This document shows positions 1-36,750 of a stretch of 36,750 bases of DNA, piece by piece. Made by a program: the position numbers and the translations under genes. The stretch lies in IMG/VR virus record IMGVR_UViG_3300007734_000639, positions 1-36,750 of that record, one strand, 5' to 3'. Below the pieces are notes generated by a model. It was given only the letters and a program-made list of their open reading frames with translations. It ran no database searches and had not been told where the DNA came from. The DNA comes from a virus. Every line of letters begins with the position of its first letter. Position 1 is the stretch's first letter.

Positions 1-45
1 ACCCCGCGCGAGTTTTTCCCAACTTTGTGATTTTGAGTTATCAAT

Positions 46-456
46 ATGGGCGCTAGAGGCCTTCCAACCAGACCGCGACGCGGCACCGTCGCCAACGGCG
101 GCGTCATCCCTGAGCCGATTCAAGAGCAGATCACCCCGCCCGTCTGGTGCAAATCCGACCGGTTGAAGCTCTTCCAAAAGCTCGTCGCCGAAAACCGCGC
201 CGCGGGCGTGGCGATCCGGCAGGTGGACAATGACCAATACGCCGAACTGGCAGACGCCATGATCGAGCGGCGGAATGAAACCGATGGTCGAACCAAGCTC
301 GCCTGGGGCAGGCAGATCGACGAACTCCGCAGCCAGCTCAATATCGGGCCGCGCAACCGGCAACGGGCCGGGATCAAGGACACTCGCAAGCCGACGGCCG
401 TAAATCCGACGCTGGCGATTATTGCACGTGCAAAACAACGAGGGAACATGGTTTGA
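46..456 (+). CDS. terS: Phage terminase small subunit, P27-like
   Basis: 136 aa. It is probably the DNA-recognition subunit that feeds the phage genome to the large terminase. The call rests on position directly upstream of an HK97-type TerL, a length typical of P27-family small terminases, a Pro/Arg-rich N-terminus, a helical middle (about residues 40-95) and the basic 'IGPRNRQRAGIK' segment near the C-terminus that is common in this family. The last 35 bases overlap the TerL start. There is no good Shine-Dalgarno before ATG 46; the preceding 45 bases are AT-richer than the rest but show no convincing promoter. The N-terminus could differ because the window begins just upstream. Confidence 0.75.
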   Translation: MGARGLPTRPRRGTVANGGVIPEPIQEQITPPVWCKSDRLKLFQKLVAENRAAGVAIRQVDNDQYAELADAMIERRNETDGRTKLAWGRQIDELRSQLNIGPRNRQRAGIKDTRKPTAVNPTLAIIARAKQRGNMV

Positions 457-1999
457 CGCTGAGGCGGTTGACGCCTCCTGCGCCTTCGCCGAAACGCTGA
501 CGCTCACGAAGTCCACAAAGAGCCGGCGCCCGGAGCCGCTGGTACTCCTCCCGCATAGCAAAAAGCTGGTGGCCAACATTTTCGGCTGGAAGCGGGCCGA
601 CGCATCGAGGTTGATCCGCAAGGTGTTCGCCTCGTTCGGCCGCAAGCAAGCCAAAACGCAGACCGCCGCCATCATCGCCCTGATCGTGTTCTTCCTGGAC
701 CCGGAGCCCGAACAGGAATTGTACATGGCGGCGACGGACGCGCCGCAGGCGTCGATCTGCTTTGAAGCGATCTGGTCGATGATTCGCACGAATCCAGCCC
801 TCCTGGATTTAGTCGAGCCGACGCTATCACAAAAAAAGATCGTCCACCGGGAAACCGGTTCAATCATCCGGGCGCTCTCCGCGGATGGCAAAGGGAAGCA
901 CGGTTACAACCCATCGCTCGTTGTTTTTGACGAGCTGCACGCCTGGGGGCCTGCCGAGCAGGAACTACTGGCAGCGCTCACCACCGGCAGCATGTCACGC
1001 CGGGAGCCACTGGAAATCATCATCACGACGGCCGGCAGTAACCAGGAAACGATCTGCTATCGGGAATATGAGTATGCGAAGCGGGTTTTATCCGGCGAGG
1101 TAACAGACCCGTCTTACTTGCCGCTGATCTACGAAGTCCCCAAAGACGCCGATTGGACAGATAAAAAGCTGTGGCCGCTGGCGCTGCCGCTGCTTGAAAC
1201 CGGGCACCAGAAGATTGAAGAGTACGAGCGCAAGTTTGACGAGGCCATGGCCCGCCCGGACCTGCAAAACCAGTTCCGGCGCCTGTACCTGAACCAATGG
1301 ACATCCGCAGAAACCCAATGGATTCCGATTCACGAATGGGACGCCTGCGCATCGCCCACGCCGATTGACTGGGCGGAAATTCGACGGTATGCCTGCTACG
1401 GCGGGCTCGACCTCGCCGCGGTCCACGACTTAACGGCGTTCGCCTTGTGCTGGCCGGTGGGCGAAAAAGTCTATTACAAAGTCTGGGCATACCTGCCCGG
1501 CGAGCGTATCGAGGACCGGAGCAAACGCGACGGCGTACCCTACGCACAGTGGGCGGCTGACGGCCACATACGGCTTACGCCGGGAACTACAACTGACTGG
1601 CGGTATGTCACCGCCCACATCAAAGAACTGGCCGAAGAATACGAAATCAAGGCCATAGCGTTTGACCGCTACGGCGCGCGCGACACCGCCCGCGAATTGC
1701 AAGACGCTGGCCTGGATGTTATCGATTTCGGGCAGGGCTACCAGTCAATGAGCCCGGCCTGCAGACGGTTTGAAAAGCTGGTTTACGACCGGGCCGCTAT
1801 CCATGAAGGCTCGCCGCTGGTCCGCTGGTCTGTTGACTGTACGCAGATCACACAGGCGCCGGGCGACCTCATCAAGCCGGTGAAACCGGAGCGGATGAAG
1901 AACTCGAAACGCATCGACCCTGTGATTGCCATGAACATGTGCACCGGCATCGCGATTCTGACGCCGCCAGCACCTACGACCTTTTTCTCCTTTTCATGA
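422..1999 (+). CDS. terL: Terminase large subunit, HK97-like
   Basis: 525 aa. ATPase-nuclease motor that packages DNA into proheads. A variant Walker A, GRKQAKTQ, lies at residues 73-80 (the usual HK97-type motif is RKNGKS/T). Walker B plus catalytic Glu is LVVFDE (D170/E171). The C-terminal RNase-H-like nuclease has candidate metal ligands D330 (GGLDL), D415 (FDRYGA) and D499 (RIDPVIAMN). The reading frame is closed by a stop at 401-403, so the start must be TTG 422 or GTG 428; both lie inside terS and no in-frame ATG precedes the conserved region. Translation is therefore probably coupled to terS. The substituted P-loop (N to Q, G to A) keeps the key Lys and Thr. Confidence 0.93.
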   Translation: MHVQNNEGTWFDAEAVDASCAFAETLTLTKSTKSRRPEPLVLLPHSKKLVANIFGWKRADASRLIRKVFASFGRKQAKTQTAAIIALIVFFLDPEPEQELYMAATDAPQASICFEAIWSMIRTNPALLDLVEPTLSQKKIVHRETGSIIRALSADGKGKHGYNPSLVVFDELHAWGPAEQELLAALTTGSMSRREPLEIIITTAGSNQETICYREYEYAKRVLSGEVTDPSYLPLIYEVPKDADWTDKKLWPLALPLLETGHQKIEEYERKFDEAMARPDLQNQFRRLYLNQWTSAETQWIPIHEWDACASPTPIDWAEIRRYACYGGLDLAAVHDLTAFALCWPVGEKVYYKVWAYLPGERIEDRSKRDGVPYAQWAADGHIRLTPGTTTDWRYVTAHIKELAEEYEIKAIAFDRYGARDTARELQDAGLDVIDFGQGYQSMSPACRRFEKLVYDRAAIHEGSPLVRWSVDCTQITQAPGDLIKPVKPERMKNSKRIDPVIAMNMCTGIAILTPPAPTTFFSFS

Positions 2000-3249
2000 T
2001 CCTATCCACCCTCAACAACCTACGGGCGAAAGCCGCCGGCTACCTCATGCCTGCTGGCTACACGTTCCGGAACGGCGCATTCGAGCGCGCCTGGGGTGGG
2101 CCTCCGAACGATAGCGGCGTGGCTGTCACCGAGGAGAGCGCCTTGCGTTCCGTGCCGGTGATGCGGTGCGTATCCCTGATCGCTGGCGTTGCCGCAGCCT
2201 TCCCGATCGACGTTATTAAGCGCGTGGGCGACCGGCGCGAGAAGCAGCAAAACCACATCGTAGAGCGGCGCCTGGACTGGGAGCCGAATCCAGAGATGAC
2301 CGCCTACGATCTCCGCTTTGCGGCGTGGGCGCACTATCTCCTGTGGGGCAACTCCTACAGCCTGAAGGTCATGACCGGGCCGCGCCTGGCCGCGCTGTGG
2401 CCGTTGCATCCGGCACACGTGGAAATCAAGCGCGACGACGATACGGGCGCGCTGCTGTACATCTACACGGGCGGCAAAGAGCGCAAGGTGTACTTCGCTG
2501 ATGAGATTCTGCACGTCCGCAACTTCACCCTCGACGGCATCAACGGGCTATCGGTCATCCAACAGGCGGCGCAGGCCATCGGGCTGAACCAGGCGGCGGA
2601 AAAGACCGCGGCCGTCACTATGCGCAAAGGCACGCGGCCGACGGTGGTAATGGAGATTCCGCTGGCTCTCTCGCCACAACAACGTACCGACATCCGCAAG
2701 GCGTGGTCGGAAACAAACGGCGGCACGGAAAACGCGGGCGGTATCGCCATAGCGGAAGCCGGCACGAAGTTGACCCCGTTATCAGTGCCGACGGGAGACA
2801 TCGAACTGCTCGCACAGATGTCCGCCAGTGACGAAAAAATGGCCATGATGTTTGGCGTTCCGCCGTCAATGCTCGGTATCACCACGAAGACTACTTCCTG
2901 GGGCAGCGGCATCGAAATGCTGAAGCAGGGCTTCCTGGACTTCACGCTGGCGCCGGGGCTGAAGAACCATGAACAAGCCTATGAGCGTTGCCTGTTGAAG
3001 CAATCCGAACGCGAGCTGAGCATCAAGCACAACACCGCGGCGTTCATGCGCATGGACCTCCTGAAGACCATCCAGGCGCTGGGCCTTGGCATCCAGCGGC
3101 GCATCTACAACCCGAACGAAGCCCGCGCCTATCTCGACCTGAACGGCTACGAAGGCGGCGAAAAATACTTCGCGCAGATGCAAGACCTGCCGATTGAAGC
3201 GGCACTCGAAAACACCCCCGGAGGGCCAGACAATGGACCGACAGCTTAG
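1996..3249 (+). CDS. Portal protein, HK97 family
   Basis: 417 aa. Dodecameric ring at the DNA-entry vertex that docks the terminase and later the neck. The sequence has the HK97-portal pattern: 'SVPVMRCVSLIAGVAAAFP' near the N-terminus, 'LLWGNSY', 'LWPLHPAHVE', 'DEILHVRNFTLDGINGLS' and 'MMFGVPPSMLG'. I chose ATG 1996 because it overlaps the terL stop as ATGA; an in-frame ATG at 1939 lies inside terL and adds 19 residues unlike portals. The 3' end overlaps the protease start by 17 bases. Confidence 0.93.
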   Translation: MILSTLNNLRAKAAGYLMPAGYTFRNGAFERAWGGPPNDSGVAVTEESALRSVPVMRCVSLIAGVAAAFPIDVIKRVGDRREKQQNHIVERRLDWEPNPEMTAYDLRFAAWAHYLLWGNSYSLKVMTGPRLAALWPLHPAHVEIKRDDDTGALLYIYTGGKERKVYFADEILHVRNFTLDGINGLSVIQQAAQAIGLNQAAEKTAAVTMRKGTRPTVVMEIPLALSPQQRTDIRKAWSETNGGTENAGGIAIAEAGTKLTPLSVPTGDIELLAQMSASDEKMAMMFGVPPSMLGITTKTTSWGSGIEMLKQGFLDFTLAPGLKNHEQAYERCLLKQSERELSIKHNTAAFMRMDLLKTIQALGLGIQRRIYNPNEARAYLDLNGYEGGEKYFAQMQDLPIEAALENTPGGPDNGPTA

Positions 3250-3898
3250 TTTCAAAATCAAGGGCGTCTCCGAGACGGGCGAGATTGAAGGGTTCGTTTC
3301 CATCTACGGAAACAAGGATCTGAGCGGCGACATTGTGGAGCCCGGCGCGTTCACGAAGACGCTACAGGAAACCGGCGGCGAGGTGGTTCTTCTACTTCAC
3401 CACGACCGGACGCGGCCGATTGGCATGGCGCGGCTGACCGACGAGCCGAAGGGCTTGCGCCTTAACGGCACCATCGAAACTGATCTTCCGGACGGCAAGC
3501 TGGCTCACGCGCAAGCGCTGAAAAAGATGCTGCGCGGCCTCTCCATCGGCTATCGCACCGTAAAAGAAATGTGGGATGACGCGGCCAAGGCGTACCGGCT
3601 GCACGAAGTGAAGCTGTTTGAGGCATCCATGGTCACCATCCCAGCCAACCCGCTGACCCTCATTGAATCCGTAAAGGCCGACGCCGAATTTATCGCGCGT
3701 GCCAGCGAAGACATCAAATCCGGCCGCACCCTCAGCGCGGCAACTCGCAAGCGGCTTGAGTCAGCCATTCTCGACATTCAGGCACTTCTAGCCGAGGCTG
3801 ACGCCTTGGACGAAGCCGCCGACGGCGATAAAACCGCCACCACGGACGCAGCCGCAATCGCACTCGCCCGCGGCCTCACCGCCATTCTTCGCGCGTAG
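3233..3898 (+). CDS. Prohead maturation protease, HK97/U35 family
   Basis: 221 aa serine protease expected to cleave the capsid delta domain during prohead maturation. The family pattern is visible: 'GFVSIYGNKDLSGDIVEPGAF' positions 20-40 in shortened form, a catalytic His in LLHHDRTRPIG (H57), the nucleophile Ser in GLSIGYR (S104), then 'LFEASMVTIPANP'. The start at 3233 has GGAGGG 8 bases upstream (inside the portal gene). An upstream in-frame ATG at 3194 lacks this site. The C-terminal third is Ala/Asp-rich and probably dispensable or scaffold-like. Confidence 0.92.
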   Translation: MDRQLSFKIKGVSETGEIEGFVSIYGNKDLSGDIVEPGAFTKTLQETGGEVVLLLHHDRTRPIGMARLTDEPKGLRLNGTIETDLPDGKLAHAQALKKMLRGLSIGYRTVKEMWDDAAKAYRLHEVKLFEASMVTIPANPLTLIESVKADAEFIARASEDIKSGRTLSAATRKRLESAILDIQALLAEADALDEAADGDKTATTDAAAIALARGLTAILRA

Positions 3899-3932
3899 CC
3901 GACGCCGCGAAAACCGAAACCACGAACCACCG

Positions 3933-3949
3933 CCGCAAAGCGGAAGGAG
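3933..3949 (+). promoter_or_regulatory. Hairpin abutting the capsid gene ribosome-binding site
   Basis: CCGC (3933-3936), loop AAA, GCGG (3940-3943), followed without a gap by AAGGAG (3944-3949), then 5 bases and ATG 3955. The stem is only 4 bp, but the arrangement recurs before the tail tube gene at 7563-7583. Likely role, by inference: 5'-end mRNA stabiliser or device that keeps the ribosome site open. Confidence 0.5.
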
Positions 3950-3954
3950 TATCT

Positions 3955-5157
3955 ATGTCTGCTGAAATTCAGAAGACCGTCGAAGACCTGGGCCGCGCCT
4001 GGGAGCAGTTCAAAGCGAACAACGAAGACCAAACGAAGGCCACCGCGCGTGGTGTGTCCGCCAGCATCTTCGAAGAGAAGGCCGTCAAGCTGAACGAGCG
4101 CATCAGCGAACTGCAAGCCTCGCTCGACGCCATCGCCGCGAAGGCCGCGCGCCCGAGCGAGAACGGCGACACCGCCCGCAACGGCGAAGCCTCGAAAGCG
4201 TTCCTGAACTGGATGCGCAAGGGCGAGACCCGCATGAGCGCGGATGAAGTCAAGGCGATGAGCGTTGGCAGCAATGACAACGGCGGGTATCTCGTGCCCG
4301 TTGACGCATCCGGCCGCGTGGCGATGAAGGTCTATGAGACGTCGAACATCCGCGCTATCGCGCAGGTGGACACGACCACCTCTGATGCCGTCGAGGGCCT
4401 GAACGACAACGACGAAGTTTCCACCGGCTGGACCTCGGAAACCGGAACGCGCTCGGAAACCGACACGCCGGAAATCGGCAAGTGGCGCATTGAAATCCAC
4501 GAGCAGTACGCCGAACCGCGCATCACGCAGAAGCTCTTGGACGACGCCGATCTGGACGTTGGCGCCTGGCTGGAACGCAAGCTGGCCGACAAGTTCGCCC
4601 GCACCGAAAACAGCGGCTTCGTCATCGGCAACGGCGTTGGCAAGCCGCGCGGCATCACGTCGTACACGACGGCCGCCACCGCGGATTCCTCGCGCTCTTG
4701 GGGCGTGATGGAGCATGTCATGGCGGGCGCTTCCGGCGATTTCACCAGCACCACGCCTGGCGACAAGCTCCTAGAGCTCATGATGGCCCTCAAGGCCGAG
4801 TACCGCAATGGCGCCCGCTGGCTGACCAACCGGGCCGTCTTGCTGAAGGTCCGCAAGTTCAAGGAAGCCACGACCAACGCCTACATCTGGCAGCCGGGCC
4901 TCCAGGCCGGACAGCCAGCGCTGATCTGCGGTTTCCCTGTGACCGAAGCCGAGGACATGCCCGCCCTGGCCGCCGATTCGCTCTCCATGGCGTTTGGTAA
5001 TTTCAAGGTCGGTTACCAGATCTTCGACCGCAAGGGAATTTCGACCATCCGCGACGCGGTGACCACGAAGGGCTACGTCAAATTCTACACGACCAAGCGC
5101 GTTGGTGGCGGGGTGACGAACTTCGAAGCCATCAAGTTCATCAAGTTCAATACCTAA
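3955..5157 (+). CDS. Major capsid protein, HK97 fold
   Basis: 400 aa. Forms the icosahedral head. Residues about 1-75 are charged and helical (coiled-coil-like), as expected for the delta/scaffold domain removed by the upstream protease. The mature shell protein would begin around the 'SVGSNDNGGYLVP' segment (about residue 105). Other HK97 capsid marks are 'GNGVGKPRGI', 'NGARWLTNRAVLLKVRKF', 'GFPVTEAEDMP' and 'GNFKVGYQIFDRKGISTIRD'. A strong AAGGAG lies 6 nt before the ATG. The gene stands alone, with 56-base gaps on both sides that carry hairpins, unlike the fused stop-start junctions of its neighbours. This fits a need for very high expression. Confidence 0.96.
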   Translation: MSAEIQKTVEDLGRAWEQFKANNEDQTKATARGVSASIFEEKAVKLNERISELQASLDAIAAKAARPSENGDTARNGEASKAFLNWMRKGETRMSADEVKAMSVGSNDNGGYLVPVDASGRVAMKVYETSNIRAIAQVDTTTSDAVEGLNDNDEVSTGWTSETGTRSETDTPEIGKWRIEIHEQYAEPRITQKLLDDADLDVGAWLERKLADKFARTENSGFVIGNGVGKPRGITSYTTAATADSSRSWGVMEHVMAGASGDFTSTTPGDKLLELMMALKAEYRNGARWLTNRAVLLKVRKFKEATTNAYIWQPGLQAGQPALICGFPVTEAEDMPALAADSLSMAFGNFKVGYQIFDRKGISTIRDAVTTKGYVKFYTTKRVGGGVTNFEAIKFIKFNT

Positions 5158-5169
5158 CCACTTCTCCCG

Positions 5170-5189
5170 GAGGGCGGGCAACCGCCCTC
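5170..5189 (+). promoter_or_regulatory. Stable hairpin with GCAA tetraloop after the capsid gene
   Basis: Perfect 8-bp stem GAGGGCGG / CCGCCCTC closed by a GCAA (GNRA) loop, 12 bases after the capsid stop and 11 bases before AAGGAG of the next gene. No T-tract follows, so it is not a good intrinsic terminator. It may protect the 3' end of a processed capsid mRNA or insulate translation. Confidence 0.6.
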
Positions 5190-5213
5190 TCCCGCAACCA
5201 AGGAGCCAATACC

Positions 5214-5627
5214 ATGCGTGACCTTTATTCCAATCTCACCTTCCGGCGTGCAATCTCGCCGGTTTCCGTCGCCGACAATACGGCGCAAGTTTCCCAAATC
5301 ATCGACCGCCAGGGCTTCGATTCCCTCGTGTTCGCCATCGCCACCGGTTCCATCGCTGACGCCGACGCCACCTTTGCGGTGCTGGTCGAAGATGGCGACG
5401 CCTCCAACCTGTCCGATAACGCGGCCGTCGCCGATGCGGAACTGAACGGCACGGAAGCGGCGACCGGCTTCCAGTTTGACGACGACAACGAAACGCGCAA
5501 AATCGGGTACATCGGGAATAAGCGGTATGTCCGTTTGACGATCACCCCGAGCGGCAACGCTTCGGCGGCGCTCATTGCGGCTGTCGCCGTTCTCGGCAAC
5601 GCCTCGCTTCAACCCAACGGAGTCTAA
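5214..5627 (+). CDS. Conserved phage protein after capsid, possible head decoration protein
   Basis: 137 aa, no recognised enzyme motif. The sequence is a beta-rich small domain with 'DNTAQVSQIIDRQGFDSLVF', an acidic loop around residues 60-90 and 'NKRYVRLTITPSGNASAAL'. Proteins of this pattern are common between capsid and connector genes in tailed-phage and prophage clusters, usually without a name. The location and beta-rich composition fit a capsid cement or neck protein, but that is inference. ATG 5214 is preceded by AAGGAG at good spacing. Confidence 0.8.
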   Translation: MRDLYSNLTFRRAISPVSVADNTAQVSQIIDRQGFDSLVFAIATGSIADADATFAVLVEDGDASNLSDNAAVADAELNGTEAATGFQFDDDNETRKIGYIGNKRYVRLTITPSGNASAALIAAVAVLGNASLQPNGV

Positions 5628-5645
5628 CCCTCTCTCCTCCGACCT

Positions 5646-5670
5646 GGGGCGGCTCCTCCGCCCCTATTGT
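5646..5670 (+). terminator. Terminator-like hairpin before connector gene
   Basis: GGGGCGG (5646-5652), loop CTCCT, CCGCCCC (5658-5664), then TATTGT and TT. A GC-rich 7-bp stem with a weak U-rich tail. It could be a partial intrinsic terminator that reduces read-through from the capsid genes into the low-abundance neck genes. Confidence 0.4.
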
Positions 5671-5676
5671 TTACCC

Positions 5677-6267
5677 ATGACCTCCCACGCCTACCAACTC
5701 GTCACCGCGCCCACCGAATTTGCCATCACCGATGCGCAGATGGAGACGCACGCACGCGCGGCCGGGCAACCACCCGAGCAGTATCAACCCTACGTGCGTG
5801 CGGCGCAAGCCTATGTGGAAACCATGACCGGGCGCAAGTTGGTGACTCAAACATGGAAATGGTTCCTCGACTCGTTCCCATTCGGCGACCGGCTAACCCT
5901 GCCGTTTGGCCAACTCCAAAGCGTCACCCACGTCAAATACACCGACACAGCGGGCACGCAGACGACTTTTTCGGCTGACTACTGGGAAGCATCCACCGCC
6001 CGAGATCCGGGCGTGCTGGCCCTGTCTTACAACGAATCCTGGCCATCCACAACCCTGCGCGTCCTCGACCCTATCGAAATTCAGTTTATCTGTGGGTGGA
6101 CCACGGCAGCGCATGTGCCTCATGAAATTCAGGCGGCCATCCTGCTGATCGCCGGGCATCTCTACGAGCACCGGGAAGATGTCGTCCTCGGCAACTCCGC
6201 AAGCGTCGAATCGAAGGCGCTAGAACTGGGAAGCCGGGCGCTGTTGGTGAATTGGAGGATTTGGTAA
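5677..6267 (+). CDS. Head-tail connector protein (gp6/phiE125 gp8-like)
   Basis: 196 aa. Predicted neck ring protein that attaches below the portal. Family marks are an N-terminal helical bundle ('PYVRAAQAYVETMTGRKLVTQTW'), a central beta segment ('LPFGQLQSVTHVKYTDTAG'), 'IEIQFICGW' and a C-terminal helix 'IQAAILLIAGHLYEHREDVV'. I chose ATG 5677 because the in-frame extension to 5575 runs back through the previous gene and the hairpin. The stop TAA shares its last base with the next ATG (TAATG). Confidence 0.85.
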   Translation: MTSHAYQLVTAPTEFAITDAQMETHARAAGQPPEQYQPYVRAAQAYVETMTGRKLVTQTWKWFLDSFPFGDRLTLPFGQLQSVTHVKYTDTAGTQTTFSADYWEASTARDPGVLALSYNESWPSTTLRVLDPIEIQFICGWTTAAHVPHEIQAAILLIAGHLYEHREDVVLGNSASVESKALELGSRALLVNWRIW

Positions 6268-6608
6268 TGCGCGCCGGCACCCTCCGCCATTGGATCCTAA
6301 TCGAGCAGAAATCCCTGTCCGTCGATGCCAACGGCGACCGCACGGAAACATGGGCCACCTACGCCGAATGCTGGGGCTCCATCGAAACCGGCGGCGGGCG
6401 CGAATTCTTCCAGGCGAAGCAAACGATTTCCGACCTCTCGCACTCCATCACCGTCCGCTACAAGGCCGGGTACACGCCCGATATGCGCGTGAAGTTTGTG
6501 GACCCGAAGAACGCCGAAGCCGTCCGCTACTTCAACATCCGCGCTATCGCCAACCCGGACGAGCGAAACGAAATGCTTTCGCTCCAATGCTCTGAGGTCA
6601 CAATTTGA
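6267..6608 (+). CDS. Phage head closure / head-tail joining protein
   Basis: 113 aa. Small beta-barrel neck protein of the SPP1 gp16 / HK97 head-tail joining type. Recognisable features are 'MRAGTLRHWILIEQKS' at the start, 'DANGDRTETWATYAECWGSIE', 'SHSITVRYKAG' and 'YFNIRAIANPDERNEMLSLQC' at the end. GGAGG lies 8 bases before ATG 6267, which sets the start. It overlaps the upstream stop as TAATG and the downstream start as TTGA. Confidence 0.88.
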   Translation: MRAGTLRHWILIEQKSLSVDANGDRTETWATYAECWGSIETGGGREFFQAKQTISDLSHSITVRYKAGYTPDMRVKFVDPKNAEAVRYFNIRAIANPDERNEMLSLQCSEVTI

Positions 6609-7114
6609 ATATCAAAATCGAAGGCATGGTCGAACTCGCCGGGCAGCTGGAGAAGCTCAAGAAAACCGCGCAAGGTGCCGAAGTGCGCGCGGCGCTACTC
6701 GACGGGGCGAACCTCATCAGCGACGCGGCCAAAGCCCGCGCACCAGTGGCACCCTATGCGACGAATTACCGGGGCCGGGCCATCGCACCGGGCGGGCTGA
6801 AAAGATCGCTTGCGGCGGCTGCTGGGCGGCAATTCAAGAACTTCCTGCAAGCCTACGCCTACACGCTCAAGCAGGCGGCACCGCACGCGCACCTGGTGGA
6901 GTTCGGCACGAAGGCCCACACGGTCACGCCAAAGGATAAGAAGTTCCTCATGTTCGGCAACCTTTTCAAGCGCTTTGCAAAGAAAGTGCAGCATCCCGGC
7001 AGCCGTCCTATCCCGTTCTTCCGTGACGCCATCCGCGCGCAGCGCAACAACGTGAAGAGGCTCTTGGAATCCCGCGTCAAGGCCGCATTCGACGCGCTCG
7101 GGCGGGCGGCATGA
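6605..7114 (+). CDS. HK97 gp10-like neck/tail protein
   Basis: 169 aa. Family pattern: N-terminal 'IKIEGMVELAGQLEKL', a helix rich in Ala/Arg, 'APVAPYATNYRGRAIAPGGLKRS', 'HAHLVEFGTKAHTV' and a C-terminal helix after 'RPIPFFRDAIR'. It sits at the head-tail interface, where this family adapts neck to tail. The start codon is TTG 6605, overlapping the upstream stop as TTGA; no in-frame ATG lies upstream. Translation is probably coupled. Confidence 0.86.
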   Translation: MNIKIEGMVELAGQLEKLKKTAQGAEVRAALLDGANLISDAAKARAPVAPYATNYRGRAIAPGGLKRSLAAAAGRQFKNFLQAYAYTLKQAAPHAHLVEFGTKAHTVTPKDKKFLMFGNLFKRFAKKVQHPGSRPIPFFRDAIRAQRNNVKRLLESRVKAAFDALGRAA

Positions 7115-7536
7115 GAATCTATCAGGCGCTATACAAGTACCTCCAGACCGTCTCAGCTATCACCGACCTGACAAGCACGCGCGTTTACGACATGCATGGC
7201 GACCAAGGCCGGATTACTGACTGCCCGGTAATCATCATCGAAGCAATCGACTCCGCTCCGTTTCACTCCATCGGATCGTCCGCACCGACCGCAACACGCC
7301 GCCCGGTGGCGCTGTATTGCATGGCGCAAGGCAACCCGAAGGCCGCAGAAGACTTGGCGGATTTAGTGTATGCCAACGTCATCAACCACGCCACGGAAAT
7401 CACGACGGCGGCCGGATCGCTGACGGTTCACAGCACGCACCTCAACGGGCGCCGCAATGAGTTTGAAAACGATTTAGAGACGAACGCAAAGCTCTACACC
7501 GTAGTCCTCGAATTTGACATCATCCACGCCATTTAG
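7111..7536 (+). CDS. Tail completion protein, DUF3168-like
   Basis: 141 aa. Small tail-terminator-type protein that caps the tail tube and contacts the neck. It starts 'MRIYQALYKYLQTVSAITDL', has 'VIIIEAIDSAPFHSI', 'AEDLADLVYANV' and the closing beta strands 'LYTVVLEFDIIH', the pattern of this family. It overlaps the upstream gene as ATGA and is followed by a 53-base gap carrying a hairpin and the tail tube ribosome site. Confidence 0.85.
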   Translation: MRIYQALYKYLQTVSAITDLTSTRVYDMHGDQGRITDCPVIIIEAIDSAPFHSIGSSAPTATRRPVALYCMAQGNPKAAEDLADLVYANVINHATEITTAAGSLTVHSTHLNGRRNEFENDLETNAKLYTVVLEFDIIHAI

Positions 7537-7562
7537 GCGCTGGCGAAACCAACTCACAACAA

Positions 7563-7583
7563 CTGCCGAAACGGCAGAAGGAG
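7563..7583 (+). promoter_or_regulatory. Hairpin abutting the tail tube ribosome-binding site
   Basis: CTGCCG (7563-7568), loop AAA, CGGCAG (7572-7577), directly followed by AAGGAG (7578-7583) and, 6 bases later, ATG 7590. It has the same layout and triloop as the capsid leader at 3933-3949, with a longer stem (6 bp). Confidence 0.6.
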
Positions 7584-7589
7584 CCCTAT

Positions 7590-7970
7590 ATGGCTGTAAT
7601 GGTAGGCAATGCTGCCGCGCTCAAGATCAGCACGAACACAATCGGCGAGATGGACAATTGGTCCCTCGACGTTCAGACCGGACTCGAAGAGACGCAATCC
7701 TTCGGCGACACCTGGAAAGAACGCACCTCGACCATCAAGGAATGGAGCGGCAGCGGTTCCGGCCGTCTCGACACCGCCGACACCAACGGCCACGTTGCGT
7801 TGAAGACCGCCTTCCTCGCCGGTTCCACCGTGGCGATCCGCTTCTATTTGGACGGCACGAATTACTACAGCGGGAACGCCTTCGTTCAGGCGTCATTCTC
7901 CGCGCCGGAAAACGGCATCATCACCGTCTCCTACACCTTCACCGGAACCGGCGCGCTGTCCTACACCTAA
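7590..7970 (+). CDS. Major tail tube protein
   Basis: 126 aa. Predicted subunit of the non-contractile tail tube. It begins 'MAVMVGNAAALKI', carries 'ETQSFGDTWKERTSTIKEW' and ends in paired beta strands 'NGIITVSYTFTGTGALSY', the pattern of TP901-1-type tail tube proteins. Position (after tail completion, before chaperone and tape measure) and the strong AAGGAG support a highly expressed tube subunit. The next gene repeats its FGDTWKER motif and looks like a longer paralogue. Confidence 0.82.
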   Translation: MAVMVGNAAALKISTNTIGEMDNWSLDVQTGLEETQSFGDTWKERTSTIKEWSGSGSGRLDTADTNGHVALKTAFLAGSTVAIRFYLDGTNYYSGNAFVQASFSAPENGIITVSYTFTGTGALSYT

Positions 7971-7979
7971 GGAGCCATC

Positions 7980-8591
7980 ATGGCCGTACTCGCAGGAAAC
8001 GCAGCCGACATCTACATCGCCACCGGATCGGGCACCGCCATGACGGGGGAGGCAGTAACCTCCCTCGGCAGCGGTGTCTACCAGATCACCAACACGGTGA
8101 AACGGGCGATCAACCCAAACGCCAGCGTGACTGTGCTCGATGGCGTCTCGACCGTGCCGAAGGCCAACTATCAAATCGGCTGGGCATCGGGGAAGATCAC
8201 ACTCACGAATGGGTATACCGCCGGAGGAACCATCACGATCACCGCCGAATACCTCACGCTGGCGCAGGCCGCGCAGGCGTTTGAGTGGTCCTACGATTCC
8301 GAAGTCATCACCGAGGAGTCGCAGACGTTCGGCGACACGTGGAAAGAGCGGACGCTAGTTATGAAATCGGGCACGATTTCCTTCCAGCGCTTCTACACTA
8401 ACGCCTACTTCGCCAACACGAACCTGGGCAGCTACTACGTGCTCTACCTGTACACGGATTTGGCCGGCAACGACCGCTTCATGGCGGCCGGGCATATGTC
8501 GAGCACTGGCATCACGTCGGGCGAAAACGAACTTCTGAAGGAAAACGTCAGCTTTGCTCTGCATGGCGAAGTGGACTTCTCGACCACGTAA
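7980..8591 (+). CDS. Second tail tube-like protein with extra N-terminal beta domain
   Basis: 203 aa. Residues about 95-203 are paralogous to the preceding tail tube protein: both carry (S/T)Q(T/S)FGDTWKERT and a start of the form MAV-GNAA. Residues about 20-90 form an added beta-rich module ('VYQITNTVKRAINPNASV', 'YTAGGTITITAEYL') of a kind seen in other phage tail proteins. GGAG lies 7 nt before the ATG. It may be the main tube subunit with a surface domain, or a minor tube protein used at low copy. Which of the two is the bulk subunit cannot be decided from sequence. Confidence 0.75.
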   Translation: MAVLAGNAADIYIATGSGTAMTGEAVTSLGSGVYQITNTVKRAINPNASVTVLDGVSTVPKANYQIGWASGKITLTNGYTAGGTITITAEYLTLAQAAQAFEWSYDSEVITEESQTFGDTWKERTLVMKSGTISFQRFYTNAYFANTNLGSYYVLYLYTDLAGNDRFMAAGHMSSTGITSGENELLKENVSFALHGEVDFSTT

Positions 8592-8782
8592 TGTACTACG
8601 ACAAACAGGCGCGGGCGCTAGTCGTTCCCGTGTCCGAAATTGCGCGCGTTGAACGCGACGGCGCGGAAATCGACTTCACGAACGGGTGGGTACTGAACCT
8701 TCCCGGAACTATCACGATCACGGCAAAGGAGCCCAATGAGCAAGATCCTGGACCGCGTATTAGCGGCCGAGCTGAAGACTGA
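8591..8782 (+). CDS. Small conserved-position tail protein, unknown function
   Basis: 63 aa. Starts MYYDKQARALVV, with beta-strand-like segments 'VSEIARVERDGAEIDFTNGW' and a charged, Pro-rich tail. ATG 8591 overlaps the upstream stop as TAATG, so translation could be re-initiated. There is no clear ribosome site, and the last 47 bases overlap the chaperone gene. The N-terminal 45 residues look like a real short beta domain; the tail overlapping the next gene looks accidental. The function is unknown. Confidence 0.5.
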   Translation: MYYDKQARALVVPVSEIARVERDGAEIDFTNGWVLNLPGTITITAKEPNEQDPGPRISGRAED

Positions 8783-9083
8783 AGACCTGTTTGTTCCCCA
8801 GTGGGGGGAGACGGTCCGCGTGCGCGAGTTCAACGCGGGCGAACGTGTTGACTTTGTGAAGGATGCCCAAGGCCAGACGCGCGTGGCTACCGTTCGCGCG
8901 GTGATCGCGTGCGTGACTGACCCGGAAACCGGCAAGCAGGTATTCGAGCGCGCGCATCAGGACATGCTTCTCACGAAATCGGCGGCGGCAGTCGAGCTGA
9001 TCGGCGAAAAGATTCTCAAGCTCTCCGGCATCCTCAAAGACGCCGCCGAAGACCTTGAAAAAAACTCACAGGCGAGCGTCTAA
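8736..9083 (+). CDS. Tail assembly chaperone, short (G-like) form
   Basis: 115 aa. Analogue of lambda gpG: binds the tape measure protein and helps recruit tube subunits, then leaves the tail. Start ATG 8736 has AAAGGAG at good spacing. The helical sequence 'KILDRVLAAELKTEDLFVPQWGE' and 'FNAGERVDFVKDA' fit this class, as does the position immediately before the tape measure. Near its end, codons GAA AAA AAC form a slippery site, from which a -1 shift makes the longer GT form (8736-9253). Confidence 0.85.
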   Translation: MSKILDRVLAAELKTEDLFVPQWGETVRVREFNAGERVDFVKDAQGQTRVATVRAVIACVTDPETGKQVFERAHQDMLLTKSAAAVELIGEKILKLSGILKDAAEDLEKNSQASV

Positions 9084-9253
9084 GCCTCTTCGCGCTCGCC
9101 GAACTCCTCCATATGCCCGTGTGCGAACTTAGCACGCGGATGTCCTCCTCTGAAATGACCGAATGGGCCGCCTATCTGCGCATCAAAAACGCGGAGATGG
9201 ACAAAGCCGCGAAGTCACAGCAAGCTCCTTCTACCCCCACGCGACGCCGGTAA
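8736..9253 (+). CDS. Tail assembly chaperone, -1 frameshift (GT-like) product
   Basis: About 172 aa, made if ribosomes slip -1 at A_AAA_AAC (9059-9065). The shifted frame runs open from 9065 to TAA 9251-9253. It encodes 'FALAELLHMP', 'CELSTRMSSSEMTEWAAYLR' and a basic tail ending RRR. The part with Met-Thr/Ser-Glu-(x)-Glu-Trp-x-x-Tyr is typical of the T domain of lambda-like GT proteins. The downstream frame has no usable start of its own near the junction, and the tape measure begins 4 bases after its stop. The alternative, a separate T gene starting at an internal ATG, is less likely. Confidence 0.82.
9059..9100 (+). promoter_or_regulatory. Programmed -1 ribosomal frameshift signal
   Basis: Slippery heptamer A AAA AAC at 9059-9065, in the zero frame as GAA AAA AAC. 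A 5-base spacer (9066-9070) is followed by a perfect 8-bp stem GGCGAGCG (9071-9078) / CGCTCGCC (9093-9100) with a 14-base loop that contains the zero-frame stop codon (9081-9083). Heptamer, spacer and stem all match the known design of -1 frameshift sites. Confidence 0.85.
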
Positions 9254-9256
9254 ATC

Positions 9257-11743
9257 ATGCCAATTCTCTCAAATCTCATTGTGCGCATTGGCGCGAGCAC
9301 CAACGATTTTGACAAGCAGGTAAACGCCTCGCTGAACAAAGTGAAGCGGTTCGCGTCCGACGTTACGGCGGCGGGCACCGCGCTATCCATTGGCTTTTCC
9401 GCGCCGCTGATCGCCGCGGGCGCCGCCGCCATCAAGGCCGGCTCCGACATGGAATCGCTCACCATGGGCCTCAAGGCCGTCATGAAAACGAGCGAAGCCA
9501 CGGCGGCCGAAATGGCGAAGCTGCGCGAGGTGGCGAAGCTGCCAGGCCTTGGGCTGGAAGAGGCCGTCAAGGGCACGATTCGCCTTCAAATCCTGGGCAA
9601 TTCTGCCGATCAGTCGCGCCGTATCATGGGCGAACTCGGCAACGCGCTGGCTGTCGTCGGTGGCGGGCGCGAAGACTTCAACGAGGTCATCCGGCAGTTA
9701 TCCCAATTGGGAGCCGTCGGCAAGGTCACAAAAGAAAACCTCGACCCGATCATTGAGCGCATCCCGCAACTCGCCGCGATCATCAAGGAAAAGTTTGGCG
9801 CTGAAGCGCTGGGCGACCCCGCGAAGACGTTCGAGCGCATGGGGATTTCTTCGCAGAAATTCATCCAGATCATCACGGACGAACTGGCAAAGGGTGAGCG
9901 CGCCGGGAATACCTACAAGAACTCCTGGGAGAATATCCAGATGGCCGCGAAGGACGCGGCGGCCGAGTTCGGGAAGACGCTTCTGCCCATCGCGCAGCGC
10001 GTGTTGGACGACTTTCTGACGCCGGGCATTGAGAAGGCGAAGGCACTGGCTACCGAGTTTCGTAATTTGCCGCAACCTACGCAGGACTGGGCGCTCGCTC
10101 TCGGGGCTGTGACTATAGCCACCCCGCTCGTTATCACCGGCCTAGCAATGATGGTCGAGAAGGTGACCTTTATTACTGGGGCCGCGTTGAAAATGGTTTC
10201 AATTGGCGGCTCGGTGGTAGCGTGGCTAAAAGCCTTTGCGGGCGGCCTATCTTTCGCCGGACTTGCTGCCACCGCTGCCGCTGCTGGCGTTGGCTTGTTC
10301 CTGAAATGGCTGATCGACCATGGCGGTAAGCCGGTGGATACAACGGCGCAGGCCATAGGTGAGCTGAATAACAAACTTGGGCTCACTGGCAAGACGGCAA
10401 GCGAGATGGTGCTTCCGTTTGGGCTTGCGTCCGAGGGAATTATCCAGTTTGGGAAGAATCTCCCCATCGTCAAGAAAAGCGTCATCGAACTAACCGAAGC
10501 GCAAAAAAAAGCGGCCGAAGAAGCGCGCAAGGCCGCCGAAGAAGCCTACAAGCACTCTTTCGCTGGACTCGCAGAGGCAGAAAGTACCTCGCGCTTGCAA
10601 AGCGCACTGAAAGCCGCGTCGTCAGCATGGCTGGACTACAACACTATGCACGATTTAGGCGGCAAGAAGATGACCGAAATGCGGAGCGAAATGGGCTGGC
10701 TGACAGAAGCATCTCAAAAATATGCAGCTTCGTTGAAATCCTATGGTGATTCACTGAAGGCGTTAATGGGCATCCAAATGCCCACGCCGCTTGGGTTTCC
10801 AGAGTTGCCAAATCGTCCTTTTGGGTCTGCGTCTGAACTTGGGCGTGAAGCAGCGAGCGCACTTGGAATTGAAACCGAAGCGCAGCGCTCAAAGCGCATC
10901 GCTGATTTGCAAAAGCACGCAGATACCCTGCGCGAGTTAAACCGGCGCGGCGATCCGAATGTGTCCGGGAACATGGTTATCGAGGCAGAGCAGAAGCTCA
11001 AGAAGGCAATCGACGATACGGGAAATGCCGCAAGTAAAGCCGGAAAAACACAGTCAAAAGCCTATCAACAGGTTTCAACTGTCGTAACCGACCTATCGCG
11101 CGGCATCACCGACCTGATCTTCAAGGGCGGCAAGCTGGGCGACATGCTCACCAACGTGGCGAAGCAGGCCGCGCAGTCCATCACGCGCCTACTCATCGAA
11201 GGCGCGCTGAAAAAGCTGACCGATAAGCTATTCGACGTTGGCGGTCTGATGGGCAAGGTCTTCGGCGGTGGCACTGGCGTTGTCAAGTCCGTGACGGACG
11301 GCATGGGTGATCTTGGCGGAGCGGCCGGGAAAGTCAGCGGCGGTATCGGCGGCGCAGCTAATGGGGCGACAAAAGCCGCTTCAGGCATGATGGGCGCGGT
11401 TAGCATGGTCGCAGATGTGGCCACTGCTCTTTCATCTGTTATCGGAAACCTGCAGATGATGGGCATGAACAAATCTTTAGACATCATCGTAAAGCACACC
11501 CTCCAGACCGCCAACGACCTCGCCAATCTCCGCGCCGATGAATGGCTCCGCGAGGGACATCTATTCGCCAAGCTCGACGACATGTGGCGCACCAACATTG
11601 GCATCTACGACCTACTGGGCCGTGGCGCGGTGGCGGGCGGCGGCGCGTCGGTCGTCATCAACCTCAACGGCGGCGATCCCAAGGCCGCGCTCGAAGAAAT
11701 CACCCGGACCCTGAAGCAGTACGGCGTCATCCCCCGCGGCTAA
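9257..11743 (+). CDS. Tail tape measure protein
   Basis: 828 aa, the largest tail-core protein; its length sets tail length. The N-terminal region has 'MPILSNLIVRIGASTNDFDK' and 'GTALSIGFSAPLIAAGAAAI'. Then comes 'SDMESLTMGLKAVMKTSEAT', the usual tape measure motif. A hydrophobic stretch lies at about residues 276-355, a Lys/Glu/Ala coiled coil near 414-432, and a typical C-terminal segment ('DLSRGITDLIFKGGKLGDML', about residues 614-633). It starts 4 bases after the frameshifted chaperone stop. The hydrophobic stretch could form the membrane pore during DNA ejection. Confidence 0.95.
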   Translation: MPILSNLIVRIGASTNDFDKQVNASLNKVKRFASDVTAAGTALSIGFSAPLIAAGAAAIKAGSDMESLTMGLKAVMKTSEATAAEMAKLREVAKLPGLGLEEAVKGTIRLQILGNSADQSRRIMGELGNALAVVGGGREDFNEVIRQLSQLGAVGKVTKENLDPIIERIPQLAAIIKEKFGAEALGDPAKTFERMGISSQKFIQIITDELAKGERAGNTYKNSWENIQMAAKDAAAEFGKTLLPIAQRVLDDFLTPGIEKAKALATEFRNLPQPTQDWALALGAVTIATPLVITGLAMMVEKVTFITGAALKMVSIGGSVVAWLKAFAGGLSFAGLAATAAAAGVGLFLKWLIDHGGKPVDTTAQAIGELNNKLGLTGKTASEMVLPFGLASEGIIQFGKNLPIVKKSVIELTEAQKKAAEEARKAAEEAYKHSFAGLAEAESTSRLQSALKAASSAWLDYNTMHDLGGKKMTEMRSEMGWLTEASQKYAASLKSYGDSLKALMGIQMPTPLGFPELPNRPFGSASELGREAASALGIETEAQRSKRIADLQKHADTLRELNRRGDPNVSGNMVIEAEQKLKKAIDDTGNAASKAGKTQSKAYQQVSTVVTDLSRGITDLIFKGGKLGDMLTNVAKQAAQSITRLLIEGALKKLTDKLFDVGGLMGKVFGGGTGVVKSVTDGMGDLGGAAGKVSGGIGGAANGATKAASGMMGAVSMVADVATALSSVIGNLQMMGMNKSLDIIVKHTLQTANDLANLRADEWLREGHLFAKLDDMWRTNIGIYDLLGRGAVAGGGASVVINLNGGDPKAALEEITRTLKQYGVIPRG

Positions 11744-11746
11744 ACC

Positions 11747-13618
11747 TTGCCTAATCCCATCGTAAAAATCGACGGTACCACCGTCTCTGCGAAGCAAGGC
11801 ACGCTCGATATGTCCTACTCGCTGGGCTCCCGCGCCGGGTTGAGCGTGACGGTCATTAGCGAAGACGGCAGCTATCGCCCGGTCGTCGGCAAAGACCTCG
11901 AACTATTCGAGGGCGCGACGAAACTATGGGCCGGCTCTGTTGACGAAGTGGACGAATTTTCGATCACGGAAGCCAACCCGACCGGGCGCTATTATGCCAT
12001 CCGCGCCGTTTCATGGGAACAGTATCTTGACCGCCGCTTCTGCTACAACACCAGCACCGGCCGCCCGCTGATTTATGAGCGGAACTTCGAGTACACAGCC
12101 AACGCCGGTACGGACACGCTGACATGCACAGTGGCGCATAGCCTCTCGAACGGCGATAAAGTGCGCGTCAAGGCTCACGCCAATGGCGCGGTTCCGGGCG
12201 GTCTCTCGGCCACCGTTGAATATTTCGTGATCTCCGCCAGCGGCGCGGCGCTGCAACTCTCACTGACATCGGGCGGTGCCGCGGTCAACATCACCGACGC
12301 GGGCACGCTAGATCAAATTCTCATCACCAACCGGGCTGGGCTGATCGTGGCGTCGCTGCTTACCGACGCGGCCACATCCGAGCCAATCGGAACAGCTAAT
12401 ATCGACAGCGGCGCGGTGGTCGATACCGTTATCTTTGACGCGGGCACGTCCGTCTCTGAAGCCATCGCCGCCCTGGCTGACGCCTCGAACTATGTGTGGT
12501 GGATTGACGAGGAGCGCGATCTATTTTTCAAGCCGCGTACCTTTGCAACCGCGCCATTTTCGATCAATAACACCAGCGGCAACTATCGAAACATCCGCGT
12601 GCGCACCACGCGCGAAGATAAATGCAACTCCGCGCTCGTCAACGTGGATATTGAGCAGATCGGGTACGAAGATGAATCCTTCACTGGCAACGGCTCCACG
12701 GTCAAATGGTCCCTCGCCAACCCCGTCGGGCAGATCGTGCGCGTTCAAGTCAACGGCGAGGACAAAGAGTTCGCCCAGTGGTTGACCGACTCCGACCGGG
12801 CCTATTACTACGAAATCGGCAAGGTCTACATTCGGCAGGATGCCGACGAAACCGTACTCACGGCGGCACATACGCTCCGCGTGGTCTATCGCAAGTTTGG
12901 CGCAAACACGATTGCCGAAGAGGATAGCGCAGGCATCTCCACCACCGCCACGCTCGAAGGCAATAGCGGCATCTACGCGCTGCCGTTTGACCGTCCAGGC
13001 ATTGGGCAGCAACAGGCCAGCGTTGAAGGCTTGGCTCTGGTGGCCGCGCGCAAGAATAACGCGGTCGAAATCACCTACGAAACCGACCAGCAGGTAGAGG
13101 CGACGTGCCACACGCTGCGGCCTGGGCAACTCCAGACCATTCAAAACAGCTACTTCAACGTGGCCAGCGGGACGTACCTCATCCGTGAAGTGTCACTTCG
13201 CGACGCGTGGGGCCAATGGCTCCAGTTCACGGTCAAAGCCATCAGCACAAACCGGCTGGGCGGAGCGGTAGAGTTCTGGAAGTCCATGGCGGGCGGCTCG
13301 TCTGGCGGCGGTGCCACGAGCTCGTTTGCGGCCGGCGGCTCGACCGGCACTGGCGGCAGTTCAACGCCCATCGAAATCACGCTGACGGCCAATACCATTA
13401 TCGCTAGCCCGTACACGCCCACGGCGGCCGACCTGATGACCGTCTACGTGACGCAGGGAGCTGGGCCGTACACGATCAGCTTCGATTCCGATTTCAATAC
13501 AAATTTCGGCTCCACGCTCCCTGGCAAATCCGGCGCGGTTACGTGCTTCCAGTTCCGCGGGCGTGCCGACGGCAAGTGGTGGGCGGTATGCGCGCCCTAT
13601 TCGGTTCTCTATGAATAA
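11747..13618 (+). CDS. Tail tip / baseplate hub protein
   Basis: 623 aa. Position after the tape measure and domain style suggest the hub that closes the tail tube and carries fibres. The N-terminal beta region (residues 1-110) has 'GTLDMSYSLGSRAGLSVTV' and 'LWAGSVDEVDE'. An inserted beta module lies near residues 112-190. Then 'EAIAALADASNYVWWIDEER' resembles hub proteins of the gp27/gpD group, and a Gly/Ser-rich linker (about residues 515-545) leads to a small C-terminal beta domain. Start is TTG 11747, 3 bases after the tape measure stop; the first in-frame ATG would remove 21 residues of the beta region. It is unusual that no separate distal-tail or L/K/I-type genes are present. Confidence 0.78.
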   Translation: MPNPIVKIDGTTVSAKQGTLDMSYSLGSRAGLSVTVISEDGSYRPVVGKDLELFEGATKLWAGSVDEVDEFSITEANPTGRYYAIRAVSWEQYLDRRFCYNTSTGRPLIYERNFEYTANAGTDTLTCTVAHSLSNGDKVRVKAHANGAVPGGLSATVEYFVISASGAALQLSLTSGGAAVNITDAGTLDQILITNRAGLIVASLLTDAATSEPIGTANIDSGAVVDTVIFDAGTSVSEAIAALADASNYVWWIDEERDLFFKPRTFATAPFSINNTSGNYRNIRVRTTREDKCNSALVNVDIEQIGYEDESFTGNGSTVKWSLANPVGQIVRVQVNGEDKEFAQWLTDSDRAYYYEIGKVYIRQDADETVLTAAHTLRVVYRKFGANTIAEEDSAGISTTATLEGNSGIYALPFDRPGIGQQQASVEGLALVAARKNNAVEITYETDQQVEATCHTLRPGQLQTIQNSYFNVASGTYLIREVSLRDAWGQWLQFTVKAISTNRLGGAVEFWKSMAGGSSGGGATSSFAAGGSTGTGGSSTPIEITLTANTIIASPYTPTAADLMTVYVTQGAGPYTISFDSDFNTNFGSTLPGKSGAVTCFQFRGRADGKWWAVCAPYSVLYE

Positions 13619-16600
13619 ACCCCTCCTACTTTGCGCCCTGGCCGCCCTGGCGGCGTTCGGGCAGTCACAGACGCCTCTTACCATCACCCAAAGCGCCGGA
13701 AGCGCCACGGGCGAACTGCGGATGCAGGAGCGGCGCACGAACGGACAGGACTACGTGGGCATCCGCGCGCCGCAATCGGTGGCGGCGAATACCGTCTGGA
13801 CCCTCCCGAGTGCCGACGGCACCAGCGGCCAATGCCTCCAGACCGACGGCGCTGGAAGTTGGCGATGGGCGGCGTGCGGCGGCACTGTCTCGATGCCCTC
13901 CTATGACTGGAGCCAAGCACCCGGAGGCTCGATTGCAGTTGGCGCGAATACCATCACGCTGACGCCCTGCCCAGCCTCAGTTGACGGCACAAACTCAGGC
14001 CACTATGTGTACCTGAGCGGCGGCACCGGCACGGCTGAATATGTGCTTATCACGGGCGGAACCTGCACCAGCGGCGCGGCCACGGGAACCATTCAGTTCA
14101 CCGCCGCCAACACGCACACGGGCGGCTGGGCTGCATCTAGCGCATCCGATGGCCTACAAGAAGCACTGTACTCGGTAGCTGACGGCGCGCGAGTAGCTGT
14201 GGTGGTCCCGGAAGGCTCGTATAACATCTATGCCACAGTGAGCGCCGGAACGCGGCCGGTAACCGTGGCCTGCGCCTCTCTCGGTGCCATTTTTTCCGTC
14301 AAATCAAACAGCATAACCCTGCTCGACTCGCGCAGCGGAACCGGGCCGCAAGTCAGCAACTGCACGTTCCGCAACGACGACTCTATGACCGGAGTGACGG
14401 CGATCTACAGCAATAGCGCGGACGGGCCATCGAGCGGCGGAGCGTTTGCTGGTCGCATCGAAAATAACTGGTTTGTGAACTTCGACAAGTCCATCCACTC
14501 AGTCACGACGAACGGCTGGCACATCGTCGGCAATCACATTATTTCTTCGCCGGGATACAACGCCACGGCGGCAATCCACACGGAATCGCTGACCAACGGG
14601 GACCAGGGAACGGGGTTGATCGCTGGCAACATTATCACCTGTTCAGCCACTTGTACCTATGGGCTATTGTGGAACGGGCCGGGAGCTTTGCAGTTAAAGC
14701 ACAATAACTTCAATGGCTACACGACGCAGGTTCATTTGCAGCCCGCCTTCGGTACGGCGTCCGCAAGTGGCTCCACGGTCACCTGGCAGAGCGGGAACAA
14801 GTTTCGCACGAACTGGGTCGGGACTACGATCTATGTGGGCAGCACGGGCCGCACGATTGCGTCGGTTGATAGCGATACCAAAATCACCACCAGTACCAGC
14901 ATCGGCACTATTAGCACGACCGACTTTTACATCAACCAAAGCTCGCAGGTGTCCGTGATGTCGAACAACTTCGACGCGGGCACCAATACGCAATACGGCG
15001 TGCGGTGGACCGGTGCAGTCCCCTTCCAAAACGCGCAAGTCGAGAGCAACTTTTTTTCTAACTGGTCCGCCGTCAACAACCACCAAGCCATCACTATTGA
15101 ATCTGGAACCAATCTCAACTTCCTCGGCATCCGAAACAACCACATTCAAAGCTCTGGCGGAACGGCGGTGTACGGGATTCGCGTCAAATCCGGGTATGGA
15201 TACGCGGTGGAGAACAACCAGGTCGCCGGATCTACCACTGGCGTATCGCTGGAAACGACAAGCTTATACCCGAAAGTGAGCGGCAATCAGTGCATTCTGG
15301 TCGGCACCGCGTGCCTCACCTCCACGGACGGAACGGCGGAAATCATGGAGTCTAAATCGGTAACCTACGCCGAACTGGCCGCTTTGTCCGCCGCCTCCGG
15401 ATCACGGGTGTACTGCTCTAACTGTTCCGCCGTTTGCGCGACGGCGGGGGCGGGCGCGATTGCCTCGCGCGTAAATGGTTCATGGGTGTGCTCGGACGGC
15501 AGCTCGAGCCGATGGACGCTGAGCGGGTCAAACATCTATCGGGCCTCTCAGGTCGGCATCGGCGCGGCGCCAGTATCGACTGCCGCGCTATCCATTAGCG
15601 GGGGCAGCGGGGCGAATGAACTCTATATCGCCGACGCATCAGGCGCAACCGCGGTTCAACTAATCGCCGAAAACACTTACGGGGTTTTGGGCACCTATAC
15701 CAACCACGAGTTTCATGTGGTTACAGACTCGAACGGTCGGTGGACATTCGGATCGAATGGCATGTTTAAACCGTTCGTAGATGACGCTTACGACATCGGG
15801 CTCACTGGCACGCGGGTGCGCGGCGTGTATGCCAAGTTCGGCGAGTTTTACAAGGCTGGCTCCACTTCGGCCGCCGATTATATCGAAACACGGAAATACA
15901 AGATCAAAGACGCCACCGGCTCGGCCGGCTCGTGGGACATGCAGGCCGACATTACGGCCACCGTGTCGCAGCTTTTTTCACGCGACAACGTGGGTGACCC
16001 GTTCCGGTATTCGGTGCGGCAGTCCCTTGGCGTGGCTGTCAATTACGAGGTGCTGTACGCTTCGCTGATCCCAGGCAAGCGAGACACGGGCCTCGGCCAC
16101 ACCGTCACCGATGCGACGTTTCCGAAGCTCGGCACATCGGCTCAGCCGTGGTCGGAAATCTGGGGGACAAACGGCGATTTCGCGGGTGATCTCACAGTTG
16201 ATGGAAACGCTTCTGTCGGCGGAACCGTTACCGTGACCGGCTTGGCAACCTTCAACGGCCCAGTGGACATGCTGAATGCCGGCATCAACTACATGTACGG
16301 CACGCTCGCCCCGCAGGTGAACAACAGCGGCAGCATTGGCACGTTGGGCTCGCGTTACGGAGATGGGTTCTTTTCTGCCATGGACGTCACGGCGTCGGGC
16401 TTTACGCTGTCCGCAACCACCACTGTCGGCTATGTCTGGACCGCCACCAGTACGGGCGGCGAGGGCTCCTGGCAAGCGGCGAGCGGCGGGCTTCCCGTGG
16501 TGGACACCACTGGCATCGCTAAGGGCTCCAGCGACGCAACGAAGATAGTGCGCTTTGAGGTGGACGGATTCACGACGGCTACCACTCGAACGCTTACTCC

Positions 16601-17048
16601 GCAAAACAACTCATACACCATCGCTGGCACGGACATCTCACAGACTTTCAGCGGCACGCAGACGTTTAGCGGCACGCTATCGGTTACCGGCACGGTTGGG
16701 TATGACTTTGTGCCGAACGCTGACGGAAACTATGTCAACGGAACAACTTCGTTCCGCTGGGGTTCAATTGCAACCTACAACGCGGACTTTAACGGCGTGT
16801 TGACGTTGCAAAGTGGGTCAACAATCACTGGTTCGATATTGCCGACGACAAATAATCTGTACGCCTTGGGCAATACTTCCTACCGAATGTCCAATGTCGC
16901 CACCGTCAACATGAATCTGTCCGGCACGATCACTGCACCCAATGGCAACACCGGACTATCAGCCACGAAGACCGTAGGAGATGGCGCGGGCGGCTCCTGC
17001 ACGATCACTATATCGGGCGGGATCATTACCGCGTCTACCTGCCCGTAA
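13611..17048 (+). CDS. Large tail-fibre-like protein with Sec signal peptide
   Basis: 1145 aa. The start ATG 13611 overlaps the hub stop by 8 bases. The first 19 residues, MNKPLLLCALAALAAFGQS, form a textbook signal peptide (basic residue, hydrophobic core, small residues before a likely cut site). Residues about 200-560 are Asn/Gly/Ser-rich with repeated 'ENNW', 'VGNHIIS', 'LKHNNFNG', 'IRNNHIQS', 'VENNQVAG' turns, as in a right-handed parallel beta helix of phage depolymerase or fibre type. The C-terminal third has about five loose repeats of the form LGxxxxRWxxIxxxNxxFxG. Cysteines are frequent and often paired, which suits an oxidising compartment. It is probably a receptor-binding or surface protein. 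The signal peptide is unexpected for a virion part. Confidence 0.8.
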   Translation: MNKPLLLCALAALAAFGQSQTPLTITQSAGSATGELRMQERRTNGQDYVGIRAPQSVAANTVWTLPSADGTSGQCLQTDGAGSWRWAACGGTVSMPSYDWSQAPGGSIAVGANTITLTPCPASVDGTNSGHYVYLSGGTGTAEYVLITGGTCTSGAATGTIQFTAANTHTGGWAASSASDGLQEALYSVADGARVAVVVPEGSYNIYATVSAGTRPVTVACASLGAIFSVKSNSITLLDSRSGTGPQVSNCTFRNDDSMTGVTAIYSNSADGPSSGGAFAGRIENNWFVNFDKSIHSVTTNGWHIVGNHIISSPGYNATAAIHTESLTNGDQGTGLIAGNIITCSATCTYGLLWNGPGALQLKHNNFNGYTTQVHLQPAFGTASASGSTVTWQSGNKFRTNWVGTTIYVGSTGRTIASVDSDTKITTSTSIGTISTTDFYINQSSQVSVMSNNFDAGTNTQYGVRWTGAVPFQNAQVESNFFSNWSAVNNHQAITIESGTNLNFLGIRNNHIQSSGGTAVYGIRVKSGYGYAVENNQVAGSTTGVSLETTSLYPKVSGNQCILVGTACLTSTDGTAEIMESKSVTYAELAALSAASGSRVYCSNCSAVCATAGAGAIASRVNGSWVCSDGSSSRWTLSGSNIYRASQVGIGAAPVSTAALSISGGSGANELYIADASGATAVQLIAENTYGVLGTYTNHEFHVVTDSNGRWTFGSNGMFKPFVDDAYDIGLTGTRVRGVYAKFGEFYKAGSTSAADYIETRKYKIKDATGSAGSWDMQADITATVSQLFSRDNVGDPFRYSVRQSLGVAVNYEVLYASLIPGKRDTGLGHTVTDATFPKLGTSAQPWSEIWGTNGDFAGDLTVDGNASVGGTVTVTGLATFNGPVDMLNAGINYMYGTLAPQVNNSGSIGTLGSRYGDGFFSAMDVTASGFTLSATTTVGYVWTATSTGGEGSWQAASGGLPVVDTTGIAKGSSDATKIVRFEVDGFTTATTRTLTPQNNSYTIAGTDISQTFSGTQTFSGTLSVTGTVGYDFVPNADGNYVNGTTSFRWGSIATYNADFNGVLTLQSGSTITGSILPTTNNLYALGNTSYRMSNVATVNMNLSGTITAPNGNTGLSATKTVGDGAGGSCTITISGGIITASTCP

Positions 17049-17083
17049 TCTCCCCGCGTGCCATCTCCCGCGCGGGCGCTTCT

Positions 17084-17105
17084 GCGAGTGTGCGAAAACA
17101 CTTGC
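17084..17105 (+). terminator. Hairpin in the gap after the fibre gene
   Basis: The 121-base gap 17049-17169 holds an 8-bp stem GCGAGTGT / ACACTTGC (one G-U pair) with loop GCGAAA, and a second 6-bp stem GCGGCG / CGCCGC near 17143-17159. Neither has a T-tract. Possible weak terminator or mRNA-end structure. There is no promoter I can support. Confidence 0.35.
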
Positions 17106-17169
17106 TCATCTGATCCGCCACGCGCGGAAACAGTAACGGCGGCGTTATGCGCCGCTAGGCATCGACTTT

Positions 17170-17445
17170 ATGCGCACCATCGCACTACTCGCAAGCATGG
17201 GCCTGCTTGCGGCGGCCGAACAGCCGAAACCGAAGCCCGAACTGTCCACCGCCGCGCGCATTGCGCTCGGCGCAATAGTCAGCGAGTCGAAAAAACTTGC
17301 TGACCAGCAAAAAGACCTGGCCTCCCAATACGAGGCGGTCAAATCTGAGGAATGCCAGCGCGTGTTCGGCTCGCAGAAATGCGACATCAACGGCGCTGGT
17401 CAACTGGTGCTGATTGCGCCTCCGCCGGCAGAGGTAAAGAAATGA
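17170..17445 (+). CDS. Small exported helical protein, unknown function
   Basis: 91 aa. N-terminal signal peptide MRTIALLASMGLLAAAEQ, then a Pro/Lys linker and a helical, coiled-coil-like region (about residues 30-60), followed by two cysteines eight residues apart (CQRVFGSQKC) and an Ala/Pro-rich end. It could be a periplasmic partner of the fibre-like protein upstream. A similar pairing of large fibre plus small exported helical protein occurs at 23348-25513. The ribosome site is weak. It overlaps the next gene as ATGA. Confidence 0.7.
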   Translation: MRTIALLASMGLLAAAEQPKPKPELSTAARIALGAIVSESKKLADQQKDLASQYEAVKSEECQRVFGSQKCDINGAGQLVLIAPPPAEVKK

Positions 17446-17927
17446 TATCCCCAAAGCTGATCCCGGCCATTTTGTTAGCGATTGCGGCGCTGCGGGGGCA
17501 GAGCCTACCGCCTTACGTGCAAACGCTTGAGGGAAAGTGGGTTAAGGCTGATTGGCCGCAGGTCACCACACGCCAAACGCAGCCCGGATTGAGTTTTCAG
17601 TACGCCACCATTGAGGTACCATCCCCGCCCATCTGCGGCAAAGACGACCGCAACCTAACGCCAAACATCGACCTCGTGCAGGTGTCCTGCATCGACTACG
17701 ACCGCCTAAAGGCGCAAGCACCGCAGTTTCCCTGGCCTACCGGGCGCGTCACGCAGGTACTCATCCATGTCCGCGAAGGCGACGCCGTGCGCGTGACGGT
17801 GGACGGCGTGCAGAAGTTCGCCGATCTCATCCGTGACGCCTGGGGCCGGCTGATTGCGCTGATCCAGTTCGACGGCACGGACTACAAGGCGGTGGCGGTC
17901 AAGGTGTATCGGGCGGTGGAGGAGTGA
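17442..17927 (+). CDS. Exported protein of unknown function
   Basis: 161 aa. ATG 17442 overlaps the upstream stop (ATGA). A signal peptide, MISPKLIPAILLAIAALRGQ, precedes 'LPPYVQTLEGKWVKADWPQV', and two cysteines about 20 residues apart (PPICG, VSCID) could form a disulphide. The C-terminal half looks like a small beta domain ('RVTQVLIHVREGDAVRVTVDG'). I do not recognise the family. Its place between the fibre and lysis genes suggests a surface or envelope role. A longer in-frame start at 17352 lies inside the upstream gene and is unlikely. Confidence 0.68.
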   Translation: MISPKLIPAILLAIAALRGQSLPPYVQTLEGKWVKADWPQVTTRQTQPGLSFQYATIEVPSPPICGKDDRNLTPNIDLVQVSCIDYDRLKAQAPQFPWPTGRVTQVLIHVREGDAVRVTVDGVQKFADLIRDAWGRLIALIQFDGTDYKAVAVKVYRAVEE

Positions 17928-18085
17928 AACTCCGCGCCGCGGCCGTAGTGGCCACTACCGACGATGGCGACAAGATCGGCGGGCCGTATTTCCTCCCGCT
18001 GGACCACGCCGCCAAAACCGAAATCAATCAGCTTGTGCGCGATCACGGGCCGCTGGACATCAAGCCGAAGGAGCACCATGTTTGA
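17924..18085 (+). CDS. Small protein of unknown function (GTG start)
   Basis: 53 aa, GTG 17924 overlapping the upstream stop as GTGA; the stop overlaps the next ATG region by 8 bases. It begins MKLRAAAVVATTDDGDKIGG and ends KPKEHHV. It is short but well placed in a fully coupled gene string, and its coding frame leads straight into the AAGGAG of the next gene. No homology recognised. Confidence 0.5.
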   Translation: MKLRAAAVVATTDDGDKIGGPYFLPLDHAAKTEINQLVRDHGPLDIKPKEHHV

Positions 18086-18506
18086 AGCCGAAGTAAAAGC
18101 CACATTCGCAGCGCAAGCGCGGGCCATGGCCGATCAGTTCAACCAGATCAAGCTTGACGACTACTTGGGGGCCTGCCGTAATTGGGCGATCCGTGCCAAT
18201 GGGCCGCCGCCTGTGGTTCCGCTCGGCTGCGTTGCGGAAGTAGAGTTTGAGCCGGTCTTTTCGCTGCGCATCGTTGGCACCGATACCCCCGTGTCAGACA
18301 TCAAGCCGGAATCCTTTTTGCCAAAGTTCGCCACCGACACGGACGCCGTAGGCGGGCCGGTTGGCGGGCCAATCCCCGGCGCACTGGGGAAGTTCTACGC
18401 GGCGGCCGGGACAAACCCGCAAGCGGGCGACGATTTCCGCATTGGCGGGTTCACCTACGTCTACAAGCGGCCCACCCCGTTCGGCGGGTTCTGGGCAAAG
18501 CTATGA
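18078..18506 (+). CDS. Phage protein of unknown function
   Basis: 142 aa. ATG 18078 has AAGGAG about 4 bases upstream, so I prefer it to the long in-frame extension to 17964. The N-terminal helix (residues 1-32, 'FEAEVKATFAAQARAMADQF') is followed by two cysteines (GACRNW, LGCVAE), a beta segment 'EVEFEPVFSLRIVG' and a Gly/Pro-rich region (GGPVGGPIPGALG) before 'IGGFTYVYKRPTPFGGFW'. No catalytic motif seen. It overlaps the next gene as ATGA. It might be tail- or lysis-associated from position only. Confidence 0.68.
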   Translation: MFEAEVKATFAAQARAMADQFNQIKLDDYLGACRNWAIRANGPPPVVPLGCVAEVEFEPVFSLRIVGTDTPVSDIKPESFLPKFATDTDAVGGPVGGPIPGALGKFYAAAGTNPQAGDDFRIGGFTYVYKRPTPFGGFWAKL

Positions 18507-18844
18507 ACTGGTGGAAAGGCGCTATCCGCGTGTTCTGGAACGTTTCGAAGCCTGTTGCGCCGCTGGCAATCCAGGCGGCGACAGCAGCCGCGGGCGTCCC
18601 GATGGTCGGTACCTGGCTCAACGCGGCGCTCTTTGCGCAAGACCGCGCCGATAGCGGGCCGGAACGCTTCACCGTTGGGCTCGCCGCCCTCCAGGTGGCG
18701 GCGCCGCTGGTGATTGACCAACTGGAGCGGCAATTGGGCGTCGATATCCCGGAAGAAGCCGCCGACGCCTACACCCGCGCGCAACTCCAGGCGCATGTTG
18801 ACCTGTTGAACGCGTGCGGTTTATTGCCGCGAAAGGGGGCCTGA
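18503..18844 (+). CDS. Small phage protein next to holin, unknown function
   Basis: 113 aa, ATGA overlap upstream and TGATG overlap with the holin. It starts MNWWKGAIRVFWNV and has an Ala-rich amphipathic segment (about residues 18-45), a second hydrophobic stretch 'FTVGLAALQVAAPLVIDQL', and an acidic helix after it. It may be membrane-associated and, with the holin, part of the lysis module. I do not recognise the family. Confidence 0.62.
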   Translation: MNWWKGAIRVFWNVSKPVAPLAIQAATAAAGVPMVGTWLNAALFAQDRADSGPERFTVGLAALQVAAPLVIDQLERQLGVDIPEEAADAYTRAQLQAHVDLLNACGLLPRKGA

Positions 18845-19272
18845 TGTTCGTGGCACCAACGACCGCATTTAAGGCGAAGATCGCCGCGATACCGGGGATG
18901 ATACTGGGCCTTTTATGGGGGCTTCCACCTTTGGTGATTGCACTGGTAGTGCTTCAAGTCCTCGACATCGCCAGTGGGCTTCTGGCCGCATGGGGAGACG
19001 GCGCCGTGTCATCGGATGCCGGGCGTCAAGGCATGACGAAAAAAGCGCAGATGTGGGTGTTAGTTGGCGCGGTCCATACGGTCTGTCAAGTGGGGCTCGT
19101 CCCGTTTGACGCGGGGCCGCATGTGGCGGGGCTGTTCTGCCTGGTCGAGGTGATTTCGATTATCGAAAACGCAGACCGATCAGGCGTGAGGCTTCCGGCC
19201 TTTATCGTGACGGCGCTGGCGAATGCGCGGACAAAACTGGAGGCGCCGCCGAATGGCGAACCTAAACCGTAG
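18844..19272 (+). CDS. Phage holin (holin_4_1 / toxin-secretion holin family)
   Basis: 142 aa inner-membrane protein expected to make the lethal membrane hole at lysis. Two to three hydrophobic segments are visible (about residues 19-52, 73-90 and 99-112). The family motif has 'VLDIASGLLAAW' followed by 'SSDAGRQGMTKKAQMWVLVG', matching D-x-x-(T/S)-G ... S-x-x-G-x-x-G-x-x-K-K. ATG 18844 overlaps the previous stop (TGATG). The C-terminus is cytoplasmic, Pro-rich and overlaps the next start by 20 bases. Confidence 0.85.
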   Translation: MFVAPTTAFKAKIAAIPGMILGLLWGLPPLVIALVVLQVLDIASGLLAAWGDGAVSSDAGRQGMTKKAQMWVLVGAVHTVCQVGLVPFDAGPHVAGLFCLVEVISIIENADRSGVRLPAFIVTALANARTKLEAPPNGEPKP

Positions 19273-20002
19273 CTGGAAGCGTTGGATAGCCACTGGCTGT
19301 CTGCATAGCACGCACGCCTGCGCGGAGTACCAGCGCAACGTCCGAGCATTCAAGGCGGCATTCCACCCGGATCGCCATATCGAGTTGGGAGACATCCTCG
19401 AAACCACTGCACTACGATCTGGCGCCCGTGGCACGAAGGATGAAGCCGAGCCGCTGGAGCCCGACGTGAACAAGGGGCTGGCGTGGCTCGCCGAAATGGA
19501 GCCGTCGAACTGGCTGCTGGGCAACCACGACGACCGCATTATCCAGCTCCTCTCGCACCCGTCCGCTATCGTCGCCGAGCTTGCCCGCCGCCTGTGGTCC
19601 GACATGCAAGCGGCAGCCGAGAAAGCGGGGACAAAGATCCACCCATACGACATCGAGCGAGGCTGGATTCGTGTGGGGAATATGTACATGGGCCACGGCT
19701 ACATGTACAACATCAACGCCCTGCGTGATCACGTCGAAATGATGGGCGGGAACGTGGTAATGGCTCACCTGCACGTAGCACACACCTTCCGCGCGCGCAA
19801 CCATGGCGGGCATTGGGGCGTATGCGTTGGGACCGGGGGCGACACACGCACGATGGCATATGCGCGGCGGCGGCGGCAGACCCTCGCCTGGAATCACGGC
19901 ATTGCCTATGGCGAGTACACGGATAGCGATTCGACCATCCACCTCCTCCAGTGGAACTGCGCGCACGGAGCAAAGGAGTCACCGCGATGGCTAATCTCCT
20001 AG
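19253..20002 (+). CDS. Calcineurin-like metallophosphoesterase
   Basis: 249 aa. Two-metal phosphoesterase. Motifs in order: 'GCLHSTH' (residues 15-21) for the first metal site, GD (46-47) in 'IELGDILE', GNHDDR (90-95), a His in 'GHGYMYN' and 'AHLHVAH' (GHxH-like). The substrate is unknown; phage enzymes of this fold act on nucleotides, phosphorylated nucleic acid ends or phosphoproteins. GGAGG 9 bases before ATG 19253 fixes the start. It follows the holin, where an endolysin is usually found, but has no peptidoglycan-hydrolase motif. Confidence 0.82.
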   Translation: MANLNRSWKRWIATGCLHSTHACAEYQRNVRAFKAAFHPDRHIELGDILETTALRSGARGTKDEAEPLEPDVNKGLAWLAEMEPSNWLLGNHDDRIIQLLSHPSAIVAELARRLWSDMQAAAEKAGTKIHPYDIERGWIRVGNMYMGHGYMYNINALRDHVEMMGGNVVMAHLHVAHTFRARNHGGHWGVCVGTGGDTRTMAYARRRRQTLAWNHGIAYGEYTDSDSTIHLLQWNCAHGAKESPRWLIS

Positions 20003-20220
20003 CGGACCTCGCCCGCGCGATCGCCGAAGGCGGGATAGAAACACCGCCCGAGGGGTATTGGACCACGTTACAGCACGCCGACGCTGCTGGCTTGAGCGTA
20101 CAGCAAACCAGCAAGATTTTGAAGGCCGGGGTGGCGGCGGGCAAAGTAGACCGGCGCAATTTTCGCGTGCAGAATGGCGCGCGCGTTGTGCCAGTCCCGC
20201 ATTACCGGGTGATCTCATGA
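19987..20220 (+). CDS. Winged-helix-type DNA-binding protein
   Basis: 77 aa. A helix-turn-helix is readable in 'YWTTLQHADAAGLSVQQTSK' followed by 'ILKAGVAAGKVDRRNFRVQN' with the wing in 'ARVVPVPHYRVIS'. The size and sequence 'AAGKV-R-F' fit small phage winged-helix proteins. AAAGGAG precedes ATG 19987. It overlaps the upstream phosphoesterase by 16 bases and the next gene as ATGA. It may be a late-stage regulator; the target is unknown. Confidence 0.7.
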   Translation: MANLLADLARAIAEGGIETPPEGYWTTLQHADAAGLSVQQTSKILKAGVAAGKVDRRNFRVQNGARVVPVPHYRVIS

Positions 20221-20561
20221 CCCACGAGCGCTGGGCGCTGCTGTTGGGCGAGTGGTGCGCGATCCTCGGGATCACCACGCCGCCAACGCTGGTATTCCTG
20301 CCAGCGCGCCGTATGCCGCAGGGTGTGGCGATGCTGACCGAGTGGTACTTGGCCCTCGAAAACGGCTGGCAAATCAAGGTCAGCACTGGCGACATGGACG
20401 ACCCGGAGGCGCTGTTGGTCCATGAACTCCTCCACGTCCGCACCGGCTGCACGGACCAGGCGCACGAGCCATGGATACGGGATCTGGCCGCCGCGCTGGT
20501 GGCGCTGAAGCGGCGGGTCAACTTTGTGCCGCAAAGTATCGATAAACCATTGAAAACATAG
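20217..20561 (+). CDS. HExxH-motif putative zinc metalloprotein
   Basis: 114 aa. Contains HELLH at residues 69-73 ('LLVHELLHVRTGC') followed by a helix, the core of zincin-type metallopeptidases. No third ligand can be fixed, though a Glu/His further on (HEPWIRD, residues 83-89) is a candidate. The N-terminal half carries 'LLLGEWCAILGITTPPTLVF' and beta strands. ATG 20217 overlaps the previous stop (ATGA); the longer in-frame start at 20058 lies inside that gene. The last codons carry the -35 element of the promoter for 20584. Confidence 0.68.
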   Translation: MTHERWALLLGEWCAILGITTPPTLVFLPARRMPQGVAMLTEWYLALENGWQIKVSTGDMDDPEALLVHELLHVRTGCTDQAHEPWIRDLAAALVALKRRVNFVPQSIDKPLKT

Positions 20562-20578
20562 GCAGTTAGTCGTATACT
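20550..20578 (+). promoter_or_regulatory. Sigma70-like promoter P1, predicted leaderless
   Basis: -35 TTGAAA (20550-20555), 17-base spacer, -10 TATACT (20573-20578). ATG 20584 follows after only 5 bases, so transcription should start at or within 1-2 bases of the start codon. There is no ribosome site. It shares TCGTATA around the -10 with P3 (23294-23322). Confidence 0.75.
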
Positions 20579-20583
20579 TAGAC

Positions 20584-21267
20584 ATGGTTAAATCAACACG
20601 GACAATCACCCGCGACCGCAAGTGTGTGGAGGCAATGCGCACGGCTGCCGAGTGTATCGGCGAGATCGAAAAAGATATGTCTCTTTTCGCGGTGACGCGC
20701 GGTCAGTTTTCCATGATCGACTGCGTGCGGCACTGCCTGGACAAAATGGGGCCGTCACGGCTGACGATCTGGACGTGGTGCATCGCCGATTACGAGATTG
20801 AGACATTTGAGTGGCTGTTACGGGCCGGCGGTATCACGGAGGCGTTGCTGGTGATTGACCGGGCCGGCGAACAACAGGTGGCGAAGACGCGGGGCTTTCG
20901 GGACGGAAGCATTGACAAGGCCGAAAAGCAGGGCGCGCTCATGCGGCGCTGGAAGGAAAAGTTTGGTCCTGAGTCTATCCGCGTCGTGCTGAATCACGCG
21001 AAGATTGCCACGCTCGACAACGGGACACACCGGGTGGTAATTCGCGGCTCCATGAATCTCAACCACAATCCGCGCTTCGAGCAATTGGATATAACGGAAG
21101 GTGCCGGGCCGTTTGAGCTGATTCAAGAAATAGAGAACTCACTGCCAGTGCTCGGCGAAAAGTACACGCGGCGCGAAGTCGAGGACGCAACAGGCGCGCA
21201 TTGTCTGTTTTCGGACGAAGAGTTGAAGCCGTTCCTCGCGGCAGAATTGAAGGTGTGGGCAAAATGA
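20584..21267 (+). CDS. Phospholipase-D-like (HKD) nuclease family protein
   Basis: 227 aa with a single PLD catalytic motif: H138-x-K140-x4-D145, then GSMN (155-158), and Glu166 in 'NPRFEQLDI'. Single-motif members act as dimers and usually cut DNA. The N-terminal 'AVTRGQFSMIDCVRHCLDKM' and 'LTIWTWCIADYEI' match a phage group whose role is not settled. It is read from its own promoter, apparently without a leader. It is coupled (ATGA) to a small TerS-like gene, which hints at a packaging- or DNA-end-related function (inference). Confidence 0.8.
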   Translation: MVKSTRTITRDRKCVEAMRTAAECIGEIEKDMSLFAVTRGQFSMIDCVRHCLDKMGPSRLTIWTWCIADYEIETFEWLLRAGGITEALLVIDRAGEQQVAKTRGFRDGSIDKAEKQGALMRRWKEKFGPESIRVVLNHAKIATLDNGTHRVVIRGSMNLNHNPRFEQLDITEGAGPFELIQEIENSLPVLGEKYTRREVEDATGAHCLFSDEELKPFLAAELKVWAK

Positions 21268-21512
21268 CGCGCGAAGAAATCGTCAAGGCACTACTGAAAG
21301 AAAAGAACCGGCCTGAAAAGGCCGGTTTGTACGCGGACTCATTTATCGAGTACCGCGCGGCGCAAGACAACATCGACAAGAACGGCTCTATCGTGGCCGA
21401 CCCAAGGAGCGGTGCCGCAGTGCCGAATCCATTCTTGACCGTGCGGGACAAAGCATTCGCCCGCCTGGAATCTCTTCACAAGGCGGGCGTTAAGGCTTCG
21501 GTGCTGTGGTAG
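21264..21512 (+). CDS. Small protein resembling the core of P27 terminase small subunits
   Basis: 82 aa. ATG 21264 overlaps the PLD gene stop (ATGA). The stretch 'YADSFIEYRAAQDNIDKNG' then 'SIVADPRSGAAVPNPFLTVR' and a C-terminal helix ending in 'ASVLW' resembles the C-terminal half of P27-family small terminases. The genuine terS is at 46-456, so this would be a second, shortened copy in an accessory site. Similarity is by eye only. The stop abuts the convergent reverse-strand gene with no gap. An intragenic hairpin lies at 21306-21327. Confidence 0.6.
   Translation: MTREEIVKALLKEKNRPEKAGLYADSFIEYRAAQDNIDKNGSIVADPRSGAAVPNPFLTVRDKAFARLESLHKAGVKASVLW
21306..21328 (+). repeat. Intragenic inverted repeat, terminator-like
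   Basis: AACCGGCC (21306-21313), loop TGAAAA, GGCCGGTT (21320-21327), T. A perfect 8-bp stem preceded by an A-rich run and followed by TTG, 40 bases into the small gene. Shape is that of an intrinsic terminator with a very short U-tract; it might attenuate transcription after the PLD gene. Confidence 0.5.
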
Positions 21513-21668
21513 TTAGCAGCGGTGGTTTCGCTGCAACGCCCGCGCTGCAGTCATAAGACCGCAGGGGCAGCGTGGGTACCGTAGCGGCGGGCCTCCGTTG
21601 CGCCCTCCGGTTTTGGTCTTACGGAGGGCTTGCAGCGCGACGGCGGAGGGGTTTTTCGTGGCGGTCAT
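21513..21668 (-). CDS. Small 'KNPxAVAL' protein with Cys/His cluster
   Basis: 51 aa, read leftwards. It starts MTATKNPSAVALQALRKTKT and ends with CPCGLMTAARALQRNHRC, a C-x-C ... H-x-C arrangement that could bind zinc. ATG overlaps the stop of the preceding gene (ATGA), and this is the last gene of its operon. Its N-terminus matches the protein at 22692-22883, the last gene of the second operon. Such 'KNPAAVALGR' proteins recur in acidobacterial and phage DNA with unknown function. An 8-bp inverted repeat GCCCTCCG/CGGAGGGC (21602-21629) lies inside. Confidence 0.65.
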   Translation of the reverse strand: MTATKNPSAVALQALRKTKTGGRNGGPPLRYPRCPCGLMTAARALQRNHRC

Positions 21669-21940
21669 CGGGTGGCCTCGATGGCATCCCACAGCGAATC
21701 CCATGTCGCCCGAGCCGCGTCGTCAATAAGCTGTTCGATTGCCATTCGGCGTTCGTCCTCTGTGTCTTCGTCTTCGATCTTTATCCCAGGCAGATCGCCA
21801 TTATATTCACCAGAAACCCATTCCTGTCGCCGTCGGCCTTCGTCGCTTACAATGTCGAATTCTTGCGCGGCCCACGTTCTTCCGATGTCATCGCATTCAG
21901 CGGCGATTTCGGCGGGGATCATTTCAGTGTTGACTCGCAT
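21665..21940 (-). CDS. Small acidic protein of unknown function
   Basis: 91 aa, strongly acidic ('EDEDTEDERRMAIEQLIDD'), with a helical C-terminus 'ARATWDSLWDAIEATR'. I chose ATG 21938-21940 (MRVNTEM) because AGAGGAG lies exactly 6 bases upstream; the in-frame ATG two codons earlier is too close. The acidic, DNA-mimic-like composition is compatible with an inhibitor of a host DNA-binding protein, but that is speculation. Confidence 0.65.
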   Translation of the reverse strand: MRVNTEMIPAEIAAECDDIGRTWAAQEFDIVSDEGRRRQEWVSGEYNGDLPGIKIEDEDTEDERRMAIEQLIDDAARATWDSLWDAIEATR

Positions 21941-21946
21941 GATCAT

Positions 21947-21976
21947 CTCCTCTGCGGGCTATGCCGCCCGCTGGCG
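21947..21976 (-). repeat. Stop-codon hairpin plus ribosome site, copy 1
   Basis: Read leftwards: the conserved CGCCAGCGGGCGGC (21976-21963), the last codons of the upstream gene, form a 6-bp stem GCGGGC / GCCCGC (21971-21966 with 21959-21954). The loop holds that gene's stop codon, and AGAGGAG (21953-21947) directly follows the stem. Copy 2 is at 23096-23127. Confidence 0.65.
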
Positions 21977-22150
21977 TAATATTAACTTCCACTTCGCATA
22001 TCCTCGTTCGATTGGGCAGCCGGCGTAATACCAGGCGTCAATATCGCCGTTAAGGTCGGCGGCTTCGCGCCGCGCTTGGGATTCTATAATCTGCGCTTTA
22101 CGCAGGGTGTCGGTGCGGGTGGTGTACCCGTAAAAAGTAACGGTGATCAT
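21959..22150 (-). CDS. Small protein of unknown function
   Basis: 63 aa, leftward. MITVTFYGYTTRTDTLRKAQ, then a helical middle and 'DIDAWYYAGCPIERGYAKW', ending in the basic RQRAA. GGAG (22157-22160) lies 6 bases before the ATG. Second gene of the operon read from P2. The final codons and stop are part of the repeated hairpin, so its termination may control the next gene by translational coupling. No family recognised. Confidence 0.62.
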   Translation of the reverse strand: MITVTFYGYTTRTDTLRKAQIIESQARREAADLNGDIDAWYYAGCPIERGYAKWKLILRQRAA

Positions 22151-22168
22151 CTCTATCTCCTGTGGTTG

Positions 22169-22513
22169 TTATTCCGCGCCGATAACGCGGGGGCGGCTTG
22201 CTTCCCAGGTGCGAAGCGCTGCTTTTGCAGCCTGGGCGGCAGTGTAAGAGGCGAAAGCCGGGCCGGTCTTGACCTGAGCGATAGCGGCGTTGACCATATC
22301 GAGCTTTTCCTGATCTAAGGCCAAGTGGCCGACGCTGGCGACGATAGCCGGGTGGGAGGCGAGGCGCAGCGGCTTTACTTCGTTCGCGCGGGTGAACTTA
22401 CCGGAACCTTCGCACTGGAACGCAATTGCGAAGGTGTGGTTATCAGTTACCGCCAGAAGGGCAATCGTTGCGCCGGAGGCGAAGGTTACGGTGGTTTTGT
22501 CTGCGCTGTTCAT
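22169..22513 (-). CDS. First gene of reverse operon B, unknown function
   Basis: 114 aa, leftward, start ATG 22511-22513 (MNSADKTTVTFASGATIALL). The N-terminal half is beta-rich ('ATIALLAVTDNHTFAIAFQC'); the C-terminal half is helical ('LDQEKLDMVNAAIAQVKTG', 'TAAQAAKAALRTWEAS'). There is no ribosome site: the -10 box of P2 ends 6 bases before the ATG, so the mRNA should be leaderless. It shares the first four residues and the promoter layout with the gene at 23141-23287, but not the rest. Confidence 0.65.
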   Translation of the reverse strand: MNSADKTTVTFASGATIALLAVTDNHTFAIAFQCEGSGKFTRANEVKPLRLASHPAIVASVGHLALDQEKLDMVNAAIAQVKTGPAFASYTAAQAAKAALRTWEASRPRVIGAE

Positions 22514-22519
22514 ACCTTA

Positions 22520-22548
22520 ACTATAAACCAACGCTGCATTACTGTCAC
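22520..22548 (-). promoter_or_regulatory. Promoter P2 (leftward), predicted leaderless
   Basis: Leftward -35 GTGACA (22548-22543), 17-base spacer, -10 TATAGT (22525-22520), 6 bases, then ATG at 22513. The -10-to-ATG stretch TATAGTTAAGGTATG is nearly identical to P3 (TATAGTTAAAGTATG). The predicted first transcribed base is the A of ATG. Confidence 0.72.
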
Positions 22549-22555
22549 CAATAAA

Positions 22556-22738
22556 ATGACCCGCCGCGCATTATTTTTTCTTGCAGCCGCTGAGGCGGAC
22601 AAACCGCCACCCGTCAGCGAACAAGCGATGAACCGGTTTGCTGGCTTGTGGAATGAGTACGTCGAGCGCCTGAAAATCGGCGTTATCGACCTCAAGCAGT
22701 GGCGGGCGGTGGCGCGGGAGTGGGAGCGGTTGCGGTAG
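22556..22738 (+). CDS. Small + strand protein between the two reverse operons
   Basis: 60 aa. MTRRALFFLAAAEADKPPPV, then 'MNRFAGLWNEYVERLKIGVI' and 'DLKQWRAVAREWERLR', a protein-like amphipathic helical C-terminus. ATG 22556 sits 8 bases beyond the -35 of P2, so it would be divergent from operon B. No clear promoter or ribosome site. A longer in-frame reading to 22325 covers the reverse gene and is unlikely. The 3' end overlaps the reverse gene 22692-22883 by 47 bases tail to tail. Moderate support only. Confidence 0.5.
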   Translation: MTRRALFFLAAAEADKPPPVSEQAMNRFAGLWNEYVERLKIGVIDLKQWRAVAREWERLR

Positions 22739-22883
22739 CGTTCGCCCGTCGCGCCGCCACCATCTTCGCTGCCCACTCCTCGCGCTGTTCCGGCGTCTTG
22801 GCGGCGTTGGGGCCTTTGGATACCTTAGCCTGTCCACCGCGCCGCCCGAGCGCGACGGCGGCGGGGTTTTTGGGTGTGGTCAT
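22692..22883 (-). CDS. Small 'KNPAAVALGRRGG' protein
   Basis: 63 aa, leftward, last gene of reverse operon A. It begins MTTPKNPAAVALGRRGGQAK, then 'EQREEWAAKMVAARR' and an Ala/Pro/Thr-rich tail. ATG overlaps the upstream stop (ATGA). The basic Gly-Arg-rich N-terminus suggests nucleic-acid contact, but the family has no known function to me. It is a counterpart of 21513-21668, which keeps the same first residues but has a Cys/His C-terminus instead. Confidence 0.68.
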   Translation of the reverse strand: MTTPKNPAAVALGRRGGQAKVSKGPNAAKTPEQREEWAAKMVAARRANATATAPTPAPPPATA

Positions 22884-23089
22884 GCGATTAAGCCTCGGTA
22901 CACGGCGGAAAACGAGTGGTTCGGCGTGACCGGCAAGCGGCGCCAACGGGGATCGTCATTTACCGCCCAGGCTTCGCGGATAAACTCGTAGGCAGCTTCG
23001 ACGCTGGGGTACTCGCCGGGCTGGAAGGCATCGCGCACGCTGGCGGCGGCTTCTGTTGCGGCGGCGGCGGATATGTTCGGGTTATTCAT
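22880..23089 (-). CDS. Small protein of unknown function, second gene of operon A
   Basis: 69 aa, leftward. MNNPNISAAAATEAAASVRD, then 'GEYPSVEAAYEFIREAWAVN' and 'DDPRWRRLPVTPNHSFSAVY'. AGAGGAG lies exactly 6 bases upstream of ATG 23087-23089, the same spacing as at 21940, so I reject the in-frame start at 23113. The middle looks like a short helical domain. It is coupled by ATGA to the KNPAAVAL gene. Confidence 0.66.
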   Translation of the reverse strand: MNNPNISAAAATEAAASVRDAFQPGEYPSVEAAYEFIREAWAVNDDPRWRRLPVTPNHSFSAVYRGLIA

Positions 23090-23095
23090 ATTCTT

Positions 23096-23127
23096 CTCCT
23101 CTGCGGGCTTCACGCCGCCCGCTGGCG
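23096..23127 (-). repeat. Stop-codon-type hairpin plus ribosome site, copy 2
   Basis: Leftward: CGCCAGCGGGCGGC (23127-23114) followed by an 8-base loop and GCCCGC, giving stem GCGGGC/GCCCGC (23122-23117 with 23108-23103), directly followed by AGAGGAG (23102-23096). It still spells RQRAA-stop in one frame, but here no gene enters in that frame, because the upstream gene stops at 23141. This looks like a remnant of a gene end kept as an RNA element. Confidence 0.65.
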
Positions 23128-23140
23128 TTTGGGGTGGAAG

Positions 23141-23287
23141 TTAGTTGCTCTTTTCAACTTCCGCGACGAGTTCTTCAATCTGTTCTCGGTAGCTGCCGGA
23201 TACCAGATCGTATTTCAAAAGCCCAGCAAGCATGGTTAGCATTTGCTGCGCTTGGTCTTGCGTGATGGTGTGTTGTGCGCTGTTCAT
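23141..23287 (-). CDS. First gene of reverse operon A, small helical protein
   Basis: 48 aa, leftward, ATG 23285-23287. MNSAQHTITQDQAQQMLTML, then 'LLKYDLVSGSYREQIEELVA' and EVEKSN; mainly helical and acidic at the end. There is no ribosome site; the -10 of P3 ends 6 bases before the ATG, so a leaderless mRNA is expected. No family recognised. Short, but promoter, start and position agree. Confidence 0.62.
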   Translation of the reverse strand: MNSAQHTITQDQAQQMLTMLAGLLKYDLVSGSYREQIEELVAEVEKSN

Positions 23288-23293
23288 ACTTTA

Positions 23294-23322
23294 ACTATAC
23301 GATAACCGCTTAACGTTGTCAA
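23294..23322 (-). promoter_or_regulatory. Promoter P3 (leftward), consensus, predicted leaderless
   Basis: Leftward -35 TTGACA (23322-23317, perfect), 17-base spacer, -10 TATAGT (23299-23294), 6 bases, ATG at 23287. The strongest promoter in the window by consensus. The last spacer bases TCG plus TATA match P1. Confidence 0.82.
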
Positions 23323-23347
23323 TGCCTTTTGTAAGGAAATTTTCGCA

Positions 23348-25129
23348 ATGAAAACTACCATGAAATTCTGCGCTGTTTTTCTTGGTGCTCTAGCGCTCCA
23401 GGCCCAGCAGGTCACGATCAGTGACACCCTCACCAACACGCCCGGCGGCGATGCCTGGACGGGCACTATTACAGTTCGCCTGAACTCGCCGGGGCGGGCG
23501 TACTACAGCACGACGAGCCTATCGGGCTGGCAGTATGTCCTCTGCGTTGGCGGCACCTGGGGCGAGTGCTCTGCGGTTACGGCGGCGGGCGTAATCACCA
23601 TTCCTCTGTACGCCACCACCACCATGACTCCAGCGGGCCTGGCGTATTCCGCCACCTATGCGCCGCGCAGGGGCAGCCGACCGCCAGAGACATGGGTAGT
23701 TAATCCGAGTCACACCAAACTGTATCAGATCATCTCCGATACCGTCCCCACCCCGACCGTCACCTTCCAGCCGTCGCAGCTCCTCCTCGGCGCCGGCTAC
23801 ATCCCCTATGGGGCCTCTACGGGCTACGGCACCTCACTCGCCCCCGGCACCAATGGGCATATACTCACGCTGTCGGGCGGGTATCCGACGTGGGCGGCAT
23901 CGACGGGCGGGGTGACGTCGATCACTGGCACCGCCAATCAAATCACGGCCAGCGCTTCGACGGGCGCGGTTACGCTGTCGCTGCCCGCGACAATCACCGG
24001 GCTCACGTCGGTGACTTCGACGGGGTTTACTGGGGCGTTGACGGGCAACGTCACAGGAAACCTCACTGGCAACGTGACCGGCAACGTAACTGGCAATGTG
24101 AGCGGGTCCAGTGGGAGCACCACCGGCAACGCTGCCACCGCTACAGCGCTGGCATCCTCGGTCACCTCCGGGCGGCTGTGGATTGGGCAGGGGACGGGGG
24201 CACCGACGAGTGACAGCGTGATCTGCGCGGATACGACGAATCATCGGCTGGGGGTGGGGATTTGCAGCCCGGCTTATAGGCTGGACGTCGCTGGTGGGGC
24301 AAGGCTCCAATCAGTCGATGGCGTAGCAGGACAAGACCTCGCATTTAATACCGCCAACACGTATTCCCTGACGTTCGCGGTTAATAGCACGGAGGCATTT
24401 CGCGTGCCGAACTCCCGCAACCTCCTCATCGGCACCACCACCGATCTCGGCTACGGCCTCCACGCCGCTAACAAGGGCACGAATGGTAATTTACTGGTGT
24501 TCGATCCGACGGCGACGACGGGTACCTCTAAGGCGCTATTCGTGGCGGGGCAGGGGCAAAGCGGGAACATCCTGGAGGTGCGGGGGTACAATGCGACGCC
24601 GGGGAGTGGGACGTTGCTGGCCGCGGTCAATAGTTCTGGCCAGTTCACCGCACAAAACGGCTCGTCGTCTGGGCCGGGGTACACCTTCAACACAAGCTCC
24701 ACGACGGGCATGTATTGGGACGGAACCTATTTTAATCTCTCTGTGGCTGGAAACCGTTCATTCTATATCCGTAATGCCGACGTTGGGCTTCCTGCTATCG
24801 CAGTGTTTGGCAACAGCCAGATTACCGGCATCGTTGACGGAAATTTCGCTCTGAAAAACAATGCGGGTACGAGCTTCGGGCTGCTTCAGCTTGGCGGCGC
24901 GACGGCCAGTTTCCCCGCACTCAAACGATCCACGACGATCCTGCAAGCTCGCCTTGCGGATGACAGTGCCTATACGCAGTTGCAGGCATCGCGGATCGTG
25001 ACCAACCAGGACACCCCAGCCGCGTCCACCGATGCCTGCACGGCTGGGGCAATGTGGGCAGACGCAACTTACATCTATGCGTGCACCAGTTCCGGCGTCA
25101 TTAAGCGCGCCACGCTGGCTACTTTCTAA
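23348..25129 (+). CDS. Second tail-fibre-like protein with Sec signal peptide
   Basis: 593 aa. N-terminal signal peptide MKTTMKFCAVFLGALALQAQ. Residues about 20-140 form a beta-rich domain with a CVGGTWGEC pair. Then a Gly/Thr-rich fibre shaft includes five tandem TGNV/TGNL units (24041-24100), 'RLGVGICSPAYRLDVAGGAR', 'RNLLIGTTTDLGYG' and a C-terminal 'CTAGAMWADATYIYAC' followed by IKRATLATF, a closing motif seen on fibre-like proteins. No S74 self-cleaving chaperone domain is recognisable. AAGGA lies 10 bases before ATG 23348. It is divergent from P3. Likely an alternative receptor-binding or surface protein. Confidence 0.78.
   Translation: MKTTMKFCAVFLGALALQAQQVTISDTLTNTPGGDAWTGTITVRLNSPGRAYYSTTSLSGWQYVLCVGGTWGECSAVTAAGVITIPLYATTTMTPAGLAYSATYAPRRGSRPPETWVVNPSHTKLYQIISDTVPTPTVTFQPSQLLLGAGYIPYGASTGYGTSLAPGTNGHILTLSGGYPTWAASTGGVTSITGTANQITASASTGAVTLSLPATITGLTSVTSTGFTGALTGNVTGNLTGNVTGNVTGNVSGSSGSTTGNAATATALASSVTSGRLWIGQGTGAPTSDSVICADTTNHRLGVGICSPAYRLDVAGGARLQSVDGVAGQDLAFNTANTYSLTFAVNSTEAFRVPNSRNLLIGTTTDLGYGLHAANKGTNGNLLVFDPTATTGTSKALFVAGQGQSGNILEVRGYNATPGSGTLLAAVNSSGQFTAQNGSSSGPGYTFNTSSTTGMYWDGTYFNLSVAGNRSFYIRNADVGLPAIAVFGNSQITGIVDGNFALKNNAGTSFGLLQLGGATASFPALKRSTTILQARLADDSAYTQLQASRIVTNQDTPAASTDACTAGAMWADATYIYACTSSGVIKRATLATF
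24041..24100 (+). repeat. Five 12-bp tandem repeats in the fibre gene
   Basis: Five units of the form ACNGGCAACGTN (24041, 24053, 24065, 24077, 24089), in frame, encoding TGNV or TGNL. Copy number could vary by slippage without frame loss, changing shaft length. The repeats have no spacers and lie in a coding frame, so this is not a CRISPR array. Confidence 0.8.
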
Positions 25130-25144
25130 CCCAAAGGACACAAC

Positions 25145-25513
25145 ATGACCACCATCCTCCGGGCTGCGGCCCTCCTCATCTTTGCGCTGGGCATCCAGGC
25201 GCAAACCCTCACCATTTCAATCGAGACGCCCACGCTCTCCAAGTCCAAGACCATCGCCGGCGCGCCCGTCGCGTTCGGGCTTGAGGTGCTGGAGACTTTT
25301 CGGCTCACGCAATACACCGAAGTCAACGGGGCCAGGGTCTATAAATACGCCGATGTGGGCGAGGTACTGCAAGCGCTCATCGTCGGCAAGATTTTGGAGC
25401 TCGGCGACCAGTACCCGACCAGCGCGACGGCAGCGCTGCGGGCGGCAAAGGCAAAGGCCGAAGCCGATATTGCGGCAGCGCGAAAGGCGCTGCAAGCGGC
25501 GGCGACGAAATGA
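25145..25513 (+). CDS. Small exported protein with helical tail
   Basis: 122 aa. Signal peptide MTTILRAAALLIFALGIQAQ, a beta-type first half ('QTLTISIETPTLSKSKTIAG'), 'VYKYADVGEVLQALIVGKIL' and an Ala/Lys-rich coiled-coil tail (about residues 92-120). AAAGGA precedes the ATG; it overlaps the next gene as ATGA. It pairs with the fibre-like gene upstream, as 17170 does with 13611. It may be a periplasmic or outer-membrane partner. No family recognised. Confidence 0.68.
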   Translation: MTTILRAAALLIFALGIQAQTLTISIETPTLSKSKTIAGAPVAFGLEVLETFRLTQYTEVNGARVYKYADVGEVLQALIVGKILELGDQYPTSATAALRAAKAKAEADIAAARKALQAAATK

Positions 25514-25941
25514 TCCTCGCCCTGACCATCCTCCTCACCTGGGCGGACCCTGCCAACCCGCCCAGCACGACATACCACGTGTACCGCGCTGGAGGTGGCT
25601 GTGGCGACAACGCGCCATTCGAGCGGCTGACCACCGCACCGCAAGCCGCCAAAAGCTATCGGGACCAGCCACCAGCTGGGCAGTGGTGTTACCAAGTCAC
25701 TGCCGTGGTCGACGGCGTAGAGTCGGACCCGTCGCCGCGCATCAGCGTCCAGAAGCCCGTTCCGCCCAGCGCTCTGAAGATCGCGCCGGTGCGACGGGCG
25801 GTCCCGCCATCAACGCCCGCCGCGTTTTGGGTGAGTTGGTACCGTCCGCCACATCGACCACCGCGCCCTGCCTGGCGATCCATCCCCTCTGTACCCCCGT
25901 TGCCTCTCAGGCGCGGGGGTATTTTGCGTTTCTGGTGCTAG
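25510..25941 (+). CDS. Fibronectin type III-like domain protein
   Basis: 143 aa. Residues about 2-82 read as one FnIII domain: 'LTILLTWADPANPPSTTYHV' then YRAGGGC, 'QWCYQVTAVVDGVESDPS'. The two Cys could pair. It begins directly on the first FnIII strand, so the hydrophobic start is not a clear signal peptide. After residue about 85 the sequence turns Pro/Arg-rich and looks less protein-like, and the last 16 codons lie in a terminator hairpin, so the C-terminus may be an extended or shifted frame. It could be an adhesion module of the fibre cassette. Confidence 0.65.
   Translation: MILALTILLTWADPANPPSTTYHVYRAGGGCGDNAPFERLTTAPQAAKSYRDQPPAGQWCYQVTAVVDGVESDPSPRISVQKPVPPSALKIAPVRRAVPPSTPAAFWVSWYRPPHRPPRPAWRSIPSVPPLPLRRGGILRFWC
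25893..25931 (+). terminator. Intrinsic terminator closing the late region
   Basis: ACCCCCG (25893-25899) pairs with the 3' arm ending CGGGGGT (to 25920), with an inner GCC/GGC stem, followed by ATTTTGCGTTT (25921-25931). It separates the fibre cassette from promoter P4 and the early operon. Confidence 0.75.
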
Positions 25942-25975
25942 ATAGCGGTTTGTTTGGCGCGTGCGTAGTTTGTGG

Positions 25976-26004
25976 TTGACCGGCGCGGCTGGTTGGGTTA
26001 CCCT
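25976..26004 (+). promoter_or_regulatory. Promoter P4 for the early operon, predicted leaderless
   Basis: -35 TTGACC (25976-25981), 17-base spacer, -10 TACCCT (25999-26004), 6 bases, then GTG 26011. The geometry is the same as P2 and P3; the -10 matches only 4 of 6, so it may need an activator or be a weaker promoter. It lies between the terminator and the first gene of a string of coupled genes reaching the end of the window. Confidence 0.6.
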
Positions 26005-26010
26005 TGGTCT

Positions 26011-26178
26011 GTGAGCAACACAGGAACCACACAAGAGCAACGCAAGGCGGTACAAATGACTATTTTACCCAGCGTTCACACGGCCATCATCACGCGGGCA
26101 AAGGAGCTTGGCGTTCATCCGGGCAGACTGATCGAGTGGGCCTGGGGTGTTGCCGTCAAAAAGGAGAAGGGAAAATGA
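26011..26178 (+). CDS. Ribbon-helix-helix (Arc/CopG-like) putative regulator
   Basis: 55 aa if read from GTG 26011 (MSNTGTTQEQRKAVQMTILP). A beta strand 'KAVQMTIL' is followed by helix A 'PSVHTAIITRAKELG' and helix B 'HPGRLIEWAWGVAVKK', the ribbon-helix-helix layout at Arc-repressor size. It is the first gene after P4, so autoregulation of the early operon is plausible. I prefer GTG 26011 because it lies 6 bases after the -10; an earlier in-frame start at 25972 would be upstream of the promoter core. It overlaps the next gene as ATGA. Confidence 0.68.
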   Translation: MSNTGTTQEQRKAVQMTILPSVHTAIITRAKELGVHPGRLIEWAWGVAVKKEKGK

Positions 26179-26378
26179 ACGGAACACACCGCTACCCATC
26201 GAACGCCGCCGCGTTGCCGAACAAATCAGCGCGCATGGCGGGCGAGATTCTGGAAAAAGCCATGCGGCGTTCGTCCGCATGGAGAATGGCCTGGGCGCTG
26301 ATCGAAGCCAAGGCAAAAGCGGGCGATCACGAAGCCGCTGATTTACTGTTGTTTGTGGACTCGGGCGGTGCCGCATGA
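26175..26378 (+). CDS. Small protein of unknown function
   Basis: 67 aa. MNGTHRYPSNAAALPNKSAR, then a helical region 'AGEILEKAMRRSSAWRMAWA' and 'LIEAKAKAGDHEAADLLLF'. ATG 26175 overlaps the upstream stop (ATGA), with GGAGAAGGGAAA just before it. No family recognised. Member of the early operon. Confidence 0.62.
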   Translation: MNGTHRYPSNAAALPNKSARMAGEILEKAMRRSSAWRMAWALIEAKAKAGDHEAADLLLFVDSGGAA

Positions 26379-26488
26379 TCGGATGGGGCGACGACCGTGA
26401 CACGCTGCCGCGCTTTCAACGGCGGGCTGACCTCATGGCGGCGGCTGCTGCGTTCGTTTGGGTGCTGGTTTGGGCGGTGACGCGATGA
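26375..26488 (+). CDS. Tiny putative membrane protein
   Basis: 37 aa: MIGWGDDRDTLPRFQRRADL followed by one hydrophobic helix (LMAAAAAFVWVLVWAV) and TR. It overlaps both neighbours as ATGA. The N-terminus is charged, so the helix probably anchors it in the inner membrane. Real status is supported by the coupling on both sides. Confidence 0.55.
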   Translation: MIGWGDDRDTLPRFQRRADLMAAAAAFVWVLVWAVTR

Positions 26489-26706
26489 GCAAGGTGGAGA
26501 GGGTGAATCACGTGCCATATTACCGGAGTTCCGCGTACATGACGCAGCAGGAGTTTGCTGACAGCCTTGGAGTATCACGACGAACGGTAGCGAAATGGGA
26601 ATCAGGCAGAGTTCAACCCGATATCGATAGTGAACGAAAGCTGTCTTTCCATTGCGCGGCATATCACATCGCCTACACCTGCCCTATTTGCGAGGTGACG
26701 CGATGA
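26485..26706 (+). CDS. XRE-type helix-turn-helix protein
   Basis: 73 aa. The HTH_3 core is clear: 'MTQQEFADSLGVSRRTVAKW' followed by ESGRVQPD (residues about 19-46). A Cys-containing tail (HIAYTCPICEVTR) carries CPIC and may bind metal. Likely a DNA-binding regulator. Coupled by ATGA on both sides. It could be a Cro-like or early regulator; no operator was identified. Confidence 0.8.
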   Translation: MSKVERVNHVPYYRSSAYMTQQEFADSLGVSRRTVAKWESGRVQPDIDSERKLSFHCAAYHIAYTCPICEVTR

Positions 26707-26873
26707 CGCCCCTCTACTGGATCGTGTTTCACGTTGCCGCGCTGTGGGCCATCTGTCTCACCGCTACGCGCTACGACTGCCAGGACCGGTTGACGGCTAC
26801 GCTGGGCGGGGTGGCGTTTGGGCTGAATGTGATCGCGCTGGGCGTCAAGGTTTGGGAGGTGTTCCATGGGTGA
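26703..26873 (+). CDS. Small two-helix membrane protein
   Basis: 56 aa. Two hydrophobic segments: 'YWIVFHVAALWAICLTA' and 'LGGVAFGLNVIALGVKVWEV', separated by a short charged loop with a Cys. ATGA overlap upstream; 8-base overlap with the nuclease gene. Function unknown. Confidence 0.62.
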   Translation: MTPLYWIVFHVAALWAICLTATRYDCQDRLTATLGGVAFGLNVIALGVKVWEVFHG

Positions 26874-27906
26874 GCAACTTGTTCACGCCGAACGCTTTGA
26901 CGCGCTTGAGCGGCATGTGCCGGAAGTCTCGCAAGATCCGTCACAACGTCAAGGCTTCATCGGCGGGACCGACATCCAACACGTCTTAGGCCTGGAGCCC
27001 TACGGCTGCGCACGGCGGCTGTGGTACCAGAAGACCGGCGTGCCGCAGGACCGGGAGTTTCGGCGGACCGGGCCAATCGTGGCCGGCAAGTTAATGGAAG
27101 ACGGCATTGCCGAAATGGTCACCGAGGCGCGGCCAGATTGGAAGATCCGGCGCAAGCGGGCATCAGCCAACGGCCACGAACTCCAGCGGGTGGACCGGGC
27201 CATCGTCGGGCAGGAGCGCGGGCCTGGCGTTCTCGAAATTAAGACCGTGAGCGACCGAGTCTTTTGGGACTGGAAGCGCGACGGCGTGCCGCTTAGGTAT
27301 CTGATGCAGGTGCAGTGGTATATGCGCGTGCTTGGGTGGAAGTGGGCGTGCATCGCGGCGCTAAACCGCGACACGGGACAACTGGACCTGTATGAAATCG
27401 AAGCGCGGCCGGATCTGATGAAGGTTGTGGCGGAAAAAGTCGATTGGTTCATGACGCACCACGTGGCCCAGCGCGTTGCGCCCGCATGGCTAGAGGAGCG
27501 CGACGCGCGCTGTGAGTCCTGCCAATGGGAACCGACGTGCCAGATGGACGAGTGGTCGGCAGTGAGCGATCAGGGGCTGGTGCAGATCGAAGGGTTGGCT
27601 CCGCTGGTGGCCGAGTACCAGCGGGCGAAGGATCTTATCAAGCGCGCGGAGAAAATGGCCGACATTCTCCGCGCGGGCGACGAGTCCGCAGAGGACGAAC
27701 CGCACCGGCTAGGGATTGACGCGCTGATTGGCGTCAACGAGCAGGCGCGGGCATCGGCGGACGAGCGGGTATTGTTTCGGGTGGTGGAGACTTCGCGCGT
27801 TGATACTGACGCGCTGAAGACGAAGTACCCGGACGTGTACGCGGACGTGTTGAAGCGGTCGGTAAGCCGGCCGTTGCGAATTTTCAAAATCAAGGGAGCA
27901 AAGTAA
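26866..27906 (+). CDS. RecB/Cas4-AddB-like exonuclease with predicted Fe-S cluster
   Basis: 346 aa. PD-(D/E)xK nuclease core: D110 ('LQRVDRAI'), E124-x-K126 in 'GVLEIKTVSD', then a helix with 'LMQVQWYMRV' (Q-x3-Y type). Four cysteines match the Cas4/AddB iron-sulphur pattern: C48 in 'YGCARRLWYQ', and C216-x2-C219-x5-C225 in CESCQWEPTC. The C-terminal part resembles YqaJ-type phage exonucleases ('APLVAEYQRAKDLIKRAEKM'). It should resect DNA 5' ends for the annealing protein encoded next (TAATG overlap). The Fe-S ligation is inferred from spacing. Confidence 0.83.
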   Translation: MGEQLVHAERFDALERHVPEVSQDPSQRQGFIGGTDIQHVLGLEPYGCARRLWYQKTGVPQDREFRRTGPIVAGKLMEDGIAEMVTEARPDWKIRRKRASANGHELQRVDRAIVGQERGPGVLEIKTVSDRVFWDWKRDGVPLRYLMQVQWYMRVLGWKWACIAALNRDTGQLDLYEIEARPDLMKVVAEKVDWFMTHHVAQRVAPAWLEERDARCESCQWEPTCQMDEWSAVSDQGLVQIEGLAPLVAEYQRAKDLIKRAEKMADILRAGDESAEDEPHRLGIDALIGVNEQARASADERVLFRVVETSRVDTDALKTKYPDVYADVLKRSVSRPLRIFKIKGAK

Positions 27907-28607
27907 TGAGTACGCAGCAAGTTACGCCGGAACAAGCACCGGCGCAGACGATTCAGCCAACGCACAGTCGGAGTATCTTCGATGACATGGTGGAGAACCA
28001 CCAAGCGCGGTCGCAGGCAGAGCAGGCGAAGGCGGATAAAATCTGCGCTGAAACCTACGCAAATAACGCTAATGCCTATGTGATTGCCCTTGGGCGGGAT
28101 TACGGGCTTGGTGCCGCGCATTCCCTCCAGATGATTTGGGTTGACCCAAAGAGCGGGAAGCCGAACCTGTACGCCGGTGCGCGTGCTACCTTCCTCCAGC
28201 AGGCCGGTTACGATTGGCGGCCAGTGGTGATGACTGATAAAGAGGTGCGGCTGCGCTTCATGCTGCGGGGGGAGTGGATGAAGGACGCCGACGACAAGCC
28301 GCTGGAAGTGGGCATGACGATCGCTGAGGCCGAGCAGGCTGATTGGGTGGTTAACTCTCGCGGAAAAGATCCGAAGCCTGGGGCTAAAGGCAACTACGAC
28401 AAGTTCCCGAAGAACATGCTGTTTGCCCGCGTGATCTCGAATTTTCACCGCTTCTTTGCTCCTCACGTCATCGGCGCCACCGTCTACGATATGGGCGAGG
28501 TGAGCATGGATTCAGTCATCGCGGCGACGGACAGCAAGTCCGCTAGCAAGCTCGATGAACTGGAAGCGGAACTGAAGCAGACTAGCTTGGCGGTGGCCAA
28601 TGTTTGA
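27906..28607 (+). CDS. RecT-like single-strand annealing protein
   Basis: 233 aa. It follows an exonuclease and precedes an SSB-like gene, the usual place for RecT/Bet-type annealers. In the middle is 'GLGAAHSLQMIWVDPKSGKP' with 'LYAGARATFLQQAGYDWRPV'; later 'KFPKNMLFARVISNFHRFFA' followed by 'PHVIGATVYDMGEV', which resembles the RecT segment 'YPKRML.ARA.S...R...PD'. The N-terminal 30 residues are low-complexity, and the C-terminus ends in an acidic helix. Assignment is from pattern and context. Confidence 0.72.
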   Translation: MSTQQVTPEQAPAQTIQPTHSRSIFDDMVENHQARSQAEQAKADKICAETYANNANAYVIALGRDYGLGAAHSLQMIWVDPKSGKPNLYAGARATFLQQAGYDWRPVVMTDKEVRLRFMLRGEWMKDADDKPLEVGMTIAEAEQADWVVNSRGKDPKPGAKGNYDKFPKNMLFARVISNFHRFFAPHVIGATVYDMGEVSMDSVIAATDSKSASKLDELEAELKQTSLAVANV

Positions 28608-29076
28608 GCACGGCGCGTGGTACACGGGCGTAATCAGTGCCGTCGAGTACATCAAGTCGGAAAAGAAGGGCACTCCGGGCCTTCAGATCACCGTCGAGGT
28701 TTCTGACCGGGGCGCGATCACCGGCGTCTGGTGGCTCACCAACTCGCTCGTCAACAACCCGGACGACAAGGCGGCAAGCAAGGTTCCGCAATGGGAGGCC
28801 GCGCAGATCCGGTGCAAGCAGTTTGGCTGCAATGAGGAAGGATTGGTCCAACTAGAGACGTGGCTTCAGCACATCCAATCAACGCTGATTGGCCAGCAGG
28901 CGTCGGTCATGGCCGAAGTCAACCAGTACGGCGATACGTCGGCGCAGGTGGTGTGTAAGCCGAAGGCGGGCGGCGGGGGTAGCTTTGCTCGGGCATTGGC
29001 TACGGTTTCGCCATTCGCGGCGCGGCCATCGAACTGGGACCCGTTTGCGGTGGGTGACGACGACGTTCCCTTTTGA
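28600..29076 (+). CDS. SSB-like / DUF669-like DNA-binding protein with acidic tail
   Basis: 158 aa. The body is beta-rich with 'YTGVISAVEYIKSEKKGTPG' and 'LQITVEVSDRGAITGVWWLT'; a Gly-rich linker (AGGGGS) leads to the tail DPFAVGDDDVPF. A final DDD-(V/I/L)-PF is the docking tail by which SSB proteins recruit repair and replication enzymes. It therefore probably coats ssDNA beside the exonuclease and annealer. It overlaps the annealer gene by 8 bases. Confidence 0.72.
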   Translation: MFEHGAWYTGVISAVEYIKSEKKGTPGLQITVEVSDRGAITGVWWLTNSLVNNPDDKAASKVPQWEAAQIRCKQFGCNEEGLVQLETWLQHIQSTLIGQQASVMAEVNQYGDTSAQVVCKPKAGGGGSFARALATVSPFAARPSNWDPFAVGDDDVPF

Positions 29077-29272
29077 TCCACGTGGGCAACCGCCCACGGC
29101 CTGCCGCTGAAATACACGCACGATCTCGGAAATCAGCGTCGGCGGCAGACCGGGCGCGAAAAGCTCCCGGAAAAGAGGTAGTCCGTATCTCGTAATCAAT
29201 TCACTGTGGGATTTGGATTCTTTAGGCGGGCCGGGGAGTCTACCGGCTCGCCGAAAAATAAAGGAGATGGAC
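29077..29272 (+). other. Noncoding gap with a hairpin
   Basis: The longest gap in the window. A 7-bp stem CGTGGGC / GCCCACG with loop AACC lies at 29081-29098, 4 bases after the SSB-like stop, without a T-tract. A weaker repeat CCGG/CCGG surrounds 29231-29244. AAGGAG at 29261-29266 serves the next gene. I saw no convincing promoter or ORF in it. Confidence 0.5.
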
Positions 29273-29452
29273 ATGGAAATAGCAATCATTGGCTCAGTAT
29301 TACTGGGCGGCGGCGCCTACCTGCGCTGGAAGCCCACGCGGGCGCAGGCGTGGAACTACATCGCGGCCTGGGCGGCCGCGAATCGTGACGCGGCTATTAC
29401 GCGGGAGAAGATGAAGGGCGTGTATTTGAATGCGGGGGTGCCGAATGGCTGA
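29273..29452 (+). CDS. Small membrane-anchored protein
   Basis: 59 aa. MEIAIIGSVLLGGGAYLRWK gives a short N-terminal membrane helix, followed by 'TRAQAWNYIAAWAAANRDAA' and a basic end. ATG 29273 is 6 bases after AAGGAG; the ATG at 29267 touches the ribosome site. Unknown function. Confidence 0.6.
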   Translation: MEIAIIGSVLLGGGAYLRWKPTRAQAWNYIAAWAAANRDAAITREKMKGVYLNAGVPNG

Positions 29453-29810
29453 GAGGACGTTGGGTGCGATAGCATACGAGGCTTGGTGCTGTACAAGCCG
29501 CGACGACATCCGGCGAATCTGCCGCAATTGCGCGGAGGATCTGCGGCGCGAGATGGAGCGTGGTCCCACGGCGGCGGAGGAGCTGGGTCGCGCCCGTCAA
29601 GCAGCTATCGACCTCGCTAACACGCTGGCACAGCAGAAGATTGCGGCGGCGGAGGCGATCGCGAAGGCGGAGAAGGCACTGTTGCAAGTCGGGCAATGGG
29701 ACGCATTTACGCAGCGCGAGAAGGTGCTAATCAAGGACGCCCTCGCCGCAATCGCCAAATGGAAACCTACGAGTGGTGGGATAAATGAACCGCAACAAGA
29801 TAACAGTTAA
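29445..29810 (+). CDS. Protein of unknown function with Cys cluster and helical body
   Basis: 121 aa. N-terminal 'GAIAYEAWCCTSRDDIRRIC' then RNCAED gives four Cys (CC ... C-x2-C) that could bind zinc, but spacing is irregular. The rest is a long Ala/Glu/Lys helix (about residues 45-95). It overlaps the upstream gene by 8 bases. No family recognised. Confidence 0.6.
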   Translation: MAERTLGAIAYEAWCCTSRDDIRRICRNCAEDLRREMERGPTAAEELGRARQAAIDLANTLAQQKIAAAEAIAKAEKALLQVGQWDAFTQREKVLIKDALAAIAKWKPTSGGINEPQQDNS

Positions 29811-29820
29811 GGGAGTACGC

Positions 29821-29943
29821 ATGTTTATGGGTCACCTTATGTGGCAAGTCTGGTACAACGAACGCCTGTTTGGAAATTACGACTTCTGGGAAAATGCCGT
29901 GCGTTTTGCTTTTCGCATGGCGCAGAAAGGGCGTTACTCATGA
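29821..29943 (+). CDS. Tiny aromatic-rich protein
   Basis: 40 aa: MFMGHLMWQVWYNERLFGNY, then DFWENAVRFAFRMAQKGRYS. GGGAG lies 6-7 bases before ATG 29821. It is rich in Trp, Phe, Met and Tyr and looks like an amphipathic helical peptide. An alternative start at 29785 would overlap the previous gene and has no ribosome site. Unknown role. Confidence 0.55.
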   Translation: MFMGHLMWQVWYNERLFGNYDFWENAVRFAFRMAQKGRYS

Positions 29944-29971
29944 CCACCGCACGCGCCGCACGGGGGAAGCC

Positions 29972-30133
29972 ATGACTGGCCGGCCATCACCGCAACTCGC
30001 CCGCATCGCCGAACTAGAGCGCGTCTACGCCGAAGAGTACCCGACGGCGCCGCGGGCGGAGCGGAAGCGCTGGGCGGTGGAAGGGGCGCAGTATGAGGCC
30101 GATGAAAGAAACTCGATTGTAAACGAGCAGTAA
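29972..30133 (+). CDS. Small protein of unknown function
   Basis: 53 aa: MTGRPSPQLARIAELERVYA, then a charged helical part 'AEEYPTAPRAERKRWAVEGA' and an acidic end. ATG 29972 follows GGGGGAAGCC. Helical and basic-acidic. No family recognised. Confidence 0.52.
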   Translation: MTGRPSPQLARIAELERVYAEEYPTAPRAERKRWAVEGAQYEADERNSIVNEQ

Positions 30134-30169
30134 CCCCGGTTTGCCGACACGGGGGAGGAAAGGGAGCAA

Positions 30170-30742
30170 ATGAGAAAGAAATGGACACCGGGCGACCCAT
30201 GCCCGGAATGCGACACGCCGCTATGGGCGGAGTCTGACCGGTACAAGCCAGGCCGCGCGATCTGCCGGACATGCGGCCTATTAGAGCGACGCGCGGAGCA
30301 AGCCGCAGCACGCACCAGAACAGCGAAGCCATGCCGGGTATGCGCGGCGGTGCTCGCGGGCAACGACATCCACCAAGGCGCTTGCAAGCCGTGCCGGGTG
30401 GCTGCGGCTGAAGCGGCGAACGCTGCGCGACGGTGCCCGTGCGGGGCATCGATTGCGCACCGGTCAAAAAACGCGCGGTTTTGCGAGCAGTGCTCGACCC
30501 GCCAGACGGCCAAGGGCGCGACGGCTGGCAGTGCTGCGGCGATGGAGAAGCGGCGGAAGGTGCTCAAGGTTCCGATAGAGGCGGAGCAGCCGCGACCGTA
30601 CCATGCGCCTGATGGACTGCGGGGCGGGCGATATCCGGCGCTGTCGGCCATTGAGGGTGAAGCGGTGTGCCCAAAGCACGCGGCGGCGGTGGACGCGATC
30701 TTATCCCGGCGCTGGGCGACGCGGGATGGGGGGCGGGTGTGA
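30170..30742 (+). CDS. Multi-zinc-ribbon protein
   Basis: 190 aa with three Cys pairs-of-pairs in the first 115 residues: CPEC ... CRTC, CRVC ... CKPC, CPCG ... CEQC, each the layout of a small zinc ribbon. Basic residues lie between them. After about residue 120 the chain is basic and then Pro/Arg-rich, with CPKH near the end. It probably binds nucleic acid or another protein. It precedes the SNF2-type helicase gene, whose GTG start overlaps its stop (GTGA). GGGAGC precedes ATG 30170. Confidence 0.72.
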   Translation: MRKKWTPGDPCPECDTPLWAESDRYKPGRAICRTCGLLERRAEQAAARTRTAKPCRVCAAVLAGNDIHQGACKPCRVAAAEAANAARRCPCGASIAHRSKNARFCEQCSTRQTAKGATAGSAAAMEKRRKVLKVPIEAEQPRPYHAPDGLRGGRYPALSAIEGEAVCPKHAAAVDAILSRRWATRDGGRV

Positions 30743-32109
30743 GCGGCTACCGGGCGTTTCTCGACGGCAAGCATGTTCAGCCGCAACCATCCGGAATTTC
30801 CGGAGAGTTCGACCTAAACGGCAAGCTATTCGGCTTCCAAAAGCAAAGCATCACGCGGGCGCTGAACGCTGGTAAGTTCGCGCTGTTCACCGAGTGCGGA
30901 TCAGGCAAAACTGCGATGCAAGCGGAATGGGCGCGGCAGGTCTGCCAGCACACAGGCGGCGACGCGCTGATACTGGCACCCCTGGCAGTCACCGCGCAAA
31001 CCGTAGCTGAGGGAGCGAAGTTCGGCGTCGAGATAACGCAGTGCCGAAGTCAAAAGGACGTGCGGAGTGGCGTCAATGTCGCCAACTACGACATGCTCAA
31101 GCATTTCGACGCGGGCCACTTCGACGCCGTTGTTTTGGACGAATCGAGCATCCTCAAAAACTTCACCGGGGCAACACGGAGACTGCTGCAGGACTCGTTC
31201 GCCAACACGCCCTATAAGCTGTGTTGCTCGGCTACGCCGTCGCCGAACGATCACATGGAGCTAGGCAACCACTCTGAGTTTCTGGATATCATGAGCGGCG
31301 GTCAAATGCTGATGCGGTGGTTCCTTAACGACACGATGAGGGCCGGCGGCTACCGGCTGAAAGGCCACGCCGAGGCGGACTACTGGCGTTGGGTGGCGTC
31401 GTGGTCCGTGTGCATGGAAAAGCCGTCGGACCTGGGATTCAGTGATGACGGATGGGTGATGCCGGCGCTCAATATCCACGAGGAGATCGTTGCCGTCGAT
31501 CAATCTATCAACGCCAACGGCCGACTGTTCCGGGTGGCTGATGTATCGGCGACAGGCTTACATCGGGAGATGCGGCTGACGGCGCCGGCGCGAGCGGCAC
31601 GGGTAGCAGAGATTATCGGCGACAGCAAAGAGCCATGGTGTATCTGGTGCAACACCAACTACGAAGCCGACGAACTCATGCGCGTTATCGACGGGGCCAT
31701 CGAAGTTCGCGGCGACGAGCGCACGGAAGCGAAGGAAGAGAAGCTACTCGGCTTCACAAACGGCGCGTTCCAGCGCATCGTTACGAAGCCATCAATTGCG
31801 GGTTTCGGCATGAACTGGCAGCACTGCAATAAGCACATCTTTTGCGGGCTGTCTTACTCATACGAACAGTTCTATCAGGCCGTGCGGCGTTCGTGGCGCT
31901 TCGGGCAGACGCGGCCGGTTGAAGCCTACATGGTCATCGCTGAGACGGAAGGCCCAGTCTTAAAAACGATCCGCGATAAGCAGAAGAAGCACGAAGAAAT
32001 GAAAGCGGCCATGGTTCATGCGAGGGCGGCAATTCAAAATGGTTCCGGGCGGCGCCAGCTTGCATCGGCCGTCGGCACAAAGCAAATGAATCTTCCGAGG
32101 TGGATCTAA
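30739..32109 (+). CDS. SNF2-type / DEAD-like DNA helicase
   Basis: 456 aa from GTG 30739 (GTGA overlap); the in-frame ATG 30667 lies inside the zinc-ribbon gene. Motifs: 'LFGFQKQSITRAL' (Q-motif region), Walker A ECGSGKT (residues 52-58), motif II DESS (134-137) in 'DAVVLDESSILKNF', motif III SATPSPND, and C-terminal 'FYQAVRRSWRFGQTRPVEAY' (motif VI-like). The DESS and RxWRxGQ signatures are SNF2-style. It likely moves on DNA beside the methyltransferase encoded next (TAATG overlap). Confidence 0.85.
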   Translation: MSGYRAFLDGKHVQPQPSGISGEFDLNGKLFGFQKQSITRALNAGKFALFTECGSGKTAMQAEWARQVCQHTGGDALILAPLAVTAQTVAEGAKFGVEITQCRSQKDVRSGVNVANYDMLKHFDAGHFDAVVLDESSILKNFTGATRRLLQDSFANTPYKLCCSATPSPNDHMELGNHSEFLDIMSGGQMLMRWFLNDTMRAGGYRLKGHAEADYWRWVASWSVCMEKPSDLGFSDDGWVMPALNIHEEIVAVDQSINANGRLFRVADVSATGLHREMRLTAPARAARVAEIIGDSKEPWCIWCNTNYEADELMRVIDGAIEVRGDERTEAKEEKLLGFTNGAFQRIVTKPSIAGFGMNWQHCNKHIFCGLSYSYEQFYQAVRRSWRFGQTRPVEAYMVIAETEGPVLKTIRDKQKKHEEMKAAMVHARAAIQNGSGRRQLASAVGTKQMNLPRWI

Positions 32110-33101
32110 TGAACGTGATTTTAGACGAGCGGCACGGCCGCAACTGGGCGCTCTACAACGGCGACTGCTGCGAGGTTATGAAGGGCATACCCGACGAGTC
32201 GGTAGACCTGACGGTGTTTTCGCCGCCATTCTCCAGCCTGTACACTTACTCCGACTCCGAGGCCGATCTGGGCAACTGCGCGAGCGATGAGGAGTTTTTT
32301 GCGCACTTCGGGTTCCTTGCGCCGGAACTACTTCGCGTGACGACGACGGGCCGGCTATGCGTGATGCACGTCAAGGACTTGCCGACGTATCGCAACAGCG
32401 ACGGGGCAAGCGGATTGCGAGACTTCCCTGGCCAGTGCATCGTCGCCATGGAGCTGGCCGGGTGGACGTTCCATAGCCGCGTCACGGTGTGGAAGTGCCC
32501 GGTAACTGAGCGGGAACGCACTAATAACAATGGACTCCTACATAAGACCGTCATGCGAGATTCTTCACAGATCCGCATGGGAATGGCGGACTACGTGCTG
32601 GCCTTCCGCAAGACGCCGCCCGGTGAAAATCTCAGCACGAAGCCGATTGAGCGGCCGACGGGATTTACTCGCTATATTGGCGACTCAGCGCAAGATCCGC
32701 GCGAAACCGATCAACACCCCTCGAAATACGCCCGCAAAGGCCGCGACGGGCGGACGAGCGTGGAGATTTGGCGGCGCTACGCAGAGCCGGTGTGGTGGGA
32801 TATCGACCAAACCGACGTGCTCAACTTCCGCATCGCCCGCGATGAGAAAGACGAAAAACACATCTGCCCGCTGCAACTCGGTCTGATCCGGCGCTGCGTG
32901 GAGTTGTGGTCGTCGCCTGGTGACGTTGTACTGTCGCCGTTCGCTGGCGTCGGCTCTGAAGGATTTGTCGCGCTGGACGAGGGCCGGAAGTTCATCGGCA
33001 TCGAGTTGAAGCCGGGTTACTTTTCGACGGCTATCAAGCACCTGGAGAGCGCGGAGACGTATGCGGGTGCGCAGGGAGGGCTATTCGATGCAGCAGACTG
33101 A
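32109..33101 (+). CDS. DNA amino-methyltransferase (beta-type order)
   Basis: 330 aa. Catalytic motif IV SPPF (residues 38-41) comes first, and the S-adenosylmethionine-binding motif SPFAGVGSEG lies late (about residues 276-285), followed by 'KFIGIELKPGYF'. This order is that of beta-class N4-cytosine or N6-adenine methyltransferases. The large middle (about residues 60-260) would hold target recognition. No restriction enzyme partner is next to it, so its job may be to protect phage DNA from the host or to mark DNA for replication. It is coupled to the SNF2-type helicase. Confidence 0.88.
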   Translation: MNVILDERHGRNWALYNGDCCEVMKGIPDESVDLTVFSPPFSSLYTYSDSEADLGNCASDEEFFAHFGFLAPELLRVTTTGRLCVMHVKDLPTYRNSDGASGLRDFPGQCIVAMELAGWTFHSRVTVWKCPVTERERTNNNGLLHKTVMRDSSQIRMGMADYVLAFRKTPPGENLSTKPIERPTGFTRYIGDSAQDPRETDQHPSKYARKGRDGRTSVEIWRRYAEPVWWDIDQTDVLNFRIARDEKDEKHICPLQLGLIRRCVELWSSPGDVVLSPFAGVGSEGFVALDEGRKFIGIELKPGYFSTAIKHLESAETYAGAQGGLFDAAD

Positions 33102-33258
33102 CAACCTCATCGCCACCGCACAGAGCGAACAGCGCGAGGCGGCGGCGCGGTACATCGCGGACGGGCACCCGCTGGCGGAGCTTGGCATGGGCGACTGGTT
33201 TGCGGAGGATTTTTTGATGGAGCAGGAGGCGCGCGATGCAAGAATACAGGGCGTGTGA
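33088..33258 (+). CDS. Small protein of unknown function
   Basis: 56 aa: MQQTDNLIATAQSEQREAAA, then 'RYIADGHPLAELGMGDWFAE' and an acidic-basic helical end. It overlaps the methyltransferase gene by 14 bases, with GGGAGGG upstream of the ATG. Its 3' end overlaps the next start. No family recognised. Confidence 0.58.
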   Translation: MQQTDNLIATAQSEQREAAARYIADGHPLAELGMGDWFAEDFLMEQEARDARIQGV

Positions 33259-33550
33259 GCCGATCCCCGGCTTTCCATGGATTTGCAAAGCCATGCGGAG
33301 GGCGAAGGTAATCTACTATCAACCTCAATGGCATTATTTAGACTGGGAAGCCATCTCGGCTGAATTGCAAAGGCTAGAGGATAGCGTTGATACGCTAGGT
33401 GTCGAACTTGGCGCGTGGATGACGCTAGTTCGCAGCCGGGAGGCCGGTGGCGGATCTTATTGGGTGCCCAAGTTTATCATCAAGTACGACGATCAAGGGC
33501 ACACATGGGAGCCGCATTGGGCGCAACGCGGTAAAGAGGCCCAGCCATGA
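33236..33550 (+). CDS. Protein of unknown function
   Basis: 104 aa. MQEYRACEPIPGFPWICKAM, then 'KVIYYQPQWHYLDWEAISAE' and a C-terminal Trp-rich part 'HTWEPHWAQRGKEAQ'. GGAGG lies 6 bases before ATG 33236. Two Cys in the first 17 residues. No family recognised; it is in the replication operon. Confidence 0.62.
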   Translation: MQEYRACEPIPGFPWICKAMRRAKVIYYQPQWHYLDWEAISAELQRLEDSVDTLGVELGAWMTLVRSREAGGGSYWVPKFIIKYDDQGHTWEPHWAQRGKEAQP

Positions 33551-33894
33551 CCCGCCAATGGACCCTAGCCGAATCCCGCCTGATCGCGGAGCGGGTGATG
33601 GAGTGGCAGGTGACGGAGCATCAAGGCCAGTTGTTTTTCGCCACCGCCGATCAGAAGCCGTGGTGGTTGCCTACTCGCGCTATTCCCCACTGGCCTAGCG
33701 ATCCCGCAGCCGCGGCCATGGCCATGGCGGCGATCCAGATGGACGGGTGGCGCGTCGAGCATAGTTTCTGGACGGCGGCAAGCCATACATTCACACTTCG
33801 CCTGCGGCATCCGATCACGCACGCCCAAGTTGAGGGTAACGCGCGGGAGTGGCCTCAGGCCGTGATGCTGGCGGTTTTGGCGGTGGTGGAATGA
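33547..33894 (+). CDS. Phage ABA-sandwich-domain-like protein
   Basis: 115 aa. A pattern of 'AAAAMAMAAIQMDGWRVEHS' followed by a beta strand 'FTLRLRHPI' and 'EGNAREWPQAVMLAVLAVV' fits the small phage ABA sandwich domain, common in replication regions and without known activity. ATGA overlap on both sides. Confidence 0.65.
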   Translation: MTRQWTLAESRLIAERVMEWQVTEHQGQLFFATADQKPWWLPTRAIPHWPSDPAAAAMAMAAIQMDGWRVEHSFWTAASHTFTLRLRHPITHAQVEGNAREWPQAVMLAVLAVVE

Positions 33895-34229
33895 AGCAGG
33901 TTGAAGCTGAGGTTACGGCTGAATGCCGCAATTGGCTTGTGAAGCGTGGCTGGCGCCCGCATCGCAATCATTGCGGGGTGTTCTTTACAGAGCGCGGTGC
34001 GCGCATCACAGGGGAGCCTCCTGGCACTCCAGACTGGAGTTTCACGCGGCCTACGGATCGCGGGCGCGGCCATATCCTCTACGTCGAAATGAAGGCAACG
34101 GCGGGCGAGCCATCGCCCAAGCAACGCGAGATGCGGGCGCTACTCCAGCACTACGGGTACGCGGTGCTGATCGCGCACAGCCTGGACGAGCTGAAGCGGG
34201 AATATGAGGCGCTGTATGGTGTCGAATAG
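33891..34229 (+). CDS. VRR-NUC domain nuclease
   Basis: 112 aa, a minimal VRR-NUC. Catalytic set: D48 in 'EPPGTPDWSF', E66-x-K68 in 'ILYVEMKATAG', Q78 in SPKQREM, then 'YGYAVLIAHSLDELKREY'. Stand-alone VRR-NUC proteins are structure-specific nucleases, often next to a phage helicase as here. ATG 33891 overlaps the upstream stop (ATGA). It overlaps the helicase gene by 14 bases. Confidence 0.88.
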   Translation: MKQVEAEVTAECRNWLVKRGWRPHRNHCGVFFTERGARITGEPPGTPDWSFTRPTDRGRGHILYVEMKATAGEPSPKQREMRALLQHYGYAVLIAHSLDELKREYEALYGVE

Positions 34230-35658
34230 CATCACCCCGCGCGACTACCAATTACACGGCCTGGAAGCCATGCGAAAAGCTATCCTGCGTGGGGTATCGC
34301 GGCTACTATACCAACTCCCCACGGGCGGCGGGAAGACTGTTGTTGCTGCTTTCATAATCCAGGCGGCGGCCGCAAAGGGGCTGCGCGTGGGGTGGTTTGC
34401 GCATCGGCGCGAACTCATTATGCAGCCATCGGCGATGCTCGACCGCATCGGTATCCCGCACGGAATCACTATGGCATCGCACAAGCGGTACGACCCGGAG
34501 GCGCAGGTGCAGGTTCTGTCGATCGATACTGCGGTGCGGCGTGAGTTGCCGGCGTTTGATCTGGTGATCGTGGATGAGGCGCACCACGCGCGCAGCGACT
34601 CGTACGCGGAGGTGATTGGCAAGATGAACCCAAAGACAGTCATCGGGATCACCGCCACGCCTTGCCGGCTTGATGGGCGCGGGCTTGCGGATATTTTCGA
34701 TGAGCTGGTGTTAGGCCCATCGGTCAAAGAATTGACCGCACTCGGCTTCCTTGTACCGGTCGAGACATATTCCTGGCCGGTGTCAACGGCGGGTATCCGC
34801 GTGTCGCGTGGCGACTACGACCAAAAGCAGGCCAATGACCGCATGAGCCAGCCACAACTCGTCGGGAATGTGGTGGAACACTGGCTGAAGCGTTGCGCTG
34901 ACCGGGAAACAATCGTGTTTGCCAGTGGCATCGGCCATAGCAAGCTGCTGGTAAAGCGATTCGAGTCTGAGGGTATCCCAACCGCCCACCTTGACGGCAC
35001 AACTCCCGCGGCCGAGCGGGACGATATCATTCAGCGCCTGCGGTCTGGAGAGTTGCGCGTTGTATGCAATTACGGCGTATTAACGGAGGGAACAGACATC
35101 CCGAACGTGTCGTGTATTGTGAATTGCCGGCTGACGAAATCCCTTGCGTTGTGGCTGCAAATGGCGGGGCGTGGGTTGCGCAGCTCGCCGGGTAAACAAA
35201 ATTGCATCCTGCATGACCACGCTGGCGCCGCCCGGTTGCACGGGCTACCAGAGCAGACACGGGAATGGACTTTAACCCGAACAGCCGATAAAACAGGCGG
35301 AGATCGGCCGGACATGGAGCCGGTTGACGCTATCTGTCTATGCCCCGATTGCGGGCGCGTGCATGATCGTTCGGTGGTGGTGTGCGATTGCGGCTATGCG
35401 TTTAAGGTTGCGGAAATCCGAGAATCATCGGGCGAACTTGAGAAGCTCACAGAGTTCACGGTTGCATCGCCAGCGAAACGTAAATCGGACTACATGCGCT
35501 GGCTGTGGGAGGCCGAGAATTTCAAACGCAAGGACGGAAAGCCATACTTGCCCGGCTACGCCTACGCAAAATTCAAATCGAAGTACGGTATCAATCCTGG
35601 TTTTGCGTGGCAGCGCGAATACAAGCAAAACAAAGCCAGGAGTCTAACCCATGCGTGA
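34216..35658 (+). CDS. DEAD/DEAH-box superfamily 2 helicase with zinc ribbon
   Basis: 480 aa. 'ITPRDYQLHGLEAMRKAI' (Q-motif region), Walker A PTGGGKT (35-41), DEAH (120-123), TATP motif III, 'TEGTDIPNVSCIVNCR' (motif V) and 'QMAGRGLRSSPGK' (motif VI). A zinc ribbon, CLCPDCG ... CDCGY, sits near residues 374-394. It likely unwinds replication or recombination forks with the VRR-NUC nuclease. I chose ATG 34216; GTG 34219 is possible. Confidence 0.92.
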   Translation: MVSNSITPRDYQLHGLEAMRKAILRGVSRLLYQLPTGGGKTVVAAFIIQAAAAKGLRVGWFAHRRELIMQPSAMLDRIGIPHGITMASHKRYDPEAQVQVLSIDTAVRRELPAFDLVIVDEAHHARSDSYAEVIGKMNPKTVIGITATPCRLDGRGLADIFDELVLGPSVKELTALGFLVPVETYSWPVSTAGIRVSRGDYDQKQANDRMSQPQLVGNVVEHWLKRCADRETIVFASGIGHSKLLVKRFESEGIPTAHLDGTTPAAERDDIIQRLRSGELRVVCNYGVLTEGTDIPNVSCIVNCRLTKSLALWLQMAGRGLRSSPGKQNCILHDHAGAARLHGLPEQTREWTLTRTADKTGGDRPDMEPVDAICLCPDCGRVHDRSVVVCDCGYAFKVAEIRESSGELEKLTEFTVASPAKRKSDYMRWLWEAENFKRKDGKPYLPGYAYAKFKSKYGINPGFAWQREYKQNKARSLTHA

Positions 35659-36750
35659 AAGATTCGGACGAGCGATACCAGAAGTCCTGCTTTTCCCAGC
35701 TACTGGGCCACTGGCCGGGAAGTTTGATGAACTGACTCTACAAGACCGGCAAGCGATTTGCCAAGAGCATTGGCTGAGTAACGAAATCCTCGACGCGGCC
35801 GGGTTGAAGCGCGTGCCAGACTTCGAGGGGCGGCGGATTACCGGCTGGGCCAAGCGCAACTGCGCCGGTATCCTGATTCCGTTCCCCACGCTCGACGGAT
35901 CAATTTCGCAAGCGTTCCGCATTCGGCGCGACAATCCTGACAAGCGGGTGGATCTCAAAGGCGAAACGAAGATCGAGCGCAAGTACGCCCAGCCATACGG
36001 GCAGCGCAATTATATCTACTGGGTGCCGGGGACAACCTCCGAGGATATTGAAAACGCGGCCATTCCGATCGTGATTACGGAAGGCGAGTACAAAACGCTG
36101 GCGCTGTGGCGGCTGGCGATGCACGAATCAACGACGCCGCGATTCCTGCCGATCGGCTTGGGCGGCGTTGACGCATGGATGGGCCGCGACGGCAAGCAAG
36201 ATTTGCCAGGCGGCGGGCAGACCGAGACATCCGGCATCATCCCGGACATGCGGCGGATTGTATGGCAGGACCGCAAGGTCATTATCGCCTACGATGCGGA
36301 CCTGAACCGCAAGCCAACTGTCAAGGCAAGCCGTAAGCGGCTGGCCGTGGAACTGCGCACCGCCGGCGCGATCGTGGCGTTCCTTGAGTGGGATGAGCGC
36401 AACGGGAAGGGAGTAGACGACTGGCTGTCAGAAGTCGGACCGAAAACCGCGCTAGACGCCATTGACGCTATCAACTGGGACTGCACGACCGGATGGCGGG
36501 CGATGCTCGACCGTCCAGAATCAGGCGCGGCGCGGTCGCACGTGCTTAATGTCCTACTGGCGTTCCGGAATGCTCCTGAGTGGGATGGCGTGCTGGGTTA
36601 TAACGACTTCACTGGAGAAATCACAGTCTGCGCACCGCCACCCTACTCGCCGTTACGCCACCGCCCGTGGCGCGATACCGACGACACAAACACCGCCGCA
36701 TGGATGCAATCACACGGGCTGAATGTGTCGCCGGCGGTAGTTGGGCAGGC
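35651..36750 (+). CDS. TOPRIM-type primase / VapE-like helicase fusion, 3' end outside window
   Basis: Open at the window end; 366 residues seen. AGGAG precedes ATG 35651 (8 bases). Residues about 130-270 form a TOPRIM-like (DUF3854-type) domain: ITEGEYK (142-148, catalytic Glu), AYDADLN (D215/D217) and GKGVDDWL. From about residue 290, 'RNAPEWDGVLGYNDFTGEIT' and 'PWRDTDDTNTAAWMQSHGLN' match the N-terminal part of VapE-type superfamily 3 helicases. It would be the phage's primase-helicase. No stop codon occurs in frame to 36750. Confidence 0.85.
   Translation, partial: MRERFGRAIPEVLLFPATGPLAGKFDELTLQDRQAICQEHWLSNEILDAAGLKRVPDFEGRRITGWAKRNCAGILIPFPTLDGSISQAFRIRRDNPDKRVDLKGETKIERKYAQPYGQRNYIYWVPGTTSEDIENAAIPIVITEGEYKTLALWRLAMHESTTPRFLPIGLGGVDAWMGRDGKQDLPGGGQTETSGIIPDMRRIVWQDRKVIIAYDADLNRKPTVKASRKRLAVELRTAGAIVAFLEWDERNGKGVDDWLSEVGPKTALDAIDAINWDCTTGWRAMLDRPESGAARSHVLNVLLAFRNAPEWDGVLGYNDFTGEITVCAPPPYSPLRHRPWRDTDDTNTAAWMQSHGLNVSPAVVGQ

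Follow-up and report, generated by a model that had tools for sequence, protein, structure and literature searches.

Paired reverse-strand mini-operons of a phage look like slots for exchangeable small genes, bounded by short conserved joints

The window analysed here, the whole 36,750-nucleotide stretch of virus record IMGVR_UViG_3300007734_000639, contains two reverse-strand mini-operons built on one plan, operon A (22692-23287) and operon B (21513-22513), referred to below as slots A and B. Each has a near-consensus leaderless promoter with an MNSA start, a hairpin abutting AGAGGAG, and a basic last gene coupled by ATGA. A preliminary description had proposed these two operons and their common plan, and both were confirmed, as were all seven of its reading-frame lengths (48, 69 and 63 aa in A; 114, 63, 91 and 51 aa in B). 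A conserved forward-strand gene of 60 aa, overlooked at that stage, sits between the operons. The operon genes may, as first described, be the only ones opposing the rest of the phage, less clearly so with respect to 35.66-36.75 kb. The features are as follows.

23294-23322, reverse strand: slot A promoter, TTGACA-17-TATAGT, leaderless, 11/12 consensus matches
23276-23299, reverse strand: slot A joint J1, comprising the -10 box, start codon and first four codons (MNSA)
23141-23287, reverse strand: A1, position-1 gene, 48 aa, so far in this window only
23096-23122, reverse strand: slot A joint J2, hairpin GCGGGC/GCCCGC (23103-23122) abutting AGAGGAG (23096-23102)
22880-23089, reverse strand: A2, 69 aa, position-2 gene of family p2_69, which fills slots A, B and E in other phages
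22849-22883, reverse strand: slot A joint J3, stop/start overlap plus MTTPKNPAAVAL codons
22692-22883, reverse strand: A3, last gene, 63 aa, basic (pI 11.5), GRRGG...TPEQR family
22556-22738, forward strand: conserved 60-aa gene between the slots (MTRRALFFLAAA...)
22520-22548, reverse strand: slot B promoter, GTGACA-17-TATAGT, leaderless, 10/12 consensus matches
22502-22525, reverse strand: slot B joint J1
22169-22513, reverse strand: B1, 114 aa, position-1 gene of family p1_114, which L018 carries in slot A and L005, L009 and L019 in slot B
21959-22150, reverse strand: B2, 63 aa, family p2_58, always after p1_114, last residues RQRAA from the hairpin joint
21947-21971, reverse strand: slot B joint J2, hairpin (21954-21971) abutting AGAGGAG (21947-21953)
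21665-21940, reverse strand: B3, position-2 gene, 91 aa, family p2_91, in slot A of L015, L017 and L084
21634-21668, reverse strand: slot B joint J3
21513-21668, reverse strand: B4, last gene, 51 aa, basic (pI 11.6), KTGGRNGGPP...RCPCG...RNHRC, possibly zinc-binding
20550-20584, forward strand: third leaderless promoter, TTGAAA-17-TATACT, starting an endonuclease gene (20584-21267)

The repeated element carries a host sigma-70 type promoter (TTGACA-17-TATAGT, 10-11 of 12 matches), and in both operons the ATG begins 7 bases past the -10 box. Two copies of the 24-mer TATAGTTAARGTATGAACAGCGCA are present in the window, where 0 would be expected. Promoter sites with at least 10 of 12 matches number three in the whole window, all of them leaderless, compared with 1.2 sites and 0.125 leaderless sites in random sequence. 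At J2, GCGGGC-loop-GCCCGC is followed by AGAGGAG and, 6 bases on, by the ATG in both operons; the spacing of exactly 6 bases noted earlier is local to the window, since the distance varies in relatives. The hairpin, which precedes the position-2 gene with AGAGGAG behind it, is separate from the promoter and lacks the T run of a terminator, and in operon B it itself encodes the RQRAA-stop end of the second gene. A covariation check on aligned relatives found no compensatory changes in the stem, which hardly varies, and Rfam returned no match. At J3, ATGA coupling and the like starts of the last genes were verified (MTTPKNPAAVALG and MTATKNPSAVALQ), and the DNA around the last-gene start forms a 35-bp repeat that is 86% identical between the operons.

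The same layout was found in about 32 IMG/VR contigs, some of which are fragments or near duplicates, so that counts are not independent; the comparison data are mostly metagenomic. There are one to three typed slots per phage, with a single slot in L007, L012, L022 and L105. Three short joints are nearly invariant: J1 (promoter-ATG-MNSA), J2 (hairpin-Shine-Dalgarno) and J3 (stop/start overlap plus KNPAAVA). Between them, at least 13 unrelated first-gene families and at least 13 unrelated middle-gene families are combined freely, also between slots, giving 27 distinct position-1/position-2 pairs in 42 complete slots (some contigs being near duplicates). Differences among the small genes fall mostly at third codon positions, indicating that they encode real proteins. 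No DNA similar to the window was found among 50,697 phage records.

The preliminary description regarded the two operons as a duplicated and diversified cassette. Their identical layout and the existence of single-slot relatives fit an ancient operon duplication followed by divergence of the inner genes, and a two-slot ancestor may indeed stem from duplication. The inner genes of A and B are, however, non-homologous, and near-identical copies occupy the other slot in other phages: L018 has B1/B2-type genes in its slot A, and L007 and L022 have the A2 family in slot B. This origin for the gene content is accordingly very improbable. Cross-slot nucleotide identity is about the same as within-slot identity for p1_110 (0.927 and 0.920, respectively), p1_114 (0.946 and 0.933), p2_58 (0.913 and 0.910), p2_69 (0.827 and 0.803) and p2_78 (0.929 and 0.948), which argues that the slots are filled by exchange; as counter-evidence, cross-slot identity is below within-slot identity for p1_57, p1_83, p2_59 and p2_91.

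The repeats coincide with the edges of the exchanged genes. The clearest case is the pair L010 and L013, which differ here by exactly one gene: they are 99.77% identical over 2654 nt up to nucleotide 26 of the slot B first gene, and 99.83% identical over 1719 nt from the stop codon of the swapped gene, placing the breakpoints in J1 and J2. The window and L105, whose terminases are only 51% identical, share a 285-nt block (91.6%) running from J2 to J3. Third-position divergence between unrelated position-1 families is 0.045 at codons 2-4 and 0.69 at codons 12-45; between the last-gene families p3_A and p3_B it is 0.094 at the joint and 0.60 after it. Outside the cassettes, relatives of p1_110 mostly begin with M(K)KITKATFKSF, and many have a ribosome-binding site of their own; the cassette copies read MNSAxNTNRxTKTxFKSF, the joint having replaced the MKKI start with MNSA. 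L189 carries an in-frame fusion of MNSA to a gene that usually occupies position 2 (MNSAKRDKTYAYV), and L191 has J1 and J2 with no match to the terminase or RecE of the window. The preliminary description had named single or inverted occurrence of these genes in related phages as evidence against it. Some payload genes do occur so (p1_110 relatives are single genes in other phages, and a p2_79 relative is in forward orientation in L113 and L114), while the layout is intact in close relatives.

Conservation of the joints could be partly a matter of functional constraint on promoter, start and Shine-Dalgarno sequence. A stronger version would have the joints kept for expression only, with illegitimate recombination and selection for insertions beside working signals. 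J1, as a near-consensus promoter with a start codon, and J2, as a Shine-Dalgarno sequence, would suit it. J3, however, lies inside the last gene, and its synonymous sites differ no more between p3_A and p3_B than inside either family; the long 99.8% identical flanks of the swapped gene, with exact edges in the joints, are likewise against it. We consider this explanation unlikely.

Taken together, the two operons look like a natural mix-and-match expression platform for little genes swapped among related and even unrelated phages. We propose, with a probability of roughly 0.78, that each operon represents one slot in a standardised plug-in platform whose joints serve both as expression signals and as homology for exchange. 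The conserved layout, the free combination, the breakpoints in the joints and the in-frame replacement of starts are direct observations. In the proposed mechanism, fixed ends (the promoter on one side, the basic last gene on the other) would frame one or two interchangeable small genes, J1, J2 and J3 would supply transcription and translation starts to any insert, and the same joints would provide the homology for swapping payloads between phages, most probably through their own RecE/RecT-type recombination. Candidate genes for this are present in the window.

26866-28607, forward strand: RecE-like exonuclease (26866-27906) and RecT-like annealing protein (27906-28607), likely recombination machinery

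No match to Phage_integrase or Resolvase was found in nine records (the window and eight relatives), which may be incomplete. With a RecE/RecT-like pair present and no integrase found, joint-guided homologous recombination is the likely mechanism, and circumstantially we infer that RecE/RecT drives the exchange. RecE was not found in the L189 record, and L013 gave only a 24-residue match to it. An integron-like process, in which a phage or host site-specific recombinase recognises the hairpin and moves gene cassettes, would account for a conserved hairpin at one of the three joints, but J1 and J3, both lacking such a hairpin, are edges of exchange too, no integrase was found in the phage, and the order of position types is kept, unlike that of free integron cassettes; this is extremely improbable.

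The integrase result also bears on the earlier suggestion of lysogenic (moron-like) genes, in which leaderless promoters would be active in the prophage and the genes would protect or modify the lysogen. The opposite strand, own promoters, leaderless starts like those of some repressor genes and an HTH_3 gene at 26530 are in keeping with it. Against this, the nine records gave neither Phage_integrase nor Resolvase, HTH_3 was found in only 2/9, and a search with the promoter pattern and a terminase profile found no related prophage in 84,980 bacterial and archaeal species genomes. The suggestion found no support here and is very unlikely.

Searches of Pfam, PHROGs, NCBIfam and PADLOC (whose models cover defence, not anti-defence) gave nothing informative for any payload protein, and no anti-CRISPR was recognised. 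Family p1_59 resembles DUF5710 below the cut-off, and one homing-type insertion matches HNH_3. The AlphaFold2 model of B1 is of low confidence (pLDDT 46). That of p1_110 is of good confidence (pLDDT 86) and has no PDB match; its one match in a viral library, a protein of 202 aa with 40% identity, is probably its Flavobacterium phage 1/32 relative. A role in anti-defence or host takeover is plausible given the window's only near-consensus host-type promoters, the leaderless starts and the fast replacement of these very small genes. Our best guess, at slightly less than even odds, is that host RNA polymerase transcribes the payload before other genes in infection and that its proteins act in host takeover or counter-defence.

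The last genes matched no Pfam family and no HTH Aca, and p3_A is absent from plasmids. Promoter type and last-gene family are linked, carrying the same letter in 39/41 slots under strict labels; the exceptions are two C promoters with p3_A, and the agreement is 41/41 at family level if both are counted as matched. TAAGCGsTTA-like spacers go with the GRxGG/SPERR last-gene family, and CAGCGTTGG spacers with the possibly zinc-binding last gene. As a candidate common operator, ATAAGCGsTTAT showed no enrichment in the window. Inverted repeats are present in the spacers of promoter types and are individually weak, being clearly above shuffles only in type E (0.012); the perfect 12-mer of the type A spacer reached 0.034 against shuffles in a shorter-arm test. 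As a lead from the DNA, these repeats are candidate operators, and the promoter-last gene link suggests, without proving it, an Aca-like autoregulation. Control of each promoter type by its own last gene is possible, though rather doubtful. More tentative still is a fuller picture in which promoter type and last gene would form a matched repressor-operator pair framing an exchangeable immediate-early arsenal against the host, with start and N-terminal tag given by the joint. If true, the pairing would parallel acr-aca control without an HTH protein, and anti-defence genes could be discovered by scanning for the joints.

The precision with which phages exchange small accessory genes has long called for an explanation, and L010 and L013 are a natural experiment that places the swap edges in joints carrying start signals. 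Searchable as DNA patterns, the joints offer a homology-independent route to new small proteins of phages, possibly with targets in the host.

The PeSLs of T4 reportedly lie between genes, each combining a promoter with a terminator stem-loop, and are dense where shuffling occurs. Such promoter-early stem-loop cassettes of T4-type phages (Arbiol et al. 2010, Comeau et al. 2014, as cited in PMC4503421 and PMC3950731) resemble the present system, as far as those citing accounts go, in having short regulatory repeats, among them a promoter (here presumably early) and a stem-loop, through which small genes are shuffled between related phages. Going by the same accounts, the present system differs in having three separate joints in fixed order, of which J1 and J3 extend into the genes, providing the start codon and the N-terminal residues, a hairpin placed before the Shine-Dalgarno sequence without a T run, and one to three typed slots per phage. 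In the SAS/ESAS system of cluster K mycobacteriophages, SAS is a 13-bp element (GGGATAGGAGCCC) at translation starts in 11-19 copies with 17-bp imperfect inverted repeats, it stays with the same gene families, and homologous recombination was named as a possible role (PMC3203893). The likeness lies in a conserved sequence for ribosome binding and translation start that precedes small non-structural genes and has an inverted repeat immediately upstream; here, in contrast, the sequence is GCAGAGGAGATGA, each island has only one or two copies, and different genes follow it. In the haloarchaeal virus HGTV-1, many ORFs are preceded by a conserved motif of promoter plus inverted repeat, for which a role in driving shuffling was proposed (PMC3950731); that promoter is archaeal, and the description there has no three-joint slot structure. 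Operons of the acr-aca type (PMC9410906), whose promoter has an inverted repeat that may have a counterpart in the spacer repeats here, share small exchangeable genes and a conserved promoter-linked last gene, but Aca is an HTH protein, whereas the last genes here encode basic GRxGG or possibly zinc-binding proteins. Phage Rad52-like recombinases carry out relaxed homologous recombination, as shown for temperate lambdoid phages in E. coli (PMC3945230); divergence-tolerant, homology-driven mosaics made by RecT/Red-beta type proteins are similar to those considered here, where the phage has a RecE/RecT-like pair that could act in this way. T4 PeSL shuffling cassettes and mycobacteriophage SAS/ESAS are the closest known systems.

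All seven reverse-strand open reading frames claimed in the preliminary description were found in the window, as were two leaderless promoters with MNSA starts, a hairpin adjoining AGAGGAG 6 bases 5' of an ATG, and ATGA-coupled KNPxAVAL genes. Features of the window referred to below are:

422-1999: large terminase subunit, far from the small subunit
20550-21267, forward strand: endonuclease-like gene (phrog_16945), read from a third leaderless promoter
21201-21512, forward strand: small terminase subunit (Terminase_4), overlapping the endonuclease gene
21513-22513, reverse strand: slot B operon
22556-22738, forward strand: conserved gene of 60 aa (MTRRALFFLAAA...), located between slots B and A and oriented divergently from promoter B
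22692-23287, reverse strand: slot A operon
26530-26628, forward strand: HTH_3 domain, a possible regulator; of 9 related records, only 2 score above the cut-off

The operons are built around three joints:

J1 (promoter -10 box, ATG and MNSA): TATAGTTAAAGT-ATGAACAGCGCA(CAACAAACC)
J2 (hairpin and Shine-Dalgarno sequence): (TAACCCCCACCCC)AACGCCAGCGGGCGGCGTGAAGCCCGCAGAGGAGATGA
J3 (stop/start overlap and first codons of the last gene): (GAGGCCACCCG)ATGACCACCCCGAAAAACCCCGCCGCCGTCGC

The number of chance matches expected is zero both for the 24-base J1 block and for the hairpin-Shine-Dalgarno block. A scan of the whole window gave three sigma-70-like sites scoring ≥10/12 (1.2 expected), all three leaderless (0.125 expected), at slot A, slot B and the endonuclease gene (20584). 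Slot B has the order p1_114, p2_58, hairpin, p2_91 (p1, position-1 family; p2, position-2 family), and direct reading of the p2_58 end shows its last codons (RQRAA, stop) to be hairpin sequence, the hairpin being joined into the gene end.

The window belongs to a tailed phage, as its gene content shows: terminase, portal, major head protein, tape measure, holin, endonuclease, helicases, a DNA methyltransferase, a RecE-like exonuclease and a RecT-like annealing protein. No Phage_integrase or Resolvase match was found in the window or eight relatives. Near terminase relatives are encoded at 43 IMG/VR loci and in no genome contig, and those in public phage records reach only about 37%. The HAKIATLDNG...RGSMNLN stretch of the endonuclease-like gene resembles a phospholipase-D type motif. 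Among relatives, the C-terminal half of the 60-aa gene comes in two alternative versions, and its counterpart in contig L112 lies directly 5' of a tail-fibre gene.

Pattern scans for promoter and hairpin, combined with protein scans, recovered the same layout in about 32 metagenomic, partly redundant contigs. Gene calling, with starts assigned by a custom script, gave a strict order in which the promoter is followed by position 1 (MNS...), the hairpin, position 2, ATGA and finally position 3. Unrelated families number at least 13 at position 1 (48-114 aa) and at least 13 at position 2 (58-128 aa), both lower bounds set by the search patterns used. The number of slots per phage is one in some cases (L007, L012, L022, L105), two in many and three in others (L003, L023); in a few slots position 2 is empty or, as in slot B of the window, holds two genes. 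The two operons had been read as a duplicated and diversified cassette; the relatives instead show a platform with exchangeable genes. At L023:3880-4183, J2 lies directly 5' of an MNSA gene, replacing the promoter part of J1.

Divergence at third codon positions changes sharply at the joints: unrelated first genes differ by 0.045 within J1 vs 0.69 downstream, and A and B last genes by 0.094 within J3 vs 0.60 after it, the former value being like that of copies of one type. Protein constraint cannot account for unrelated genes making the same synonymous choices, and within J3 a constraint from expression is an unlikely cause of the sameness. The joint also supplies the gene start in frame. In other phages, genes related to p1_110 (mostly at 37-48% identity) usually start with M(K)KITKATFKSF, many with their own ribosome-binding site upstream, and the cassette copies have MNSAxNTNRx in place of this beginning. 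In L189, the MKRDKTYAY gene, normally at position 2, stands first as MNSAKRDKTYAYV. Members of the p1_110 family (KITKATFKSFxKKN...NCCG) occur widely among unrelated viral contigs (L135-L160); the family has no Pfam, NCBIfam or PDB fold match.

The edges of exchange can be placed precisely. L010 and L013 come from different metagenomes. Their identity is 99.77% over 2654 nt, ending at nucleotide 26 of the first gene in slot B, which is p1_57 in one and p1_83 in the other, and 99.83% over 1719 nt from the stop codon of the swapped gene onward. Edges of this kind recur in L009/L019 and L002/L019 with other payloads and lower identity. The window and L105, with terminases 51% identical, share a 285-nt block (91.6% identity) spanning J2 to J3. 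L191 carries J1 and J2 despite having no match to the window terminase, the window RecE or the phrog_9 terminase family.

Payloads are reassorted between slots. The p1_114 family is in slot B in the window, L005, L009 and L019 and in slot A in L018; p1_110, p1_57, p2_69, p2_78 and p2_91 each occur in both. For the best-sampled families, cross-slot copies are as alike as same-slot copies. The ends stay paired, with promoter and last-gene types combined as A-A (15), B-B (18), E-E (4), C-C (2) and C-A (2). With the A, E and 95-aa last genes counted as the one family they form, agreement at family level is 41/41 (Fisher 5e-12, shared ancestry not corrected for). This linkage may reflect functional pairing or only a by-product of payload exchange inside fixed ends. 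In L084 the last gene is chimeric, combining the E type with a B-type C-terminal part, and L003 has a chimeric p2_69. A p2_79 (position-2) relative lies on the forward strand in an ordinary coupled gene row 5' of the endonuclease (L113:2581-3057; L114, about 5078-5290). L106:3495-4148 and its near twin L108 carry an HNH_3 endonuclease, probably of homing type, with a reading frame that continues into the last gene of slot B. Short matches to part of this protein, about 150 nt 5' of the endonuclease gene and possibly insertion remnants, are found on the reverse strand at L110:4496-4579, L111:5850-5933 and L115:2947-3030.

We infer that the joints serve as sites of homologous recombination through which co-infecting phages exchange payloads, plausibly with the phage's own RecE/RecT pair as the machinery; Rad52-like phage recombinases favour relaxed exchange (PMC3945230). 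No RecE was found in the L189 record, and L013 gave only a 24-residue match. Host RNA polymerase would transcribe the slot promoters immediately on DNA entry, and leaderless mRNAs would give fast expression of the first gene. The basic last gene may control its own promoter, as hinted by weak inverted repeats in the promoter spacers and by the linkage of promoter and last gene. The third-position bias demonstrates selection on the proteins. Payload turnover resembles that of anti-host or counter-defence genes, a putative role with no particular target indicated.

A search of open papers found no description of the joints, although this does not prove that none exists. In appearance, J2 comes closest to the SAS/ESAS of cluster K mycobacteriophages (PMC3203893), and the nearest published idea is the PeSL of T4-like phages with the similar HGTV-1 motif (PMC4503421, PMC3950731). 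The slots fall outside both by defining sequence or terminator feature. The operon logic is similar to that of acr-aca (PMC9410906), but without the HTH. The slots work in a similar way to PeSL but differ in the three typed joints and the coding-sequence starts, which are new here.
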